Positions 1 through 64,000 of a stretch of DNA of 64,000 nucleotides are shown one piece after another. Origin of the DNA: Brevibacillus choshinensis (GTDB lineage: Bacteria > Bacillota > Bacilli > Brevibacillales > Brevibacillaceae); NCBI RefSeq assembly GCF_016811915.1, contig NZ_CP069127.1, positions 960,001 to 1,024,000 of the forward strand. The letters run 5' to 3'. The notes under the pieces were generated by a model. It made no database searches, was not told where the DNA came from, and saw only the letters and a list, made by a program, of their open reading frames with translations. Both the position numbers and the translations under genes were made by a program. Position 1 is the stretch's first letter; each line of letters starts with the position of its first letter.

Positions 1-1727
<1,727 letters not shown>

Positions 1728-1779
1728 ACATTCTTTAGCAAACATGCGTATTCAGTTTTGAAGGAATGACCTTCAATGT

Positions 1780-1855
1780 TCCTCGGTAGCTCAGTTGGTA
1801 GAGCAATCGGCTGTTAACCGATCGGTCGGCGGTTCGAGTCCGTCCCGAGGAGCCA
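1780..1855 (+). tRNA. tRNA-Asn (GUU)
   Basis: Cloverleaf with a 7-bp acceptor stem (TCCTCGG/CCGAGGA), anticodon GTT in CTGTTAACC and an encoded CCA end. First tRNA of the cluster, about 52 bases after the 23S end, so probably cotranscribed with the rRNA. Confidence 0.97.
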
Positions 1856-1858
1856 TAT

Positions 1859-1951
1859 GGATGGATGTCCGAGCGGCCGAAGGAGCACGATTGGAAATCG
1901 TGTAGGCGGGGTCGACCCGTCTCGTGGGTTCAAATCCCACTCCATCCGCCA
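1859..1951 (+). tRNA. tRNA-Ser (GGA)
   Basis: A 93-base class II tRNA with a long variable arm, acceptor GGATGGA/TCCATCC, anticodon GGA in ATTGGAAAT and an encoded CCA. It lies three bases after tRNA-Asn. Confidence 0.97.
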
Positions 1952-1955
1952 TCTT

Positions 1956-2032
1956 GGCCCGTTGGTGAAGCGGTTTAACACAGCAGCCTTTCACGCTGTC
2001 ATACAGGGGTTCGAATCCCCTACGGGTCACCA
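1956..2032 (+). tRNA. tRNA-Glu (UUC)
   Basis: Acceptor GGCCCGT/ACGGGTC with one G-U pair, anticodon TTC in CCTTTCACG, T-arm GGTTCGAATC and an encoded CCA. Confidence 0.96.
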
Positions 2033-2135
2033 TAAAATACCCCACAAAGTGTAGAGGATGCTTTGTAGCAACACCGAGTACTTTGCGGGGACCCCAACAA
2101 AAAGTTTGGGGCCCGACATTTTGTCGGGGAACTCT
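2033..2135 (+). other. Structured spacer inside the tRNA cluster
   Basis: A 103-base spacer that can form three consecutive hairpins: CCCCACAAAGT (from about 2040) with ACTTTGCGGGG, then CCCCAAC with GTTTGGGG, then CCCGACA with TGTCGGG (up to about 2130). None is followed by a clean T-run, so these look more like processing signals than terminators. This is inference from base pairing by eye. Confidence 0.5.
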
Positions 2136-2211
2136 GGAGGCTTAGCTCAGCTGGGAGAGCATCTGCCTTACAAGCAGAGGGTCGGCGGTTCGATCCCGTC
2201 AGCCTCCACCA
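2136..2211 (+). tRNA. tRNA-Val (UAC)
   Basis: Acceptor GGAGGCT/AGCCTCC, anticodon TAC in CCTTACAAG, encoded CCA. Confidence 0.97.
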
Positions 2212-2241
2212 CTTATTACTACTGACCGAAAAGGTCCCTGT

Positions 2242-2318
<77 letters not shown>

Positions 2319-2395
2319 AATTATTCACTTGAACTACGTCGAATGTACATCTTGCTCAAGTGAGATGGGAGTATCCGTAGGATGCAACCAAATAT

Positions 2396-2472
2396 GGAGC
2401 TGTGGTGAAGTTGGAGTTCACGCCGGTCTGTCACACCGGAGGTCGCGGGTTCGAGTCCCGTCAGCTCCGCCA
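2396..2472 (+). tRNA. tRNA-Asp (GUC)
   Basis: Acceptor GGAGCTG/CAGCTCC, anticodon GTC in TCTGTCACA, encoded CCA. The 77-base spacer before it contains the inverted pair CACTTGA / TCAAGTG. Confidence 0.97.
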
Positions 2473-2511
2473 TTTTCCAACTAGGAAGATAGCGAAAAGA
2501 ATTTCTTGTCT

Positions 2512-2584
<73 letters not shown>

Positions 2585-2591
2585 CTTTTAT

Positions 2592-2665
2592 AGGGGCATA
2601 GTTTAACGGTAGAACGAAGGTCTCCAAAACCTTTGGTGTGGGTTCGATTCCTACTGCCCCTGCCA
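2592..2665 (+). tRNA. tRNA-Trp (CCA)
   Basis: Acceptor AGGGGCA/TGCCCCT, anticodon CCA in TCTCCAAAA, encoded 3' CCA. Confidence 0.97.
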
Positions 2666-2687
2666 CTTTTCAAATAAGCAATAACAT

Positions 2688-2764
2688 GGCGGTCGTGGCG
2701 AAGGGGTTAACGCACCGGATTGTGGCTCCGGCACTCGTGGGTTCAAGTCCCATCGATCGCCCCA
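2688..2764 (+). tRNA. tRNA-His (GUG)
   Basis: Anticodon GTG in ATTGTGGCT. An extra 5' G at 2688 pairs with the discriminator C at 2761, the histidine identity element. CCA is encoded. Confidence 0.97.
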
Positions 2765-2788
2765 TTCCTTAAGTTGGGGATTACTTAT

Positions 2789-2863
2789 TGGGGTATAGCC
2801 AAGCGGTAAGGCAACGGACTTTGACTCCGTCATTCCTAGGTTCAAATCCTAGTACCCCAGCCA
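2789..2863 (+). tRNA. tRNA-Gln (UUG)
   Basis: Acceptor TGGGGTA/TACCCCA, anticodon TTG in CTTTGACT, encoded CCA. Confidence 0.97.
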
Positions 2864-2870
2864 TTTATAC

Positions 2871-2946
2871 GCGGACGTAGCTCAATTGGTAGAGCGTCGC
2901 CTTGCCAAGGCGAAGGTCGAGGGTTCGAGACCCTTCGTCCGCTCCA
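2871..2946 (+). tRNA. tRNA-Gly (GCC)
   Basis: Acceptor GCGGACG/CGTCCGC, anticodon GCC in CTTGCCAAG, encoded CCA. Confidence 0.97.
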
Positions 2947-2976
2947 TAAGCTTCATTAAAGAAAGCTTACCAACAT

Positions 2977-3050
2977 GGAGGCATAGCCAAGGGGTAAGGC
3001 ACGGGTCTGCAAAACCCTTATCCCCGGTTCAAATCCGGGTGCCTCCTCCA
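2977..3050 (+). tRNA. tRNA-Cys (GCA)
   Basis: Acceptor GGAGGCA/TGCCTCC, anticodon GCA in TCTGCAAAA, encoded CCA. Confidence 0.97.
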
Positions 3051-3058
3051 TATTACTT

Positions 3059-3140
3059 GCCGGTGTGGCGGAATGGCAGACGCGCGCGACTCAAAATCGT
3101 GAGGGAAACCGTGGGGGTTCAAGTCCCTTCACCGGCACCA
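3059..3140 (+). tRNA. tRNA-Leu (CAA)
   Basis: Class II tRNA with a variable arm, acceptor GCCGGTG/CACCGGC, anticodon CAA in ACTCAAAAT, encoded CCA. Last tRNA of the operon, followed by a terminator. Confidence 0.96.
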
Positions 3141-3165
3141 TACTTAACAAACAACCCTGAATGTC

Positions 3166-3193
3166 AAGAACCCTTGATGATCGGGGTTTTTTT
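3166..3193 (+). terminator. Terminator of the rRNA-tRNA operon
   Basis: A short GC-containing inverted repeat (AACCC / GGGTT) followed by a run of seven T, 26 bases after tRNA-Leu. Confidence 0.65.
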
Positions 3194-3207
3194 CTGCTTT
3201 GTGTGAA

Positions 3208-3235
3208 TTGATAAAACGGAATTCGACAGTAGAAT
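3208..3235 (+). promoter_or_regulatory. Sigma-A type promoter for the permease
   Basis: TTGATA (3208-3213), a 16-base spacer and TAGAAT (3230-3235), about 70 bases before the start codon. The leader is too short for a purine riboswitch, and none was seen. Confidence 0.5.
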
Positions 3236-3304
3236 AGCGCGGGCTTTTCGGGCATAGTGAATAGGTGGGCAGCTATTGTCAGTAACAAAAACGAGGTGGT
3301 TTTG

Positions 3305-4636
3305 ATGAAGTACGGTTTGAATGACAAACCGCCAGTGGGCACAACCATTTTGTCTGCCCTCCAATGGATGATCGTCGCAGTATCGAGCAGTGTGGCAGTC
3401 CCCTTGATGATCGGCGATGTCTACGGCCTTGCGCCGGATGAAATCGGCAACCTGATGCAGCAGACCATGTTTTTTATCGGGTTGGCGTCTCTCTTGCAGG
3501 TATGGATCGGTCACCGATATCCGATGCTGGAAGGGCCAGCAGGGCTCTGGTGGGGGATCTTCATTATTTTGGCGCAGATCGGATCGAGTGTGGGCCTAGC
3601 ACCTCGTGAGATTGGGCAATCCTTTCAGATCGGACTCGCTATGGCTGGGGTTTTGTTCTTGATCTTTGGCTTGATGGGATGGATCGGGAAGCTGCAGCGA
3701 TGGTTCACGCCTCTCGTCTCAGGGACGTATATGATCCTGCTGGCTGTCTCGTTGTGCAGCAACATTTTGGCGGGGATGCTGGGGATCGGATTTCAACATT
3801 CCAAGGAAGTGATCCCGCAGGTGGCGATTGTCTCTGTGGCAATCGTTGCGTTAGTGATCATAGTGATGCGGACAAAACGCTTTTCCAGCTTCGCGGTTTT
3901 GTTTGGAATGGTAGCTGGATGGGTGCTGTACGCCCTCATGGGTTGGACGGAGCCAGTCCGTCCTGCTGAACAGGTGATTGCGTGGCCGTCGCTCTTTTTC
4001 TGGGGAAATCCCCGCTGGGATTGGGGAGTGATTCTGACGAGCATGCTGACGGGCTTCGTGCTGTTGACGAATCTGGTAACGAGCATGGTCGTCATGGGAA
4101 AAGCCACGGATACGGAACCGACCGATGAGCAGTATAACCGCGGAGGCATCTTTACAGGGGTGTCCCATCTTTTGTCCGGGCTTGGGGGAGTAGTCGGGAT
4201 GATTCCCCTTTCGCTTGCAGCTGCGGTCATCCAGACGACGCGTATGGCTTCTCGATTGCCCTTTATGCTGGCCATGGTCGGCATCATGGTCATCGGCTTG
4301 CTGCCGTATGTGGCACACTTCCTGGCGGCTCTGCCGACTCCGGTTGCTTATGCAGCCATGTTCATCTCCTACACGCAGCTGCTCGGATTCGGTCTGAAGG
4401 ATTACGTGAATGTGAAAATGAACGATCGGACGATTACGGTTGGAGGAAGCTCTTTGCTGGTGGGGATTGGCGTGATGTTTGTGCCATCGTCTGCGTGGCA
4501 GCACTTGCCTGCACTCGTCAGCTTCTTGTTCGGTAACGGCCTCTTGCTAGGGGTTATTGTTTGCCTGGTGCTGGAGCATGTCGTTTTCCGGGAGCGAGGA
4601 GACGATCAAAAGAAAGAAGACGGCCACGCTGCTTGA
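3305..4636 (+). CDS. NCS2-family uracil/xanthine permease
   Basis: Integral membrane protein of 443 residues, probably importing a nucleobase (uracil or xanthine) with protons. The hydrophobic pattern suggests 12-14 membrane segments, and the length fits nucleobase:cation symporter-2 transporters. Family-like stretches are the N-terminal PPVGTTILSALQWMIVAVSS and a central segment ending in TTRMASR. The ATG at 3305 was chosen because GAGGTGG stands 7 bases before it; an in-frame start at 3257 has no such site. It is a monocistronic host gene with its own promoter and terminator. The exact substrate cannot be read from sequence. Confidence 0.85.
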   Translation: MKYGLNDKPPVGTTILSALQWMIVAVSSSVAVPLMIGDVYGLAPDEIGNLMQQTMFFIGLASLLQVWIGHRYPMLEGPAGLWWGIFIILAQIGSSVGLAPREIGQSFQIGLAMAGVLFLIFGLMGWIGKLQRWFTPLVSGTYMILLAVSLCSNILAGMLGIGFQHSKEVIPQVAIVSVAIVALVIIVMRTKRFSSFAVLFGMVAGWVLYALMGWTEPVRPAEQVIAWPSLFFWGNPRWDWGVILTSMLTGFVLLTNLVTSMVVMGKATDTEPTDEQYNRGGIFTGVSHLLSGLGGVVGMIPLSLAAAVIQTTRMASRLPFMLAMVGIMVIGLLPYVAHFLAALPTPVAYAAMFISYTQLLGFGLKDYVNVKMNDRTITVGGSSLLVGIGVMFVPSSAWQHLPALVSFLFGNGLLLGVIVCLVLEHVVFRERGDDQKKEDGHAA

Positions 4637-4653
4637 CGGGCCGTCTTTCTTTT
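4611..4653. terminator. Bidirectional terminator between convergent genes
   Basis: AGACGGCC (4618-4625) pairs with GGCCGTCT (4639-4646). The stem is flanked by A-rich sequence on the left and TTTCTTTT on the right, so it can end both the permease (+) and the B3/B4 gene (-). The left arm overlaps the last permease codons. Confidence 0.75.
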
Positions 4654-5326
4654 ATACAGAGAGAATATAAGAGCGGGTCAAATCCCCGCCATTGATATCC
4701 GTAAACATCCGGCCTACTGAACCCAGGATCTCTTCCTTCTTTTGCTGGCCTACCTGCTCGTGGAAAAAGATCACTTGCATCAGGTTGCGGCTGTTTTCGG
4801 TGACACAGGAGCGTTTGGAGTCCACGATCGGGCTGCCAAAAGCCCCCTTTTCATCCGAGAGAAGCAGCTTGTCTTCCATGTTGACCTCGCGACCGTTCAA
4901 TCCCTCGTATACGTCTTCACTGCGGCCGATTCGCAAGGCCACATCTCCGACCAATTGATCTTGGTCATAAATCCCAAAAGGAAGAGCGTGGAGGACGGAG
5001 AAGAAATTATTGATGTCAACAGCGCTATTGATCCAGAAAAAGGCATTTCCTTGCAAAAGTCTGCGAAGCAGCGCCTCGGATGAGGGACGGTAGCGCGAAG
5101 GATCGGTGCCGACTTGTTTGAAAGCGGCTCGCCACCCGCGAATGCCTTCAATATCAGTCAAGCGTGCAGGATCATGCTCGAGACGGAGGCTTTCCACAAA
5201 GTAATTGATGCGGCCTTGAAGCATTTTGGGAGAGTCGCTGACGGAAGCACCGCTGTAGTGGAGAATGCCCAGAGAAAGTTGAGGGAGGCGTTCGGATACA
5301 GAAGCGTCCAGCTGTACTTTCATCAT
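4652..5326 (-). CDS. B3/B4 tRNA-binding-domain protein
   Basis: Protein of 224 residues resembling the free-standing B3/B4 domain of the phenylalanyl-tRNA synthetase beta chain. Characteristic stretches are GIRGWRAAFKQVGTDPSRYR around residues 62-82, PSSEALLRRLL after it, and GIYDQDQLVGDVALRIG in the middle. Stand-alone members are thought to bind or edit aminoacyl-tRNA, but their role is not settled. The start ATG at 5326 has AAAGGAG 7 bases upstream. It is transcribed alone, divergently from rnhA, with a palindrome over its promoter. Confidence 0.75.
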   Translation of the reverse strand: MMKVQLDASVSERLPQLSLGILHYSGASVSDSPKMLQGRINYFVESLRLEHDPARLTDIEGIRGWRAAFKQVGTDPSRYRPSSEALLRRLLQGNAFFWINSAVDINNFFSVLHALPFGIYDQDQLVGDVALRIGRSEDVYEGLNGREVNMEDKLLLSDEKGAFGSPIVDSKRSCVTENSRNLMQVIFFHEQVGQQKKEEILGSVGRMFTDINGGDLTRSYILSV

Positions 5327-5349
5327 GTGTCACTCCTTTTCAAACCTAT

Positions 5350-5368
5350 TTTTGGTAGTATACCAAAA
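5350..5368 (-). promoter_or_regulatory. Palindrome over the -10 of the B3/B4 gene
   Basis: TTTTGGTA-GTA-TACCAAAA is a perfect 8-bp inverted repeat. On the minus strand it contains TATACT, a good -10 element 24 to 40 bases before the ATG; the -35 is poor. The placement suggests a repressor or activator site, by inference only. Confidence 0.4.
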
Positions 5369-5522
5369 TTTTTTTGTGGAAGCGACAAAGCTTCGATACA
5401 ATAGAAAAAGCAGCATCGGGCAACTCTCTTCCGAAGAGGATTCTTCAATTGCGAATAAAAAACAAGTGCACGGCATTTTTCCAGGATAGAAATGAAAAGC
5501 ACAGAGGAGGAATTCTCTCGAG

Positions 5523-5963
5523 ATGACGATACGTGAAGTGGAAATTTATACGGATGGTGCCTGCTCAGGCAACCCGGGTCCGGGTGGTTGGGGAGCTGTC
5601 CTGATGTACGGGCAGCACATCAAAGAAATGTCTGGTGCGGAATTAAATACTACGAACAACCGGATGGAGCTTCAGGCGGCCATCGAGGCTCTCTCGGTGT
5701 TAAAAGAGCCTTGCCAAGTTACCTTGTACAGCGACAGCGCCTATCTGGTCAATTGCTTCCAGCAGGGCTGGTACAAGGGCTGGCTGAAAAACGGCTGGAA
5801 GAATAGCAAGGGACAGCCTGTGGAGAATCAGGATTTGTGGAAAGAACTGCTTCGTTTGATGGACATTCATAAAGTACAGTACGTGAAGGTAAAAGGACAC
5901 GCCGACAACAAGTGGAACAACCGCTGCGATGAGTTGGCGACTGGAGCGATCAAACAGCTGTGA
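5523..5963 (+). CDS. rnhA: Ribonuclease HI
   Basis: Cleaves the RNA strand of RNA-DNA hybrids in the cytoplasm. The 146-residue protein has the full type 1 fold and all four metal-binding acids: D11 (YTDGACSGNPGPGG), E49 (NRMELQA), D71 (LYSDSAYLV) and D136 (CDELA). The conserved histidine loop KGHADN is at 124-129. GAGGAGG lies rather far (about 12 bases) before the ATG. Its stop overlaps the queG start by four bases, so the two are probably translationally coupled. Confidence 0.95.
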   Translation: MTIREVEIYTDGACSGNPGPGGWGAVLMYGQHIKEMSGAELNTTNNRMELQAAIEALSVLKEPCQVTLYSDSAYLVNCFQQGWYKGWLKNGWKNSKGQPVENQDLWKELLRLMDIHKVQYVKVKGHADNKWNNRCDELATGAIKQL

Positions 5964-7123
5964 ACGAGGTGCAGTACTGGGAACAAACGAAGCAGTCTAT
6001 CATTGCCTATGCCAAGCAGATTGGGATCGACAAGATTGGATTTGCCAGCGCCGATCCCTTTCTGGAACTAAAGGAACGACTGGTTGAACATCGGGATAGG
6101 GGATACGAGTCCGGCTTTGAGGAGCCAGATTTGGATAAGCGTACGCAGCCAGGCTTGCTCGTCGAGGGGGCACGCTCCCTGATTTCAATCGCGCTTGCCT
6201 ACCCTTCCAAGCTGGAGCAGCCGCCAAAGTCTGAGCCAGGAGCCTACCGAGGGATTCTTTGTCGAGCTGCATGGGGGACAGATTACCACCACGTCCTACG
6301 TGACAAGCTGGACAAGTTGACTGGTTTCATCACTGAGCTGGAGCCAGGGGCGCAGATCGAATCCATGGTGGATACGGGGGCTCTCTCGGATCGGGCTGTC
6401 GCTGAGCGTGCTGGATTAGGCTTTGTAGGGAAGAATTGCGCGCTGATTACGGATGAATTCGGCTCCTGGGTGTACCTGGGGGAGCTGGTGACAAACCTGC
6501 CCCTGCCGGCTGATCAGCCTGTTGAAGAAGGATGCGGAGATTGCAACATTTGTGTAGATGCCTGTCCGACCGGAGCGTTGGTGCAAGGGGGACAGCTAAA
6601 TGCACAGAGATGCATCGCGTATTTGACACAAGTAAAGGATTTCATACCGGATGAATTCCGTGCCAAGATTGGCAACCGGCTTTACGGGTGCGATACGTGC
6701 CAGACGGTTTGCCCGAAAAATAAGGGAATAAACATGACGCATCACAGCGCGTTTCAGCCGGATCCCGAAATCGCTAAACCACTCCTGTTGCCGCTGCTCG
6801 ACATGAGCAACAAGGAGTTCAAAGAAAAATTCGGGCTCTCCTCTTCGTCCTGGAGGGGGAAAAAGCCGATTCAGCGCAATGCGATCCTGGCCCTGGCTCA
6901 TTTCAAGGATAAGTCGGCTGTCCCGCAGCTTATTCGTCTCTTAGAGAGCGATCCGCGCCCTGTGATTCGGGGAACGGCAGCGTGGGCATTGGGCAAGATC
7001 GGCGGCGGAGAAGCGCATGAAGCATTGGACAAAGCGAAAGAGCGTGAATCGGTAGCTGAGGTCTTGGCCGAGGTCGAAAAAGGATTAAAATGGATAAGGG
7101 AGCAGACTGCCAGCGGCCAATGA
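5960..7123 (+). CDS. queG: Epoxyqueuosine reductase QueG
   Basis: Catalyses the last step of queuosine synthesis in tRNA, epoxyqueuosine to queuosine, using cobalamin and two [4Fe-4S] clusters. The 387-residue sequence shows the DUF1730 region with VDTGALSDRAVAERAGLGFV near 137-156, ferredoxin cysteines in CGDCNICVDACPTGAL (from 192), a second set in CDTCQTVCPKN (from 244), and a C-terminal HEAT-like repeat (AVPQLIRLLESDPRPVIRG). The GTG start overlaps the rnhA stop. The C-terminal HEAT extension is usual for Firmicute QueG. Confidence 0.93.
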   Translation: MNEVQYWEQTKQSIIAYAKQIGIDKIGFASADPFLELKERLVEHRDRGYESGFEEPDLDKRTQPGLLVEGARSLISIALAYPSKLEQPPKSEPGAYRGILCRAAWGTDYHHVLRDKLDKLTGFITELEPGAQIESMVDTGALSDRAVAERAGLGFVGKNCALITDEFGSWVYLGELVTNLPLPADQPVEEGCGDCNICVDACPTGALVQGGQLNAQRCIAYLTQVKDFIPDEFRAKIGNRLYGCDTCQTVCPKNKGINMTHHSAFQPDPEIAKPLLLPLLDMSNKEFKEKFGLSSSSWRGKKPIQRNAILALAHFKDKSAVPQLIRLLESDPRPVIRGTAAWALGKIGGGEAHEALDKAKERESVAEVLAEVEKGLKWIREQTASGQ

Positions 7124-7180
7124 GCTGGCGTCATTGAGTCGTGAAACAGAACAAGGAAAACGGGTAGGGAGGAACGTTGG

Positions 7181-7729
7181 ATGGCAAATGTACTGGGGTA
7201 TACCACCATGGACTCACCAATTGGACCGTTGTTGCTTGCTTCTACCGAAGAAGGATTGTGCTACATCCAGTTTGAAGACGAACAAAATGGGCTGGGGCCC
7301 TTGCAGCGCTGGTGCAAACAAACGTTTCTCGGTGTCTCTCCCGAGCGTGATGACGCCAGAAATGAAGCAGTAAAAGCCCAGCTGCTGGAGTACTTCGAAG
7401 GGAAACGACAAACATTTGATTTGCCTTACGTGTTGCATGGGACGCCATTTCAGAAGTCAGTATGGAATGCGCTGGCCGATATCCCCTATGGCGAGACTCG
7501 CTCCTATAAAGATATTGCCATAGCAATAGGGGCATCCAAGGCGGTCCGGGCGATTGGAGGAGCGAATAACCGCAATCCGATTCCCATCGTCATTCCCTGC
7601 CACCGCGTCATCGGTTCCAATGGGGCCCTCGTAGGCTACGGAGGAGGATTGCCGATCAAGGAGCATTTATTGGTACTTGAAGGTGTTCCGCTGCAAATTC
7701 AGACTTCCTTTGATACAGCTATCCGTTAG
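7181..7729 (+). CDS. ogt: Methylated-DNA-protein cysteine methyltransferase
   Basis: Suicide repair enzyme that moves the alkyl group of O6-alkylguanine to its own cysteine. In 182 residues it has the N-terminal ribonuclease-like part and the C-terminal DNA-binding fold with the active site IPCHRVIGS (Cys140). The preceding ARAIGGANNRNPIP-type stretch and the GYGGG loop after it are also typical. GGGAGGAA is placed 8 bases before the ATG. It ends in a strong terminator. Confidence 0.93.
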   Translation: MANVLGYTTMDSPIGPLLLASTEEGLCYIQFEDEQNGLGPLQRWCKQTFLGVSPERDDARNEAVKAQLLEYFEGKRQTFDLPYVLHGTPFQKSVWNALADIPYGETRSYKDIAIAIGASKAVRAIGGANNRNPIPIVIPCHRVIGSNGALVGYGGGLPIKEHLLVLEGVPLQIQTSFDTAIR

Positions 7730-7750
7730 AATCGGATAGCTTTTTCTTTT
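7717..7750 (+). terminator. Terminator after ogt
   Basis: AGCTATCCG (7717-7725) pairs with CGGATAGCT (7733-7741) and is followed by TTTTCTTTT. The left arm overlaps the last ogt codons. Confidence 0.85.
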
Positions 7751-7842
7751 CTTCTGAACGAATGGCATATGACATATTCTTCAATGAGAAGATGACAGGA
7801 GAAGTCGGATGCTAACAGGGGAATTGAGGGGAGGGGCGGAGA

Positions 7843-8814
7843 ATGGACTGGCGTGATTTTGTCCGGAGCTACTTCGATGCTGTCCATAAATCTTGGTTGG
7901 ATGGAAATGAGCAGCGGTTGTTGCCCTATTATTCTGATCCCGTGCAGGGGACAGAGAGCGAAAGGGAGCGTCTGCAGAGGGGACATCGACTGCTGACAGA
8001 GCGAGGGGGAGAGATATACTCCTCACGGGGAAGAGTGGTTCCCCTGTGTTGGATGGAAACGGAGCAGGCGCTGGATATCCTGCTCTCGTGGCACGGGACT
8101 CGCCGATACGGAATGGGTGCTCAGGAATGGACGGAAGCTAGCAGGCGCATACATCGGCTTCGCCTGAATAAAGAGATGGACTCGTGGAAGATTGCCGCCC
8201 ATGAGGAGTGGGAGGGAGATCGCAAACAACCGTTTGATGCCCAGCAGAACGCCGAAGACGCCATGTCGTCGATGGTGGATAACGCCATCTCCCAGCCCAT
8301 GCTTGTCGTGCACGGGGCGGGAGGCTACAATGCCGAAAATGCAGTGGCCTATGCCGAGCGTTACTGGAATTCTCCCAATCCTGCCTATCCGCACTTTAAC
8401 GATGATTGCACCAATTTTATTTCGCAATGCTTGTATGCCGGGGGTATCCCCATGCTATTTTCCAAGGAAAAGGGGAAAGGCTGGTGGATTCGGACCGGGA
8501 AAGGCAGCGAATGGAGCTACAGCTGGTCGGTGGCACACGCCTTGTACCTGATGCTGAAGTCCGGGGCATCTCCTATGCGGGCCGTGACGAAAACCTCTCC
8601 GGACCAGCTGGTTCCAGGTGACATCATATGCTATGACTTCGATGGGGATGGGCGCTTTCAGCACAATACGATCGTGGTGGCCAAGGACGCCAACGACATG
8701 CCGCTCGTCAACGCACATACCACCGACAGCAGCATGCGATACTGGGCGTATGAGGACTCCACAGCCTATACGCCGAATATGCGGTATGCGTTCTTTCACA
8801 TACGCGGGGTGTAG
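7843..8814 (+). CDS. Putative amidase-domain protein (amidase_6 type)
   Basis: Protein of 323 residues whose C-terminal half matches the Firmicute putative amidase domain: YNAENAVAYAERYWN, then NDCTNFISQCLYAGGIPM with the presumed nucleophile Cys, later WSYSWSVAHAL, PGDIICYDFDGDG and HNTIVVAKD with the presumed His. Such domains resemble CHAP/NlpC-type cysteine hydrolases and often occur in sporulation or cell-wall proteins. No signal peptide is visible, so it probably acts in the cytoplasm or mother cell. GGGGAGGGGCGG precedes the ATG. The function is family inference. Confidence 0.75.
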   Translation: MDWRDFVRSYFDAVHKSWLDGNEQRLLPYYSDPVQGTESERERLQRGHRLLTERGGEIYSSRGRVVPLCWMETEQALDILLSWHGTRRYGMGAQEWTEASRRIHRLRLNKEMDSWKIAAHEEWEGDRKQPFDAQQNAEDAMSSMVDNAISQPMLVVHGAGGYNAENAVAYAERYWNSPNPAYPHFNDDCTNFISQCLYAGGIPMLFSKEKGKGWWIRTGKGSEWSYSWSVAHALYLMLKSGASPMRAVTKTSPDQLVPGDIICYDFDGDGRFQHNTIVVAKDANDMPLVNAHTTDSSMRYWAYEDSTAYTPNMRYAFFHIRGV

Positions 8815-8832
8815 GGACAAAGGCTGCTCCGC

Positions 8833-9534
8833 TCACCGCTTCCGTCTGAAGACGTTATGCAAAAAACCTACCCCTCGGGCGATCCAGACAATGGCTGCAA
8901 ACCACAGAAAGTCGGCAAAGGAATGCGGCTCCCCTTTGATGGACTGAATATAAATCAGCGCATGGAAGATAACAAGAAGAAACAGCAGGGGATTCCCTAG
9001 ATGAAGTCGTTTCCAGCTGGAGCCGCCAAGCCGTTTTTTTACGATCTGAAAGGATGTTAGGAATAGCGTGAGCAAAATGGCTGCAGCGCATAGCCCTAAA
9101 TAGTTGGCTACGCCTGTACGCGACCAGTTGGGGATGAGCGATTCTTCATGCGGGAAAGAAAGGAAAAAGAGGCCAAGCCAGCCCTCTGCTTTCGGTGCAT
9201 GGGAATCGTCGATGATCATCAGGCGAGGCTCCCCCTGAAAAAGGACGAGCACGAGAGCGACATGCAGCAGTCCGCACAAGCCGGCTATGATCCCGACATC
9301 CCCGCGGGCAGACAGCAAGGGGGCTTTCCACGATGGGGGAAGCCACACGCTCATGGGCCCGAGCAACAGAGTGACTCCAATCAGGAGGAACGACAAATAA
9401 CCGAGAATCATGCTCCACCCTTCCAAGGGAGCGAATCCGGCGAAATCTTGCCGGAGCCAGTATGCCAAAAGAGTGAGCGGCAGCAGACAAACACCATACG
9501 TCGCCAAACGAAACCCATTGCTTTTGATTCTCAC
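8833..9534 (-). CDS. Ferric-reductase-like transmembrane protein
   Basis: Membrane protein of 233 residues with about six hydrophobic segments and histidines inside helices (GLLHVALVLVLF, FHALIYI), as in haem-binding YedZ/MsrQ or ferric reductase-like domains. A charged C-terminus (FRRKR) follows the last segment. The GTG at 9534 is the longest start; no ideal ribosome site is seen, so the start is uncertain. It converges with the amidase gene, with 18 bases between the stops. A haem-binding electron-transfer role is inferred. Confidence 0.65.
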   Translation of the reverse strand: MRIKSNGFRLATYGVCLLPLTLLAYWLRQDFAGFAPLEGWSMILGYLSFLLIGVTLLLGPMSVWLPPSWKAPLLSARGDVGIIAGLCGLLHVALVLVLFQGEPRLMIIDDSHAPKAEGWLGLFFLSFPHEESLIPNWSRTGVANYLGLCAAAILLTLFLTSFQIVKKRLGGSSWKRLHLGNPLLFLLVIFHALIYIQSIKGEPHSFADFLWFAAIVWIARGVGFLHNVFRRKR

Positions 9535-9621
9535 GATAGATACTCACGCCTCTCCTGCACCGGAAACGGTGTTTTTCTTTTAGATGCAGGAGGGGGGCAT
9601 TCTGTTACAGCAGCTGGCATG

Positions 9622-9651
9622 TGGTCATGGCTATGGTGATTTAGGTATAAT
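9622..9651 (+). promoter_or_regulatory. Promoter for trmL
   Basis: A consensus TATAAT at 9646-9651, 47 bases before the chosen ATG. Only a weak -35 (TGGTCA) lies 18 bases upstream. Confidence 0.45.
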
Positions 9652-9698
9652 AGAGCTTGGCTTTGCATTAAGTCCGGAACATGAGGAGATTTGCCGAT

Positions 9699-10169
9699 AT
9701 GCCGTTGCACATTGTACTGCATGAGCCGCTCATTCCTGCCAACACGGGGAACATTGCCCGTTCCTGCGCAGCGACAGGGGCTCACCTGCATTTGATTCAT
9801 CCGTTAGGTTTTTCGACAGACGATCGTTACTTAAAACGCGCGGGGCTGGATTACTGGCACGCGGTGAACATTCATTACCACGACAGCTTTGAAGCTTTTG
9901 CGGCGTCGCAGGGTCCCGATGCGGGGACATTCTATTTCGTGGAGACTTGGGGAGAGACGCTCTACTCTGATGTTTCCTTTCGGGATGGAGACTACATCAT
10001 TCTGGGAAAAGAGACGACCGGCTTGCCGCCGGAGCTGACGGACCGGTATCGCGAGCAGACGATTCGGATTCCGATGAGCGGAGCTACGCGTTCCGTGAAT
10101 TTGTCCAACTGCGCTGCTATTGTGTTGTTTGAAGGCCTGCGCCAGTTAGGTTTTCCCAGGCTCAAATAG
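9699..10169 (+). CDS. trmL: tRNA (cytidine34-2'-O)-methyltransferase TrmL
   Basis: SPOUT-class methyltransferase for the wobble ribose of tRNA-Leu species. The 156 residues begin MPLHIVLHEPLIPANTGNIA and contain the knot motifs LGKETTGLPPELTDRY and IPMSGATRSVNLSNCAAIVL, all diagnostic. The ATG at 9699 is preferred because AGGAG (9684-9688) stands 10 bases before it; an in-frame ATG at 9681 has no site. The next gene follows 30 bases later, probably in one operon. Confidence 0.92.
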   Translation: MPLHIVLHEPLIPANTGNIARSCAATGAHLHLIHPLGFSTDDRYLKRAGLDYWHAVNIHYHDSFEAFAASQGPDAGTFYFVETWGETLYSDVSFRDGDYIILGKETTGLPPELTDRYREQTIRIPMSGATRSVNLSNCAAIVLFEGLRQLGFPRLK

Positions 10170-10199
10170 CGCCGACCAATGAAAAGGGAGAGATCGCAA

Positions 10200-10925
10200 A
10201 TGACCGTAAGTACCATCTTGTTTGACCTCGACGGCACGCTTCTGGAAATGAAGACAGATCCTTTTGTCAAAGATTATTTGAAGGAAGTGGGCCGTCACGT
10301 CGGCGATCAGTTCGATACACAAAAGATGCTTACGATGATCTGGGAAGCGACAAAAGCCATGATCGTCAATCAGGAGCCAGAGAAAACGAACGAGCAGGTT
10401 TTCATTGAATACTTCACCACGCACAGCGGATGGAAGCGTGAAGAGGTCTGGCCGCTGTTTGATTCCTTTTACCGTGACGTGTTTCCTACGTTGTCCCATT
10501 TGACCTATCCATCTCCATGGGCAAAAAAAATCGTGGAGGCGGCGAAACAGCAAGGATTCCGGATCGCGGTAGCGACAAACCCTGTCTTCCCGCGAGATGC
10601 CATTTACCACCGTCTCGCCTGGATCGGGATGACCGCCGATGAGTTTGAACTGGTTACCGTTTACGAGGATATGCACTCCACCAAGCCAAATCCGAGCTAT
10701 TTTGCGGAAATCTGTGAAAAACTCGGGGTGGAGCCAACCGAATGCGCCATGGTCGGCAATCATATGCAAGAGGATATGGTCGCATCCAAGCTGGGAATGA
10801 AGACGTTCCTCGTCACCAACTGGCTGGAGGATCGGGGAGAGCCCCAATATCCGGTGGATCAGCGGGGATCTCTGGAGGAATTGCATCAGGCGATCTCAGC
10901 AGGCACTGGCGTGTTTGCGCGCTAA
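10200..10925 (+). CDS. HAD-superfamily hydrolase
   Basis: Predicted phosphatase of 241 residues with the HAD motifs: motif I FDLDGTLLE near the N-terminus, motif II VATNP in the middle, motif III Lys in STKPNPSYF, and motif IV AMVGNHMQEDM. A helical cap lies between motifs I and II. The ATG at 10200 has AGGGAGAG 7-8 bases upstream; an earlier in-frame ATG at 10179 lacks one. The substrate is unknown. Probably the second gene of the trmL operon, closed by a terminator. Confidence 0.85.
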   Translation: MTVSTILFDLDGTLLEMKTDPFVKDYLKEVGRHVGDQFDTQKMLTMIWEATKAMIVNQEPEKTNEQVFIEYFTTHSGWKREEVWPLFDSFYRDVFPTLSHLTYPSPWAKKIVEAAKQQGFRIAVATNPVFPRDAIYHRLAWIGMTADEFELVTVYEDMHSTKPNPSYFAEICEKLGVEPTECAMVGNHMQEDMVASKLGMKTFLVTNWLEDRGEPQYPVDQRGSLEELHQAISAGTGVFAR

Positions 10926-10932
10926 GATGGAA

Positions 10933-10966
10933 GGCAGGCAAGTCTTTTTGGACGAGCCTGCTTTTT
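10933..10966 (+). terminator. Terminator after the HAD gene
   Basis: GCAGGC (10934-10939) pairs with GCCTGC (10956-10961), followed by TTTTT. Confidence 0.8.
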
Positions 10967-11060
10967 AATAGGTGACGCACATTCCCACACTTTTCCCAAA
11001 ATCATGCGGTAGGCTAGTCTTGAGCCAATCAGATTGGCATTGTGGAAAGGGGAACGGAGC

Positions 11061-11555
11061 ATGAAAAAAGTAGTTTCTTCCTTATTAATGGCAAGTTTAT
11101 TGTTTGGTGGAATATCAGTCGTCAGTGCGGAAGGCGAGACGAGCCACGCAACCAAGGTGAATAAAGTAGAAAAGGCTCAGCAGCGCCTGGAAAACCAACA
11201 AGCAAAGGCTGAAAAGCTGGGCATCGATGTGACGGGCAAAACGGCGGAGCAGATCAAAGAAGAAATCTCGGCGAAGCATGCGGAAATGAAAGCGCAAAAG
11301 GCAGCAAAGCGCAGTGAAAAGGCTGTCAAATGGGGAGTAGATCTGGCTGGCAAAACCAATCAGGAAGGAAAGGCAGCCATCCAAGCGGCAAAGGCTGAAA
11401 AAAAAGAAGAAAAACTGGCGAAATGGACGCAGAAGGCAGCCAAGTACCAAATGGACACCGTTGGAAAAACAGCCAAGCAGCTGAAGGAAGAAATCAAGGC
11501 GAGCAAAGCGGAGAAGAAAGCGGATAAAAAAGCCGCGAAAAAGAATAACGAATAA
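11061..11555 (+). CDS. Secreted Lys/Ala-rich repeat protein
   Basis: A 164-residue protein with a clear signal peptide (MKKVVSSLLMASLLFGGISV, cleavage near VSA). The mature part is highly basic and helical. It contains three related units of about 40-50 residues, built around LGIDVTGKTAEQIKEEI, WGVDLAGKTNQEGKAAI and YQMDTVGKTAKQLKEEI, joined by Lys/Ala-rich coils. No enzymatic motif is visible; a cell-wall or secreted structural role is a guess. GGGGAACGGAG precedes the ATG. Monocistronic with its own terminator. Confidence 0.8.
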   Translation: MKKVVSSLLMASLLFGGISVVSAEGETSHATKVNKVEKAQQRLENQQAKAEKLGIDVTGKTAEQIKEEISAKHAEMKAQKAAKRSEKAVKWGVDLAGKTNQEGKAAIQAAKAEKKEEKLAKWTQKAAKYQMDTVGKTAKQLKEEIKASKAEKKADKKAAKKNNE

Positions 11556-11563
11556 ACAATCGC

Positions 11564-11602
11564 AAAAAAGCAGGTTGCCCGATCAAGGCAGCCTGCTTTT
11601 TT
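11564..11602 (+). terminator. Terminator after the repeat protein
   Basis: AAAAAAGCAGG with inner GCC pairs with GGC and CCTGCTTTTTT; a strong, T-tailed hairpin. Confidence 0.9.
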
Positions 11603-11649
11603 CCTGGAAGCGCTAAGCAGGCATGCTCGCAAATCGCTTCTGTAAGCAC

Positions 11650-11742
11650 TTACAGATTCCAAGTTTTGTCTTCATTGTATCCAGCGGTAAGAATGAAGAA
11701 CAGAAAAGCGGCAAAGACCACAGCTACGATAACCGCACCCAT
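11650..11742 (-). CDS. Tiny single-span membrane peptide (30 aa)
   Basis: A 30-residue peptide starting MGAVIVAVVFAAFLFFILTA and ending NEDKTWNL: one membrane segment and a short polar tail. AAAGGAG stands 8 bases before the ATG, which is good evidence that it is translated; longer in-frame extensions have no ribosome site. Similar tiny proteins are common in sporulating bacilli, but I do not recognise the family. Confidence 0.6.
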   Translation of the reverse strand: MGAVIVAVVFAAFLFFILTAGYNEDKTWNL

Positions 11743-12045
11743 GTTGAATTGCTCCTTTCGTAAACAAACTACTCTCATTATAGCGTAGCCTGCCCACTTT
11801 GCAAACGAATTAACGGCCACTGCCAATGAATTTGACAACTTTCACCAGTCCTCCATAATTTTTTGTGGCAAGATTGCTGAAACTTGTGCAGACGTCTCGC
11901 ATACACATATGTAAAGGCTTTACGAGCCTGCTCAGTACCGAAGAAAACGGGTTCCACGCGAATGCGTGACCGCAGGCAGACATATACATGAGAGTACATT
12001 GTCGTTGGGGAAGAGAGAGGGGCTTATGAGGGAGGAGTGTCGAGC
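11743..12045. other. Intergenic region before prkA
   Basis: About 300 bases without a gene. It holds a palindrome GTAAAG-G-CTTTAC near 11911-11923 and two stretches resembling the CATAyACAt -10 of sporulation sigma factors (near 11900 and 11981). prkA is sporulation-controlled in Bacillus subtilis, so a SigE-type promoter here is plausible, but no convincing -35 could be assigned. Confidence 0.35.
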
Positions 12046-13944
12046 ATGGACATTTTAAAACGTATATCCGAGCACCGGGCCCGAGAAGAGAACCTGATGT
12101 GGAGAGGCACGTTCGCTGAATATTTGGAACTGGTTCGCAAAAATCCGCAAATCGCCCAAACGGCTCATTCACGGGTCTATAACATGATCAAGAGTGCTGG
12201 TGTGGAAGAGAATGAGGATGGTACTCGCTCTTATCAATTTTTCAGCCGTGAAATTTTTGGCTTGGACCGTTCTGTCGAGCGATTGGTAGAAGAATATTTC
12301 CACTCTGCTGCCCGCCGTCTGGATGTTCGCAAACGGATTCTGCTGCTGATGGGCCCAGTCAGCGGCGGTAAATCGACGTTGGTGACCATGCTGAAGCGGG
12401 GATTGGAGGAATATTCTCGTACCGAAGCGGGAGCCATCTACGCGTTGGAAGGCTGCCCGATGCAAGAAGAGCCGCTGCATCTCATCCCGCATGAATTGCG
12501 GCCTGAGGTGGAGGAAGAGCTCGGAATCAAGATCGAAGGCGAACTGACGCCGTATAACCGGATGAGGCTGGAAAATGAGTACGGAGGCTGCATCGAGGAT
12601 TTCCCTGTATGCCGGATACTGTTCTCTGAAGCCAACCGCGTAGGGATCGGTACATTCAGCCCCTCTGACCCGAAATCACAGGATATCGCCGATTTGACAG
12701 GAAGCATCGACTTCTCGACGATCACCAAATACGGATCTGAGTCTGACCCGCGCGCCTATCGCTTCGATGGGGAACTCAACAAGGCCAACCGTGGTCTGAT
12801 GGAGTTCCAGGAAATGCTGAAATGCGATGAAAAATTCCTCTGGCATCTGCTGTCACTCACGCAGGAAGGAAACTTCAAGGCAGGACGATTTGCGCTCATT
12901 TCTGCCGATGAGCTGATTGTCGCCCATACGAATGAATCGGAGTACAAGGCGTTTATCGCCAATAAGAAAAACGAAGCCTTGCAATCCCGGATCATCGTCA
13001 TGCCGATGCCGTACAACCTGCGAGTAAGCGACGAGGAAAAAATCTACTCCAAGCTGATCAAGCAATCCGATCTGGGCCATGTGCACATTGCGCCGCATGC
13101 GCTGCGGTCGGCGGCCATTTTCTCCATCCTCACCCGCTTGAAGGAATCCAAGAAGCAAGGCGCCGATCTGCTGAAGAAAATGCGTCTCTACGATGGAGAA
13201 TCTGTCGAGGGCTTCAAGGGTGCCGATCTGGAGGAGCTGCGAAACGAGCATGCGGATGAAGGCATGGCGGGAATCGACCCTCGGTACGTCATCAACCGCA
13301 TTTCCAGTGCATTGATACGCCGCGACACGGAGTGCATCAATGCCTTGGATATTCTGCGCGCCCTTAAGGAAGGCTTCGACCAGCATCCTTCCATCACCAA
13401 AGAACAGCGTGAGCGGTATATGAACTTCATTTCCAGCGCACGCAAGGAATACGACGAGCTCGCGAAAAAAGAAGTGCAAAAAGCGTTTGTCTACAGCTAC
13501 GAGGAGTCGGCGAAGACACTCATGGACAATTACCTGGATAACGTCGAAGCGTATTGCAACATGAACAAAATACGTGACCCCGTTACCGGTGAGGAAATGG
13601 ATCCAGATGAGCGCCTGATGCGTTCCATTGAGGAGCAGATCGGAATTTCGGAAAATGCCAAGCGAGCATTCCGGGAAGAGATCCTCATCCGCATCTCGGC
13701 ATATGCGCGCAAAGGCAAGCGTTTTGACTACAGCACGCACGACCGTCTGCGGGAAGCGATCGAGAAAAAGCTGTTCGCAGATCTCAAAGACGTCGTGAAA
13801 ATCACCACCTCCAACAAGACTCCGGATGAGCATCAGCTGAAAAAGATCAATGAAGTGACGAAGCGTCTCATCGAAGAGCATCACTACTGCCCAGTGTGCG
13901 CCAACGAGCTTTTGCGCTATGTCGGCAGCCTGTTGAACCGTTAA
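12046..13944 (+). CDS. prkA: PrkA family protein kinase/AAA protein
   Basis: A 632-residue protein beginning MDILKRISEHRAREENLMWR, with the PrkA AAA domain first (Walker A GPVSGGKST at 103-111) and the PrkA C-terminal domain last, ending in a CPVCANELL motif. In Bacillus it is a sporulation-expressed protein, described as a serine kinase and more recently as an ATP-dependent protease. The ATG at 12046 is chosen because GGAGGAG (12031-12037) lies 8 bases upstream. The full family length is present. It is followed by yhbH, its usual partner (both belong to the prkA-yeaH/yhbH-spoVR group). Confidence 0.93.
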   Translation: MDILKRISEHRAREENLMWRGTFAEYLELVRKNPQIAQTAHSRVYNMIKSAGVEENEDGTRSYQFFSREIFGLDRSVERLVEEYFHSAARRLDVRKRILLLMGPVSGGKSTLVTMLKRGLEEYSRTEAGAIYALEGCPMQEEPLHLIPHELRPEVEEELGIKIEGELTPYNRMRLENEYGGCIEDFPVCRILFSEANRVGIGTFSPSDPKSQDIADLTGSIDFSTITKYGSESDPRAYRFDGELNKANRGLMEFQEMLKCDEKFLWHLLSLTQEGNFKAGRFALISADELIVAHTNESEYKAFIANKKNEALQSRIIVMPMPYNLRVSDEEKIYSKLIKQSDLGHVHIAPHALRSAAIFSILTRLKESKKQGADLLKKMRLYDGESVEGFKGADLEELRNEHADEGMAGIDPRYVINRISSALIRRDTECINALDILRALKEGFDQHPSITKEQRERYMNFISSARKEYDELAKKEVQKAFVYSYEESAKTLMDNYLDNVEAYCNMNKIRDPVTGEEMDPDERLMRSIEEQIGISENAKRAFREEILIRISAYARKGKRFDYSTHDRLREAIEKKLFADLKDVVKITTSNKTPDEHQLKKINEVTKRLIEEHHYCPVCANELLRYVGSLLNR

Positions 13945-14025
13945 CGAAGAGCGATAGGCAAGCCACGACATGATCTTGCACGTCATATTCGGCGCAGAGT
14001 GCGCCAGTTGCTAGGAGGAGACGGC

Positions 14026-15060
14026 ATGGAAGATGCACCATCGTTCATTGTCTCCCGGGAAGACTGGTCGCTGCACCGCAAAGGGTACCAGGACCAAAAT
14101 CGACACCAGGAAAAAGTGAAAGAAGCGATCAAAAAGAACCTGCCCGATCTCGTCAGCGAAGAAAACATCATCATGTCGAACGGTCGGGAAGTTATCAAGA
14201 TCCCTATTCGCTCCCTGGATGAGTATCGGTTGCGTTTCAACTTCCAAAAAGGGAAGCATGGCGGTCAAGGGAAAGGCAACAGCAAGGTAGGCGATGTCGT
14301 CGCCAAGGACGGAGATCCGGCGCAGGGGCCAGGAAAAGGTCAAGGCGCCGGGGATCAGCCCGGCGTGGACTATTACGAGGCGGAGATCAGCGTGGAAGAG
14401 CTGCAGGAGATGCTGTTCGCAGAGCTGGAGCTGCCCAACTTGCAACGAAAAGAGGAAGACCAGATCGTGATCGAAGAAACGCGTTTCAACGATGTCCGCA
14501 AAAAAGGGTTGATGGGCAACATCGACAAGAAACGGACGCTGATTGCCGCCATCCGCCGCAACGGGCTGGCAGGCTACAGCGATCTGGAGCTGGGCATCAC
14601 CGATGAAGATCTGCGGTTCAAAACGTGGGAGGAAATCATCAAGCCCCACTCGAACGCTGTCATCATCGCCATGATGGACACCTCGGGATCGATGGGAGTG
14701 TTTGAAAAGTACATTGCCCGCAGCTTTTTCTTCTGGATGGTCCGCTTCCTGCGCACGAAGTATGAGAAGGTCGAGATTGTTTTTATCGCCCACCATACCG
14801 ATGCCAAGGAAGTGACGGAGGATACCTTTTTCTCCAAAGGGGAGAGCGGGGGAACCATATGTTCCTCCGCCTACAAAAAGGCGCTGGAGATCATCGACAG
14901 CCGCTACCCGACGTCGCAGTACAACATTTATCCGTTCCACTTTTCCGACGGCGACAACCTCACCTCAGACAACGAGCGCTGCGTCAAGCTGGTGAAGGAG
15001 CTCATGGATCGCTGCAACATGTTTGGCTACGGGGAAGTCAATCAGTATACATCTTTATGA
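14026..15060 (+). pseudogene. yhbH: YhbH (DUF444) gene interrupted by the prophage
   Basis: Stress/sporulation-associated protein with a von Willebrand A-like MIDAS (MDTSGSMG, D218-x-S220-x-S222). The ATG at 14026 has AGGAGGAG upstream. The frame follows the family up to FGYGEVNQY (codon ending 15048). It then reads only three more codons (T-S-L) before TGA, whereas the family continues for roughly 40 further conserved residues. The missing 3' end should lie at the other prophage end, outside this window. If the prophage excises, an intact gene would be restored. Called a pseudogene only in the integrated state. Confidence 0.85.
15046..15060. other. Left prophage attachment junction (attL)
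   Basis: Host coding homology ends at the TAT codon 15046-15048 and the sequence turns AT-rich at once. The exact crossover core of the serine integrase cannot be fixed without attR. Confidence 0.65.
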
Positions 15061-15069
15061 TACATACAA

Positions 15070-15096
15070 ACAGTTCCTTTAAGGAGCTGTTTTTGT
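15070..15096 (+). terminator. Terminator at the left phage end
   Basis: ACAGTTCC (15070-15077) pairs with GGAGCTGT (15083-15090) with one G-U pair, then TTTTGTTTC. It would stop prkA-yhbH transcription just inside the prophage and insulate the next module. Confidence 0.75.
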
Positions 15097-15216
15097 TTCT
15101 CTATAGAAATCTCTGGGAACCAATTCCGAGTCATACAGGGAAAAGGCAATAATGATTAAAAATCAATCGTTTTTTAGAAATTGTAATATATTCCTATGAT
15201 TTACCGTAAGAACTGA

Positions 15217-15227
15217 TATAATATAAT
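15217..15227 (+). promoter_or_regulatory. -10 region for the TIR-like module
   Basis: Two overlapping TATAAT hexamers (15217-15222 and 15222-15227) stand 34-44 bases before the first ATG. The -35 is weak (TTTACC at 15200, spacing 16 to the second). Confidence 0.4.
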
Positions 15228-15260
15228 TTTGAATATATCCAAAAAAGGAAGAAGTTAGAT

Positions 15261-15686
15261 ATGGGAGATATTATTACATCATGCTTGGTAGTTGTTTTAG
15301 CATTCATATTAAAGTTAGTTATTGATAGGACTTCTGACCATGAAAATGTAGGAATTGCACTATTGGAGTTTCCAGTTGATTTGTTGTTTGCTAATTTTGC
15401 ATTTTTGAGTACTTATATAGCACTTGCTAACAAAGCTTCCTTAGCAAAGCTTTCCAGTGGTGAGATTAAGGAACTTCCCTTTTTGGCAACAATGCAGGGC
15501 GGCGTCGCCTTATTAGTTGTTTACATTATTCTGATCGTTATTGTAATAATTTGTTGGAGGCGTTCTGAGAGATTGTTATTGCAAAAAAAAATAGTCCGAA
15601 GCTTTTTATTAACATTGTTTAGCTATTTTTTAACTATTACAGGAGTTGTCAAACTCATTCAGATGATAAGTGAGGTTAATAATTAA
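15261..15686 (+). CDS. Four-span membrane protein, partner of TIR-like gene
   Basis: Membrane protein of 141 residues with hydrophobic segments near 4-20, 38-55, 78-97 and 113-133, and no recognised domain. Its stop codon is directly followed by the ATG of the next gene, so the two are translationally coupled and likely form one system. GGAAGAAG precedes the ATG. The module is markedly AT-rich compared with the host genes on its left, a sign of separate transfer. A role as sensor, anchor or regulator of the TIR-like protein is inference. Confidence 0.7.
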   Translation: MGDIITSCLVVVLAFILKLVIDRTSDHENVGIALLEFPVDLLFANFAFLSTYIALANKASLAKLSSGEIKELPFLATMQGGVALLVVYIILIVIVIICWRRSERLLLQKKIVRSFLLTLFSYFLTITGVVKLIQMISEVNN

Positions 15687-16409
15687 ATGAGTGATACGTA
15701 CCAATTAATAATTAGTGTTGCAATATTGTTGGCTACATTCTCAGCAGTATTCTATGTTTATATTAATATGATTAGGTTAAAAAATACTTATAATGAAGAA
15801 CGAAAAATGATTGAAATAAATTCTCTAAGAGAACATCTTGAAGCAAAAATCTCAAAATTAAACAACAGAATGACAACTGACGTTGATGGATTTAAGGATA
15901 TGAATCATTTAGTGATTGCCCCGGAAAATAATAATGTGGATTATACGAAAAGGCAGAAGAAAGCAGAACTGAGCAATTTTTTAAGGAGTTTCGGAATTAA
16001 TGAAGATGACATGGTAATAAATCCTAATAGCGTCTTTGTTTTAACCCCATTTCATAAAGATATGAGAGCAACATACGATATAATTAAAGGTGTTTGTTAT
16101 GCTTCAAATCTTACTTGCAGCAGGGGAGACGAAGAATTAGTATCAGGTGAGATTTTACCGCATATTGTAAAGAAGATAGTTAATTCTCGTATTATTATAG
16201 CTAATATTAGCGGACGAAATCCAAATGTCTTTTATGAATTAGGGATAGCACATGCATTAGATAAACCAACAATTCTTATCTCTAAATCTCTTTCAGAAGT
16301 TCCTTTTGATCTCCAATCAAAATCTATTATTTTATACGACAACGAAGCAGAATTAACGAATATGCTTCAATCAGCGCTTATTAAGGTAATAGTTAATTCC
16401 CAAGAGTGA
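15687..16409 (+). CDS. Membrane-anchored TIR/deoxyribosyltransferase-like protein
   Basis: Protein of 240 residues: one membrane segment (about 7-27), a coiled linker to about residue 95, then a C-terminal Rossmann-like domain. The domain has the series SVFVLTPFHKDM (115-126), GDEELVSGEILPHIVKKI, SRIIIANISGRNPNVFYELG and KPTILISK. The NPNVFYELG motif places a likely catalytic Glu at 184, as in nucleoside 2-deoxyribosyltransferase and bacterial TIR-like NAD-cleaving effectors. It could be a nucleotide- or NAD-cleaving defence effector held at the membrane, but no activity is shown. The upstream membrane protein abuts it with no gap. AT-rich. Confidence 0.7.
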   Translation: MSDTYQLIISVAILLATFSAVFYVYINMIRLKNTYNEERKMIEINSLREHLEAKISKLNNRMTTDVDGFKDMNHLVIAPENNNVDYTKRQKKAELSNFLRSFGINEDDMVINPNSVFVLTPFHKDMRATYDIIKGVCYASNLTCSRGDEELVSGEILPHIVKKIVNSRIIIANISGRNPNVFYELGIAHALDKPTILISKSLSEVPFDLQSKSIILYDNEAELTNMLQSALIKVIVNSQE

Positions 16410-16445
16410 TCTAGGGGCAGGTGTTTGAAAAAATGAGGCTCCCGC

Positions 16446-18008
16446 CTAAATCGGGAACCTCGGGATGACCTCAATTTCAAACTGATCTTTTTTCGTCCAT
16501 TCTTTCTTTCGGATGAACATCACCTTCTCAATAATCGACTTGAGAAGGTGATTTTTTTGTTCCAAATCATCCATATTATAATAGTTCTCCAAAACAGCAC
16601 GGACTTTTGGAACGATCGTTTGTTGGTGCTTTCTTCTGTGCAGCTCTTCGTCGATCTCTTTTTGAAGACGAGAGGTGGAGGCTTCAGCTTCCTTGATCTT
16701 ATCCGAGATACTTTTATGTCGCTGGAGAAACACTTCCTCACTGTATACCTTTTTCTCCAGCATCTCGAATGCTGTTTCCCTCATAGAATTCAGCTCGGAA
16801 AGCTCTTTGTTGAGATGAGCAATCTGTTTCTGCCTGATGACGACTATATCTTCTTGCTCAGATGTCAACGACGCGGCTACCTCTTGTTCAGACAGGGGAG
16901 ATTTCCAAGCAAGTATCTCGAGGGCCTGTAGAATACGATGTTCTACTAGGGGCAATAATACACCTTTCTGAACTCCTTGGCACCTGGGATTAATGCAACG
17001 CAGCTGGGGGTTGGGTCTATCTGCACTCCGGGTCATATATAAGGCCCTCTCACATACTCCACACTTGATGATACCTGCTAAGGGGTTGCTCAAACCCACT
17101 CCTTCTTTGGTGGGGGCTCTCCATCTGTCACGAAGAGCTGTGTTGGCTTCATCAAATTGTTCTTGGGTAATTAGAGCTTCATGAGCATCTTCATGTCTGA
17201 TCCACAACTCAGGAGGAACCTTTTTCTTTACCCGTTTACCATTCCGTTTCATGTGTTTCTCTTTGCCCCAAATGATATGGCCTAAATAAACCTCGTTTTT
17301 GATAATGTGCGATATGGTAGATTGCTCCCACAAGTCGCCCTCTGGTGGTTTTATGCCTAGGGAGTCCAAGTGTTTTACAACAGCTTGGCGTCCATGACCA
17401 CCTGCAATCATTTCAAATATCTTTTGAATAATAGGGGCTTCATCCGGATGCAGAATTAGCTTGAGGTTTTCATCGCGGGAATACCCATAGGGAGGCTTTC
17501 GAGTAATGGATTTCCCATCCTTGGCAGAACGTCTTCTCCCACCCTGTAGGCGTTTATTGATCTGTTTCAATTCTTCACGAGCGATGATTGATTTGACCCC
17601 AAAGAGCAGTTCGGCTCCTTCTGCGTTACAGTCGATAACTTCTGATGGTGTAATAATCAGAGTTTCGGAGAACTTGAATGCTCTGAAAATAGTCCCAGCA
17701 TCGATCATATCTCCACGACCTAGTCGATCCAGGTCCATTACTACGACGCCTTCGACCATTCCTTCTTCAATCTGCCGTAGCATCTCCTGGGCTTCTGGGC
17801 GCTCCGAGAGGTACTCTCCAGATACGACTTCCTCAAAGATACCAATGACATTATGTCCCTCACGTCGGATCAGCTCCAGCAGCTCGCGACGATGCTTCGC
17901 TAATGTATCAAATGGAGAGCTGCTCTCCAGTGCTTTGCGTTCCTCTTCAACGTCTTTCCTACTCTTACGTAAGTATATGAATACGTCCAAGTGCGTAGGG
18001 CGGCTCAT
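16446..18008 (-). CDS. int: Large serine recombinase (prophage integrase)
   Basis: Site-specific recombinase of 520 residues. The catalytic domain starts IYLRKSRKD with nucleophile Ser16, followed by GVVVMDLDRLGRGDM. A recombinase domain with PPYGYSRD comes next, then a zinc ribbon (CGVCERALY, later CINPRCQG), then a long coiled coil near residues 380-460. This is the large serine recombinase layout used by phages that insert into genes. AGGTGATTCC precedes the ATG. Its 3' end faces attL, with the TIR-like module between. Excision would need a directionality factor, not identified here. Confidence 0.95.
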   Translation of the reverse strand: MSRPTHLDVFIYLRKSRKDVEEERKALESSSPFDTLAKHRRELLELIRREGHNVIGIFEEVVSGEYLSERPEAQEMLRQIEEGMVEGVVVMDLDRLGRGDMIDAGTIFRAFKFSETLIITPSEVIDCNAEGAELLFGVKSIIAREELKQINKRLQGGRRRSAKDGKSITRKPPYGYSRDENLKLILHPDEAPIIQKIFEMIAGGHGRQAVVKHLDSLGIKPPEGDLWEQSTISHIIKNEVYLGHIIWGKEKHMKRNGKRVKKKVPPELWIRHEDAHEALITQEQFDEANTALRDRWRAPTKEGVGLSNPLAGIIKCGVCERALYMTRSADRPNPQLRCINPRCQGVQKGVLLPLVEHRILQALEILAWKSPLSEQEVAASLTSEQEDIVVIRQKQIAHLNKELSELNSMRETAFEMLEKKVYSEEVFLQRHKSISDKIKEAEASTSRLQKEIDEELHRRKHQQTIVPKVRAVLENYYNMDDLEQKNHLLKSIIEKVMFIRKKEWTKKDQFEIEVIPRFPI

Positions 18009-18066
18009 GGAATCACCTCCCCACGATTATATCAATCTGCAAAGACGAAGGGTGTTGGAATTTGGC

Positions 18067-18504
18067 TTATACATATTCTTCCTCAAAATCGTAACGGCGG
18101 ATCAGCTTCACATCTTCTGTCGCTTTTATGAAACCAGATACTACCCCAATGATTCGGATGTTCTCTGATGGCAAAGTGATCGGAGGATATACATCATCAC
18201 ATGTTGTGAATGTTGACTCAACAGGATTAACGTCTGCTGCGATGCGAATTAAGAACTGCCCATCTCGACGTACCATTACCGGCTTTCCGAATATTGGTTC
18301 TGCTGAAAAATCAGATATCAGGAGATAATCACCTTTCTCGATTCCCCAACCAGCAAGACCATCGTCGTCTATTTGAAGCCCAAAGCGAGCTTGATGATAT
18401 GGCGCTACTTCGATGTACGGCTTAAGGGAAATTTCTTCGTCCTCCAAAGGGAGATCAAAAAAGAATTCAGTGTAAGCTTCTCCAATGATGTGAACCTGTT
18501 TCAT
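18067..18504 (-). CDS. S24/LexA-like fold protein lacking catalytic residues
   Basis: A 145-residue protein whose middle resembles the C-terminal S24 peptidase domain of LexA/CI: GLQIDDDGLAGWGIEKGDYL aligns to the GDSMxPxIxxGD block, and GKPVMVRRDGQFLIRIA to the Lys block. The nucleophilic Ser position is occupied by acidic residues (about D48) and the Lys position by Arg87, so self-cleavage is unlikely. AGGAGGAAACAAT precedes the ATG. It is the third gene of the leftward lysogeny operon. A sensing or protein-binding role is inferred; the family call is moderate. Confidence 0.55.
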   Translation of the reverse strand: MKQVHIIGEAYTEFFFDLPLEDEEISLKPYIEVAPYHQARFGLQIDDDGLAGWGIEKGDYLLISDFSAEPIFGKPVMVRRDGQFLIRIAADVNPVESTFTTCDDVYPPITLPSENIRIIGVVSGFIKATEDVKLIRRYDFEEEYV

Positions 18505-18515
18505 ATTGTTTCCTC

Positions 18516-19028
18516 CTAGATGTAATGTGAATATCCTTTTGCATACATTCTGCTGACAAATCGATCGAAGCGTTTTTTTGCAACATTTTCTGGAACCATA
18601 AACACTTGGGAGATGTACTTAGGCGCTTCGTAGAAACTCACTTTGTACGCTAAGCGCTCAAACATATAAAAGGGCATTAAAAGATGTTCAACAAAATGGT
18701 TTATTTGTGACTCTTGCCATTCAATCATCAATTCACAGGAGTTCGGCTGTACCCCTACATGAAGCACCAGATGACCAAATTCATGAGCAATTCGTAAGCG
18801 TCTTGAAACTGGGTCTAAGCTGCTATCGATACAGATTAAATACCAACCCTGCTTGAAAGGATGTGTATGAGTACGACTGCGTCCGACGATCAGTTGTACC
18901 TCAATTCGATAAGACTTGCAGAGATTGAGTAAATCTATTTCTTCCGGGTTTTCGATCCCGTGATATCTCAGCAGCATATAAACCTGTTCCTCTAACCATG
19001 TTTGTGGTTTCCAAAGCTCTTTTAACAT
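18516..19028 (-). CDS. immA: ImmA/IrrE-type metallopeptidase
   Basis: Zinc peptidase of 170 residues with the active-site motif RIAHEFGHLVLH (HExxH) near residues 88-99. ImmA proteins cleave phage or ICE repressors after DNA damage. GGGAGG lies 6 bases before the ATG at 19028; the ATG at 19034 would touch the ribosome site and is rejected. It lies downstream of the repressor, as in the ICEBs1 immR-immA pair, so its likely substrate is that repressor. A candidate LexA box precedes it. Confidence 0.88.
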   Translation of the reverse strand: MLKELWKPQTWLEEQVYMLLRYHGIENPEEIDLLNLCKSYRIEVQLIVGRSRTHTHPFKQGWYLICIDSSLDPVSRRLRIAHEFGHLVLHVGVQPNSCELMIEWQESQINHFVEHLLMPFYMFERLAYKVSFYEAPKYISQVFMVPENVAKKRFDRFVSRMYAKGYSHYI

Positions 19029-19050
19029 GTGCATCCTCCCAACGAAAACG

Positions 19051-19064
19051 AAAACATATGTTCG
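19051..19064 (-). promoter_or_regulatory. Candidate LexA (SOS) box before immA
   Basis: AAAACATATGTTCG has the AACATATGTT core and one perfect GTTCG half-site, and fits 12 of 14 positions of the Bacillus CGAACRNRYGTTYG consensus as I recall it. It lies between the repressor terminator and immA. Regulation is inferred. Confidence 0.45.
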
Positions 19065-19080
19065 GTATTATGGTCTAAGA

Positions 19081-19106
19081 AAAAGCCCTAATCTTTCTGG
19101 GCTTTT
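19081..19106 (-). terminator. Terminator at the end of the repressor gene
   Basis: AAAGCCC (19082-19088) and GGGCTTT (19099-19105) form a stem with T-runs on both strands. On the minus strand it overlaps the last repressor codons and would reduce readthrough into immA. Confidence 0.7.
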
Positions 19107-19663
19107 TTGATTTGGTTTGTAATTTCAAGCAACGATGGTGTCTGAGTTGTTTTAACGTTATTCTCTCGCATTTTCTTTTTTATTTCAAAGAAATATCTGC
19201 GCAGTTCTTTTTTTTCATCTTCAGGAGCATCGAGATATCCATCCAAGAAAAAGTAATCATCAGGATCGTCAAGTTTTTCATTAAACAGGGTTACGAAATT
19301 ATTTTCCTCAACTTTCGATTGATATTGAGTTATCAACTCGTTAGGATCAGCAGATTCCTTGAGCTCTGCAATATCATGCAGCTTTTTCAATAACTCTTCA
19401 TCAATTGGAACTAAAACTTCCTTTATCTCTGGAGGAGCTTTTTCAACGTATGCGGCCCAAAGTAATTGGTTTATATCTCCACCAGTAATCTCAGCCAATG
19501 CACGATTTAGTTCATCGGATGCAGGTTGTGATTTTCCATTCTGCAACCGACTGAGATGCTCCCGAGTAGCTGATAATCCCTTTTTTACTAATAGTTCTGA
19601 GATTTCTTCAAGAGTATATCTCGATTTTTTTATGTAGCTTTTCAGAAGATCAGCGTAATTCAA
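19088..19663 (-). CDS. Xre-family lysogeny repressor
   Basis: Repressor of 191 residues. An N-terminal helix-turn-helix (YTLEEISELLVKKGLSATRE, then HLSRLQNGKSQPASDELNRA) is followed by an acidic C-terminal half with no S24 peptidase motif. That fits control by ImmA cleavage rather than self-cleavage. The start is taken as TTG at 19663 because AAGGAGGTG stands 6-7 bases upstream; the longer ATG start at 19714 would span the operator. It reads divergently from the early genes across a shared operator region. Confidence 0.85.
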   Translation of the reverse strand: MNYADLLKSYIKKSRYTLEEISELLVKKGLSATREHLSRLQNGKSQPASDELNRALAEITGGDINQLLWAAYVEKAPPEIKEVLVPIDEELLKKLHDIAELKESADPNELITQYQSKVEENNFVTLFNEKLDDPDDYFFLDGYLDAPEDEKKELRRYFFEIKKKMRENNVKTTQTPSLLEITNQIKKAQKD

Positions 19664-19680
19664 GGGACACACCTCCTTAG

Positions 19681-19730
19681 GTGAAATTATTTCACAATGA
19701 CATTTAAATATCAATAAGGCTAAATTGCAA
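19681..19730 (-). promoter_or_regulatory. Repressor promoter with palindromic operator
   Basis: On the minus strand TTGCAA (19725-19730), a 17-base spacer and TTAAAT (19702-19707) form a promoter. A perfect palindrome GTGAAAT-T-ATTTCAC (19681-19695) lies at its start site, suggesting autorepression. Confidence 0.65.
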
Positions 19731-19748
19731 AATTTACATCAATAATAG

Positions 19749-19785
19749 TTGACTACCTAAAGTCTATGTGATAATTTTAGATCAC
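19749..19785 (+). promoter_or_regulatory. Early rightward promoter with operator
   Basis: TTGACT (19749-19754), a 17-base spacer and TAATTT (19772-19777). The inverted repeat GTGAT...ATCAC (19768-19785) covers the -10. It shares the GTGA/TCAC ends of the leftward operator, so the same repressor probably binds both. Confidence 0.7.
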
Positions 19786-19832
19786 AAAACAATAACATAA
19801 ATTGATCAACTAGAAAGGCGGTGAGTCCTTGT

Positions 19833-20123
19833 ATGGGTAAGCGTTACTCTGAATTGCTTTCACTTGCGGTTTCTGAGAGTGGTCTGAAACTTAATAAGAT
19901 CGCTGAAATGATAGGTGAAATTACAGGAAAAAGTCCAACTAATGAATATCTAAGCAGGCTTCAAAACGGAAAAACTGCGCCTGCTGGAGACAAATTGAAT
20001 GAAGCAATATCAAAAGTTCTTGGAATTGATCCTATTGAGTTAAAAGCGGCTGCTTATCGTGAAAAAATTCCTGCCGAGGTACTTGCGAAGCTACAATCAC
20101 ACCCAAAAGCCAGTAGCGCGTGA
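19833..20123 (+). CDS. Cro-like/Xre helix-turn-helix protein
   Basis: A 96-residue protein with an N-terminal helix-turn-helix (LKLNKIAEMIGEITGKSPTN, then EYLSRLQNGKTAPAGDKLNE). The LSRLQNGK core is shared with the divergent repressor, so the two descend from a common ancestor. It is the first early gene, the usual place for a Cro-like antagonist. AAAGGCGGTGA precedes the ATG at 19833 at slightly long spacing; a GTG at 19821 is possible. Confidence 0.8.
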   Translation: MGKRYSELLSLAVSESGLKLNKIAEMIGEITGKSPTNEYLSRLQNGKTAPAGDKLNEAISKVLGIDPIELKAAAYREKIPAEVLAKLQSHPKASSA

Positions 20124-20139
20124 AAGGAGCTGATCCAAA

Positions 20140-20427
20140 ATGAACAAGGTTGTCCCACTTCACCAACCGCATACCCATAGAACAAGGGGTGATGTGGGTA
20201 TGGAACACGATCGAGATCCTTTGAAACGCCCAACATTTGAAACGCAAGTTGGAAACACAACTATCAAGATTCGCTCGGCACTTCCGTTTATGACACCTGA
20301 CGAGCAGGAGCGCTGGTGGATTGAAAACGACTCCTTGCCGGAGGTTCAGAGATTTAAGAAAGCTCGGATCGCCGCACTGATCAACGTGGCAAAAGCTGAA
20401 GCATCGCGAGAAAACGATTCTGCGTAG
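20140..20427 (+). CDS. Early phage protein of unknown function
   Basis: 95 residues, unrecognised. N-terminal part rich in His/Arg, then GNTTIKIRSALPFMTPDEQE and a helical C-terminus. AAAGGAGC is well placed before the ATG. It lies directly after the Cro-like gene. Confidence 0.7.
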   Translation: MNKVVPLHQPHTHRTRGDVGMEHDRDPLKRPTFETQVGNTTIKIRSALPFMTPDEQERWWIENDSLPEVQRFKKARIAALINVAKAEASRENDSA

Positions 20428-20443
20428 CACCGGGGAACCGGTG
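20428..20443 (+). other. Intercistronic stem-loop
   Basis: CACCGG-GGAA-CCGGTG: a perfect 6-bp stem with a GGAA tetraloop right at the previous stop codon. No T-run follows, so it is more likely an mRNA stability or folding element than a terminator. Confidence 0.4.
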
Positions 20444-20475
20444 TCACACTGGACAAGCACTTGAGGAGGATACCA

Positions 20476-20616
20476 ATGAACTACTCGGACATCAAAGGGT
20501 TACTTGAAACAAACGATGCCAAAGAAGCTAATCAGCTACTTCAAGATGGGTGGTCGCTTTTCGACATCGAGAAGAGCGCCAACGGTCGCTATAAGTTCCT
20601 GCTTGTAAAGCAGTAA
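20476..20616 (+). CDS. Small early phage protein (46 aa)
   Basis: A 46-residue protein, MNYSDIKGLLETNDAKEANQ onward, ending YKFLLVKQ. The pattern of a small alpha-beta domain (LLQDGWSLFDIEKSANGRY) resembles short DUF1737-like phage proteins, an uncertain match. GAGGAGGATACC sits just before the ATG, strong support for translation. Confidence 0.65.
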   Translation: MNYSDIKGLLETNDAKEANQLLQDGWSLFDIEKSANGRYKFLLVKQ

Positions 20617-20623
20617 GAAGGAG

Positions 20624-20830
20624 ATGACTACCCTGGATAAACTCGATCAATTAGTAAAACGAATTGGTTGGTATGCCAAGAAAGTCAACCAATCAGCAAA
20701 ATGGTCTCGTGATAAACGAGCTCGGCGTCAACCCATCCTGTTGGCATATAAAGTTCGGCTGCACGAACTGATTAATAAAGAAAAAATGCCCTCGGCTCAT
20801 ACCGTGGCCGAGGGAGAGTCTGGAAGATGA
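20624..20830 (+). CDS. Small basic early phage protein
   Basis: 68 residues, basic in its first 45 (KRIGWYAKKVNQSAKWSRDK). Start uncertain: the ATG at 20624 touches its AAGGAG, which is too close. The sequence AAGGAGATGA would be ideally placed for an unusual CTG start at 20633. The C-terminal codons overlap a hairpin working on the other strand. Confidence 0.55.
   Translation: MTTLDKLDQLVKRIGWYAKKVNQSAKWSRDKRARRQPILLAYKVRLHELINKEKMPSAHTVAEGESGR
20781..20814 (-). terminator. Minus-direction terminator inside early operon
   Basis: CCCTCGGC (20789-20796) and GCCGAGGG (20807-20814) form an 8-bp stem. On the minus strand it is followed by CATTTTTTC. It would stop antisense, leftward transcripts. 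Confidence 0.65.
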
Positions 20831-20887
20831 GCACATTTATATTGTAATACGGCAACCAAATACTCCCAGTAAAGGAGAGACGAACGC

Positions 20888-21442
20888 ATGAGCCCTAATC
20901 AGTACGGTCAACAATTGGGCCAGGCGCTTATGGAAGCAGGCATAACACAACTGAGTTTCAGCTTCGATGCACATGTAAGTCCTGAGTCTGTTAGTGCATA
21001 TAAAAACGGAAGGGCAGTAGCTCCACCCGATGTTAAATCCAAATCAATTTTAATTACTGACAACCCATTCTTGGCGATGGCAGCTGCAGATGAATCAACA
21101 GCAGGAACTAGCCCAGGGATTATGGATGGGGACAGGATCGAAGTAAACCGCCATACGGTGTTAGATCGAACAGAACACGAAATGCTTGAACTCCTGAAGG
21201 TAATCCAAAGAGCTGAGGAAAGAATAATCTCCGCGCCACCACGATCATTAACGCCACAAGAAAGACAAGAGATTGAGACGTTGATTCAGGAAACATTGGA
21301 TGTCGTTACAGCCAGCACTAATCTTGCAGCCATACTTTGCCGCGAGTACAAGGTGTCTTGGATTAAGCAGTGGGCCATACACAAGTCCAAGTGGATGAGA
21401 AACGGCCTAATGAAAATGATGAAAGAGGTGTCTGGGAAATGA
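20888..21442 (+). CDS. Phage protein with N-terminal HTH-like region
   Basis: 184 residues. The first 50 look like an Xre-type region (QLSFSFDAHVSPESVSAYKN then GRAVAPPDV). Later parts are helical with no recognised domain, and the C-terminus is basic. AAAGGAGAG precedes the ATG at good spacing. It overlaps the next gene by four bases (ATGA). Confidence 0.65.
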   Translation: MSPNQYGQQLGQALMEAGITQLSFSFDAHVSPESVSAYKNGRAVAPPDVKSKSILITDNPFLAMAAADESTAGTSPGIMDGDRIEVNRHTVLDRTEHEMLELLKVIQRAEERIISAPPRSLTPQERQEIETLIQETLDVVTASTNLAAILCREYKVSWIKQWAIHKSKWMRNGLMKMMKEVSGK

Positions 21443-21816
21443 CTGCATACCAGGGGCCAGAAACTTTGGAAATACTCTCGGATGCTGATAGGGACACGAT
21501 CCATACTGCCCTGGTTGAGGCAGCCAGGAGGGATGCTCTTACACCAATCGATTTATTGAAGGATAAACGGTGGATACTCGCTGCGAAGGTTAAACGCCAA
21601 CAGCCAGTAGATGAAGAGGAATTAGGATGGGTGATCAAGTCATTGCGTGAGAGAGCTGACAGGTCAGAGCGCAGAGGAATGGCACTGAATCCTATATATG
21701 ACAGGGCAATTGCTGACAAGGTAGCAGAAATCAAACAAGCCCGCGAGTACGTAATGATCAACAGTATTTCATCTCGTTACAAAGAAAAAACCGCCTGCAG
21801 CGAACAGACGGCTTAG
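21439..21816 (+). CDS. Early phage protein of unknown function
   Basis: 125 residues, soluble, helical, rich in charged residues (AALVEAARRD-type helix, SLRERADRSERRG). The ATG at 21439 overlaps the upstream stop; the longer in-frame start at 21370 would sit inside the previous gene. The last codons form a hairpin on the opposite strand. Confidence 0.6.
   Translation: MTAYQGPETLEILSDADRDTIHTALVEAARRDALTPIDLLKDKRWILAAKVKRQQPVDEEELGWVIKSLRERADRSERRGMALNPIYDRAIADKVAEIKQAREYVMINSISSRYKEKTACSEQTA
21785..21813 (-). terminator. Minus-direction terminator
   Basis: On the minus strand CCGTCTG pairs with CAGGCGG using one G-U pair, followed by TTTTTTC. On the plus strand the same position is a C-A mismatch, so the hairpin is built for minus-strand RNA. 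Confidence 0.65.
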
Positions 21817-21866
21817 AAAATATCTCAACGGAAGAATACCACAACTAAATACGGGAGGGCAAGAGA

Positions 21867-22115
21867 ATGGCAAAACCTGATGTAATCAGCGATGAATTCA
21901 TTGGCGGTCGGTTCGATCGTTTTGCAACATTTCTTTCTGATGGAACATTGAGAATCACGGAGGTAAAGGATCCAAAACCTGAACAGCAATGGGAGCTTAC
22001 CCAAATCACCTTGCAAAACTGGGATGAAATCATGAGGCTTCGCGATTTTCTAAACAAATTGTCACCAGTCCAGCCGGGGAAGGAGAGCATTCAACATGAA
22101 CGTGCAAGCGCATGA
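21867..22115 (+). CDS. Early phage protein of unknown function
   Basis: 82 residues, unrecognised. FATFLSDGTLRITEVKD suggests a small beta fold; the C-terminus is LRDFLNKLSPV. GGGAGGGCAAG precedes the ATG. It overlaps the next gene by 20 bases. Confidence 0.6.
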   Translation: MAKPDVISDEFIGGRFDRFATFLSDGTLRITEVKDPKPEQQWELTQITLQNWDEIMRLRDFLNKLSPVQPGKESIQHERASA

Positions 22116-22440
22116 ATGGTCGGATGCCTTTCTAAACGATCGGGCGCGAGAGCTTGCCGAGCGGATTGTAAGGGAGTACGAGGAAGACCCATATGGTTAT
22201 GTGGAGGATGGCTTCATTGATCTTCGTGAAGAAATAACTTTTGAACGTTTGACCGAAGAACTCGCAGAAAAGTTTGAAATAGAAGATGATCAGGCACTCA
22301 AAGAAGAGCTATGGAAACGAATTGATCACGAGATTTTTGAAGAAGCAAAGGAAACGATTCAGGAGACCATTCAAGATCACGCGGCTTTTCAACGGAACGT
22401 ACTTGGATACCACGGATTCTCACAACGGGATTTTTATTGA
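22096..22440 (+). CDS. Acidic early phage protein
   Basis: 114 residues, strongly acidic and helical (EEDPYGYVEDGFIDLREEI, then EELAEKFEIEDDQALKEEL). No known domain recognised. AAGGAGAG stands about 8 bases before the ATG. Its TGA stop (22438-22440) is part of the first strand of the hammerhead ribozyme that follows, so self-cleavage would leave this mRNA only 28 bases after the stop. Confidence 0.65.
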   Translation: MNVQAHEWSDAFLNDRARELAERIVREYEEDPYGYVEDGFIDLREEITFERLTEELAEKFEIEDDQALKEELWKRIDHEIFEEAKETIQETIQDHAAFQRNVLGYHGFSQRDFY

Positions 22441-22507
22441 GTCGAAACTGGGGCACAATGCCTCAGTCTGCCGGATCTGACCGCCCGGCACTGATGAGAC
22501 AGGTCAA
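22437..22507 (+). ncRNA. Type II hammerhead ribozyme
   Basis: All core elements of a hammerhead, with helix II open-ended. GAA core at 22444-22446. Helix III is 22447-22455 with 22459-22467 (9 bp, one G-U, CAA loop) and begins with the required A-U pair. The cleavage triplet GTC is 22466-22468, with the cut after C22468. Helix I is TGCCGG (22469-22474) with CCGGCA (22485-22490). The invariant CTGATGA is 22491-22497. Helix II pairs 22441-22443 with 22498-22500, then TTGA with TCAA (22504-22507) across an AGG bulge that may contact the helix I loop. Self-cleavage is predicted, not shown. Confidence 0.88.
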
Positions 22508-22605
22508 ATATGCGGGGTCACAACGGGCGTAGGCAAGGAACTGCAACGGCTGCCGTAGAGGTTGGGACGGCGGCGACCTCGCGACTAAGAAAGGGGGGAA
22601 CGGAT
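22508..22605 (+). other. GC-rich structured leader after the ribozyme
   Basis: About 98 bases without a credible gene. Possible stems are ACGG-CTG-CCGT and GAGGT...ACCTC. It is the 5' part of the RNA released by the ribozyme and leads to the small CxxC gene. No known RNA class recognised. Confidence 0.35.
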
Positions 22606-22737
22606 ATGGCAGAGGTAAAACACGGCGGCTGCGGCGCCTGCCAAAGCAAAGAGCAAGAGATACTTACCAGCGTTGTCAATCGACCAGGGCAAATGTCTGG
22701 AATTGCTCTTTGCGACAAATGCTTACCAAAAAAGTAA
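22606..22737 (+). CDS. Small CxxC zinc-finger-like protein (43 aa)
   Basis: A 43-residue protein with two cysteine pairs, CGAC near the N-terminus and CDKC near the C-terminus (GIALCDKCLPKK), probably binding one zinc. AAGGGGGGAA precedes the ATG at 22606. Longer in-frame starts would run into the structured RNA and are rejected. Such mini zinc proteins in phage early regions have no assigned role. Confidence 0.65.
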   Translation: MAEVKHGGCGACQSKEQEILTSVVNRPGQMSGIALCDKCLPKK

Positions 22738-22777
22738 AAGACCCAGCGCGGCAACGCTGAGCCTTCGGTCTTGATGC
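22726..22777 (-). terminator. Minus-direction terminator
   Basis: On the minus strand AAGACC pairs with GGTCTT, enclosing a second stem CAGCG...CGCTG. It is followed by TTACTTTTTT, which is complementary to the CxxC gene's 3' end. Confidence 0.55.
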
Positions 22778-22840
22778 ACGATTGGGAATCAAATTAATCG
22801 TAGCGGATAGACCCCCAAAAAACAAGTGGGAGGTATTTGC

Positions 22841-24361
22841 TTGAAAGTAACGATCGAAAGACTGGTCATTAACGAATTCAAAGGCCACCGTCGTTTAGAA
22901 ATCACTGGCAGCAACCTGGTCAAAATCGACGGTGACAACGGGAAAGGAAAGTCAACGATCGCGGATTCGATTTCCTGGCTGTTTTACGGAACGGACGCGA
23001 TGGGCAAGACGCTTGACCCTCTGCCCACCACATACTTGGGAGCTGAAACGTACATAGAGGCTCTTATCCACCTCGATCAAAAGCCAGTTTTGTTCCGGAG
23101 AACTTTGTCTGGGGGCAAAACATCCTATCACCTGAACGAAGATCCTATCAAGGCGAAACAGTTCGATGAACACGTAAAAAACATCGTACCAAGAGAACTA
23201 TTCCTGTCTCAATTCAACCCAATGTTCTTTACAGCGCAACATTGGCAAGAACAGCGAAAGCAACTTACTCAATATGTTCAAGAGCCAACAAACGGCGAAG
23301 TACTGGACAAGCTGTCTTCTGTAGAAAAAGAGATGCTTGAGGCGGAACTGAAGCAACGAGAACTGGACAAGATTGAGGAGAAAGCCCGCGAGACGGTTAA
23401 GAAATCCGAGGCAGAAGGTACGGCCTTACGCTCACGCATCCGTACCCTGCAGGAGCAAGGGGAAGCCGATAAGGCGACGATTGAATCCTGCCCCATCGCT
23501 TTCAATCAGATCGACGATCGGATAGCTGAGATCCGGGAGGAACTCACCCAGATGACATCATCGGGCATCAAAGAGCGGAGGGCAGCCCTTAAACGGGAGA
23601 TTGAAAGAAGGATGAACGACGGTCGCCGCCTCAAAAGCGAGGCTGACCATTTGGCTGTGCAGCCTGCTCCCGATACATGCCCAACCTGCAAACAAGGTCT
23701 CCCACACTCTCATATTGAGAACGTGATGACAGCTCAACAGATAAAGATTAATGAGAAGAAATCTGCGATGCAGAACTTGAAAATGGAAATTCAAAAGTTG
23801 AATGCCGAGCTGGATTTGTTACTCGAAGGCGAAGCAGTTTTTGATCCCAAGCCACTACTGGATGAAATGGCGATGCTCGAGAGAGTAAAGGCTGCTGCCT
23901 CTAGGATTGCTGAAATGAATGAGAAGGTGAGTGCAGCAGAGGCTGACCTTACACAGCAAACAAAAGCATTTGGACGAGCTAATTACATGATCAGCTGCGT
24001 AAAGAACTTCCGTGCGAAGCGTGCGGAGCTCATGGTGGAGAAAATCAGCGCCTTGTTCACAACCGTAACTGTACGCCTGTTTGATTATGTGGCCTCAAAG
24101 GATAATTACAACCCTGCTTTTGAAATTGAGCGAAACGGTGTCCCATTCAGACTGCTTTCTCTTTCTGAAAAGATGAAAGCCGGTCTGGAGGTTGCAACAG
24201 CACTTATGAAGTTGTCTGGCAGCCACTATCCGGTGTTCATCGATAACGCAGAGAGCATCGTAGAGCTCCCGCAGGTTCCGTCACAGGTATTCATTTCTCG
24301 CGTTGTCCCTGGTCCTTTAAAAATTGAATCTGATGGTAAACAGGAGGCGAAGGCTTCATGA
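22841..24361 (+). CDS. SMC/Rad50-like AAA ATPase
   Basis: A 506-residue ATPase with Walker A GDNGKGKST (31-39), long coiled coils and a central CPTC (near 280) like the Rad50 zinc hook. A C-terminal ATPase half carries LSLSEKMKAGLEVATALMKL and PVFIDNAESI (Walker B-like). It is a compact SbcC/Rad50 relative found beside RecT in phages; it probably processes or loads on DNA ends for recombination. The TTG start has GGGAGGT 6 bases upstream. It overlaps recT by four bases. Confidence 0.82.
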   Translation: MKVTIERLVINEFKGHRRLEITGSNLVKIDGDNGKGKSTIADSISWLFYGTDAMGKTLDPLPTTYLGAETYIEALIHLDQKPVLFRRTLSGGKTSYHLNEDPIKAKQFDEHVKNIVPRELFLSQFNPMFFTAQHWQEQRKQLTQYVQEPTNGEVLDKLSSVEKEMLEAELKQRELDKIEEKARETVKKSEAEGTALRSRIRTLQEQGEADKATIESCPIAFNQIDDRIAEIREELTQMTSSGIKERRAALKREIERRMNDGRRLKSEADHLAVQPAPDTCPTCKQGLPHSHIENVMTAQQIKINEKKSAMQNLKMEIQKLNAELDLLLEGEAVFDPKPLLDEMAMLERVKAAASRIAEMNEKVSAAEADLTQQTKAFGRANYMISCVKNFRAKRAELMVEKISALFTTVTVRLFDYVASKDNYNPAFEIERNGVPFRLLSLSEKMKAGLEVATALMKLSGSHYPVFIDNAESIVELPQVPSQVFISRVVPGPLKIESDGKQEAKAS

Positions 24362-25275
24362 CCCAAAACGCAATCGCGCAGGTGGCCACAAATAATGTGG
24401 TCCCTGCCTTCACCAAAGAAGAGCGCGATACACTAGTCAATACCATTGCGCGTGGTGCGACACCGCACGAGTTGTCCCTATTCATCAACATGTGCCAGTC
24501 GGCGCAGCTGAATCCGTTTTTGAATCAGATTTACTTCATCAAGTATGGAGACAAGGCAAACATCCAGATCAGTGTGGAGGGCATCCAAGCGATCGCAAGG
24601 CGCCGTGAGGATTTTGCTGGCTTCACAGCCGAGGTCGTGAAAGAGAATGACCATTTCCAAGCTGATGTGATTAAGGCCGAGGTTGAACATAAGGTCAATG
24701 GATTTACCCGCGGGAAGACAGTTGGTGCATACTGCATTGCCCACCGCAAAAATTTCCCTTCTGTGCTAGTTCTGGTAGGCAAAGAAGAAACGAAGGCGAT
24801 GGAGACCGGTAACAACAAGCACATGTGGGCCAACTACTACGATGACATGATCCGCAAGCACGCGATTAAACGGGCGCTAAAACTTCAGTTTGGCATAGAG
24901 ATCGGTGAGGACGAACAACCAAGCGAGCCTACTACAAGCATCCCTACCTATAAGCCCGATCAATCCAAGCCAGTGATTGATGTCGAGATGGCAACACCGA
25001 GAACTATCGAGGTTGATGAAGGCAAACATATCGACCCAGAGGTTGAGATGAAAAACGCGTGGGAAGAAGTTCGACGATTGAGTGAAGCAAATGGTTTCTC
25101 CGAAGATGACCTGAAAGCCTACATCAAAGAAAAGACCGGGAAAACAGCTCGTCAGTTGAAGCTTCCCGAGGTCATTGGCCTTCGCAAAGTCATGGAGCTA
25201 GAGTCTCAAGATCGACAAGAGCCAATTGTGGGACAAGTATCAGTAGGTGAATTCGATTTGTTCGACCAGCCGTAG
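24358..25275 (+). CDS. recT: RecT-family single-strand annealing protein
   Basis: A 305-residue protein; residues 1-190 match the phage RecT/Bet annealing family: INMCQSAQLNPFLNQIYFIK, ISVEGIQAIARRREDFAG, VGAYCIAHRK and NYYDDMIRKHAIKRALKLQF. The C-terminal third is variable and ends in a small helical domain (AYIKEKTGKTARQLKLPEVI). It anneals complementary strands during phage recombination. Overlaps the ATPase gene (ATGA), so they are coupled. Confidence 0.9.
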   Translation: MTQNAIAQVATNNVVPAFTKEERDTLVNTIARGATPHELSLFINMCQSAQLNPFLNQIYFIKYGDKANIQISVEGIQAIARRREDFAGFTAEVVKENDHFQADVIKAEVEHKVNGFTRGKTVGAYCIAHRKNFPSVLVLVGKEETKAMETGNNKHMWANYYDDMIRKHAIKRALKLQFGIEIGEDEQPSEPTTSIPTYKPDQSKPVIDVEMATPRTIEVDEGKHIDPEVEMKNAWEEVRRLSEANGFSEDDLKAYIKEKTGKTARQLKLPEVIGLRKVMELESQDRQEPIVGQVSVGEFDLFDQP

Positions 25276-25290
25276 GGAGAGTGAAAGCGG

Positions 25291-25455
25291 ATGAAGACAA
25301 GGGGATTGCAGCTGAAAGAAAAGCTCTTCCTGAAGAAGCTACTGCCCAAGATCCAGCCCGACAATTGGTTGATCCGAAAGAAGCTGCCTACAGAATGGCA
25401 TCTCGAACATAAAGTCACTGGAACGAAAAAGGTCGTGCCTCTCCGGTCGGGATAG
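25291..25455 (+). CDS. Small basic phage protein (54 aa)
   Basis: A 54-residue, very basic protein (LQLKEKLFLKKLLPKIQP, then RKKLPTEWHLEHKVTGTKK). GGGAGAGTGAAAG precedes the ATG, and the next gene follows closely. Unrecognised. Confidence 0.55.
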   Translation: MKTRGLQLKEKLFLKKLLPKIQPDNWLIRKKLPTEWHLEHKVTGTKKVVPLRSG

Positions 25456-25467
25456 GTGGTGGCCCAT

Positions 25468-25638
25468 ATGAAAGATGAAATATACGAGCTGCGTTTCATG
25501 CGCTGGAAGGTCTCTAAAACCTTCTTGCGCGACGGCCAGTATTGGGCACTGCTTAAGTGTGTGAGCAAGCGAAAGCAACCGCCCTGGGAGGTTCCATTGA
25601 GTTTTTTGGAAATGGTTCAGAATCGCAAAATTTCATAA
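25468..25638 (+). CDS. Small phage protein (56 aa)
   Basis: A 56-residue protein beginning MKDEIYELRFMRWKVSKTFL, unrecognised. GGTGGTGG lies just upstream of the ATG at 25468; a GTG at 25456 is also possible. Confidence 0.5.
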   Translation: MKDEIYELRFMRWKVSKTFLRDGQYWALLKCVSKRKQPPWEVPLSFLEMVQNRKIS

Positions 25639-25657
25639 AGAAAGGGGGAAATACGGC

Positions 25658-26572
25658 ATGAGAAGACCAGAAGTATTGGAACGGATACGACCCATTGGTG
25701 GAATCCCAAAAGTCGGGCAGCTTGGATTCATTATGATGCAAGTGCTGGAATTGCGCTTTCTCGAAATGAATCAGCAGTGGACTTTCGATATGACCAATGA
25801 CGAGTTGATGTTTCTGACCGGGATCAAGCACAGAGATACGTTGAACGAAACTCGTAATAGATTAGTTCAATTCGGGATACTAAAAAGCTATAAAACTCAG
25901 AAAGGAAAAGCCGGAGGAATCTACTGCCTAAACGAGTTTTACTTTCCAAAGTTGTCGGAAGACCACGCATACGAAACCGACAAGTTAGCCGACAACTCGG
26001 AAAAGAACGCATACGAAACCGACGAGTTAACCGACAGGTTTCCCGACAGGTTTCCCGACAAGTTCACCGACAGGTTAGCCGACAACCGAGTTTCTTCTAT
26101 GACGGAAAGAAAGATAGATAGACAGATAGATAGACAGATAGAAAATGACGCGCCTGATACTTGGAATCAAATTTGTGATTTATGGCAATCCATGTTCCGA
26201 GTGATGTCGGCGATGGATCGTGAACGCCTCTCTAGCTATCAAGACGATGACGGTATGGCTCCAGAAGTTATTCTCGCTGCCGTGGAGCATGCAAAACAAG
26301 ATGCGACGGACAGCCCCAAAAACTATCTCTGGAAGACCTTGAATAGTTGGGCTGATGCGAATATCAAAACGGTTCGAGATTTGATCGTCCATGAGAGAGA
26401 GCGGACACAGAAGAAGGTCATTCCCCTTCACGGAGTAGAGAACGGAGGTGTGATGAGTGGAGGCAATCAACAGCGCCCTTCAAGAATGGCAGCAGGTACT
26501 CGACAAGTTCAAGCACCACCAAGTGCAGCAGACTTCCTCCGCAAGCGTGACCAAGCCAAAGCAAACGTATGA
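25658..26572 (+). CDS. DnaD-like phage replication initiator
   Basis: A 304-residue protein in three parts. First, a winged-helix N-terminus (GQLGFIMMQVLELRFLEMNQ, then NDELMFLTGIKHRDTLNETR). Second, a low-complexity linker (about 105-165) with repeated TDRFPDRFPDKFTDRLAD and RQIDRQI. Third, a DnaD-type C-terminus (SPKNYLWKTLNSWADANIKT). Such proteins bind the phage origin and recruit the helicase loader, which is the next gene. The linker is encoded by tandem 12-bp DNA repeats that may be the origin. GAAAGGGGGAAA precedes the ATG. Its 3' end overlaps the loader gene by 116 bases. Confidence 0.8.
   Translation: MRRPEVLERIRPIGGIPKVGQLGFIMMQVLELRFLEMNQQWTFDMTNDELMFLTGIKHRDTLNETRNRLVQFGILKSYKTQKGKAGGIYCLNEFYFPKLSEDHAYETDKLADNSEKNAYETDELTDRFPDRFPDKFTDRLADNRVSSMTERKIDRQIDRQIENDAPDTWNQICDLWQSMFRVMSAMDRERLSSYQDDDGMAPEVILAAVEHAKQDATDSPKNYLWKTLNSWADANIKTVRDLIVHERERTQKKVIPLHGVENGGVMSGGNQQRPSRMAAGTRQVQAPPSAADFLRKRDQAKANV
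25977..26090 (+). repeat. Tandem 12-bp repeats, candidate replication origin iterons
   Basis: Two units (25977-26000) and six contiguous units (26019-26090) of consensus CCGACARGTTnn. They lie in frame inside the initiator gene, as lambda iterons lie inside gene O. An A-rich, GATA-repeat stretch follows, a possible melting region. Confidence 0.6.
26112..26142 (+). repeat. GATA/GACA short tandem repeat
   Basis: Two and a half copies of the 12-bp unit AGATAGATAGAC, in frame (IDRQIDRQIE), directly downstream of the iterons. Confidence 0.7.
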
Positions 26573-27320
26573 GTGCGCTAAGTGCAAGGATCAAGAGGGA
26601 TACCTGGTAACGATCGAAGGCCAACCCATGTACGAGCAGTGCGAGTGTCGGGATAAGAAAAGGATCCAAAAGATTCTCCAGTCGTCCAACATAACTGCAG
26701 ATTTCCAACGAAAGACCTTCGGGAACTTCCTGGATTGGTCCGGAGATCAGCGCCACCAGGAGCTGCATCAGAAGGCGTACACATACGCAAAAGATTTTGA
26801 AGAGATCCGGCACAGGGAGGAAGGACACTCACTTGGATTAGTCGGGGCGTCGGGTTCTGGTAAATCGCATGTAGCCTTTGCGGTCGCCAATAACCTCATG
26901 GTGAAGAAGGGCATACGGGTCTTGTACTTCAATTTCGTCAACGGCTTCAAGGAAATGTTCAGTCGATACGATGCCGGTTCAGCCGACGTCCAACGCATTC
27001 GGGAGGGGCTTCAGTCGGTAGAGGTTTTGCTGATCGATGACATCTTGAAGGGGAAGCCTGACGAGAAGAAAGGGTATCCCGAAATTTCGAAGGCGGTCTA
27101 CGACGAGATGTATGGTCTCATAGAGTACCGGCATTTCAACCACAAACCGACCATCTGGACTTCGGAATACTATTACGAGCTGATCCCCGCGCTGGGGGAA
27201 GCCACGGCAAGTCGACTTTTTGAAATGAGTAAGGGGAATCTCGGAAAAGCCCTATATACCCCCGAAGAAATGACCGCAGGGGAGATCGGGAAGCTGAACT
27301 ACCGTTTGCGTGGGCTGTGA
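26457..27320 (+). CDS. DnaC/DnaI-like helicase loader
   Basis: AAA+ ATPase of 287 residues. The N-terminus has a zinc-like motif (YECAKCKDQEG and YEQCECRDKK), then Walker A GLVGASGSGKSHVAF near residue 125 and Walker B EVLLIDDI, with TIWTSEYYY as sensor 1 region. It loads the DnaB helicase at the phage origin. The GTG start has CGGAGGTGTG upstream and lies inside the initiator gene in another frame. Neighbours (initiator, DnaB) support the call. Confidence 0.88.
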   Translation: MEAINSALQEWQQVLDKFKHHQVQQTSSASVTKPKQTYECAKCKDQEGYLVTIEGQPMYEQCECRDKKRIQKILQSSNITADFQRKTFGNFLDWSGDQRHQELHQKAYTYAKDFEEIRHREEGHSLGLVGASGSGKSHVAFAVANNLMVKKGIRVLYFNFVNGFKEMFSRYDAGSADVQRIREGLQSVEVLLIDDILKGKPDEKKGYPEISKAVYDEMYGLIEYRHFNHKPTIWTSEYYYELIPALGEATASRLFEMSKGNLGKALYTPEEMTAGEIGKLNYRLRGL

Positions 27321-27477
27321 CATACACGAACATCCCCGGCGTAAATCGGACCGCCTCAGACCGACAGAACGGGCCATTTGAGAAGCCTTTAGGGGTTGGG
27401 GGGATAAGGAATAGGGTCGAAGTAATAAAACGCTATACGGGCCATTCAGAAGGACGTATGAGATCGAGGGTGAGACT
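27321..27477 (+). other. Spacer between loader and dnaB
   Basis: 157 bases with no convincing gene. A 64-codon frame (27317-27511) begins with GTG over the loader stop, but it has an unlikely basic composition and runs into dnaB. Confidence 0.4.
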
Positions 27478-28866
27478 TTGTTCGAGGAGAGACTACCACC
27501 ACAAAACATAGATGCTGAGCAGTCTGTGCTCGGTGCCATCTTTCTCGCCAAGGATGCACTTGAAACGGCAAGCGAGATATTGCAACCAGATGATTTTTAT
27601 AAGACCGCGCACCAACGTATCTTTGCTGCCATGGTTGATCTCTACGACAAAGGAGAGCCAGTCGACCTCGTAACCGTGACGGCAGAGTTACAGGACAGAA
27701 AGCTATTGGACGAAGTGGGCGGCGTTACATACCTGACAGAGCTATCAAGTGCCGTGCCAACAGCTGCAAACATCGAATACTACTCAAAGATTGTCCTGGA
27801 GAAAAGTGGGCTGCGAAGAATCATTCAGGCAGCTACAAAGATAGCAACGGACGGGTATGATGCGGAGTCATCACAGGAGCTCATTGCAACAGCCGAACAG
27901 CGCTTTTCAGAACTAAACGAGCGTGGGAATGGCGGCAATGACTTTACCCCGATTAGAGATGTCCTGGTCGAAACCTACGACAAGATTTATCAGCTTAGTA
28001 CCCAACAGACTGACATCACAGGCGTTCCATCCGGATACCGGGATCTGGACCGATTAACAGGGGGCTTCCAAAAATCCGACCTTATCATTCTGGCTGCTCG
28101 TCCCTCCGTAGGGAAGACAGCATTCTCACTGAATGTGGCACAGAACGTTGCACATGCTGGGGAGACAGTGGCTGTTTTCTCACTTGAGATGGCTGCAAGC
28201 CAATTGGTCCAACGGATGCTATGTGCGGAAGGGATGATCGATGCACAAAAGCTGCGAGTTGGAGGTTTGGAGGAAGAGGATTGGGAGAAGCTCACGAAAG
28301 CGATTGGGCTATTGGGGAATGCACCGATTTACATCGACGATACTCCCGGCATCACGATTCATGAAATTCGAGCAAAATGCAGGAAATTGAAAAAGCAGAA
28401 GGGTCTTGGCCTGATCTTGATTGACTACCTGCAGCTGATCCAATCCAAGTCCAAAGCCAATCGTCAGGAACAGGTGTCTGAGATATCCAAAGCGTTAAAG
28501 AATTTGGCTCGAGAACTTCAGGTTCCCGTGATCGCACTGTCACAGCTGAGCCGTGGTGTAGAGCAGCGCCAGGATAAACGTCCGATGTTATCGGACATTC
28601 GCGAGTCGGGTTCCATCGAGCAGGACGCGGACATTGTTGCTTTCTTGTATCGCGATGATTACTACAACAAGGAATCCGAACAGAAAAACATCGTGGAAGT
28701 CAATATTGCGAAGCAACGGAACGGCCCCACCGGTACAGTCGAGCTGGCTTTTTTGAAGGAGTACAACAAGTTCGTGAACCTTGCAATGCAGCCTGAAATG
28801 AGATTTGAAACGAACCAAGCTGTGCCGCCGCAAGAGGACGATGATGAATTGCCTTGGAGCTCATAA
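27478..28866 (+). CDS. dnaB: Replicative DNA helicase DnaB-like
   Basis: A 462-residue phage-encoded replicative helicase. The N-terminal helicase-primase interaction domain begins LPPQNIDAEQSVLGAIF. The RecA-like domain has Walker A AARPSVGKTAFSLNVA near 203-218, GLILIDYLQLI (Walker B) and the late motif SDIRESGSIEQDADIVAFLY. The length is normal for the family. TTG start with GAGGGTGAG upstream. It works with the loader directly upstream. Confidence 0.95.
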   Translation: MFEERLPPQNIDAEQSVLGAIFLAKDALETASEILQPDDFYKTAHQRIFAAMVDLYDKGEPVDLVTVTAELQDRKLLDEVGGVTYLTELSSAVPTAANIEYYSKIVLEKSGLRRIIQAATKIATDGYDAESSQELIATAEQRFSELNERGNGGNDFTPIRDVLVETYDKIYQLSTQQTDITGVPSGYRDLDRLTGGFQKSDLIILAARPSVGKTAFSLNVAQNVAHAGETVAVFSLEMAASQLVQRMLCAEGMIDAQKLRVGGLEEEDWEKLTKAIGLLGNAPIYIDDTPGITIHEIRAKCRKLKKQKGLGLILIDYLQLIQSKSKANRQEQVSEISKALKNLARELQVPVIALSQLSRGVEQRQDKRPMLSDIRESGSIEQDADIVAFLYRDDYYNKESEQKNIVEVNIAKQRNGPTGTVELAFLKEYNKFVNLAMQPEMRFETNQAVPPQEDDDELPWSS

Positions 28867-28879
28867 GGGGTGGACCCAA

Positions 28880-29068
28880 GTGACAGGTGAAATACCCGTT
28901 AAAGTACCAATCCCGGCGCGATTGTTAGAGATAGCTGATCAAGCCGAACGAGCAGCTGCTATGAAAGCGTGGTGGGCCGCCTACGCAGCCAGATACCCGG
29001 ATTACAAGGCAGACCGTAAAGATAGCCAGTTTGTATACATGGTGAAACGAGAGGGAGAGAAGAAATGA
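28880..29068 (+). CDS. Small phage protein (62 aa)
   Basis: A 62-residue protein, PVKVPIPARLLEIADQAERA then WWAAYAARYPDYKADRKD. Unrecognised, rich in aromatic residues. The GTG at 28880 has AAGGGGTGG upstream. It overlaps the next gene by four bases. Confidence 0.55.
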   Translation: MTGEIPVKVPIPARLLEIADQAERAAAMKAWWAAYAARYPDYKADRKDSQFVYMVKREGEKK

Positions 29069-29220
29069 AATTACTCAGACAAGCAGTAATGGACAAGCTG
29101 CAGAAACAATTTGGAGTCCAGCAGGTCGGCGGGAAGCCCTTGAATGACGTCTCCACCACCGAAATGCACGACCTGTTAGGTCGACTTGAGATGGAACAGC
29201 GGTCAGGGCGATCAGCATAG
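29065..29220 (+). CDS. Small phage protein (51 aa)
   Basis: A 51-residue protein, MKLLRQAVMDKLQKQFGVQQ onward, ending in a helix LLGRLEMEQRSGRSA; Fur-regulated-like basic small protein features are absent. The ATG overlaps the upstream stop (ATGA) and GGGAGAGAAG precedes it. Likely a real, coupled gene of unknown role. Confidence 0.55.
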   Translation: MKLLRQAVMDKLQKQFGVQQVGGKPLNDVSTTEMHDLLGRLEMEQRSGRSA

Positions 29221-29232
29221 GAAGTGAGCAGC

Positions 29233-29721
29233 ATGGTTAAGCCTCGAATGGTCATCCCTCTGCTGATGGAAAAGAGACGCCGAAACAAAACGACAAAGCA
29301 GATGGAGAATATCTGGGTCGTCCCTACTTGGAATCACCTCTACACGATCGTTCAGAATCGCCCAACTCTCGGGAAATGGGGACAACAGTACAAAGATAGG
29401 GTTGCAGAAGTTGCTGTTGATTGGGCAATGGATAACGATTGGATGCTGATTGACGATAGGAAAGTCATTCTGCGTACCTGGATATTTTGGAATGACGGTA
29501 AAGACAAGGATTGCCATAACACCGACAAAGCCTGGGCGGATGCACTGGAAGGCATTCTCTATGAAAACGATAGCCAGGCATTGATTCAATATCAGGATTT
29601 TCAGATTGACCGGGTAAACCCGCGAATCGAAATAGAGCCGATTGTTGGCGGTCTGATTAAGAAGGACAAGCCAACACGAACAAACAAACCATCTAAAAAT
29701 CAGATGGTACTCGACATTTAA
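29233..29721 (+). CDS. rusA: RusA-like Holliday junction resolvase
   Basis: A 162-residue protein matching the RusA endonuclease family. The central acidic block DGKDKDCHNTDKAWADALEG is followed by ILYENDSQ and the typical end RVNPRIEIE. RusA dimers cut four-way DNA junctions made during phage recombination and before packaging. The ATG at 29233 is preferred over GTG 29224, which overlaps the GGAAGTGA ribosome site. Confidence 0.75.
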   Translation: MVKPRMVIPLLMEKRRRNKTTKQMENIWVVPTWNHLYTIVQNRPTLGKWGQQYKDRVAEVAVDWAMDNDWMLIDDRKVILRTWIFWNDGKDKDCHNTDKAWADALEGILYENDSQALIQYQDFQIDRVNPRIEIEPIVGGLIKKDKPTRTNKPSKNQMVLDI

Positions 29722-29742
29722 AACTAAGGGAGAGTGTGGAAG

Positions 29743-30792
29743 ATGAGCTACATGGAATTTAAACCGCTGGTGAAGAAAGTAAACCTGAAACCAAAGGGTA
29801 TCGTGGAGATTGTTTTGGAAACGAGTATTAGCGACCTGCAGGGCAAGATTGATCCGCTGAGCAGCATGATCGATCGCAGAGCGGAAGCGACCCTGGATTC
29901 GCTGGTTGTTAACTATAACGTTGCGATTAACACCCAAACCAATAAGCCAGTGATTGGATACAAGGTGGATGACACTGGAATTGTTCATGAAGTGAAACCA
30001 GAGGGTGAACAGCTTGAAGCGGAATTGGGTCTGCCGAAAGAGAAGATCCCGACAAAAGAGGAACAAGAAGAGGCAGAACGTACCGTCATCGATGATTTCA
30101 TCCGCGAGGGATTGGCTCCGCGATTCGATGATTTGCCCTATGACTTCCAAAGCATCATTTCTCGGAAGCTGGCGGGTGAGACCTACATGAAAATTGCTTC
30201 TGAACTTGAAATGTCGAGCGGTAAGATCGTGGATCTTGTTGACCAGTACCGGAGCCGCGTCGCTCCGATGGCTCTGAAATGGGACGAGTGGAGAAAGGGC
30301 AAGGATAAGCCAAAGGCAGCCAAGGACAACGAAGAGAAACCGGTCGCACAAGAAGACGTACCAGCTACGGACAATGATCAGGAACCGGCAGCATCTGCTG
30401 AAAAGGGTGAGTCTGATAGCGACGAATTTGCCATCTTTGATGACGCGAGCGAGGAGGAAGACGATTCCCTGCCTGTATTTGGAGAAACGTCGGATGAATC
30501 TGGAGATATGGACAGTGGTGAGAACGGGTTGGTGACCCCAGAGGCAGAAGGCACCATCGATAAGGATGCAGTAGAAAACTTCATTCTGAGCGGACTAGCT
30601 CCAGTGTTCGAGGATATCACATATGACTTCCCCGCATTGCTCTCCCGCCGTCGTAGCGGAGAGACTTGGATCAAAATTGCTGCATCCATCAATATCTCTT
30701 CCACCAAGCTGCAAGCAGCGTGGTCGAAATACAAGAAGCTCGTAGCGGAACATATGGCGAAGCAAAACGGGGAGGAGCCGGGGGCAGCGTAA
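29743..30792 (+). CDS. Phage protein with a duplicated domain and acidic linker
   Basis: A 349-residue protein, function unknown. A domain of about 60 residues occurs twice: FIREGLAPRFDDLPYDFQSI... near 115-175 and FILSGLAPVFEDITYDFPAL... near 275-335. Both continue into a helix-turn-helix-like part (GETYMKIASELEMSSGKIVD and GETWIKIAASINISSTKLQA). The copies are joined by about 90 acidic, low-complexity residues. The N-terminus is a separate domain. GGGAGAGTG precedes the ATG at 29743. Two HTH copies suggest DNA binding, by inference. Confidence 0.65.
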   Translation: MSYMEFKPLVKKVNLKPKGIVEIVLETSISDLQGKIDPLSSMIDRRAEATLDSLVVNYNVAINTQTNKPVIGYKVDDTGIVHEVKPEGEQLEAELGLPKEKIPTKEEQEEAERTVIDDFIREGLAPRFDDLPYDFQSIISRKLAGETYMKIASELEMSSGKIVDLVDQYRSRVAPMALKWDEWRKGKDKPKAAKDNEEKPVAQEDVPATDNDQEPAASAEKGESDSDEFAIFDDASEEEDDSLPVFGETSDESGDMDSGENGLVTPEAEGTIDKDAVENFILSGLAPVFEDITYDFPALLSRRRSGETWIKIAASINISSTKLQAAWSKYKKLVAEHMAKQNGEEPGAA

Positions 30793-30824
30793 TGCTGTTC
30801 CTCTCCCCAAGAGAGGTGGATCAT

Positions 30825-30974
30825 ATGACTGCCGTAAAACCGAAACCAGGCCATCCCTGGAAACGTGGATTTATCACCAGAAAGGTCAATGAACACATCA
30901 AACAGTCGATCATTAATCCGAAAGTAAACAATTGGAAGGTTGGCGGTGCAGTGCCGCCGTGGAATGCGAGGTAG
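30825..30974 (+). CDS. Small basic phage protein (49 aa)
   Basis: A 49-residue basic protein (KPKPGHPWKRGFITRKVNEH). AGAGGTGG stands 5 bases before the ATG at 30825; an in-frame ATG at 30792 overlapping the previous stop would add 11 residues. Unrecognised. Confidence 0.5.
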   Translation: MTAVKPKPGHPWKRGFITRKVNEHIKQSIINPKVNNWKVGGAVPPWNAR

Positions 30975-30979
30975 GAAGC

Positions 30980-31198
30980 TTAATCGGGATAACGTTGACC
31001 GTGGTCGCCTAGTAGCTCGCGTACATGGTTGTAGACCCTGACAGGTAGATCAGGGAAGACCAAGGCAACTTCACCTTCAGCCAGCTGCAGTCGTTCGGTT
31101 GGCTGTTCGATTGCATACGGAATCTCCATCGCAGTAAGAGCTTCCTTCAGGTAGCTAATCTCTGACCAAGCGACAGAGTAGTAGAACGATTTATCCAA
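30980..31198 (-). CDS. Leftward small phage protein (72 aa)
   Basis: A 72-residue protein, SEISYLKEALTAMEIPYAIE then EGEVALVFPDLPVRVYNHVR; it looks like a small alpha-beta fold. The TTG at 31198 is taken as start because AAAGGAG lies 8 bases upstream; the ATG at 31222 has none. It reads against the surrounding early genes. Confidence 0.55.
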   Translation of the reverse strand: MDKSFYYSVAWSEISYLKEALTAMEIPYAIEQPTERLQLAEGEVALVFPDLPVRVYNHVRELLGDHGQRYPD

Positions 31199-31270
31199 TG
31201 TACCCAACTCCTTTGTGGTCATTATGCCACGAGGAGTTGGGACAAAAAAAGACTAGGATGACGATGAATT

Positions 31271-31381
31271 ATGTACTCTGCAGGTGTGAACGGAGCAGTC
31301 ATTCTTATTTGGGCCATTGTCATAATTGGGGTTGCAGCTACAGTGGGGCTAGGAGTTCTTGTCTATCATTGGGTTGCTTAA
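31271..31381 (+). CDS. Tiny membrane protein (36 aa)
   Basis: A 36-residue protein, MYSAGVNGAVILIWAIVIIG then VAATVGLGVLVYHWVA: one membrane segment. AGGATGA lies about 9 bases before the ATG. Unknown role; one of several tiny membrane proteins in this 1-kb stretch. Confidence 0.45.
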   Translation: MYSAGVNGAVILIWAIVIIGVAATVGLGVLVYHWVA

Positions 31382-31400
31382 GAAAACGGTAATTGAGGAT

Positions 31401-31556
31401 CTAAGTCAATCTATAGTAACGATTAAGCAAGGTATCTAGCTGTTGGCTTAATGAGATCACAATAGAATCCGTCAAATTATAATCTTTTGCCATAGTGTTA
31501 AGTTCAGCTCGTATGATCTCAATTTGTTCGATTAATAGTTCTTTTTCGGTATTCAT
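31401..31556 (-). CDS. Spo0E-like aspartyl-phosphate phosphatase
   Basis: A 51-residue protein beginning MNTEKELLIEQIEIIRAELN and ending SLSQQLDTLLNRYYRLT. The two-helix layout and the SQQLD motif followed by a hydrophobic stretch and RYY are those of the Spo0E family, which dephosphorylates Spo0A~P and delays sporulation. GAGGT lies 6 bases before the ATG. A prophage copy, on the leftward strand, could modify host sporulation. Confidence 0.7.
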   Translation of the reverse strand: MNTEKELLIEQIEIIRAELNTMAKDYNLTDSIVISLSQQLDTLLNRYYRLT

Positions 31557-31883
31557 CACTTGACCTCATCTACTCCAAATTAACCCAAATTATAACATTT
31601 ATAGGTAATTTGGCATAGGTCGTTAGGGGGTGATACGTTAATTTGAATTCCAAAAGCTCATTAATTTTAAATCGTAAGTATTTCCAAATCAGAAAAGACC
31701 ACAGATGATCAACATCTATGGTCAGGAAGACTGCCAATTGTATATTCACGTACTACCCTTGACATTTTTATATCTGTTTATGTGACAGTCATCGGTAGTA
31801 AGGGTACCACAAAATTACTGGGATTGATTGAGGAAAGTTATGTATCAACTATTCTAAACACAAAGGTCATTTGGTTCAGTTGT
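31557..31883. other. AT-rich non-coding stretch
   Basis: About 330 bases without a gene. It contains a strong hairpin GACCACAGATG...CATCTATGGTC (about 31697-31723, one mismatch, no T-run) and a good -35-like TTGACA near 31761 without a matching -10. Confidence 0.4.
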
Positions 31884-31988
31884 TCAACCACTAAAAGGGA
31901 ACTGCTTAAAGGCAAGATATAGAACAAAGAAGCCAAGCAAAAACAAAACTACAAGAAATAACAATATGTAAACGATTATCTTTTCCAT
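31884..31988 (-). CDS. Possible tiny membrane protein (34 aa)
   Basis: A 34-residue frame, MEKIIVYILLFLVVLFLLGF then FVLYLAFKQFPFSG: one long membrane span with a typical basic end. The ribosome site is weak (GGTGAT), so translation is uncertain. Confidence 0.35.
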   Translation of the reverse strand: MEKIIVYILLFLVVLFLLGFFVLYLAFKQFPFSG

Positions 31989-32103
31989 GGTAATCACCAT
32001 TTTCGCAGCAGGTATCAATACTAGCTTACATTAGAACACAGGATGAAAAAACATCAGAGTACCAAATAATATTGGTACCCAATCACTAGCTTTTCTAAAC
32101 TTA

Positions 32104-32268
32104 TTAATTCGTGTAGCCAATGATTAGCATAACCGCTGACAAAATTGCACAAACAACCCAAGTGTAAAAAGCAATCCTTGATTTTGTTACAGCCCACCTC
32201 AGGAGGGCGATAAACCCGATAATGATTACAGTTATGAGAAGGAAAATCGGAACCAACAAGATCCACAT
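32104..32268 (-). CDS. Two-span small membrane protein (54 aa)
   Basis: A 54-residue protein with two hydrophobic segments (WILLVPIFLLITVIIIGFIA and YTWVVCAILSAVMLIIGY) separated by a basic loop. AAAGGTGG precedes the ATG at 32268; the longer in-frame start has no site. Unknown function. Confidence 0.55.
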   Translation of the reverse strand: MWILLVPIFLLITVIIIGFIALLRWAVTKSRIAFYTWVVCAILSAVMLIIGYTN

Positions 32269-32284
32269 AATTTTTCCACCTTTC

Positions 32285-32315
32285 TCAAAAAAGAAAGCCC
32301 CCAGCCGGGAGCCCA
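32285..32315 (-). terminator. Minus-direction hairpin upstream of ArpU
   Basis: On the minus strand GCTCCC pairs with GGGGGC and is followed by TTTCTTTTTT, resembling a terminator that faces away from the late genes. Confidence 0.45.
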
Positions 32316-32372
32316 AACGTTTTCTTCGCCAAGAAAATTATACCACGGGCTTTCCGCGAGGGGGAATGAAAG

Positions 32373-32765
32373 ATGAGCGCACAGGTACAAGAGCAAATGT
32401 CATTTCTGCAACCAGTTAATGAGACAGAAGTCAGAAAGGCAGTTGTGAAGGAACTGAAAGAATACAAAGCCCTCCGTGTTGCTGTACAAAACAAACAGGA
32501 ACTAAAAGAGAAGGGCATTGGTCAACTGTTTCCACGGCTCCAGCAAACAGAGACGATAAACGAGCTGAAGGCTAAACAGATTGAACGGGCATTACAATAC
32601 TCTTTGGATGAGATAGAGCGTCGGATCATCGAAGAGAAATATTTAAGCACATCCAGGGTAAAAGACATCACAGTGTATATAGAGCTCAATCTTACGAAAG
32701 ACCAGTATTACGAGAGAAAAAAAGACGCGATCGCACAAATCGCCAGGGCACTCGGTATGATCTGA
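32373..32765 (+). CDS. arpU: ArpU-family late transcription regulator
   Basis: A 130-residue protein of the ArpU/RinA-like group: LKEYKALRVAVQNKQ, IERALQYSLDEIERRIIEEK and DITVYIELNLTKDQYYERKK, ending AIAQIARALGMI. The C-terminal part resembles sigma factor region 4. Such proteins switch on late phage operons and typically stand just before the packaging genes. GAGGGGGAATG precedes the ATG. The gene ends in a terminator. Confidence 0.85.
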   Translation: MSAQVQEQMSFLQPVNETEVRKAVVKELKEYKALRVAVQNKQELKEKGIGQLFPRLQQTETINELKAKQIERALQYSLDEIERRIIEEKYLSTSRVKDITVYIELNLTKDQYYERKKDAIAQIARALGMI

Positions 32766-32776
32766 GTGCCTTTTTT
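32747..32776 (+). terminator. Terminator after arpU
   Basis: GGCACTC (32747-32753) pairs with GAGTGCC (32764-32770) and is followed by six T; the left arm lies in the last arpU codons. Confidence 0.9.
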
Positions 32777-32933
32777 ATGCAAAAAACCGTCGACAAAATC
32801 CCGACAAAATACGGGATAAAACCCGGACAAAATCAAGGATATTTTGCTGGACGTTTTTACCAACGCGAATCGGTAATCTTGAGTCAAGAGCAAGCCACAC
32901 AAGCTCTTGGGAGATACCGTCTATCCCTTATCA

Positions 32934-33155
32934 ATGGCGTACCTGAGCGACTCTATGGATGATGACGAATGTTGCCTTACGAGAGGGGGGCATTCTGAGT
33001 CTGAACGCGCTAGTCTTGCGACGATCGTAGCAGGGAACAAAGCAAATTTCTTTTCATTGCTATGTACTGCATGCGGTTTTCAAGCTTGGGAACCCCTCTC
33101 GGAGTTTAAGAAAATCGCGAATTTCTCTGTTGAGATATACCGGACAGGGGATTAA
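32934..33155 (+). CDS. Doubtful small protein
   Basis: A 73-residue frame with a single CTACG cysteine pair near the middle (NFFSLLCTACGFQ). No ribosome site is visible and its codon use is unconvincing. Given because nothing else explains this stretch. Confidence 0.25.
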   Translation: MAYLSDSMDDDECCLTRGGHSESERASLATIVAGNKANFFSLLCTACGFQAWEPLSEFKKIANFSVEIYRTGD

Positions 33156-33389
33156 ATGCGAGACCTACGGCTCCGACCCCTCGCCCCTTGTCCCTTGTCC
33201 AGTACCTCTCATGATTGAATACGCCGATCCTGACAAATGAGTGCAGAATTGACCGGCTGCGCTACCTCCTATAACCTGTGACCGCAGTAGGTATAAGGAT
33301 TGGCTCGCGGCGGAGGCCCCTGCCGAAGGAAGTGGGGATAGACAATCTCCCTCTAAGTGATACAAAATAAAGCAATAGGGGGGATATTT
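33156..33389. other. GC-rich non-coding segment
   Basis: About 230 bases without a credible gene, more GC-rich than its neighbours. Local pairings include CCCC...GGGG around 33317-33336 and TACCT...AGGTA around 33264-33292. It could hold a structured RNA or a protein-binding region, but no known class was recognised. Confidence 0.35.
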
Positions 33390-33773
33390 TTGCAATTCGA
33401 TAAAGAAACGATTACGTTATTAGGTGTCATCACTGCTGCAATTATCGCTCTGATTGGACAAATTGTAGTTGCAATCATCACGAAAACCAACGAACGCAAA
33501 AAAGCACTCTATAGTATCGTATTTGAATGTGCGTATAAGGAATGGGAATACCAAAATAATCGGATGATTGAAACTGCAAAACAAAAAGGCGGCGGAACAA
33601 TAACAGAGTATCCGTACATGGACTATTTGTTATTCTATAAGCTGTTCATCAAATTAGTGGATAAGAAAAAAGTAAGTGAAAAGGATATTCGTGCTTTCTT
33701 TCTAGAGCAAAAGAATATCTCCAAAATTCTAGAAGAAGAACGAATAAGACATGGAATGATTAACCATAGATAA
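33390..33773 (+). CDS. Single-span membrane protein (127 aa)
   Basis: 127 residues: one membrane segment near 10-30 (ITLLGVITAAIIALIGQIVV), then a charged helical cytoplasmic part. TTG start with AGGGGGGAT upstream; the in-frame ATG at 33357 has no site. It is AT-rich relative to its surroundings and closed by its own terminator, so probably an independent cargo (moron) gene. Function unknown. Confidence 0.6.
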   Translation: MQFDKETITLLGVITAAIIALIGQIVVAIITKTNERKKALYSIVFECAYKEWEYQNNRMIETAKQKGGGTITEYPYMDYLLFYKLFIKLVDKKKVSEKDIRAFFLEQKNISKILEEERIRHGMINHR

Positions 33774-33796
33774 GCACCCAAGCGGTGCTTTTTTTC
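33772..33796 (+). terminator. Terminator after the membrane cargo gene
   Basis: AAGCACC (33772-33778) pairs with GGTGCTT (33784-33790) and continues into a T-run. Confidence 0.85.
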
Positions 33797-33798
33797 AT

Positions 33799-33819
33799 GG
33801 AGGTGGGTGATATGTAGTG
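33799..33819 (+). promoter_or_regulatory. Start-stop leader (ATG-TAG) at the ribosome site
   Basis: GGAGG at 33799 is ideally spaced for an ATG at 33812 that is followed at once by TAG; that stop overlaps the GTG start (33817) of the real gene. The 15-base block GGTGGGTGATATGTA recurs before terS. Confidence 0.5.
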
Positions 33820-34311
33820 CGGCAGTTCGTTGACACCGGGACGGGTGAGGTGTTCTACGAGGAACAAATTCTCCGACGCCCCGATGAAATCGTGAAGGTA
33901 TTTCGGCCAGCAGGCCGCAGCGTCAAATTCGTGAAAATCAAAGCCAGCCAAAAGGCAAAGCGACGGCTCAGGAAGCTGTCACTCGCTGAGGCTGGTTTTT
34001 TGTTGAAAATAGCGCCGTATGCCAGTGAGGGAACAAACCTACTGGAAGGTGATAACGAACGAGGACAGAAGGGCATACCGCTTACGGTTAAAGAACTTGC
34101 CCGGATCGCAAATTGCTCCTATCTAACAGCACGCAAGATCGTGAATACATTCATTGAGCTGCATGTCTTACGCCGTACCGATATGGAAGGGCGGTCAGCA
34201 TTGGCGATCAATCCCCTGTACTCGCTCAACGGCAAGTCAGCAGAAGCAGCCCTCCTGCAGCTTTTCAGGAGGGAGATATCGGAGGCAGGGGAGGATCCGA
34301 ATTCGGATTAG
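33817..34311 (+). CDS. Helix-turn-helix phage regulator
   Basis: A 164-residue protein with a winged-helix-like core (IPLTVKELARIANCSYLTAR then KIVNTFIELHVLRR) and a basic, variable N-terminus. It resembles replication or transcription regulators of phages. It starts with GTG behind a start-stop ATG-TAG. It lies between ArpU and the ParB-methyltransferase and may act in late control. Confidence 0.6.
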   Translation: MRQFVDTGTGEVFYEEQILRRPDEIVKVFRPAGRSVKFVKIKASQKAKRRLRKLSLAEAGFLLKIAPYASEGTNLLEGDNERGQKGIPLTVKELARIANCSYLTARKIVNTFIELHVLRRTDMEGRSALAINPLYSLNGKSAEAALLQLFRREISEAGEDPNSD

Positions 34312-34529
34312 GGGGTCGCCAGAAGGTAACAACCTCCAAAACCTTGAGCCTCTAAGCGTTATAGCCATTATTGGTAGTGATACAAAACGTATACTTTTCC
34401 ACCTAAATAGTAGTCGTTTTGTAACACTAAAAAAAGTGCCGACAGCCCCACAGTAGCAAGCACTACACCGATTTTGGGGATGGCAATATTCTTTATTCTT
34501 ACTTTATTGCCACGAAGGAGCTGAACAGC
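34312..34529. other. Intergenic region before the methyltransferase
   Basis: 218 bases without a gene. Contains the inverted repeat TACAAAACG (34381-34389) / CGTTTTGTA (about 34415-34423), a possible operator or stem. Confidence 0.35.
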
Positions 34530-35825
34530 ATGGATATACGGAAAATACCCGTCTCAATGATCAAGGCTGCTGAGTATAATCCACGGATTGATTTGCAACC
34601 TGGTGATCCCGAATACGAAAAGCTGAAAAGGTCCCTGGAAGAGTTTGGTTACGTTGAGCCTCTTGTTTGGAATGAGCGTACCGGAAACCTCGTTGGTGGA
34701 CATCAGCGGTTCAAAATCCTCACCTACGAACAGCATGCTGCAGAGGTTGAGGTCTCAGTCGTTAATCTGGATGACACCCGAGAAAAAGCGCTCAATCTGG
34801 CGCTGAACAAAATCAGTGGGGCTTGGGATGAAGAGAAGCTGGCCCAGGTACTGGCTGATCTGCAGGAAAGTGACCTGGACATCTCACTTTCTGGTTTTGA
34901 CGATGAGGAAGTCACGGAACTGCTCAGTGAATACATGGACATTCAAGTGGAGGATCCAGTCGTTGATGATGATTTCGACGTGCAGCGGGCGTTGGATGAG
35001 ATCCGCGAGCCTGAGACCAAACAGGGAGATATCTGGCGTCTTGGGAAGCATCTGCTGATGTGTGGTGATTCAACCAGTCAGCAGGACGTGAAATTGCTCA
35101 TGGACGGGGATAAGGCTTCACTGGTTGTCACTGACCCTCCGTATAACGTGGCATTCAAAAGCGAATCTGCGGAACTGGCTGCTGACGGCAGGGAGAGCAT
35201 CATGAATGATGACATGCCCATGGAGCAATTCGAGGAGTTTCTTGGGCATGTATTCCGGAACTATTCGACCCACATGGATAATAAAGCAGCTATTTATGTT
35301 TTCCATCCATCCAGCTATCAACGTGAGTTTGAAACCAAAATGAACGAAGCAGGCATTGTGGTCCGTACCCAATGTGTCTGGGTAAAGAATGCAGCCACTT
35401 TCGGGTTTGCTCAGTACAAATACAAGCACGAGCCTGTCTTTTATGCGCATTTGAAAGGACAAGCCCCTGCATGGTATGGCGATCGCAAACAAACGACTGT
35501 CTGGCGATCAGGGCTTCCTGACGAGGAGCAAGTACCCGAAACAGTCTGGGAGGTCTCGCGTGGTGACGTCAGCAAGTATGTTCACCCAACCCAGAAACCT
35601 CTTGAGCTACTGGCGATCCCGATCGGTAACAGTAGCCAAAAGGACGATATCGTTGTGGATCTTTTCGGCGGCAGTGGCTCCACACTCATGACCTGCGAGC
35701 AGATGAGACGCAGTTGCAGAACCATGGAGCTGGATCCAAAATTCTGTGATGTGATCAAAAGGCGCTTTAAACACATGACAGGCATCGAGCCGCTTCTGGT
35801 CAACACTCAACCAGAAGCAGTCTAA
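34530..35825 (+). CDS. ParB-domain DNA methyltransferase fusion
   Basis: A 431-residue fusion. Residues 1-110 form a ParB/sulfiredoxin-like domain (AEYNPRID, LVGGHQRFKIL). Residues 165-425 form an N4/N6 amino-methyltransferase with catalytic TDPPYNV near 204, HPTQKPLELL, and the AdoMet motif DLFGGSGSTLM near 377, the beta-class order. It lies near the packaging genes, as in many Firmicute phages, and probably modifies phage DNA against host restriction. No cognate nuclease is nearby, so it is an orphan. AAGGAGC precedes the ATG. Confidence 0.88.
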   Translation: MDIRKIPVSMIKAAEYNPRIDLQPGDPEYEKLKRSLEEFGYVEPLVWNERTGNLVGGHQRFKILTYEQHAAEVEVSVVNLDDTREKALNLALNKISGAWDEEKLAQVLADLQESDLDISLSGFDDEEVTELLSEYMDIQVEDPVVDDDFDVQRALDEIREPETKQGDIWRLGKHLLMCGDSTSQQDVKLLMDGDKASLVVTDPPYNVAFKSESAELAADGRESIMNDDMPMEQFEEFLGHVFRNYSTHMDNKAAIYVFHPSSYQREFETKMNEAGIVVRTQCVWVKNAATFGFAQYKYKHEPVFYAHLKGQAPAWYGDRKQTTVWRSGLPDEEQVPETVWEVSRGDVSKYVHPTQKPLELLAIPIGNSSQKDDIVVDLFGGSGSTLMTCEQMRRSCRTMELDPKFCDVIKRRFKHMTGIEPLLVNTQPEAV

Positions 35826-35836
35826 TACATTTAATT

Positions 35837-36001
35837 CTATGTATTTTGCTTTTTCAACTCTTCAAGAATTTCTTTTTGGAGTTTTTGAATTTCGTAGGCT
35901 CTATTTGATTCATCAATACCGTGTTTTACAGCAGTTTTAATGACTAAATATGCAATAAACGCAGCAAAAGCATAAATACCTATTCCGATTAATATGCCCA
36001 T
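35837..36001 (-). CDS. Small membrane protein with coiled tail (54 aa)
   Basis: A 54-residue protein: a membrane segment (MGILIGIGIYAFAAFIAYLV) and a charged coiled-coil tail (IQKLQKEILEELKKQN). AAGGAGAGGAAAG precedes the ATG. Reads against the flanking genes; unknown function. Confidence 0.55.
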   Translation of the reverse strand: MGILIGIGIYAFAAFIAYLVIKTAVKHGIDESNRAYEIQKLQKEILEELKKQNT

Positions 36002-36075
36002 GGATATCTTTCCTCTCCTTATAAGATATAGGAGGACGCGCTAACGTCCCCCCAAGCATCCGGGTCACCCCGGCT

Positions 36076-36123
36076 GAGATAGCGAAACCTGCGGCCGCAG
36101 TTGTCATCATCACTCGCTATCTC
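36076..36123. repeat. Long-spaced inverted repeat
   Basis: GAGATAGCGA (36076-36085) and TCGCTATCTC (36114-36123) are perfect 10-bp arms around a 28-base loop containing a NotI-like palindrome. Followed only by short T-runs; it may be a terminator or protein site. Confidence 0.5.
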
Positions 36124-36158
36124 GTTTTCCATTTTACAGGAAAGCCGAGGGTGTCACA

Positions 36159-36392
36159 ATGAAAAACACAAACGGTTGTTCCCTATCCGGTACAGATGAT
36201 CTGCTCCTTCAGCACGAAGTTGGTATCATGGAGGGCATCCTTGAGTCCAAGGAGCAGTACCGTAAAGTCGTAAAAGCAGCCATAGGTAAATGGGTGAAGG
36301 ACTTCCAGTCTGGCCACATTGAAATCAAAACGGTTGATGACCTGAAGAAGCTGATCGAGCTGGACATAGAGCTGCAGAAGGACGAAATTTGA
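36159..36392 (+). CDS. Small phage protein (77 aa)
   Basis: 77 residues: a helical protein with GILESKEQYRKVVKAAIGKW and VDDLKKLIELDIELQKDEI. The position just before the packaging genes is typical of small accessory packaging proteins, but it is not recognised. GAGGGTG precedes the ATG. Confidence 0.6.
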   Translation: MKNTNGCSLSGTDDLLLQHEVGIMEGILESKEQYRKVVKAAIGKWVKDFQSGHIEIKTVDDLKKLIELDIELQKDEI

Positions 36393-36398
36393 TAGTAC

Positions 36399-36797
36399 CT
36401 ATACAGGGTGCCTACAATTCACATGATCATCAGGAGACAACTCTCTTACCGTTACATCTTTCAAATACCATCCTCCAGCATCGTTTTTTATCTTTACCGT
36501 AAATAGGTGTTTAGGCGGATTGTGTGGTCCTTCAAAGGTTTCAAACTGTAACGACACTTCGAATAGATAACTTCCTGGCTGTTGTTTTTCTATCTGCAGA
36601 ATTTTGACGCACCAGTATTGCTTGAGGGTACCAAAATGTTTTGTAATCGCTTCTTGAATTTGTGGGGAAAGAGATGCAATTAAAGCGTCTTCGAGCAGCA
36701 TGTGTTGGTGTACGAGCTGAGGTGAGGTTGCGTCGATCTCCACGGGGATGGCAAGAACGCCACCTAACAGGCATATGCACAAGATAATCCATTTCAC
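36399..36797 (-). CDS. Secreted DUF3888-like protein
   Basis: A 132-residue protein with a signal peptide (KWIILCICLLGGVLAIPVEI). The mature domain LLEDALIASLSPQIQEAITK, then EVSLQFETFEGPHNPPKHLF, resembles the DUF3888 family of secreted bacillus proteins. GTG start at 36797 with GGAGGGTGA upstream; the longer ATG start at 36830 is less likely. It reads leftward, against the phage late genes, and sits beside a ccdA gene: probably cargo. Confidence 0.6.
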   Translation of the reverse strand: MKWIILCICLLGGVLAIPVEIDATSPQLVHQHMLLEDALIASLSPQIQEAITKHFGTLKQYWCVKILQIEKQQPGSYLFEVSLQFETFEGPHNPPKHLFTVKIKNDAGGWYLKDVTVRELSPDDHVNCRHPV

Positions 36798-36830
36798 AAG
36801 AATCACCCTCCATTTGGTCATTCTCTCCAT

Positions 36831-36970
36831 TGAATTTACAAAACACCCCTAATGCGTGGTACGAAAACAATCCTTTAATTCCTTGCCGATTTGGGGTGGT
36901 ATGGGGACCAGCCTATTAAATAAGCAGGAGGAATTTAGAGCGTCTTAAATAGGCGCTACTTCAAAAATGC
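36831..36970. other. Spacer with imperfect hairpin
   Basis: 140 bases between the two leftward cargo genes, holding an inverted repeat CCTATT / AATAGG (about 36914-36955) that may end the ccdA transcript. Confidence 0.35.
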
Positions 36971-37669
36971 CTACAGCCAGCTAGTTTGAGGAAGAAATTG
37001 GAGCAGTAAGGTTAATTTATCGAAGTAAAGCAAAATGGCAAACAGACAAATAATGATTCCGCCAATTTTCATGAAAGTGCTGGCGTATTTAGTGATCCAG
37101 CTTATTTTGCCTACAAAAAATGTCATGATAAAAAACGGTATGGAAAAACCAAAGGTGTAAGTAACGGTATAAAGAAAAGCGTCGGATGGATTGGATATTC
37201 CTAATACGATGATGCTTGATAACAGTGGACCTACACAAGGAGTCCAAGCAGCAGCATAAGTAACTCCAACCACCATGGATCCAAGATAGCCGATTGGCCG
37301 ATTTTTCAAGTTTACACTCCATGTTTTCTGTAACCAGTCAAATTTGAAGAAATTTAACATAGTAAGACCGATGACGAACAGAAGTATTCCGCCTAGCTGA
37401 CGAATTAACTCTTTGTTGCTAGAAAAGAGCTCACCTATAAAAGACGTTGATAAACCTAATGCTACAAAAATAGAGGAGAAACCAAGCATAAAAAAAAGAG
37501 TATGTAGGAGGGGCTTGCTTTGAAATATAACTTTTCCCTTCTTAACCTCGTCTACAGTTATTCCTGTTATGTAAGACAAAAACGATGGATATAAAGGGAG
37601 TGAACATGGGGAAAAAAACGAAAGTAACCCTGCGAGAAATGAGATGCTGACAGATGGATCTGAGCTCAT
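36971..37669 (-). CDS. ccdA: CcdA-like thiol-disulfide membrane protein
   Basis: A 232-residue protein with six membrane segments. The two redox cysteines typical of CcdA lie in FFSPCSLPLYPSF near the start and in AWTPCVGPLLSS in the fourth segment. CcdA moves electrons from cytoplasmic thioredoxin to extracytoplasmic proteins, for example in cytochrome c and spore maturation. GGAGGG precedes the ATG at 37669. A ccdA gene inside a prophage, just before terS and on the opposite strand, is unusual. Together with the secreted neighbour it forms a lysogenic-conversion-type cassette. Confidence 0.85.
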   Translation of the reverse strand: MSSDPSVSISFLAGLLSFFSPCSLPLYPSFLSYITGITVDEVKKGKVIFQSKPLLHTLFFMLGFSSIFVALGLSTSFIGELFSSNKELIRQLGGILLFVIGLTMLNFFKFDWLQKTWSVNLKNRPIGYLGSMVVGVTYAAAWTPCVGPLLSSIIVLGISNPSDAFLYTVTYTFGFSIPFFIMTFFVGKISWITKYASTFMKIGGIIICLFAILLYFDKLTLLLQFLPQTSWL

Positions 37670-37700
37670 ATGTCCCTCCGTAATCCATAATTTAACACCT

Positions 37701-37706
37701 ATTATA
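37701..37706 (-). promoter_or_regulatory. -10 element for ccdA
   Basis: TATAAT on the minus strand, about 32 bases before the ccdA ATG. No good -35 seen. Confidence 0.4.
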
Positions 37707-37712
37707 AAGTAA

Positions 37713-37744
37713 TGCCCCGAAAAGAGAACTTTCGGGGCATTTTT
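37713..37744 (+). terminator. Terminator in front of the packaging genes
   Basis: TGCCCCGAAA (37713-37722) pairs with TTTCGGGGCA (37730-37739), followed by TTTTTC. It stops rightward readthrough into the late operon, so late transcription must start between here and terS. Confidence 0.85.
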
Positions 37745-37850
37745 CTTACACATTTTAGTTTTGACTCACTGTTCCTTAATACATCCAGGTAATAGTGTTT
37801 CCGTCTGATTCATAAACCGAGTCTTTGGGAAACGAACACAAATAACCGGG

Positions 37851-37868
37851 GGTGGGTGATATGTAATG
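37851..37868 (+). promoter_or_regulatory. Start-stop leader (ATG-TAA) before terS
   Basis: GGTGGGTGATATGTA is identical over 15 bases to the block before the gene at 33817. The ATG at 37861 is followed at once by TAA, which overlaps the real ATG at 37866. Confidence 0.5.
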
Positions 37869-38675
37869 GCACGAGCAAGAAGTCCAAATCGCGAACTTGC
37901 TGAAAAGATGTACCTGGAGACCGGCGGGACCATTCTGCTCAAGCAGATTGCCGAGCAGCTCGGGGTTAGTGATTCACAAGTCCGAAAGTGGAAAAACCAG
38001 GACAAATGGGATACCAAGCTCAATAGTAACGTTACCAATGGCAAAAGTAACGTTACCAAAAAGACAGGAGCACCAAAAGGCAACAAAAACGCTGCTGGGC
38101 ACGGTGCTCCGAAGGGGAACAAGAACGCTGTGGGGAATGCTGGTGGCGGGGCACCCAGACGGAATACCAACGCTGTCAGGACAGGAGAGTATCAAACCAT
38201 CTGGATGGACGCGCTGTCTCCTGAGCAGCAGGACGTGGTTGCGCGGGTCAATCTTGAGCCTTTGGAGCAAGTGAATCAGTCGATCACGCTCTACGCTTGG
38301 CGTGAAAGGGAGATCATGCTTAAAATTGCCGCGCTCGAAAGCGGATTGACCGAGAAGCAACGACGGGTGCTGCAAAAGAGACAGGCCATTAAGGAAGCGG
38401 TACCTGTTCACGACGACAAGACCGGCCAGACAAAGACGATCTCTGTTTCCCGCGAGGAGCTGGTCATTGCAGAGCTGGAGGAAACAGAGTACAGGGCAAT
38501 TGATGACATTCTTCACCTGCAGGATGCCCTCACACGAGTGACAGACAAGAAACTCCGGGCAGTCGAGATGAAGCATAAGCTGATGAGTGGTATCAACCCT
38601 GAGACGGTCAACATTCAGCATTACCTGGAGGCGTTGGGCACAGTTGCTGAGGAAGCTTGGGGCGATGAAGAATGA
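37866..38675 (+). CDS. terS: Terminase small subunit (PBSX type)
   Basis: A 269-residue protein with an N-terminal helix-turn-helix (LLKQIAEQLGVSDSQVRKWK), then repeated GAPKGNKNA motifs typical of PBSX-family small terminases, then a helical oligomerisation region. It recognises phage DNA for packaging. It follows a start-stop ATG-TAA element and overlaps terL by four bases. Confidence 0.88.
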   Translation: MARARSPNRELAEKMYLETGGTILLKQIAEQLGVSDSQVRKWKNQDKWDTKLNSNVTNGKSNVTKKTGAPKGNKNAAGHGAPKGNKNAVGNAGGGAPRRNTNAVRTGEYQTIWMDALSPEQQDVVARVNLEPLEQVNQSITLYAWREREIMLKIAALESGLTEKQRRVLQKRQAIKEAVPVHDDKTGQTKTISVSREELVIAELEETEYRAIDDILHLQDALTRVTDKKLRAVEMKHKLMSGINPETVNIQHYLEALGTVAEEAWGDEE

Positions 38676-39994
38676 AAAAGGGCGGAGCAAAATTTCAGTT
38701 CAAGCCTTTTTCCCTCAAGCAAAAGAAGCTGTTGACCTGGTGGACGAATAAGAGTCCTTTTCAGGATTACGATATGGTGATTGCGGATGGTTCTATCCGG
38801 TCTGGAAAGACCATCTCTATGATCGATAGCTTCCTCATGTGGTCCCTTTCGGCGTTCCAGAACCAAACCTTCATCATCGCTGGGAAATCAATGGGGGCGC
38901 TTAAGCGGAACGTTCTTCAACCGATGTTCCAGATCCTGAATGCAAAGGGCATTCCGTATTTCTATCACAGGTCGGAGCATTACATTTCCATCGGCTCCAA
39001 CGTGTATTACTGTTTCGGGGCCAGTAACGAAGTGAGTCAGGACGTCTTGCAGGGTTTGACGGCAGCCGGAGCATATGCGGACGAGGTCGCGCTGTTCCCG
39101 CAGTCTTTTGTTGACCAAATGGTTGGTCGCTGCTCCGTAGATGGGTCAAAAATCTTCATGAACTGTAACCCGGCTGGTCCCTACCACTGGTTCAAGTTGG
39201 AGTACATCGACAAGGCGGAGGAGAAGAAGATTCTGCGCCTTCACTTTACGATGGACGACAACTTGACGCTGTCGCAAAAAATCAAAGAGCGCTTCAAGCG
39301 CATGTTTAGTGGCGTTTTCTATAAACGCTTCATTCTCGGCCTTTGGGTAATGGCCGCTGGCATCGTATATGACATGTTTGACGAAGAGGTCCATGTCATT
39401 GATGAGCTACCGGAATCGTTCGACCGTCTGATTGTCGGCGGCGACTACGGTATGAATAATCCGACAGCATTCCTGCTGATCGGGCAAAAAGGGAATGACT
39501 TTTACGTCATCCGGGAGTATTACTATGGAGCTGGTCAGAAGAAGGGTCAGAGTGAAGAAGAGGTCCAGGCAAGACAAAAGACAGTGGCCCAGTACGTGGA
39601 TGAATTTATTCGGTTCCTTGGAAGCGATAAGCCGCAGTACATATTTCTTGATCCATCTGCAGCTGCGCTTATCATTGAATTGAAAAAACGTGGGCTCACG
39701 AATATCAAAGGGGCAAGCAACGACCGGATTGACGGCATTCAATTAGTCCAGCAACTACTTGGCGGGCATGAAGGCCGTCTTTTTGTGCATCGGTCCTGTG
39801 TCAATCTGATTCGTGAGTTCTTCTCCTATCTCTGGGATCCAAAAGCACAGGCAAGGGGAGAGGATGACGTGATCAAAGAAAACGACCACGCACTGGATGC
39901 ACTGCGATATGCCTTGTTTACAATCTGGCACCTGATACGCAAAGCAGCTGCACGCGAAGAAAGACGACGTGATGGGAGAGGCGGATGGATCTGA
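38672..39994 (+). CDS. terL: Terminase large subunit
   Basis: A 440-residue packaging motor and nuclease. Walker A-like ADGSIRSGKTIS at 39-50, Walker B-like AGAYADEVALFP, and the C-terminal RNase H-like nuclease with first acid in VGGDYGMNNPTAFLLI and a later FLDPSAAALI. The PBSX-type family is clear. Overlaps terS (ATGA) and the portal gene. Confidence 0.94.
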   Translation: MKKGGAKFQFKPFSLKQKKLLTWWTNKSPFQDYDMVIADGSIRSGKTISMIDSFLMWSLSAFQNQTFIIAGKSMGALKRNVLQPMFQILNAKGIPYFYHRSEHYISIGSNVYYCFGASNEVSQDVLQGLTAAGAYADEVALFPQSFVDQMVGRCSVDGSKIFMNCNPAGPYHWFKLEYIDKAEEKKILRLHFTMDDNLTLSQKIKERFKRMFSGVFYKRFILGLWVMAAGIVYDMFDEEVHVIDELPESFDRLIVGGDYGMNNPTAFLLIGQKGNDFYVIREYYYGAGQKKGQSEEEVQARQKTVAQYVDEFIRFLGSDKPQYIFLDPSAAALIIELKKRGLTNIKGASNDRIDGIQLVQQLLGGHEGRLFVHRSCVNLIREFFSYLWDPKAQARGEDDVIKENDHALDALRYALFTIWHLIRKAAAREERRRDGRGGWI

Positions 39995-41427
39995 TGTCGA
40001 ACGCAACAGGTTGGTATCCCATTGGAAAGTCACAAGGGACAGGTGGGAGCAAACAGCTAGTTACTGATCAATTCGAGCAAGACTATGACGAACACAAGCT
40101 GATACGACCAACGTTAGACCCTTTGGCTTGTGTTCAGGTGGTTAAACAAAGCAATATTATCCCTCAGTGTGTGGAGGCATATAAAACAAACGTAACTGGC
40201 TTTGGTTATACGTTGGAATACATGCCGGGCGAGAGCGATAAAACTGCAAAGGTAGAGTGGGACATTGCGGATCGTTTTATGCAGACGGCCAATCTGGAGG
40301 AGTCTATCGAGCAATTGCTGGGGCAACTGATTGAAGACCTTGAACACTGCGGAAACGCCTATGTTGAAGTGGCTTGGGGCGGTGGTCTGCCAGCTGTTTA
40401 TCGAATTCCCCCTGAATACATGCGTTGTACAGCGCCACTCGAACTAGTCGATATGAAGTATAAGAGACTGGTACAGGGCAGGATAGAAGAGTTTACACAG
40501 AGCAAGTGGGTCAGAAGGTACGCCCAAAAGCGAGGAACGAATATTACGTGGTTCCGTGAATTCGGGGCGCCTGGCGAAGGGAATGAAGTCATACACCTAC
40601 AGCTTGGAAATGGGACATACGGAGAGCCTCGATGGTCCGGTAACTCGCCTGGGATTGTGGGATCAAGGAAGGCCGAGGAGCTCAACTTCGATTACTTTGA
40701 CAACGGTCGAATGCTGGCAATGATTTTGACAGTGATGAATGGTGAATTAGCGCCACAGTCGATCGAAGCTCTAAAGGGAGCGAAGGGAAAGAAGTCACAG
40801 GGAGGCATCCTCTATCTCGAAGTGCAGGGATACGACAAAGGGATGCTTGGTGATGAAAAGGAAAAGACGAGCATCAAGTTGGACAAGCTGAATGACTTGC
40901 TCCAGCAGGATGCTCTTTTTATTGAGTACAACCGGGAAAAACGAAAAGAAACCCGTTCAGCATTCCGGGTCCCGCCAATCCTCACTGGCGAGTCAGACGA
41001 CTACAATCGAGCTACCAGTGATAATGCCCGCAGGATTGTAGAGGAACAGGTATTCCAGCCGTATCGAAAGTGGATCATGGATGAGATCTTCAACAAACGA
41101 CTGCTGCCTGCTATCTCTGTGTACCGAGTAAAGGCAATCCTCCGTAGTCCCAAAATCAGTGACCCAGACGAGCGGAAGGCCATGCTTGATTATCTGGCTG
41201 ACCGAGGCATTCTAATTGTCCGCGACTTGATTCCGATTGCCGAGGAAGTGCTTGGGACAGTCATTGACGAGAGCCGTTATCCTGATGGCTATCTGGATAC
41301 ACCAATTATACAGCTGATGCCATCCCAGGCTTCACTCGGTCAGTCGACGGATACGGAGCCGGAAGAGAAACTCGCAGCCATCGCCAAGCGGCTACTTCGT
41401 GAAACGAGGGAACGCCAGCATGTGTGA
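39985..41427 (+). CDS. Portal protein (PBSX family)
   Basis: A 480-residue protein forming the ring through which DNA enters the head. Typical stretches are IIPQCVEAYKTNVTGFGYTL, EDLEHCGNAYVEVAWGGG, and FRVPPILTGESDDYNRAT. Two ATGs are possible: 39985, with GGGAGAGG just before it, and 39994 over the terL stop; the first is given. Sits in the normal place after terL. Confidence 0.88.
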   Translation: MDLMSNATGWYPIGKSQGTGGSKQLVTDQFEQDYDEHKLIRPTLDPLACVQVVKQSNIIPQCVEAYKTNVTGFGYTLEYMPGESDKTAKVEWDIADRFMQTANLEESIEQLLGQLIEDLEHCGNAYVEVAWGGGLPAVYRIPPEYMRCTAPLELVDMKYKRLVQGRIEEFTQSKWVRRYAQKRGTNITWFREFGAPGEGNEVIHLQLGNGTYGEPRWSGNSPGIVGSRKAEELNFDYFDNGRMLAMILTVMNGELAPQSIEALKGAKGKKSQGGILYLEVQGYDKGMLGDEKEKTSIKLDKLNDLLQQDALFIEYNREKRKETRSAFRVPPILTGESDDYNRATSDNARRIVEEQVFQPYRKWIMDEIFNKRLLPAISVYRVKAILRSPKISDPDERKAMLDYLADRGILIVRDLIPIAEEVLGTVIDESRYPDGYLDTPIIQLMPSQASLGQSTDTEPEEKLAAIAKRLLRETRERQHV

Positions 41428-42247
41428 TCGATGCCTGCATCTGATTGCCAAAGCGGACGACGATGACTTTCTCGATAGCTTGGATTTGACGCATGCGGAG
41501 CGTCAGCTGCTAGAGAAGCTGTATAAGGAAGGCGAGGAGTCGATTGCAGACCTTCTGGAACTACAGGGCAAGGCGCTTGATGAAGCCATTCAGGAAATGA
41601 GCGATGAGTTGGCCGCTGATCCTGATGAGCTCTGGAAAGTCATCGTCCAGATTCAAGGTGGCGATTATTTTCAAGAGAAGTTCGAGCAGGCTGTCTACGA
41701 CGCGTTCATGCCCTTGTTCCATGTCGCAGGAGAGTCCGAAGCCATCGGAATTAATGCAGACGTAACGTGGGAGCAGGAAAACAAAGCAGCGGCCGATTTT
41801 GCTAAGAGGCTAAAGCAGCTGGTGCCTGCTATGAATGAAACGTCTGCTGACCACATGCTTCGATCTTTCCACCGTGCCATTGAAGTAGGGAAGACACCTG
41901 CCGAACGAGCAACACTTGTGAAAGAAGTAAGCAAGCAGGCAGCGTCTGGGGAAGAGGGGCCATTCACTATGACCAGAGCCGTTACCATCTCCCGGACCTT
42001 ATCCACGGCGGCTGCCAATGGCGGGAAGCTGGAGGGTTGGAAGCAGTCTGGCCTCGTGAAGAAGAAACGCTGGCGAGCAGCCAACAACAAGCGCACGAGG
42101 AAGGACCACAAAGATGCAAACGGCCAAGAAGTTGACATTGATAAGCCGTTTAAGGTAGGAGGTGAAAAGTTGATGCATCCAGGCGATCCCGCAGGAAGCG
42201 CAAAACAAATCGTGCAATGTCGTTGTTCTATGCAGGCTGTTTTCTAA
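41420..42247 (+). CDS. Phage head morphogenesis (minor capsid) protein
   Basis: A 275-residue protein. The N-terminus is MCDRCLHLIAKADDDDFLDS and the C-terminus has the Mu gpF-like part: NNKRTRKDHKDANGQEVDID, GEKLMHPGDPAGSAKQIVQC and RCSMQAVF. Minor head proteins of this type link the portal to the capsid. The ATG overlaps the portal stop. Confidence 0.78.
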   Translation: MCDRCLHLIAKADDDDFLDSLDLTHAERQLLEKLYKEGEESIADLLELQGKALDEAIQEMSDELAADPDELWKVIVQIQGGDYFQEKFEQAVYDAFMPLFHVAGESEAIGINADVTWEQENKAAADFAKRLKQLVPAMNETSADHMLRSFHRAIEVGKTPAERATLVKEVSKQAASGEEGPFTMTRAVTISRTLSTAAANGGKLEGWKQSGLVKKKRWRAANNKRTRKDHKDANGQEVDIDKPFKVGGEKLMHPGDPAGSAKQIVQCRCSMQAVF

Positions 42248-42267
42248 AGCGAAAGGAGGTGAAGAAA

Positions 42268-43497
42268 TTGGGTAAGAAGTACGCACTGAAAGACGCAAGG
42301 ATCACACATATTTCCCTCGTCGATAAGGGCGCCAACGGAAAACCATTTGCCATCATCAAAGAAGAAGGCAAGGAGGCACTGCAAAAGGATATCCGAATTG
42401 CTAAAGCAGACAAAGCCAAGCAAATCGTTTACGGCCTTGTGTACGAGCCAGATGAAACGGACGCCCACGGCGATACCATGACTGCAGACGAAATCGAGAA
42501 GGCTGCCCACGGTTTCATGGAGCGCCAAAACACATACAACATCGATAAGCAGCATGATCTGGATGCCGACAAGGGGTATGTGGTGGAATCGTACATCGCT
42601 CCAGTCGACATGGATCTGGGCGATCAGGAGATTAAAAAGGGCTCCTGGGTAGCTGGCGTTAAGGTCACCGATGACGATACTTGGGAACAAATAGAAAAAG
42701 GCGAGATTACCGGCTTCTCCATGTGGGGAGTGGGGAAACGCGAGAAGATTGAGGAAGCCTCTTCAGAAGCCGACGATGAAACGGTGGAGAAGGGGCTTTT
42801 GCATACGATCGCCAAGGCACTGACTCGTATCGTCAAAGGTGACGTAAAAGACAAGTACGAGCGCAACAAGAAGAACAGCGACTTCTGGAACGCTTGGAGT
42901 GCCTTTGAATCCACGATCAAACGATATAACTGGCAAACGGATCGTTACGAATTCGAAAGCGATCCCGAAAAAGCGAAAGAAGCTATTCAGGAGTTTGCAG
43001 ACATCTTGCAGGACGTTCTTGGTGCCAAGGACATCGCTAAGGCGCTCGGAAAACCCCCTGAGCAGATAGCCAAGGCAGGCAAAAAGATTTCAGCTGCTCG
43101 CCTCGACAAATTGAAACAAGCCCATACCACCATTGCAGACCTTCTGGCTGAGGTGGAAGACAAGGAGGAAGATGACGTGAAAGCAGAGGACATCCAAAAA
43201 GCAGTAGAAGCGGCCATGTCGCCTATTACTAAACAATTGACCACCCTTCAATCTGAAGTAGCAGACCTGAAAAAGGCAGACGGAGGAGAGGCTCACGATG
43301 ACCAACAAACGGATCCAGCAAGCGCCACGTTGACAGACGCTCTTGCAAAAGCACTAGAACCCATTACCAAGCAGATGGAGACGCTGGGACAAGAAGTGCA
43401 GCTGATCAAAAATGCGCGTGGCTCTAGCCAGCAGCCGCCAGCTGGTGACCCGATTCAAAAAAATGAGGACGACAGTTCTTTTGATGGACTGTTGTAA
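42268..43497 (+). CDS. XkdF-like prohead protease/scaffold
   Basis: A 409-residue protein. The N-terminal half matches the XkdF group (THISLVDKGANGKPFAIIKE, QIVYGLVYEPDETDAHGD, YNIDKQHD, GEITGFSMWGVG), thought to be a prohead serine protease. The C-terminal half is charged and coiled, as in scaffolds. TTG start with a perfect AAAGGAGGTGA upstream. Directly precedes the capsid gene. Confidence 0.82.
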   Translation: MGKKYALKDARITHISLVDKGANGKPFAIIKEEGKEALQKDIRIAKADKAKQIVYGLVYEPDETDAHGDTMTADEIEKAAHGFMERQNTYNIDKQHDLDADKGYVVESYIAPVDMDLGDQEIKKGSWVAGVKVTDDDTWEQIEKGEITGFSMWGVGKREKIEEASSEADDETVEKGLLHTIAKALTRIVKGDVKDKYERNKKNSDFWNAWSAFESTIKRYNWQTDRYEFESDPEKAKEAIQEFADILQDVLGAKDIAKALGKPPEQIAKAGKKISAARLDKLKQAHTTIADLLAEVEDKEEDDVKAEDIQKAVEAAMSPITKQLTTLQSEVADLKKADGGEAHDDQQTDPASATLTDALAKALEPITKQMETLGQEVQLIKNARGSSQQPPAGDPIQKNEDDSSFDGLL

Positions 43498-43511
43498 GGA
43501 GGAATAAGGAC

Positions 43512-44447
43512 ATGAGAACAAACGGACAAATCATTAGCAAAGCAGCGACGACAACTGCGAGCGACTCTTCGGCTCTTAACTTCAAACAAGTCGAAAAGTT
43601 CATGGACATGGCGTATGATTCTACAGGTTTCCTTAAAGGAATCCGTCACGAAACCCGTACGTCCGCGCAAGGCACAATCGATAAGATAGGTGTAACGGGA
43701 CGAAACTTGCGTTCGAAAATGGAGGATACAGAAGCAACCAACACAAAGAAACCAACATTTCCACAAGTTCCTTACTCGGTTACTCCTGTTGTGCTGCCAT
43801 TTGAAATTACAGAGGAATTCATTCGCCAAACCCAGCGTGTTCGCGGGCAAAATGCTGAGGAGGTTATCCTTCGCCATATGACATTGAACTATGGCGATAA
43901 CATGCAGGATCTGGGCTTTAACGGTGACATTGCTACGTTGAATACTGATCCGGATTATGACTTCTTGAAGATCAATGACGGATGGTTGAAGCTGGCTCAG
44001 ACAACAGGCAACTACATCGATTGGGCAACCATTACTGCTGCTGAGAAAACAGGTATCCTTTTTGAGCTGGAACGTGCTATCCCGACTCGTCAACGCACAG
44101 GTGGAACGTTCAAATACTTCATGCATCCGAACACGTATTCCAAACGACTCCAGAAGCTGGCCGAAATGGATAACTCGGCTTCTGTACAGCTGCAGATTAC
44201 TGGCGGAGTGAAGAAGATTAACTCCTATGATGTGGAAGAGGTCGCACACATGCCTGAAGGAGCAATCTTGTTCACGTACCAGCCGAACTTTGTCATGGTA
44301 CACACTTATGCCATGCAGATCCGGAAGACTACGGAAGGTAAAGAAGCGATTTACGCTGACAAACGCTTCTACGCAATCCACTCCGACTTTGACCCGATCT
44401 TCGAGGAACCGGCAGCGGTAGCCTACGTTGAAGGGGTTGAGTTTTAA
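43512..44447 (+). CDS. Major capsid protein
   Basis: A 311-residue protein in capsid position with family-like segments (FLKGIRHETRTSAQGTIDKI, LPFEITEEFIRQTQRVRGQN, GTFKYFMHPNTYSKRLQKLA). Probably the HK97-fold shell protein, comparable to XkdG. AAGGAGGAATAAGG precedes the ATG, a strong site that fits high expression. Confidence 0.85.
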   Translation: MRTNGQIISKAATTTASDSSALNFKQVEKFMDMAYDSTGFLKGIRHETRTSAQGTIDKIGVTGRNLRSKMEDTEATNTKKPTFPQVPYSVTPVVLPFEITEEFIRQTQRVRGQNAEEVILRHMTLNYGDNMQDLGFNGDIATLNTDPDYDFLKINDGWLKLAQTTGNYIDWATITAAEKTGILFELERAIPTRQRTGGTFKYFMHPNTYSKRLQKLAEMDNSASVQLQITGGVKKINSYDVEEVAHMPEGAILFTYQPNFVMVHTYAMQIRKTTEGKEAIYADKRFYAIHSDFDPIFEEPAAVAYVEGVEF

Positions 44448-44686
44448 TGATCGTTAGATTCACGGGGGAAAATGCTTCTCTGCAAGCCTTTGGGTATCGT
44501 TTTGAGAAGGAGAAACCTGTTGAAGTGAAAGACGACAAAGTGCTGAAGAAGCTGAAAGAGCGCGGCGACTTCGAGGTAGTCGAGGAGAAAGCCGCCTCCC
44601 GTAAAAAAGGCGAGGGCACGATCACCACTAAACCAGAAGAGGGTGCAACCGATGCTGACGCCGGAGAAAGTAAAGCAGCAGAGTAG
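44447..44686 (+). CDS. Small head-associated protein
   Basis: 79 residues, MIVRFTGENASLQAFGYRFE onward, with a charged C-terminal tail; similar to YqbF-type proteins after the capsid gene. The ATG overlaps the capsid stop. Confidence 0.65.
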   Translation: MIVRFTGENASLQAFGYRFEKEKPVEVKDDKVLKKLKERGDFEVVEEKAASRKKGEGTITTKPEEGATDADAGESKAAE

Positions 44687-45032
44687 TACGCGGGCCGTTC
44701 AGGATATGACTCCTGAGCGGCTTTCCTATCTCATAAGCGAGGCCAAGATTCGGATTGAACTATTCACTTCTCGCCAGTTTGTGGAGGACGATAGTCGTCT
44801 TGAAGTGGCACACTTCCGTCTGGTTGAGGCAATGGCTTTGACAGACAATGACGAGACGCTCGGAGCGGAGGCGCGCGGCATAACTACCGAATCCGATCAG
44901 GGATACTCATGGTCCGTTGAAAGGGCGAGCGTCACCACAGGCAGTGCACTGGTGGATTCCCTGCTGCGGCAGTGGATGGCTTTCACAGCAGAGGCGAGTG
45001 ACGGCGGTAACGTCAAGGCGATACTCCTATGA
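44652..45032 (+). CDS. Head-tail connector (YqbG-like)
   Basis: 126 residues, TPERLSYLISEAKIRIELFT and DSLLRQWMAFTAEASDGGNV. Helical, in the position of gp6/YqbG-type adaptor proteins. Overlaps the previous gene by 35 bases; GGGTG precedes the ATG at 44652. Confidence 0.68.
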   Translation: MLTPEKVKQQSSTRAVQDMTPERLSYLISEAKIRIELFTSRQFVEDDSRLEVAHFRLVEAMALTDNDETLGAEARGITTESDQGYSWSVERASVTTGSALVDSLLRQWMAFTAEASDGGNVKAILL

Positions 45033-45355
45033 ACCACCGCATGAATGATCTGATCGTTCTGAAACGGACGGAAACGGGGCAAGATGGGCGAAATAGAATC
45101 AACCCTGTGGAATTACCCCCCCGAACCGTAAGGGGCTGTATACGCGGCGTGGAATCGGCGTGGCAACGCCCGGCGAATGCTGACCCGGTGACGTGGGAGT
45201 ACAAAGCCACACTCGGTTTTCTACTAAGGGAGGATGTCCGAAAGGATGACGTTTTGGAAATGCCGGGGCATGGTGAGTTTGTGGTCGTTAACGTTACGCC
45301 TGGCCGCCGCCTCTTATCCGTGATCGCCCTTCAGGAGAAACGAGGTGCCGAGTAG
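45029..45355 (+). CDS. Head-tail joining protein (YqbH/XkdH-like)
   Basis: 108 residues, mainly beta (MNDLIVLKRTETGQDGRNRI, GHGEFVVVNVTPGRRLLSVI). Resembles phage head closure proteins by position and pattern. Overlaps the previous gene by four bases. Confidence 0.68.
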   Translation: MNHRMNDLIVLKRTETGQDGRNRINPVELPPRTVRGCIRGVESAWQRPANADPVTWEYKATLGFLLREDVRKDDVLEMPGHGEFVVVNVTPGRRLLSVIALQEKRGAE

Positions 45356-45837
45356 TGGACTTCCGTGAATTCCAAAAGCGGATGGAAAAACTCAACCGGA
45401 ACATGCCCCAGGCACTCGAGCGCATCTTGTATCTGCTTGGGGAAGAGTTGATGAATCATGTCATCGAGGAACTCGGCAGCCAAGACCTGATTGATACCGG
45501 TACGCTCTGGAACTCGTTCTCTCAAGGAGATCCCAACAACGTCTGGGAGTTCGATGCCGACCGCAATTCCCTTACGCTTGAGGTCGGTTCTAATCTGACC
45601 TATGCCGAGTATCTGAATGAGGGATACACGATCGACAAGCCCTATTTTGTTCCCGGCTATTGGAACGGAGTAGGGAAGTTCATATACGACCGAGAGGCAA
45701 AAGGCGGCTTCATGGTTCGCCCGCGTAGCTTCATTGGCCGCAAGTATTTCGATATCGCCTTGAAAGATTTCCAAGGCGGCATGCAGGCCCTGCTGGAGAA
45801 ATTGCTGCAGGCTGAGCTTGAAAGGATGGTGAGGTAA
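45355..45837 (+). CDS. HK97 gp10-like tail completion protein
   Basis: 160 residues: LLGEELMNHVIEELGSQDLI then DTGTLWNSFSQGD and SNLTYAEYLNEGYTIDKPYF, and later GGFMVRPRSFIGRKYFD. This pattern (RGTGDLKRS-like followed by YAxxxxxGT) fits gp10/XkdI. The GTG overlaps the previous stop. Confidence 0.75.
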   Translation: MDFREFQKRMEKLNRNMPQALERILYLLGEELMNHVIEELGSQDLIDTGTLWNSFSQGDPNNVWEFDADRNSLTLEVGSNLTYAEYLNEGYTIDKPYFVPGYWNGVGKFIYDREAKGGFMVRPRSFIGRKYFDIALKDFQGGMQALLEKLLQAELERMVR

Positions 45838-46299
45838 ATGAATCGGGAATTATCCTGCTTGATTGATCTGATAAACGAGGCGTACCCGGATCTCGCCATC
45901 CTGGACAGCTTGGACGTATGGTTATCCGGGAATTTTAAGCCGCCTCTTGCTTTCATCCAAACCCAAGATGTAACCGAAAGAGGCAACACTCTGTCGTCGT
46001 ACAAAATCATCTCCGACGCTGGAATCGTGTTGCATCATTGCAAAAAGAAGATCGGCGGCCAAGAAGTATATGAGCCGATAACCACTGAGCCATTGCGGCA
46101 GCTACTCCGGAGAGAAAAGTACAGCTTCCGCGGAAAAACAGATGGGCTGTTTATCAACATCGACAACACGACGCTGCGGGTCCGGTCGGATAAGAAAGAT
46201 CGTACGGAAATCACCTTCCGGTTTGAATATCTGGTTGCCATACCAAAGGCTCCGGTAGAGAAGATCAACACATTTGAGTTTGAAGAGGAGTGGTCCTAG
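45838..46299 (+). CDS. XkdJ-like tail protein
   Basis: 153 residues, LIDLINEAYPDLAILDSLDV and then KYSFRGKTDGLFINIDN. Position between gp10 and the YkzM/sheath genes matches XkdJ (tail terminator-like). Starts directly after GGTGAGGTAA. Confidence 0.7.
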   Translation: MNRELSCLIDLINEAYPDLAILDSLDVWLSGNFKPPLAFIQTQDVTERGNTLSSYKIISDAGIVLHHCKKKIGGQEVYEPITTEPLRQLLRREKYSFRGKTDGLFINIDNTTLRVRSDKKDRTEITFRFEYLVAIPKAPVEKINTFEFEEEWS

Positions 46300-46490
46300 T
46301 GGCACGCAAAGACCCACAAGTAGATCCCGCTGATCTGAAACGGACCAGAAGGGATTGGATCGAGAGCGCAGCTTACTTGAAAGCCGAGAGGTTTGAAGTG
46401 GCAGGCGCTCTTTTTGATTGCAAAGAAAACGAATTGGTAGCCGAGAGCGAGGTTAAAAAGCGGCTGGCCAACTATAAAGGCGGTGTATAA
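46299..46490 (+). CDS. YqzN/YkzM-like small tail protein
   Basis: 63 residues with ERFEVAGALFDCKENELVAE and EVKKRLANYKGGV. The order just before the sheath gene and the GALF...EVKKRLxxYxGGV pattern fit the YqzN/YkzM family. GTG start over the previous stop with GAGGAG 10 bases before. Confidence 0.75.
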   Translation: MARKDPQVDPADLKRTRRDWIESAAYLKAERFEVAGALFDCKENELVAESEVKKRLANYKGGV

Positions 46491-46493
46491 CGT

Positions 46494-47834
46494 ATGTCCA
46501 TTAATCGCGAACGTCCTGGCGTGACCGTTGAGCTGATCGCGAAAGCGCAGGAACGTGTTGAACCAAAGAGCGGTGTGGTACTCGTCCCGTATCAGTCTGA
46601 ATGGGGAAGTCCGAACACAGCTATAAAAATGGCTGGATACGAAGAGCGTTATAAAGAGACGCTCGCACTCGTTGACACCGTCGAGCTGGCTGCTGCAGGC
46701 GGAGCTACTGTCCTCGGCTACCGTGTCACCAATGGGAACGAGGTTAGCGCCAAGTATGTGCAGGCAAATGCGATCGAGATTGCAGCCCTTTATCCGGGTA
46801 CATACGGGAATAATCTCCGTGTGACGATCGCAGCATCCTCGGCAGAGCCCGGTAAAAAGGAGCTGCAGGTTAAAGACGAAACGGGAGTCCTTGAAAAGTT
46901 CTCGTTTGCAGATGCTGACGAGCTGGTGAAGAAGACGGTGCTGTCCAACTATGTGCGTGCCAAGAAGTTGGGAACTGATGCAGTGACCGACGCTACTGAT
47001 GCTCAGTTTACTGGCGGCATGACCGGAACTGCGCCCCTGACGTCAGCCGATTTTACGAAAATCTTCAATGCTGTTTCGGGATCGGACTTTGACACGCTGT
47101 ACCTGCCTTCTGATGACGCAGCAGTCCAAGCAGCCGCGAAGCAATTCATCGCGGATCGCCGCACGCTGTCGAAGAAATTGAGCACGCTGGTCATTGGCGG
47201 GAAAGAAGCCGACGACCTGGATATGACGAAGCATACGGAGCGTTCTGTCTCCATGAACGCACGCTATGTCGTGAATAGCGCGATCGCAGGCGAACACAAC
47301 AACGGCAAGACCTACAACAGTGTGCAGTGGGCCGCTTGGGTGGCGGGCATGATTGCAGCAACGCCAGCTGATCAATCCCTGACGGCGATCGTGGTCCCAC
47401 TAAAAAGGGCAGCAAAGGACTGGGGGCATACCGAGATCCTGAACGCGCTCAGTACCGGTACGCTGATTGCTACTCGCGACGGTGATGTGTACATCATCGA
47501 GAGTGCCGTCAACACCCTGTCTACGATCGGGCCGAATGAGCGGGAGGACTACGGAAAAATCCGCGTCAGCATGACCATTGACCAAATCATGAACGACTTG
47601 ATGGCAGCAGGGAAGAAATACAAAGGCAAGCTAGACAACAACGATCTTGGGGGAGCTGTCTTTGTCGGTGCGGTAAAAGCATACCTGATTGTCCGGGAGC
47701 AACAAGGAGCCATTGATACCGGATGGACCTTTACCGACAAGAAAAACGGGGTAGGCGACCGCCGGGGCTTCCTTCTTTCGGCCAAGCCATTGGATGCCAT
47801 TGAGAACTTTGATGTGGATTGGGAGGTGCTATAG
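46494..47834 (+). CDS. xkdK: Phage tail sheath protein
   Basis: A 446-residue contractile sheath protein: RPGVTVELIAKAQERVEPKS, ALYPGTYGNNLRVTIAAS, AAWVAGMIAATPADQSLT and a C-terminal QGAIDTGWTFTDKKNGVGD. Presence of a sheath makes this a myovirus-type phage. Followed after three bases by the tube gene. Confidence 0.93.
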   Translation: MSINRERPGVTVELIAKAQERVEPKSGVVLVPYQSEWGSPNTAIKMAGYEERYKETLALVDTVELAAAGGATVLGYRVTNGNEVSAKYVQANAIEIAALYPGTYGNNLRVTIAASSAEPGKKELQVKDETGVLEKFSFADADELVKKTVLSNYVRAKKLGTDAVTDATDAQFTGGMTGTAPLTSADFTKIFNAVSGSDFDTLYLPSDDAAVQAAAKQFIADRRTLSKKLSTLVIGGKEADDLDMTKHTERSVSMNARYVVNSAIAGEHNNGKTYNSVQWAAWVAGMIAATPADQSLTAIVVPLKRAAKDWGHTEILNALSTGTLIATRDGDVYIIESAVNTLSTIGPNEREDYGKIRVSMTIDQIMNDLMAAGKKYKGKLDNNDLGGAVFVGAVKAYLIVREQQGAIDTGWTFTDKKNGVGDRRGFLLSAKPLDAIENFDVDWEVL

Positions 47835-47837
47835 ACC

Positions 47838-48287
47838 ATGGCGCAACGTGACTTACTCCTAAAGAATGCCCAAGCCTATAACGAAGACGGGGACCCGTTT
47901 CAAGGGTTGATGGAAGGCAAGGCCGTACAAAAATTTACGTACCTCGAGGTTCCCCGGCTGCAAAAGGGGACACGAAAGGTGATCGATGAGACGTACATCG
48001 AAGTCACCCTGACCATGTCATCTATTGATGCGGATCTGAAATACTTTGCGCTCGAGCAACTGGTAAGAGGAAAGACTCCGATCATCCCCTTCATCATTTG
48101 CGAGGCCGTTGATAAAGAAACGGGGAATGTAGAGCGGCTGCGTATCTCGGAAATTTCCTTGGATCCGGAAGAGCTGACCCTGTGGGAAGCCAAAGCGGAA
48201 GGGAACGACCGGGCAACGTATGTCATTACCGGCCGCAGTAATTTGGAACCAGACTTCTTGGAAAAACTGCCTGAATACGACGAATAG
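47838..48287 (+). CDS. xkdM: Phage tail tube protein
   Basis: 149 residues, XkdM-like: FTYLEVPRLQKGTRKVIDET, LEQLVRGKTPIIPFII and EISLDPEELTLWEAKAEGND. Forms the inner tube inside the sheath. Directly downstream of the sheath gene. Confidence 0.85.
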   Translation: MAQRDLLLKNAQAYNEDGDPFQGLMEGKAVQKFTYLEVPRLQKGTRKVIDETYIEVTLTMSSIDADLKYFALEQLVRGKTPIIPFIICEAVDKETGNVERLRISEISLDPEELTLWEAKAEGNDRATYVITGRSNLEPDFLEKLPEYDE

Positions 48288-48298
48288 GGGGAACGAAC

Positions 48299-48760
48299 AT
48301 GAGTAAACTGGAGAAATACCTTACGAAAGCACAGGAGCCGGTGCAACGTCAGACTGGCTCTGTAACCATCGATGGGGACGCGTGGAAAGTACGAGAATTG
48401 ACTTTCTCCGAAAGTCGTCAGGCATTCAAGCTGGCTGAGGATGGGAATGGGAGATTTGACACATTCCGCTACAACGACATCCGGATTGTGAAGTCGACGG
48501 AACACGACTTTCCTTGGAATAACATTGAGCTGCTGAAGGCGTACAAGGCGAAAGACAAGTACGATTTGCCTGTGAAGTTATTTGAGCATAACCAAGCAGG
48601 CTACCAGGCACTGCTGGACAAGGTGAATGAAGTGAATGCCAAGGTGAAAACAGAGCAGGAGGTCGTAGAGGACCTAAAAAACTCATCCGAACCGACGGAG
48701 AATCCAGTCACCTCTGTCGGGCATTCCTCAACGGACGAGGACGCCCAGCAGACCTCGTAG
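48299..48760 (+). CDS. xkdN: Tail assembly chaperone, short form
   Basis: 153 residues in the zero frame. The N-terminus EKYLTKAQEPVQRQTGSVTI then VRELTFSESRQAFKLAED is of the XkdN type. It helps tube subunits assemble on the tape measure protein. A canonical -1 slippery heptamer lies at codons 126-128 (48676-48682), so a fraction of ribosomes should make a longer form. GGGGGAAC precedes the ATG. Confidence 0.85.
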   Translation: MSKLEKYLTKAQEPVQRQTGSVTIDGDAWKVRELTFSESRQAFKLAEDGNGRFDTFRYNDIRIVKSTEHDFPWNNIELLKAYKAKDKYDLPVKLFEHNQAGYQALLDKVNEVNAKVKTEQEVVEDLKNSSEPTENPVTSVGHSSTDEDAQQTS

Positions 48761-48849
48761 AGTACGAGGTGGACTTATATATGCAGAAGTTGTTTATCAT
48801 GGCGTGCCAAGCTGTGGAAGCAGAGGAGATGGAGAAGGCAAAAGGGTAG
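48299..48849 (+). CDS. Tail assembly chaperone, -1 frameshift form
   Basis: Ribosomes slipping -1 at A-AAA-AAC (48676-48682) leave the zero frame after Asn128. They then read 55 further codons (LIRTDGESSHLCRAFLNGRG onward) to TAG at 48847-48849, giving 183 residues. The extension ends VDLYMQKLFIMACQAVEAEE, the helical tail typical of long-form chaperones. Conserved frameshifts at this position are known in most long-tailed phages (lambda gpG-T type). Confidence 0.75.
48676..48682 (+). promoter_or_regulatory. Programmed -1 frameshift slippery site
   Basis: A-AAA-AAC in the correct phase (CTA AAA AAC in the zero frame). Downstream GC-rich sequence may help; no clear pseudoknot was worked out. 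Confidence 0.75.
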
Positions 48850-48857
48850 CCTTCTCC
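48831..48857 (+). other. Hairpin at the end of the chaperone extension
   Basis: GGAGAAGG (48831-48838) pairs with CCTTCTCC (48850-48857). The same arms recur at 49334-49352. Confidence 0.6.
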
Positions 48858-48882
48858 TAACTTTATAAGGAGGATTAATACT

Positions 48883-49029
48883 GTGGAACCGAAGTTCGTC
48901 TTTAACTACAGCCTTATCGAGTTTCCAGACTGGCTACTTCCCTTCAAGGATGAAATGGGAGAAAAAATGGCCGAAGCTTGCGGCAAAATTCATGCTGAGT
49001 ACCTACAAAAAGCTCAGAAATCATCATAA
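48883..49029 (+). CDS. Small tail protein (48 aa)
   Basis: 48 residues, FVFNYSLIEFPDWLLPFKDE and a helical end. AAGGAGG stands 9 bases before the GTG. Position between chaperone and tape measure suggests a tail-related role; unrecognised. Its end overlaps the leftward gene by 16 bases. Confidence 0.55.
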   Translation: MEPKFVFNYSLIEFPDWLLPFKDEMGEKMAEACGKIHAEYLQKAQKSS

Positions 49030-49277
49030 AATACTGATTTTGGTAGACCGCATTTGCTGCACGCTTCGGTATTTATTTGATGAAACCCACCTGGGAAACC
49101 GACTGATGCTGCCTCAGGGCATGAAAGAACTAGAGAAGCAATCGTATCTGTGCGGTTGTTTGGGTCTTGGATACCTGAAGAAGTTCCGGCTATTTTCCAA
49201 CCAGCATTGAGTAATTCTGATTGAAGTTGGGCTTTTTGCTCATCACTTAATTTTCTGATATGAAGTGTATGGTCCAT
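49014..49277 (-). CDS. Leftward small cargo protein (87 aa)
   Basis: 87 residues, MDHTLHIRKLSDEQKAQLQS then ELLNAGWKIAGTSSGIQDPN, ending with CSKCG. AGGTGAG lies 5 bases before the ATG at 49277. It reads against the tail operon, so it is probably a moron. Function unknown. Confidence 0.5.
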   Translation of the reverse strand: MDHTLHIRKLSDEQKAQLQSELLNAGWKIAGTSSGIQDPNNRTDTIASLVLSCPEAASVGFPGGFHQINTEACSKCGLPKSVFYDDF

Positions 49278-49333
49278 TTGGCTCACCTACTTCCAATTGT
49301 TACCATTCAACACAGAGGAAGGAGAATCCTATC

Positions 49334-49357
49334 GGAGAAGGATGCCTTCTCCCTTTT
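49334..49357 (+). terminator. Hairpin/terminator before cargo gene
   Basis: GGAGAAGG-ATG-CCTTCTCC followed by CTTTTCCC: a strong 8-bp stem with a short T-run, facing rightward. Confidence 0.5.
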
Positions 49358-49466
49358 CCCGAGCGAGTGAAGGTTGGGGAAGAGTCGAATCTTGTCGTTT
49401 GTTCCCGATTTGTTTGCACTGACTCAAAAAGTGAGGTGAGGTAGAATGTAGGCGGGAGGGGAAACA

Positions 49467-50162
49467 ATGCCGAAATTTTTATATTGGACGTTAAATGTAG
49501 GACTAATATTGTTAATAATTACAGCGATTATAGGGGTTTTTAAACCAAGTTTGATGAATAGGCCAGGACAAAAACCCAAGTCTCGAACATCAATGATCAT
49601 AAGCACAATTGTTTTAATCGCCATTTACACCGGGCTATCTGGAGCATATTCAGGTAGAGAGGAGTCTGTAAATACAGTACCAGCACCTGTTATTTCGGAG
49701 GCTGAAAAAGCGAGATTTAACGAATATGCCCATGATATAAAAGGAGGGCCATTCGTAAAGAGCGCCGAGATAATCGGAAATGAAGCCAAAGTTATATACT
49801 TTTCTGATACAGAATTTGAAGATTACAAGAATGCCAACCCCAAGAGTGTTGTAACGAAAGAAGAAATGCTTGGGTATTGGACATCAGGAGATGCCATAAA
49901 TAAAAATCTAATGAGTGAACCAGTAAGGCTTTTGAGGGAATTCCCGGATTTGTCAAAAGTAAGTATGGGATTAGCCCTTCAAGGAAAAACGTACTCGGTG
50001 GAAATGACTCGCAAAACAGTAACAGACTATTTTGGAATCGATCTGAACGAGTTGAATGCTGATAGAAGCTTTGAACTTTGGAGCAAAAAGTTTGTTGATC
50101 CGTTTGTATATACGAAGGAAGAACGTCAAAAGTTTGCTAGCAAGTTTATAAAAGTTCAATGA
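49467..50162 (+). CDS. Membrane-anchored extracytoplasmic cargo protein
   Basis: 231 residues with two membrane segments (about 5-25 and 44-62) and an outside C-terminal domain (KSAEIIGNEAKVIYFSDTEF, later TVTDYFGIDLNELNADRS). AT-rich unlike the surrounding tail genes, with its own ribosome site (GGGAGGGGAAAC) and terminator, which marks it as a moron between chaperone and tape measure. Function unknown. Confidence 0.6.
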   Translation: MPKFLYWTLNVGLILLIITAIIGVFKPSLMNRPGQKPKSRTSMIISTIVLIAIYTGLSGAYSGREESVNTVPAPVISEAEKARFNEYAHDIKGGPFVKSAEIIGNEAKVIYFSDTEFEDYKNANPKSVVTKEEMLGYWTSGDAINKNLMSEPVRLLREFPDLSKVSMGLALQGKTYSVEMTRKTVTDYFGIDLNELNADRSFELWSKKFVDPFVYTKEERQKFASKFIKVQ

Positions 50163-50167
50163 ATCTC

Positions 50168-50197
50168 GGCGCCCTTTATGGGTGCCATTTATTTTTT
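50168..50197 (+). terminator. Terminator after the cargo gene
   Basis: GGCGCCC (50168-50174) pairs with GGGTGCC (50180-50186) with one G-U, then ATTTATTTTTT. Confidence 0.75.
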
Positions 50198-50210
50198 AAG
50201 GGGGGAAATT

Positions 50211-52670
50211 ATGGGTGCAGTTGTTGGTATCACTGCTTATTTACAGGCAAAGAATCAATTAACGCCCGAGATTCAAAAGGTCGTCAATTTCTCTAAAAAA
50301 GCAAGAAAAGAGATGCTCCAACTTGATGATGCGACACAAGAAATGATCAAGGAAATGCGCAAGATTAAACAAACTGCTGAGCAGGCTGAACAAGGATTCA
50401 AACGTGAGATGGATCAAATGCAACGAGAAGTTAAAGAGTTAAAGCGTCAGTTAGGTGTTCTAGGTTCGACAAGAGCCAAACCAAAGGTGGATATTGATGA
50501 ACGGGCCCGTCGTGAAATCGAAGCTATCAGACAAGAAGTAAAAGCACTGGATGGTACGAAAGCAAAAGTTCAGATTGAGGCTGCTGAAGCTGGCGGTGGC
50601 TCTTTCATGACAGGTGGAGTAGTTGGTGGAATTGTAGCTTATGGTGGGGCAGGTTATATAGATCAGTTATCAAATGAGACACAAGCAAATGCAAGGAGGT
50701 CTCTTCTGGGTAATACTCCTGAAGAAATGCTCCAATTCCAGAAGGAATCCCAGAATCTTTCCTTAATGAATCCGAATGTCGATCGCACTCACATTAAGGA
50801 TTTAATGACGCAAGCAATTCGATTCGATGAGCAAAATGGTGTTGAATTCACTAAACAATCACTTCAACTCAATGCCATTAGACCAGATCTTGGCGGCGTT
50901 GAAGAATACCAGAAAACAATGTTTGCGATGCGCCAGGCTTGGAAGGAAGTTACTGATGTCGGGCGCTTTGGCGATACTCTAGCCGAAATTACAAGTACCA
51001 CTACAGATATACGAGGTGAGGCCCTAGACTCAATCGTGGAATATTCAAGCCAAATGACAAAGTTTTTAGATACTCCTGAAAAACTAGGCGCTCTCGTAAA
51101 GGAAATGAACGGATTATGGTCGATAGATAAAGGTTTTGATGCTTTAAAGGAATCAACTCTAAAGCTTTATAATCAAGGAGATTTGACAAATGTACTCAAG
51201 ACTGCCTATGAGACGCAAGGGTTAAATTCTGAAGATGCACAAAAACAAGCTACTGAAGAAGCCATGAAAATCACTAATCTCATCAACACTGGAACAACAG
51301 GTGAAAAGCAGTTTGCAGTAGGGGCACTAATGCAACAGTTGGGGAACGTAAAAGATGATAAAGTTCTTCAAAATTTACTTAATGAGCTAGGTGGTGGTCC
51401 AGGAGAAGACTTAGGAAGAGATATGTATGAAAAAATGATTAAAGCGGCAGGACGTATAGGAATGACGGACAGCAGTGAATTCAACTACCAAGGTAAATTG
51501 GATCAATCATATAAGACATATAATGATAACGATCCATTACGAGGATTCTTTGAAGCAAAAACAATGCTTTCGAATGAGTTAATAGGGTTGGGTACTGTCA
51601 TAGCTCAAGAATTAGGACCCGGGATTAGAGGGCTGGGTAATGCAGTCAAGGTAACGAAAGAAGCATTTGATGTATTACCTGCATGGCTCGCAGTTCCTGC
51701 GTTAGTTACATCAATCGGTCTAGCAACGATTGGACTGTGGAAGTTCAAGGTTGCATTAGCAGCCGCTGAAGCTGCAGCGGTAAGAAGAAAACTTGGCGGT
51801 GACGTCTCTGATATCGACCTCCCAGACGGGCCAGACAAGAAGCGTAAAGGAGGCAAGGGTGGAAAGCGCAAGTGGTGGAACCCGTTGAGTTGGGGCGGCG
51901 ACAAAGAGGCGCCACCAAAAAAGAACTGGTTAACATCTAAAGAAGCTGCTGATATGGCTTTTGGGAAGAACTCAGCAGTGGATGTGCCTGCTAAAGCCGG
52001 ATGGCTGGACAAGCTTAAGAGCCTCGGTGGAGTATTGCCAAAAGGTGACGCTATTTTCCCTGGAGTGAAAAGCGCATGGGAAGGAGCAAAGTCGTTAGGG
52101 GGTAGTCTTTTCCGTAAACTCCCTATCATAGGTGCAGCAATTGGAGCAGGACAAATCCTAACAGCTGATGACAAGCTCGACATGGCTGGAAGAGTAGGAT
52201 CTGAAGCCCTTGGGGGATGGGGAGGCGCGGCGGCGGGTGCTGCTATTGGATCAATAGTTCCAGGTGTTGGCACTGCTATTGGCGGCATTGTTGGTGGAAT
52301 TGCCGGAGCATTCGGTGGTGGAGCGATGTTTGATAAGGTGAAGTCTTGGTGGAACGATGCGCCCGCCACGCCGCCGGACATTCATAGACCCATTCCTCCA
52401 GAGATAAGGGATCAAATAAGACCGACGGCTCCCGTGCTTGGTCCACCCATTCCTGTGGTGCCACCTGTCAAAGCACAAGAGGAGAAACCGAGGTCAGTAT
52501 CTCTCACAATCCCACAATTATCGATCCCATTATACGCAGACGGTGTGCTGCAAGATGTCCCGACGATGTTACGTCTGCTCGATAATCCCTCTGTGAGCCA
52601 AAAGGTAAAGGACATCATCGAAAAGGCACTAATTGACGCTATGGAGACACGCGGGGGTGTCGCAACATGA
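50211..52670 (+). CDS. Tail tape measure protein
   Basis: An 819-residue protein that sets tail length and carries lytic or DNA-ejection functions. It has an N-terminal coiled coil (MRKIKQTAEQAEQGFKREMD and on), a middle TMP domain (RRSLLGNTPEEMLQFQKESQ region), and a hydrophobic, Gly/Ala-rich part (GAAIGSIVPGVGTAIGGIVG) near 690-720. The ATG at 50211 has AAGGGGGGAAA; the earlier ATG at 50178 lies in the upstream terminator. Shorter than PBSX XkdO. Confidence 0.87.
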   Translation: MGAVVGITAYLQAKNQLTPEIQKVVNFSKKARKEMLQLDDATQEMIKEMRKIKQTAEQAEQGFKREMDQMQREVKELKRQLGVLGSTRAKPKVDIDERARREIEAIRQEVKALDGTKAKVQIEAAEAGGGSFMTGGVVGGIVAYGGAGYIDQLSNETQANARRSLLGNTPEEMLQFQKESQNLSLMNPNVDRTHIKDLMTQAIRFDEQNGVEFTKQSLQLNAIRPDLGGVEEYQKTMFAMRQAWKEVTDVGRFGDTLAEITSTTTDIRGEALDSIVEYSSQMTKFLDTPEKLGALVKEMNGLWSIDKGFDALKESTLKLYNQGDLTNVLKTAYETQGLNSEDAQKQATEEAMKITNLINTGTTGEKQFAVGALMQQLGNVKDDKVLQNLLNELGGGPGEDLGRDMYEKMIKAAGRIGMTDSSEFNYQGKLDQSYKTYNDNDPLRGFFEAKTMLSNELIGLGTVIAQELGPGIRGLGNAVKVTKEAFDVLPAWLAVPALVTSIGLATIGLWKFKVALAAAEAAAVRRKLGGDVSDIDLPDGPDKKRKGGKGGKRKWWNPLSWGGDKEAPPKKNWLTSKEAADMAFGKNSAVDVPAKAGWLDKLKSLGGVLPKGDAIFPGVKSAWEGAKSLGGSLFRKLPIIGAAIGAGQILTADDKLDMAGRVGSEALGGWGGAAAGAAIGSIVPGVGTAIGGIVGGIAGAFGGGAMFDKVKSWWNDAPATPPDIHRPIPPEIRDQIRPTAPVLGPPIPVVPPVKAQEEKPRSVSLTIPQLSIPLYADGVLQDVPTMLRLLDNPSVSQKVKDIIEKALIDAMETRGGVAT

Positions 52671-53263
52671 TTCGATTGCAAGGACAATACCGCCTTACCT
52701 TTCCAGTAACGCCCGGTGAAATTGAAATCAAAGGGTATGGGAATGACATTGAAAGCACGACGTCCATTACACTGATCACGGGAAACCGGATTTCCGGACG
52801 GCGTCCCAAGTCTATTTCCTTCGAATTTTTCCTGCCGGGAGATTTGGATTCTCCACTTATTGAGGTACAAGGATATCAAGGTCCACGTCCGTGGCTGGCC
52901 GGGCTGGATCGACTGACAGGATCGGAGGCACTGCTTACAATTGATGAATTGGACCTCGCTTGGAATGTGATTATCGGATCTTGTGATGGTCGTTTCAGGG
53001 GGACGAACGTGGACTGGCATGGGAGTATCGAACTCCCTTTGTTTGTCAAAGAGGAATACGTGTCTTGGAGCAATCAAACTCAGGTACTGAGTCCTGCCAG
53101 TGTGATTGCCAAGCCGAAGGCGGCTAGGCCCAATACGAGCGGAAAGAAGGCCAAAAAAAGTAGCTCGAACTCTCTGGTAAGTCCTGCGTTCCAAACCATC
53201 CAACAGCAGCGGGAACGGATTGATCGGAAACTAGCGAGTGTTAACCGAGCGATCGGGACGTGA
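52667..53263 (+). CDS. XkdP-like tail/baseplate protein
   Basis: 198 residues, YRLTFPVTPGEIEIKGYGND at the start, then LGDLDSP-type beta segments, and a basic tail (KPKAARPNTSGKKAKKSSSN). No LysM domain is visible at the C-terminus, where XkdP homologues often carry one. Overlaps the tape measure gene by four bases. Confidence 0.7.
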   Translation: MIRLQGQYRLTFPVTPGEIEIKGYGNDIESTTSITLITGNRISGRRPKSISFEFFLPGDLDSPLIEVQGYQGPRPWLAGLDRLTGSEALLTIDELDLAWNVIIGSCDGRFRGTNVDWHGSIELPLFVKEEYVSWSNQTQVLSPASVIAKPKAARPNTSGKKAKKSSSNSLVSPAFQTIQQQRERIDRKLASVNRAIGT

Positions 53264-53267
53264 TGAA

Positions 53268-54221
53268 ATGAAAGTAATTTACGGCAAAGAGTCAACACGC
53301 TATGATCTGACTTCCCCGTCCATGGAACTGTCTTGGTCATCCTCACGTGGCCAGATTGCGCAAAACTTAGATATCTGGATCAAGGATGCCCCGCCCCTAC
53401 AGTCGGCGGGTTTTTTGATGCTCTTTTCTGGCTTCGAGCTGAAAGAATCGCAGCAGTTTTTTCACGGCCCGATTGTGCGCTTTGATCGAGACAATAAAAC
53501 GGGCGATCTGAATGCAACAGCCTACGAGCTGAGCTGGTACCTCCAAAAGAACTCGGCGCCACGAATAAAAGTGAACGGGGACGCAGGGACAGAGCTGCAG
53601 CGCCTGATCAAAGCAACTGGAATCAATTTTTCGTGTCCGGCGTTCGGGTTCACTGTCAAAGAGCGGATTTCGCCCCAGCCCTTTACATCCCTGTTCACAT
53701 CATTCACGGAGCAGGCTTACGAGAAAACGGGCTTCCGGTACTATGTGCAACACCAGCGAGACAAGTTGTCGGTATTACCTGAAGGGGCAAACAGTGTAGT
53801 CCCTATGTTCAGGGCAAACATGCTGGAAAGCAGCTCTACGGGTGAGAGCATCGAAGAGGTTTACACGGTCGTAACCGTTGAGAAATACAAAGACGACAAG
53901 ATCGCCAGCAGCGTGACAAAAGAGAACGCAAATCTGATCAAGCAGATCGGGCGCATGGAAACTATTATCGATGCTGGAGAAGAGAAAAGCCTTGATTTTT
54001 TGGCAACCAAGCAGCTGACGAATCTGTCAAAGATCCCGAAAACGCGCTCAATTACCGTCAAGCATGAGGATGGCAACGCTGCACGGCTGCGTGCGGGCTG
54101 GCTGCTCAAGATTTTAGAGAAAGACAACGTGACGGTTACCGATTGGATCGTCACGAGCTGCAATGCACGCTGGAAGGGCGGTCAGTACACGATGGATTTA
54201 CAGCTGGAAGGGAGGCCATAA
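53268..54221 (+). CDS. XkdQ-like baseplate hub protein
   Basis: 318 residues: LTSPSMELSWSSSRGQIAQN, FHGPIVRFDRDNKTGDLNAT, ELSWYLQKNSAPRIKV and a C-terminal RAGWLLKILEKDNVTVTDWI. This is the XkdQ/YqbQ hub family. The ATG at 53268 is chosen; an earlier in-frame start would run into the previous gene. Confidence 0.8.
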   Translation: MKVIYGKESTRYDLTSPSMELSWSSSRGQIAQNLDIWIKDAPPLQSAGFLMLFSGFELKESQQFFHGPIVRFDRDNKTGDLNATAYELSWYLQKNSAPRIKVNGDAGTELQRLIKATGINFSCPAFGFTVKERISPQPFTSLFTSFTEQAYEKTGFRYYVQHQRDKLSVLPEGANSVVPMFRANMLESSSTGESIEEVYTVVTVEKYKDDKIASSVTKENANLIKQIGRMETIIDAGEEKSLDFLATKQLTNLSKIPKTRSITVKHEDGNAARLRAGWLLKILEKDNVTVTDWIVTSCNARWKGGQYTMDLQLEGRP

Positions 54222-54223
54222 CC

Positions 54224-54472
54224 ATGCAGACAGCACTCAGTAAAATATTTAAAAATGCGCAGGCTGGTGTGACAGACACGCAGGGCGAGTTTGGGACGCT
54301 GCTTTCCTTGTCGCCCCTATCCGTTAAGCTCGACGAGGACCCAACCCCACTGGAACCCGAGGAACTCGTAAAATTAAACCCGACGAGCTGGCGACCAGAG
54401 GACGTCGGAAAAAAAGTAGCATTGTTGAGCTGCTCAAACGGTCAGTACCTTTTGCTTGGGGTGGTGGGGTAG
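54224..54472 (+). CDS. XkdR-like (DUF2577) baseplate protein
   Basis: 82 residues, QGEFGTLLSLSPLSVKLDED then KVALLSCSNGQYLLLGVVG: the small OB-like fold of DUF2577. GGGAGG precedes the ATG at 54224. It ends exactly where the next gene begins. Confidence 0.78.
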   Translation: MQTALSKIFKNAQAGVTDTQGEFGTLLSLSPLSVKLDEDPTPLEPEELVKLNPTSWRPEDVGKKVALLSCSNGQYLLLGVVG

Positions 54473-54910
54473 ATGTTCCCAGAACTGAGCGGTGATGAAA
54501 CGCGGCTGGTACAGTCGGCAGACGCACCGATCCCATGGACGTATAGACTGGACTGGTCAAGCAAGCAATTCATACAAGGACCAGACGGCAGGTACGTGCG
54601 GACCCAGACATACAAAGAGTACCTGGAAGAAACGGCACGCAAGATTTTAAATACCAAGCGGTTCCGGTACGCGATCTACTCCGAAAACTACGGGGTCGAT
54701 TTTCAATCAGACATAGGAAAGATGAGATCCCTCGTCTCTCTCCCGGTGATTAAAACACTGGCTGAGGAAGCCTTGGAAGCTCACAGCGAAGTCAACCGTG
54801 CAGAAGTGCTGGACATCCGGATTGTAGACAATCGGATCAGATTCTTTTTGCAAATGGAAGGAATACGGGGAACGGTAGAGATGGAGGTGGACGCATGGCA
54901 ACGATCGTAA
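54473..54910 (+). CDS. XkdS-like (DUF2634) baseplate wedge protein
   Basis: 145 residues with TYRLDWSSKQFIQGPDGRYV and RFRYAIYSENYGVDFQSDIG, the gp25-like wedge pattern. Overlaps the next gene by 16 bases. Confidence 0.85.
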   Translation: MFPELSGDETRLVQSADAPIPWTYRLDWSSKQFIQGPDGRYVRTQTYKEYLEETARKILNTKRFRYAIYSENYGVDFQSDIGKMRSLVSLPVIKTLAEEALEAHSEVNRAEVLDIRIVDNRIRFFLQMEGIRGTVEMEVDAWQRS

Positions 54911-55710
54911 AACCTGAAATGCCGATCTTGAGGGAGTCACCGGACGCAATCTACCAACGGCTTGCGAATAAGTTGATTGCGATCGCAGAGGCTCGGGGAG
55001 AAGCGCCACCTGCAACCGAGGAGGGCGAAATCTTTTATGATTTGCTTTACCCAATCGCGGAAGAGATCAGCGAGCAGCAGCAACTGCTCGAGTACGCTTT
55101 TCTACAGGCGTTCCTTCCCTGGGCGGATGGTGTATTTTTGGATGCTCATGGTGCGTTTCTTGGATTGACCCGTAAAGATGGAGAACTGGATGATCCTTAC
55201 CGTGATCGCTTAATCGAACGCGCTCAGACAGAGGAAGGGAATGGACGGGCGAATGACTACGCGATTTGGGCGAGGGCCGTAAACGGCGTTGGCGGTGCGA
55301 CAGCTGTCGAGAAAGCGAGAAACGATCTATCGATCGATGTCTACATCACGGATATTAACGGGCAACCTGCTACACAGGCCTTTGCGGAACAAGTGAGGAC
55401 AGCGCTGGAGAAAAAACGGATCGGCCTGCATGATCTGAAGGTGCTTCCTGCAACTGTGTTCGCTTTGAGCGTATCAGTAAAACTGACGCTGCAGGAAGGG
55501 GCAGTCCTGGCAGATATCACTACGCTGTTGACTACAAGGATAAAAGAATACCTGAAAGGGCGCTCGCAGCTGGTTTATCAGCAGATTGCGGCGCTCTTTT
55601 TCGTGGATGGCGTTGTGGACTTCACGAATTACACCCTGAATGGAGGCACGGCGAACCTCACGGTGCCAGGTAGCCAGGTGGTCTCTCTTAATCTGGTGGT
55701 GACGACATGA
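54895..55710 (+). CDS. xkdT: Baseplate J-like protein (XkdT)
   Basis: 271 residues of the Mu gp47/baseplate J family: LLEYAFLQAFLPWADGVFLD, AHGAFLGLTRKDGE, DDPYRDRLIERAQTEEGNGR and NDYAIWARAVNGVGGATAVE. Forms the outer part of the baseplate wedge. Confidence 0.9.
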   Translation: MATIVKPEMPILRESPDAIYQRLANKLIAIAEARGEAPPATEEGEIFYDLLYPIAEEISEQQQLLEYAFLQAFLPWADGVFLDAHGAFLGLTRKDGELDDPYRDRLIERAQTEEGNGRANDYAIWARAVNGVGGATAVEKARNDLSIDVYITDINGQPATQAFAEQVRTALEKKRIGLHDLKVLPATVFALSVSVKLTLQEGAVLADITTLLTTRIKEYLKGRSQLVYQQIAALFFVDGVVDFTNYTLNGGTANLTVPGSQVVSLNLVVTT

Positions 55711-56279
55711 TATTAGAGAAATACCGTCGCATGCTCCCGCCCTACTGGTACGAGAACCAGGTTGCCGATTACCATTTCGAAGCTGCGGAAAGTGAAATGG
55801 TCGAGCAAATCGCCAAGATCGAGCAGCTGCGAAATCAATTCTTTCCCATGACGGCGACGTACTCACTGGATGTCTGGGACTGGATCTATTTCGGGACCAA
55901 ACAGTTCACGCCCGACGAGCAGCGGCGGCAAGCAATCATGGAGAAATACTGGGCCAGTGTTTCTTTTACGCCTCCTGTACTACGTACGCTTGGGCTGGAC
56001 GCTTCCACGCTAAAGGTCGTCACGATGGAAGAGGTATTCGCCACAAAGCGTATCCGGTACACCTTCAAGCAAGAGGACACAGTCGATGTAACAAAGCTGG
56101 TGAAGTCATTCGAGAAGATTCGGCCAGTACACGCAGTAGGAATCGACCTCTCGTTTACGGGATCGGAGACGATACAGCTGGTTGACACCGTAACCATGGC
56201 TACGAAACGGTACAGGAAGGTCCGAGAAATGCGAGTCGGACTTCCGCCGATGATGAGGGGAAGTGAAATCGCGCTATGA
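55707..56279 (+). CDS. XkdU-like (DUF2313) baseplate protein
   Basis: 190 residues, LPPYWYENQVADYHFEAAES, YSLDVWDWIYFGTK, and TPDEQRRQAIMEKYWAS. The position after baseplate J and the LxxWExxYG-like motif fit the DUF2313/YmfQ family. Overlaps both neighbours by four bases. Confidence 0.83.
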   Translation: MILEKYRRMLPPYWYENQVADYHFEAAESEMVEQIAKIEQLRNQFFPMTATYSLDVWDWIYFGTKQFTPDEQRRQAIMEKYWASVSFTPPVLRTLGLDASTLKVVTMEEVFATKRIRYTFKQEDTVDVTKLVKSFEKIRPVHAVGIDLSFTGSETIQLVDTVTMATKRYRKVREMRVGLPPMMRGSEIAL

Positions 56280-56563
56280 TCGCAGATGATTATCTCAAGC
56301 TGGTTGCTCAGGACATTCAAGCCAGGGCATCCACCGTTCTGATTAATAACACGACATCAGTTCCTGTTCTTTCTGTAACCGTGGCAGGCAAGGTCGTGAC
56401 GGTTCGAACCGAAACGGTACAGAACGTGACGGCTATTACGAACCTAAAGCTGAAGACTACGGACGGCAAAGTCATCATCGATAAGGCTGTAAACCTGACG
56501 ATGCCGGCCGCACAGCAGCAGGACTTTACCTTTACCATTGAAGTGAAAGGAGGAACAGCATGA
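56276..56563 (+). CDS. Small beta-rich baseplate/fibre protein
   Basis: 95 residues, all beta (VPVLSVTVAGKVVTVRTETV, FTFTIEVKGGTA), no known domain recognised. Lies between baseplate and tail-fibre genes and overlaps both by four bases. Confidence 0.6.
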   Translation: MIADDYLKLVAQDIQARASTVLINNTTSVPVLSVTVAGKVVTVRTETVQNVTAITNLKLKTTDGKVIIDKAVNLTMPAAQQQDFTFTIEVKGGTA

Positions 56564-57903
56564 CCTACCAAGCAAAAACCAACTGGAAACCGGACGATCC
56601 TGTGATGGAGACGGACTATATTCGAATCGAGCAGGGGATTGCTGATGCTCACCAGCTGGTGAAGGACCTAGCTAATGAGTTAGGCGGCAGCTTTGTTTTT
56701 TCGGGACTGACATTTACGTATACAGGGCTCACGGCCAACTACGCAGCTGGTACGGCATACGTAAAGGGTCAGCGCTTCTCTGTATCTGCAGGTTCGATCC
56801 CGCTGAATGCGAACCAGGGGCAGTACATCTATCTGGATACAGACGGTGTGATCAAGAAAAGCACGTCCCAGGCTGTTGCTGACGGCGTATGCCCTTTGTG
56901 GTACTTCTCTACGAATGTGACGACAGTTCTTTCTTACACCGATCGTCGCAACCTGCTTAGCGATTCTATCACCGTGGATCAGACACAGGTGCCGTCCAGC
57001 AATACCGCGAAGTGGCCGAAGTTTTTTTCCTTCTTCGCCTACTTGTTTAAGGGTGTAACGGGTGAAGCGGATTGGAAGACCGCCCCTGTAAAAACGATCA
57101 AACAGCTGTGGACCGACCTATCGAACCACATTGCCGATATGGTTTCTCACATCACGGCTGCCGAGCGTACTGCATGGAATGCCAAAGAAACGCCAGACGG
57201 AGCACAAGCGAAGGTGAATTTGCACGCTAACGAAACGAATGTGCACGGTGCTACGCCATCAGCAACAGCGAATCGAATCGTTCAACGGGATGCGTCGGGT
57301 CGTGCAAAAGTATCCGATCCAGCAGCGGTAGATGACATCGCCAACAAGAAAGTTGTGGATGCCGTAGATAGCAAGTTGACCACTCATACCGGAGACAACG
57401 CGAAACACATTACTCAGGCAGAACGCGATGCGTGGAATGCCAAGGAAACTCCTTCTGGAGCTCAATCGAAAGTCGATACGCACGCAGCGGACAATGTTAA
57501 GCACATCACAGCGGCGGAACGATCATCATGGAATGCTAAAGAAACACCCGCAGGGGCGCAAGCAAAAGCCGACGCAGTGCAAGCAAATCTCAACACGCAC
57601 TTGAGCGCTCCCGACCCTCATTCGCAATACCAGCTGAAAGGGACAGCGAACGCCGACGTAAACAAAACGAAGGCGGTACAACTGCAAACGGATACCCGTT
57701 CCCTGGTCCTTACCTACACAGGGAACCAACTGACGAAGGTCGAGGAAATGGACGGTGCGACAGCTATAAAAACCACGAACCTAACCTACAACGGGGACGG
57801 GACTCTGGCGACGACGCAGGAAATCGCAGGAGGGACGACTGTCACAAAGACCCTGACGTACACCAGCGGTAAACTGTCGGGCGTAACGAAGGCGGTGGTC
57901 TAA
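56560..57903 (+). CDS. Tail fibre protein with repeats
   Basis: 447 residues. The N-terminus (LTYTGLTANYAAGTAYVKGQ-type, YLDTDGVIKKS) attaches to the baseplate. The middle has three copies of HITxAERxxWNAKETPxGAQ (about 194, 272 and 308), a repeat common in phage fibres. The C-terminus is a beta-rich repeat (LTYTGNQLTKVEEMDGATAI). It binds or positions the receptor-binding protein. Overlaps the Kelch gene by one base. Confidence 0.82.
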   Translation: MTYQAKTNWKPDDPVMETDYIRIEQGIADAHQLVKDLANELGGSFVFSGLTFTYTGLTANYAAGTAYVKGQRFSVSAGSIPLNANQGQYIYLDTDGVIKKSTSQAVADGVCPLWYFSTNVTTVLSYTDRRNLLSDSITVDQTQVPSSNTAKWPKFFSFFAYLFKGVTGEADWKTAPVKTIKQLWTDLSNHIADMVSHITAAERTAWNAKETPDGAQAKVNLHANETNVHGATPSATANRIVQRDASGRAKVSDPAAVDDIANKKVVDAVDSKLTTHTGDNAKHITQAERDAWNAKETPSGAQSKVDTHAADNVKHITAAERSSWNAKETPAGAQAKADAVQANLNTHLSAPDPHSQYQLKGTANADVNKTKAVQLQTDTRSLVLTYTGNQLTKVEEMDGATAIKTTNLTYNGDGTLATTQEIAGGTTVTKTLTYTSGKLSGVTKAVV

Positions 57904-58853
57904 TGGACGCGGTAGCGTTTGCCTTGGCGAAGTCCATTAAAGTAAGTGACGATGTCCTAATTAAGAAATCAAACATGCCGTTGGCTTTCAAGAATGGCGG
58001 CGCAGGTGGCGTAAATGGAAAGGCTTATGTATTCGCCGGGGAAACAGCCAGCGCAATCGTAGCCAATCATTACGAGTACGACCCCGCGACCGATACCTAC
58101 GCAGTAAAAGACGGCTCGCCGGGTGGCCTCAAGAGTCGAGGGTCTTGTGCTTCCCTGACAAAAGTCTATTCCATCGGCGGCGCAATCGGCAGTATGAGTG
58201 GGGACGAACGTAATCTGATTTACGAATACGACCCAACAACAAACATCTGGACATCGAAAGCGCTCATGCCCATCGCTATGAGGGGGCCGGGGGTGGCCTA
58301 TAATCCTGCCGACAGGATGATATATGTAGCGGGTGACAGTAAACTACCTATGTATCAATACGACCCATCCAAAAACGTATGGGCTACGAAAGCGCAAATG
58401 GCTAAGGCAAGGAGCGGTAATGGTCTAGCTGCTGTAGGCGGCAAGTTACTTGCTACTGGCGGTATCGGTGATAACGACTATACCGCCGAATTGTATAACC
58501 CAATCACCAACAGTTGGTCGCCAGCGGCAAACATGCCCCGAAATCGTAGATGGCACACGTCTATGGGTATTGGTGACAATGCTTACCTATTCGGGGGATA
58601 CGACGATTTTTTCAACACAAACGATATTTTGAATGTGCATATTTACAATGTAGTGGAAAACAAGTGGACATTCGGAACGACTACAATTTCGGATCAGGCC
58701 ATGGGTATGATGCCCGCGCTGATTGGAGACAAGATTTATACATTCGGGGGTTCGGGTTACAGCAGTTCAACAGTGCAATCTTTATGTTACGAATACACGC
58801 CACGAAAAATAGACGGACTGGACGCCTTGTTGGGCTGGCTGGCCGCAAACTAA
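57903..58853 (+). CDS. Kelch-repeat protein, probable receptor-binding tip
   Basis: 316 residues with about five to six Kelch units: GKAYVFAGETASAIVANHYE, YEYDPTTNIWTSKALMPI, YQYDPSKNVWATKAQMAK, LYNPITNSWSPAANMPRN and DKIYTFGGSGYSSSTVQ. Kelch units fold into a beta-propeller. The gene lies at the end of the fibre operon, where receptor-binding proteins stand, so it may bind the host surface. ATG overlaps the fibre stop. Confidence 0.8.
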   Translation: MDAVAFALAKSIKVSDDVLIKKSNMPLAFKNGGAGGVNGKAYVFAGETASAIVANHYEYDPATDTYAVKDGSPGGLKSRGSCASLTKVYSIGGAIGSMSGDERNLIYEYDPTTNIWTSKALMPIAMRGPGVAYNPADRMIYVAGDSKLPMYQYDPSKNVWATKAQMAKARSGNGLAAVGGKLLATGGIGDNDYTAELYNPITNSWSPAANMPRNRRWHTSMGIGDNAYLFGGYDDFFNTNDILNVHIYNVVENKWTFGTTTISDQAMGMMPALIGDKIYTFGGSGYSSSTVQSLCYEYTPRKIDGLDALLGWLAAN

Positions 58854-58867
58854 AGGAGGAAAACGAC

Positions 58868-59311
58868 ATGCAATATAAAGGCGTAGAAGTTTCATGCACC
58901 CAGGAAACGCTGGACGACTTCCTAGCGAACCTCCCCGTATCCATCGAGGTACGGGACTTTACGGAGAAGTACAATGGCGTCCAGATCGAGAACCCGACGG
59001 GCGTCGAAAACGCGAAGTATTATGTCCTACGAGTAGGAGGGGCAGCGTTCCTGCAAAACCATGACCCGTTTGAACCTGGATTCGCACCGATCACGGACAC
59101 AAACGCGGCAGCACTTATCCAGCGTCACAAGGATGACCTGGTCGACCAGATCATCTTTTCCCAGTTTGCTGTCAAGCCTGCGGACAAAATCAAAGAATTG
59201 GAGGACAGGCTGGCGCTAGAGCAGGAGAATAACCTGAACACGATGGAAGCTCTTGCCGATGTTTACGAACAACTCCTTGCTTTGCAGAATCCAAACGGAG
59301 GTACTGTCTAA
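58868..59311 (+). CDS. Phage tail-associated protein
   Basis: 147 residues, LDDFLANLPVSIEVRDFTEK, FLQNHDPFEPGFAPITDTNA and a C-terminal coiled coil (IKELEDRLALEQENNLNTME). AAGGAGG is ideally placed before the ATG at 58868; longer in-frame starts lie inside the Kelch gene. XkdW-like by position. Confidence 0.65.
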   Translation: MQYKGVEVSCTQETLDDFLANLPVSIEVRDFTEKYNGVQIENPTGVENAKYYVLRVGGAAFLQNHDPFEPGFAPITDTNAAALIQRHKDDLVDQIIFSQFAVKPADKIKELEDRLALEQENNLNTMEALADVYEQLLALQNPNGGTV

Positions 59312-59427
59312 TGGCCGCGATTTACTACAACTTGATCAAGGCTGGACGAAGGACGATTGACTCTGTACCAACCAATCTACGCGAGGAAGTGCAGGCGATG
59401 CTCGATGCTGACAGCACTTCTGCTTAG
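59311..59427 (+). CDS. CD1375-like/XkdX-type small protein, copy 1
   Basis: 38 residues, [20 protein letters not shown] then [18 protein letters not shown]. The pattern AIYxxLIxAGRRTxxSVPxNL is typical of the short CD1375/XkdX-like proteins after tail fibres. ATG overlaps the previous stop. Confidence 0.7.
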
Positions 59428-59467
59428 ACTTGGCACCTGGCTGATCTCCTTGAAAGGAGGTGATACC

Positions 59468-59605
59468 ATGGTAGCGATTTACGTAGCTTTGATCGTCGCA
59501 GGCCGCCGTACATATGAAAGTGTACCGGCTAACCTGCAGCCAGCAGTAAAAGCAGATCTGGAGGCTCTAGGCTTGGGCACAGATGGAAAACATCTAGCAG
59601 CATAA
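59468..59605 (+). CDS. CD1375-like small protein, copy 2
   Basis: 45 residues, [20 protein letters not shown] then [17 protein letters not shown]. Clearly paralogous to the gene 40 bases upstream. GAAAGGAGGTGA is a perfect ribosome site. Confidence 0.75.
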
Positions 59606-59636
59606 CGCTCTTTCCATATGGGAGAGGGCGTTTTTT
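59604..59636 (+). terminator. Terminator after the tail operon
   Basis: AACGCTCT pairs with AGAGGGCGTT (one bulge), followed by six T. Confidence 0.75.
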
Positions 59637-59741
59637 CATGGGGAGCTACTGAAGTGGCTCCCTGTTTTCATCCAGACCATGAGCCGCCTCGTTTCTAGCG
59701 GGGCTATTTTATTGCCTTTAGGGTGGAAGGAAGATGAGCAC

Positions 59742-60200
59742 ATGAAGTTTCTACAGAGTTTAGAGAACGTAGCGACCCCGGCAAATGGATGGGCAGCGAC
59801 TACAGGGGCATTACTTACTCCGATATTTCAATATTTTTACGGAAGTGACAGACTCGACATCCTTGTCGTGTTACTCTCCATGATCAGCTTGGATTGGGTG
59901 ACGGGTGTGTATGCTTCCAAGAAGGATAATACCTACTCGTCTGAATATGGGTTAAGTCGTATTCCGCGAACGCTTTTTTTAGTGGCGCTACCCGCAATAG
60001 CTAATTTATTGGATCGGGTAATGGGAACCCCTGGTTTTCTTTTCTTTGGTGTAACGTTTGGCCTGATCTATCACACGTGGACAAGCCTGACCGCAAATGC
60101 TCATCGAGCAGGCTGGCCTATCCCCAAATCTATCGTTACGCTCGTTGGCTCCGAGATCAAGGCTAAAGCAGAGCGAGCTGCACGTAAGGAGACGAAGTAA
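59742..60200 (+). CDS. Phage holin
   Basis: 152 residues with three to four membrane segments (ILVVLLSMISLDWVTGVYAS; RTLFLVALPAIANLLDRVMG; FLFFGVTFGLIYHTWTSL). The DWVTGVYASKKDNTYSSEYG motif is typical of the phage_holin_4 (TcdE-like) family. GGAAGGAAGA precedes the ATG at 59742. It permeabilises the membrane for the amidase encoded next. Confidence 0.88.
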   Translation: MKFLQSLENVATPANGWAATTGALLTPIFQYFYGSDRLDILVVLLSMISLDWVTGVYASKKDNTYSSEYGLSRIPRTLFLVALPAIANLLDRVMGTPGFLFFGVTFGLIYHTWTSLTANAHRAGWPIPKSIVTLVGSEIKAKAERAARKETK

Positions 60201-60202
60201 AC

Positions 60203-61063
60203 ATGAAAATCATCGACATGTTGATCACCAATAAAACTGCACGCCCCGGGACACGGATCACTCCCCGGGGCCTTGTTATTCATTGGACGGCTAACGAAGG
60301 AAAGGGAGCAAATGCTGTAGCAAATCGAAACTACTTTAACAAACATACTACTGAAGCCAGTGCTCACTACTGCGTAGACGATAAGCAAACCGTGCGCTGC
60401 TTGCCAGAGAATGAAATGGGGTACCACGTCGGGGCGAAGTCGTACAAGCCGGACGCGCTCAAGCGCCTGAGCACTTACCCGAATAACTGTACGATCGGGA
60501 TTGAAATGTGCGTGAACAAGGACGGAGACTTTCAGAATATGTACAAGAACACTCTGGAGCTGGCTGCAGACATCCTGAAACGTTATGGATGGGGCATCGA
60601 CCACCTCTGGAGGCATTACGACATCACAGGGAAGAGCTGCCCAGCGTATTTCGTCACAGACAGCTTCGCCAAGCGTTTTACGGGATTGTCAGCTGAGCAA
60701 GCCTGGACGAAATTCATGGACGATGTGCAAAAGATACTCACAGGAAATCCACAGAAAATTCAAACTAATGTGGATAAGGTATCGATTGAGATCAACGGTG
60801 TGCACTTGCCATCTCAAGGATACTTAAAGGACGGAGTTTCCCATCTCCCTATTCGTGCTGTTGCAGAGGCTGTAGGCGGCAAGGTAGAGTGGTGCGCTGA
60901 TACCAAACAAGTGAGAGTGAACGGCCACGACCTGACGGAGACAATCGAGTCGGGTATTTCATATGCCCCAGCACGTGAATTGGCTGCAGCATTGGACATG
61001 CAAGTGGAGTGGGATGGAGCGTGTAAAACAGTCAGATTCTCGAAAGGATGTGCATGCGAATGA
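60203..61063 (+). CDS. N-acetylmuramoyl-L-alanine amidase (endolysin)
   Basis: 286 residues. The N-terminal amidase_2 domain has GLVIHWTANEGKG with zinc ligand His27, AHYCVDD, and the second ligand region HYDITGKSCPAYF. The C-terminal part (about 195-286) is a copper-amine-oxidase-type stalk domain (VSIEINGVHLPSQGYLKDGV, SHLPIRAVAEAVGGKVEW), a cell-wall binding unit frequent in Brevibacillus and Paenibacillus enzymes. It degrades peptidoglycan at lysis. AAGGAGACG precedes the ATG. Confidence 0.92.
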   Translation: MKIIDMLITNKTARPGTRITPRGLVIHWTANEGKGANAVANRNYFNKHTTEASAHYCVDDKQTVRCLPENEMGYHVGAKSYKPDALKRLSTYPNNCTIGIEMCVNKDGDFQNMYKNTLELAADILKRYGWGIDHLWRHYDITGKSCPAYFVTDSFAKRFTGLSAEQAWTKFMDDVQKILTGNPQKIQTNVDKVSIEINGVHLPSQGYLKDGVSHLPIRAVAEAVGGKVEWCADTKQVRVNGHDLTETIESGISYAPARELAAALDMQVEWDGACKTVRFSKGCACE

Positions 61064-61356
61064 TGTTGGATCAGTTGGTTCTGTTCTTCCAGGAATGGTG
61101 GCCTTTGATGGCTCTAATTATTGCTGTTCTGCTGGTAATGGCAGCCGACCTCTTTCCTAAATTAGGGCAGTTCATGCGAGAAGTAAAGCAGCGATACCCA
61201 AACGCTGTTGACGTACTGTTCTCCAGACAACAGTACGTCATTGACTGCTATGAACGGTTACCACTTCGGATACGGGCGGGTTTTGCATTGATCGGTGGAA
61301 AGCAGGCATGGGCCTGGCTGGTGAAGGCTGGGTACTCCTATCTAAGGCGGAATTAA
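61060..61356 (+). CDS. Small membrane protein of the lysis cassette
   Basis: 98 residues with one N-terminal membrane segment (PLMALIIAVLLVMAADLFP) and a basic C-terminus (GYSYLRRN). It overlaps the amidase stop by four bases. Position suggests a second lysis or antiholin function; no family recognised. Confidence 0.6.
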   Translation: MMLDQLVLFFQEWWPLMALIIAVLLVMAADLFPKLGQFMREVKQRYPNAVDVLFSRQQYVIDCYERLPLRIRAGFALIGGKQAWAWLVKAGYSYLRRN

Positions 61357-61678
61357 AAAGTGTGGATACTGCCTTCCCTTTAGAGGGGGGCTTACCTTTA
61401 TTGCTCAGCTTGGATGTATTGAACATCGAGCATAAAGGATAGTAGCCCTTCCAGTTGCCTTCTTTCAACGTGGTTGCTTTCGGGTAACTCTAATAATTGG
61501 ACATGGTTTGATCAGATCCGAAGCCAGAAAAAAATGACTTGATTCCGATTTTTTGTGCCTATAGAAGTTGAATATTTTCCTGTAAAGAGGAAAATGGACC
61601 TGTTAATATAAGGGGGGACTACTTTTCAATGTATTGTGATATGGGAAATCATTCCTAATTCTACCTGGAGATGAAGAA
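61357..61678. other. Intergenic region after the lysis genes
   Basis: 322 bases without a convincing gene. Contains a bulged hairpin TTTATTGCTC (61397-61406) / GAGCATAAA (61428-61436). No yhbH 3' fragment and no T-tailed terminator was found here, so no attR is seen. Confidence 0.4.
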
Positions 61679-64000
61679 GTGAAACAGACCGCGACCATTT
61701 TAGCTTTGACTTCCTTTCTATTTTTTGCCCCACAATTAATTATGGAAAATCGGGCAGATGCAGCCGGTACCACTGCAACCCTCAAAAAAGACGGTACCTG
61801 GACTAATGATGGTATTTGGATGGATGAACCAGAGAATTACGTGGGTAAAGCTCCTGCCCCCATGGACTACTATCGTTCTGCGATCCAATTCGAGCTGCCT
61901 GACTTGCAAGGGAAAACCGTCACAAAAGCAACGTTGCGAATAAAAATTGCTAACATTCAGAGTTCCTATCCAAGCCTGACACCTTTTCTAACTGTATATG
62001 GTTCCTCTGTCGACACATGGGGCGTTGATTTTCCGTTGGCGGTTACTGATGAGGAAATCAAAACCATAGAGGTGGCAGGTACCGACGCAGGAAATTGGCT
62101 CGAGTTTGATGTCACTGATTTTGTAGTCAAGCAGACGGATGGGATTGCATCTTTCGCCTTACGTGCAAATGAGCAGTTTGGAGGAGCAGGAGATGAACTG
62201 GATATAATCTATTACGCTGATGATTCTCTATATTCCGCGTACCATCCACAACTAATCCTGGAAACCGGAACACCAACTCTCGCATCCAAACCACCGGTAG
62301 TGGCAAACGCAACCACTTCGGAAGACACTCCTGTATCAGGTTTGGTGATCAATAAGGACCCGCAAGATGAGACTGCCGTGACTCATTTCAAAATTTCCAA
62401 CATTACAGGGGGGAGGCTCTATCAGCAAGATGGCATGACCGAAATCACAAACGGTACATTTATCTCTACCAATGAAGGGAGCAACGGTCTTAATTTCGTT
62501 CCATCGGCAAATGCCAATTTTCCTGCTGGAGATACGTTTTCATTCCAGGCGCAAGCTGCTCAAAGTGGATCAGGGAATGGATTAAGCACAGTTGCAGAGC
62601 CCCTTATCATGGTCACAGAAGTAAACGATCCTCCCGTTGCTGGCGACGATGCGTTAGGCGATATCAAGGAGGATGCATCGCCCCTTATCATTCCGATTGC
62701 TGATCTGCTTGCAAACGATTCGCCGGGACCAGCCAACGAAGCCGGACAAGCACTGAAACTGACAATGGAACCGAACAACTCGGTGACAGGCGGAGAACTT
62801 TCAATCGACGGAGCTAATCTGGTCTTTACCCCTAAGCCGAACTACTGGGGAAATGCTGGCTTTACCTATACAATAACAGATAACGGAACGACCAATGGCC
62901 TCCCTTCCCCTGAGACCGCTGAAGGAACCGTCGCTTTTTATATCCAGCCGGTGGCTGACATCCCGAACGTCACGGATGCAACGACAGCAGAAGACACCCA
63001 GACCTCAGATGGACTTCAGATTTCCAAAAACGAAGTGGATGGACCAGAAGTGACCTACTACAAAGTTAGTAACATTCGGGGCGGCACGCTCTTCAAAAAT
63101 GACGGCGTTACCCCCATCCTCGACGGTGAATTCACTCCCGCAAGCGAAGGAGCAAAAGGACTCAAGTTTACACCAGGCCCGGATTCCAATACACAGGCTG
63201 GAGACATCTTTTCGTTTCAGGTCCAAGCAGCACTCGACCTAGGCGGTACTGGGCTAAGCGATTCAGCCACGGCGACGATAACCGTAAACGAAGTAAATGA
63301 CCGGCCCGTAGCCGAACCCGATACGCTTGAACCTATTGCTGAAAATTCCGGTGAGCGGATGATCCCCATTTCCAAGTTGACCGAAAACGACAAAACAGGT
63401 CCAAGCAACGAATCCGATCAGATACCGACCGTTATCGCTGTAGAAGAGATCACGGGCGGAGCAGTACGATTGGATGTCGATACCCAACAGGTGATTTTTA
63501 CCCCATCATTGAATTTTCGAGGTGAAGCCAGCTTCCGTTATACGGTGCAAGATGACTTTGGATTGACCAGCAGCGCAATCGTCACCTTCCAGATCATGGC
63601 TCGTACCGATCCTCCGAACGTGTCACCTGCAGAGACCCCGGAGGATACAATGACCGGGGACGGACTTGTCATCACGAAAACGGATGTCGGCGGGTCAACC
63701 ACCACGCATTTTAAAATTAGCGGTATTACTGGCGGTAAGCTCTACCACTCTAACGGCAGCACCAAGATTGAAGACGGAGAGTTTATCACGGTTTCCGAAG
63801 GTGGTGCAGGATTGAGATTCAAACCTGCCGACGATCAGCATGGAGATAGCGGGTTTGGTTTTGTTGTACAAGCTGCTGCTGATGCCAACGGTTCGCTATT
63901 AAGTGATGCGGTAACAGCTACGATAAGGGTTACCGAAGTCAATGACACACCGGTTGGGCTCGATGATGAATTAGGTAATTTTGAAAAGGGATCGACTTTA
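61679..64000 (+). CDS. Large secreted surface protein with alternating repeats (3' end cut)
   Basis: Open for 774 codons to the window end. A signal peptide (KQTATILALTSFLFFAPQLI...) is followed by a DNRLRE/CBM-like beta domain (residues about 38-195). Then two types of repeat of about 110 residues alternate. Type A is marked by FKISNITGGRLYQ...GTFIS. Type B is cadherin-like, with EDASPLIIPIADLLANDSPG and NYWGNAGFTYTITDNG. The visible order is A-B-A-B-A-B(start). GTG start with GGAGATGA upstream. Probably a cell-surface adhesin. Whether it belongs to the prophage or to the host is not settled. Confidence 0.85.
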   Translation, partial: MKQTATILALTSFLFFAPQLIMENRADAAGTTATLKKDGTWTNDGIWMDEPENYVGKAPAPMDYYRSAIQFELPDLQGKTVTKATLRIKIANIQSSYPSLTPFLTVYGSSVDTWGVDFPLAVTDEEIKTIEVAGTDAGNWLEFDVTDFVVKQTDGIASFALRANEQFGGAGDELDIIYYADDSLYSAYHPQLILETGTPTLASKPPVVANATTSEDTPVSGLVINKDPQDETAVTHFKISNITGGRLYQQDGMTEITNGTFISTNEGSNGLNFVPSANANFPAGDTFSFQAQAAQSGSGNGLSTVAEPLIMVTEVNDPPVAGDDALGDIKEDASPLIIPIADLLANDSPGPANEAGQALKLTMEPNNSVTGGELSIDGANLVFTPKPNYWGNAGFTYTITDNGTTNGLPSPETAEGTVAFYIQPVADIPNVTDATTAEDTQTSDGLQISKNEVDGPEVTYYKVSNIRGGTLFKNDGVTPILDGEFTPASEGAKGLKFTPGPDSNTQAGDIFSFQVQAALDLGGTGLSDSATATITVNEVNDRPVAEPDTLEPIAENSGERMIPISKLTENDKTGPSNESDQIPTVIAVEEITGGAVRLDVDTQQVIFTPSLNFRGEASFRYTVQDDFGLTSSAIVTFQIMARTDPPNVSPAETPEDTMTGDGLVITKTDVGGSTTTHFKISGITGGKLYHSNGSTKIEDGEFITVSEGGAGLRFKPADDQHGDSGFGFVVQAAADANGSLLSDAVTATIRVTEVNDTPVGLDDELGNFEKGSTL

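Follow-up and report, generated by a model that had tools for sequence, protein, structure and literature searches.

Between two early genes of a Brevibacillus choshinensis prophage lies a pair of structured RNAs. The first, at 22441–22506 on the + strand, is by its sequence an intact type II hammerhead ribozyme that is predicted to cleave itself, and the second, which directly follows it at 22510–22584 and is here termed X, belongs to an RNA family absent from Rfam. Comparing the window (the whole analysed stretch of 64,000 nucleotides) with related loci, we observe that both structures covary, that the coupling between them is fixed, and that related prophages can carry a different element in place of the hammerhead. 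We think it probable that the two RNAs form one module, in which the hammerhead comes first and would cut an early mRNA just past a stop codon, so that X would lead the downstream mRNA.

A prophage early operon carries the two RNAs

The hammerhead and X belong to the early operon of a prophage. Reading along the + strand, one meets a regulator, then small unknown genes, the gene of a 114-aa acidic protein, the two RNAs and the gene of a 43-aa CxxC protein. Genes for an SbcC-like ATPase, RecT, a DnaD-like loader and a DnaB-like helicase lie downstream of the CxxC gene on the same strand. The elements that frame the module are:

16446–18008, opposite (−) strand: serine recombinase (Pfam/PHROG annotation)
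20888–21442, + strand: regulator (PHROG transcriptional regulator)
22096–22440, + strand: upstream early gene, 114-aa acidic protein, whose TGA (22438–22440) directly abuts stem II of the hammerhead (ORF list)
22592–22598, + strand: Shine-Dalgarno-like AGGGGGG ahead of the downstream gene (sequence)
22606–22737, + strand: downstream early gene, 43-aa CxxC protein (sequence, ORF list)

The acidic protein has neither a Pfam nor a PHROG match and no tblastn relative in annotated phages. Relatives of its gene precede the hammerhead in three of the collected loci (L047, L071 and L112), and a relative of the CxxC gene follows the same hammerhead-X module in the viral contig L064. When the locus was compared with annotated phages by BLAST, no record with the genes was recovered, and only phage Emery matched the RNA at a significant score. 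With a promoter between the two genes in mind, the + strand was scanned over 19700–25300 and showed no promoter-like site, in a scan whose matches are no more frequent than in shuffled sequence.

The hammerhead has a complete type II core

The preliminary description of this DNA, made from the letters and their open reading frames, had recognized a type II hammerhead within a prophage early operon, had placed its core elements and a cut after position 22468, and had suggested a search with Rfam covariance models. All of this is borne out. Rfam Hammerhead_II (RF02276) aligns end to end with 22440–22508 of the + strand at 40.5 bits, which exceeds the gathering cut-off of 37 bits only modestly (E = 8.2e-5 for the whole 64-kb window against 4,227 Rfam families), and the neighbouring genes are those of a phage. 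The following elements, all on the + strand, can be assigned:

22441–22506: type II hammerhead ribozyme (RF02276 match and sequence)
22441–22443/22498–22500: stem II, 3 bp (sequence)
22444–22447: GAAA box (sequence)
22447–22455/22459–22467: helix III, 9 bp including one G·U (sequence)
after C22468, 5' of helix I: predicted cut (core register)
22469–22474/22485–22490: helix I, 6 bp (sequence)
22478–22482: loop I side of the pseudoknot, UGACC (covariation; fits the type II consensus of PMC3088659)
22491–22497: CUGAUGA box, CTGATGA in the DNA (sequence)
22502–22506: 3' tail side of the pseudoknot, GGUCA (covariation)

Both the sequence and the RF02276 alignment show the CUGANGA box, the GAAA box and the UH cleavage site in register, and the site of the predicted cut agrees with this register. 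Stems I and III are closed by loops and stem II is open, as expected for type II. Besides rRNA and tRNAs, the Rfam scan found no other ribozyme or RNA family in the window; the hammerhead is its sole ribozyme match. A structural motif search demanding the core, 5-bp stems and a 2-bp stem II matched the window once, whereas 60 sequences of 64 kb obtained by Markov shuffling gave no match at all. The minimum free energy fold of 22437–22507 contains helices III and I, with a small competing hairpin in place of stem II (z −1.27; pseudoknots are outside this folding model).

The 3' tail pairs with loop I

In type II hammerheads, loop I pairs with the tail that immediately follows a short stem II, and mutants have shown that this pseudoknot is required for fast cleavage (PMC3088659). 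The copy in the window has the same potential (UGACC/GGUCA), and the pairing covaries over the 131 distinct hammerheads from our collected loci. At least four Watson-Crick pairs between loop I and tail are found in 120 of these, compared to 48 expected from shuffling and a maximum of 61 in 500 shuffles. The signal persists among the 61 tails without GGTC, where 51 have at least four such pairs (12 expected).

The preliminary description had drawn the ends of the ribozyme differently, as an open helix II with an AGG bulge whose first strand overlaps the upstream TGA. Such a long helix would make the translation stop codon a part of the ribozyme, and in the window copy TTGA (22437–22440) is indeed able to pair with TCAA (22504–22507). 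However, covariation lends the extension no support: of the four extra base pairs past the bulge, on average 1.47 can form per copy against 1.32 in shuffled sequences (1 of 500 shuffles equally high), the full set occurs in just one of the 131 hammerheads, and the same bases are used by the strongly covarying pseudoknot. We therefore consider the long helix II very improbable. Since the tail pairs with loop I and not with an extended helix II, the TGA lies outside the ribozyme and merely adjoins stem II.

A second structured RNA follows the hammerhead

When relatives are aligned, conservation continues past the ribozyme into X. This adjacent structured RNA lies just beyond the limits given in the preliminary description, which had missed it. 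Its parts, all on the + strand, are:

22510–22584: structured RNA X, directly 3' of the hammerhead (model R1, covariation)
22512–22517/22577–22582: helix P1 (covariation)
22529–22532/22541–22544: helix P2 (covariation)
22549–22556/22567–22574: helix P3 (covariation)
22557–22566: conserved P3 loop AGAGGUUGGG (alignment)

On the evidence of covariation, X is a three-way junction. Across 20 base pairs in 19 sequences, 99.2% of the cells are standard-paired, and 26 cells carry double changes compared to 7 after shuffling, a value that none of 500 shuffles reaches. Shifting the pair partners abolishes the signal. The same three helices are recovered by RNAalifold, and they are retained in the predicted fold of the downstream cleavage product. 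Our covariance model of X, termed R1, was seeded with 19 sequences taken only from phages, prophages and plasmids, and the window X, itself one of the seed sequences, scores 88.5 bits. No Rfam family matches X in the window or in nine relatives. R1 has matches in 24 of 39 Brevibacillales genomes, among them a few whose sole match is the weaker chromosomal motif described below. In many loci with unrelated downstream genes, the P3 loop of X is found about 49–52 nt ahead of the start codon.

A longer ORF that starts at 22510 spans X without a Shine-Dalgarno sequence of its own. We rejected a coding explanation of X for three reasons: indels in relatives break the frame, compensatory changes track the helices, and the Shine-Dalgarno-like sequence points to the start at 22606.

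X resembles the opposite strand of the chromosomal BsrC motif

In addition to the phage-type copies, R1 detects weaker matches of 31–46 bits in many Bacilli, mostly one per genome. Most of the 20 R1 loci that were checked, some phage copies among them, overlap matches to RF01410 (BsrC), and wherever both models match they do so on opposite strands. The genome of the window itself has one such chromosomal copy (C1:3075657–3075744), which scores 27.9 bits with R1. P3 of the chromosomal loci contains 18 G·U and no A·C on the R1 strand, which suggests that the structured RNA is encoded on the R1 strand, the comparison being somewhat biased because the loci were picked by R1. In L315–L319, L326–L337 and the own-genome copy, RF01410 appears to be modelled opposite to the covarying structure. 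A strand error of RF01410 in Rfam is likely.

BsrC loci and X have P2, P3 and the conserved loops GGA[AG] and AGAGGUWGGG in common. X differs in having the closing helix P1, in its location in phage early operons and in being joined to a ribozyme. X resembles the strand complementary to RF01410, a likeness that could stem from common ancestry or from convergence, and the RF01410 model misses X: at E ≤ 1 it has no match in 22300–22700 of the window. In three Brevibacillales genomes, the chromosomal motif precedes a csp gene by about 200 nt, on the same strand. BsrC is annotated as an sRNA and was reported to co-precipitate with Hfq in B. subtilis (PMC3574147); the literature searched yielded no function for it. 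Finally, the viral contig L133 has a hammerhead, then a tRNA-like stretch and then an X relative with the loop AGAGGUAGGG (45.4 bits), which thus stands midway between the form of the phages and that of the chromosomes.

The hammerhead is exchanged for a three-hairpin element

Prophage-type copies of X were counted above 50 bits in R1 across the 39 Brevibacillales genomes, and their pairing with a 5' element was judged by coordinates and sequence inspection. Thirty copies were found. A type II hammerhead immediately precedes 13 of them, and a different, three-hairpin element precedes the remaining 17. None has both and none has neither. The three-hairpin element consists of a GGGC-UUCG-GCCC hairpin, a variable stem and a GGAGG-UUCGAA-CCUCC hairpin. 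Its model, R2, has 17 matches in the 39 genomes, every one 5' of X, and across 399 Bacilli genomes it has no match outside the order three-hairpin element, then X. The three-hairpin elements mostly adjoin X directly; in G021 and G037 a tRNA-like fold separates the two, and in G019 and G020 a short hairpin does. The spacing from the CUGAUGA box of the hammerhead to P1 of X is 13–24 nt. The full module is also present, unannotated, in Brevibacillus phage Emery (KC595516), a phage that has been isolated and sequenced, and records named Brevibacillus contain the same RNA. A pattern scan of genome contigs gave mostly chance matches.

Hammerhead and three-hairpin element both start at or near the stop codon of the upstream gene. 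Moreover, one upstream gene cluster is common to both kinds of module (10 with hammerhead, 4 with three-hairpin element), and so is one downstream gene cluster (5 and 6, respectively). That one element can replace the other at a single site, with the genes on either side unchanged, is the strongest hint that the two have an equal function, presumably to separate the two transcripts.

The three-hairpin element was rejected as a tRNA, since ARAGORN reports none there and no Rfam family matches, even though its third hairpin does resemble a T-arm. As to a permuted hammerhead, inspection by eye found no CUGANGA/GAAA core. A speculative idea, to which we give a small but real chance, is that the element represents an undescribed class of self-cleaving ribozyme, and that the phages interchange two unrelated ribozymes to create the 5' end of the X-led mRNA. 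In a weaker form of this proposal, a host nuclease would cut the element.

Several variants were seen in the collected loci. Two of the 13 hammerhead-X modules in Brevibacillales are insertion variants. L003 (C1:5250436–5250502 on the − strand of the window's own genome) and L306 have an insertion of about 26 nt between CUGACGA and the 3' strand of stem II, which can be folded as two hairpins, one of them covarying (AUCAG-GUAU-CUGAU; AUCGG-GAAA-CUGAU). Stem II and the pseudoknot are kept in both. These ribozymes may be decayed or modified and are possibly inactive, and the presence of such a variant in the same genome as the window suggests that the module tolerates possibly inactive ribozymes.

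Among the three-hairpin elements, L308 and L314 have an additional tRNA-like fold before X, with the acceptor stem AGGUCGG/CCGACCU or AGGGCGG/CCGCCCU, a T-arm and an enlarged anticodon region. In the copies inspected, including L139 and L309, the UUCG loop of the first hairpin is complementary to [CU]GAA in the loop of the third, which would allow a possible kissing contact. The viral contigs L064 and L141 have a three-hairpin element elsewhere, on the 5' side of their hammerhead-X module.

Hammerheads also exist without X. The Mu-like prophage region of G005 has two of them about 800 nt apart around Mu-like genes (L422, C1:466500–473500), with the core variants CUGAUGAUGG and CUGAUGAUGA. Two viral contigs carry dense arrays of type II hammerheads within about 3 kb, nine in L111 (10060–13412) and seven in L084 (9832–12288). 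Their pseudoknots covary, and most of these hammerheads are followed by a Shine-Dalgarno-like GAGGAG.

Discussion

We propose that the transcribed hammerhead folds with its loop I-tail pseudoknot and would cut after C22468. The upstream mRNA would then end about 28 nt past its stop codon in the 9-bp helix III hairpin, with a 2',3'-cyclic phosphate. The downstream mRNA would start with a 5'-OH and the helix I/pseudoknot structure, followed by X, about 24 nt ahead of the start codon. We infer cleavage in the cell and a separate expression of the two genes. X may act in cis as a leader that influences the stability or the translation of the processed mRNA; a cis role is favoured over a free sRNA because the distance from X to the start codon is conserved. 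The preliminary description had likewise proposed that cleavage splits the early mRNA and leaves a 3' end protected by helix III, and had thought this undescribed. Processing does appear to be the most likely role, whereas its novelty does not stand, since processing of phage operons by hammerheads was already proposed in 2011 (PMC3088659).

Two other explanations of the module deserve consideration. Cleavage could produce the 5' end of a stable, trans-acting sRNA that contains X, with or without the next gene, and that acts on or mimics the related chromosomal RNA of the host. The resemblance of X to a motif found mostly once per genome, whose R1 matches coincide with RF01410 loci, and the co-precipitation of BsrC with Hfq speak for this. 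However, no terminator-like site directly follows X on the + strand, the nearest one being weak and inside the next gene, and the fixed distance from X to the start codons of many unrelated genes fits a leader better, so that we regard the sRNA as unlikely. Alternatively, the hammerhead might be a transcribed passenger of no regulatory consequence and only X be under selection, for instance in the role of a leader or in antitermination. X is indeed retained without a hammerhead in 17 of the 30 loci, and the core insertions in L003 and L306 point in the same direction. Yet wherever the hammerhead is absent, its place is filled by another structured element, and covariation has preserved both its core and its pseudoknot. 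A passenger is thus quite unlikely, and we favour a module in which the hammerhead would cut and X would lead.

The role of bacterial and phage hammerheads has been named an open question (PMC6155905). The locus described here places a hammerhead in a fixed comparative setting: its position and the flanking gene families stay the same, a definite RNA accompanies it on its 3' side, and nature provides a substitute for it. Phages that have the ribozyme can be matched with phages that lack it, which makes its function directly testable. By-products of the analysis are an RNA family new to Rfam, a candidate for a ribozyme or a processing element, and the likely strand error in RF01410.

Type II hammerheads of prophages are already known, but the coupled, exchangeable module looks undescribed: in the open-access literature searched we came across no account of X, of a hammerhead coupled to it or of the exchangeable three-hairpin element. 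With the published type II hammerheads (RF02276; Perreault et al., 2011, PMC3088659) the ribozyme of the window shares the core, the open stem II, the pseudoknot and the position between prophage genes. Published prophage hammerheads of this design cleave, and those of A. tumefaciens do so also in living E. coli cells that express them (PMC3088659). To these the present locus adds a second structured RNA and, in sister phages, a replacement element. The hammerhead arrays of C. scindens, Azorhizobium and A. tumefaciens have likewise been proposed to cut long phage transcripts into gene-length mRNAs, in a study that proposed the processing of phage operons by multiple hammerheads and showed cleavage (PMC3088659). 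There, however, the hammerheads form arrays that flank genes, whereas here a single ribozyme is combined with a putative leader element at one position of the operon.
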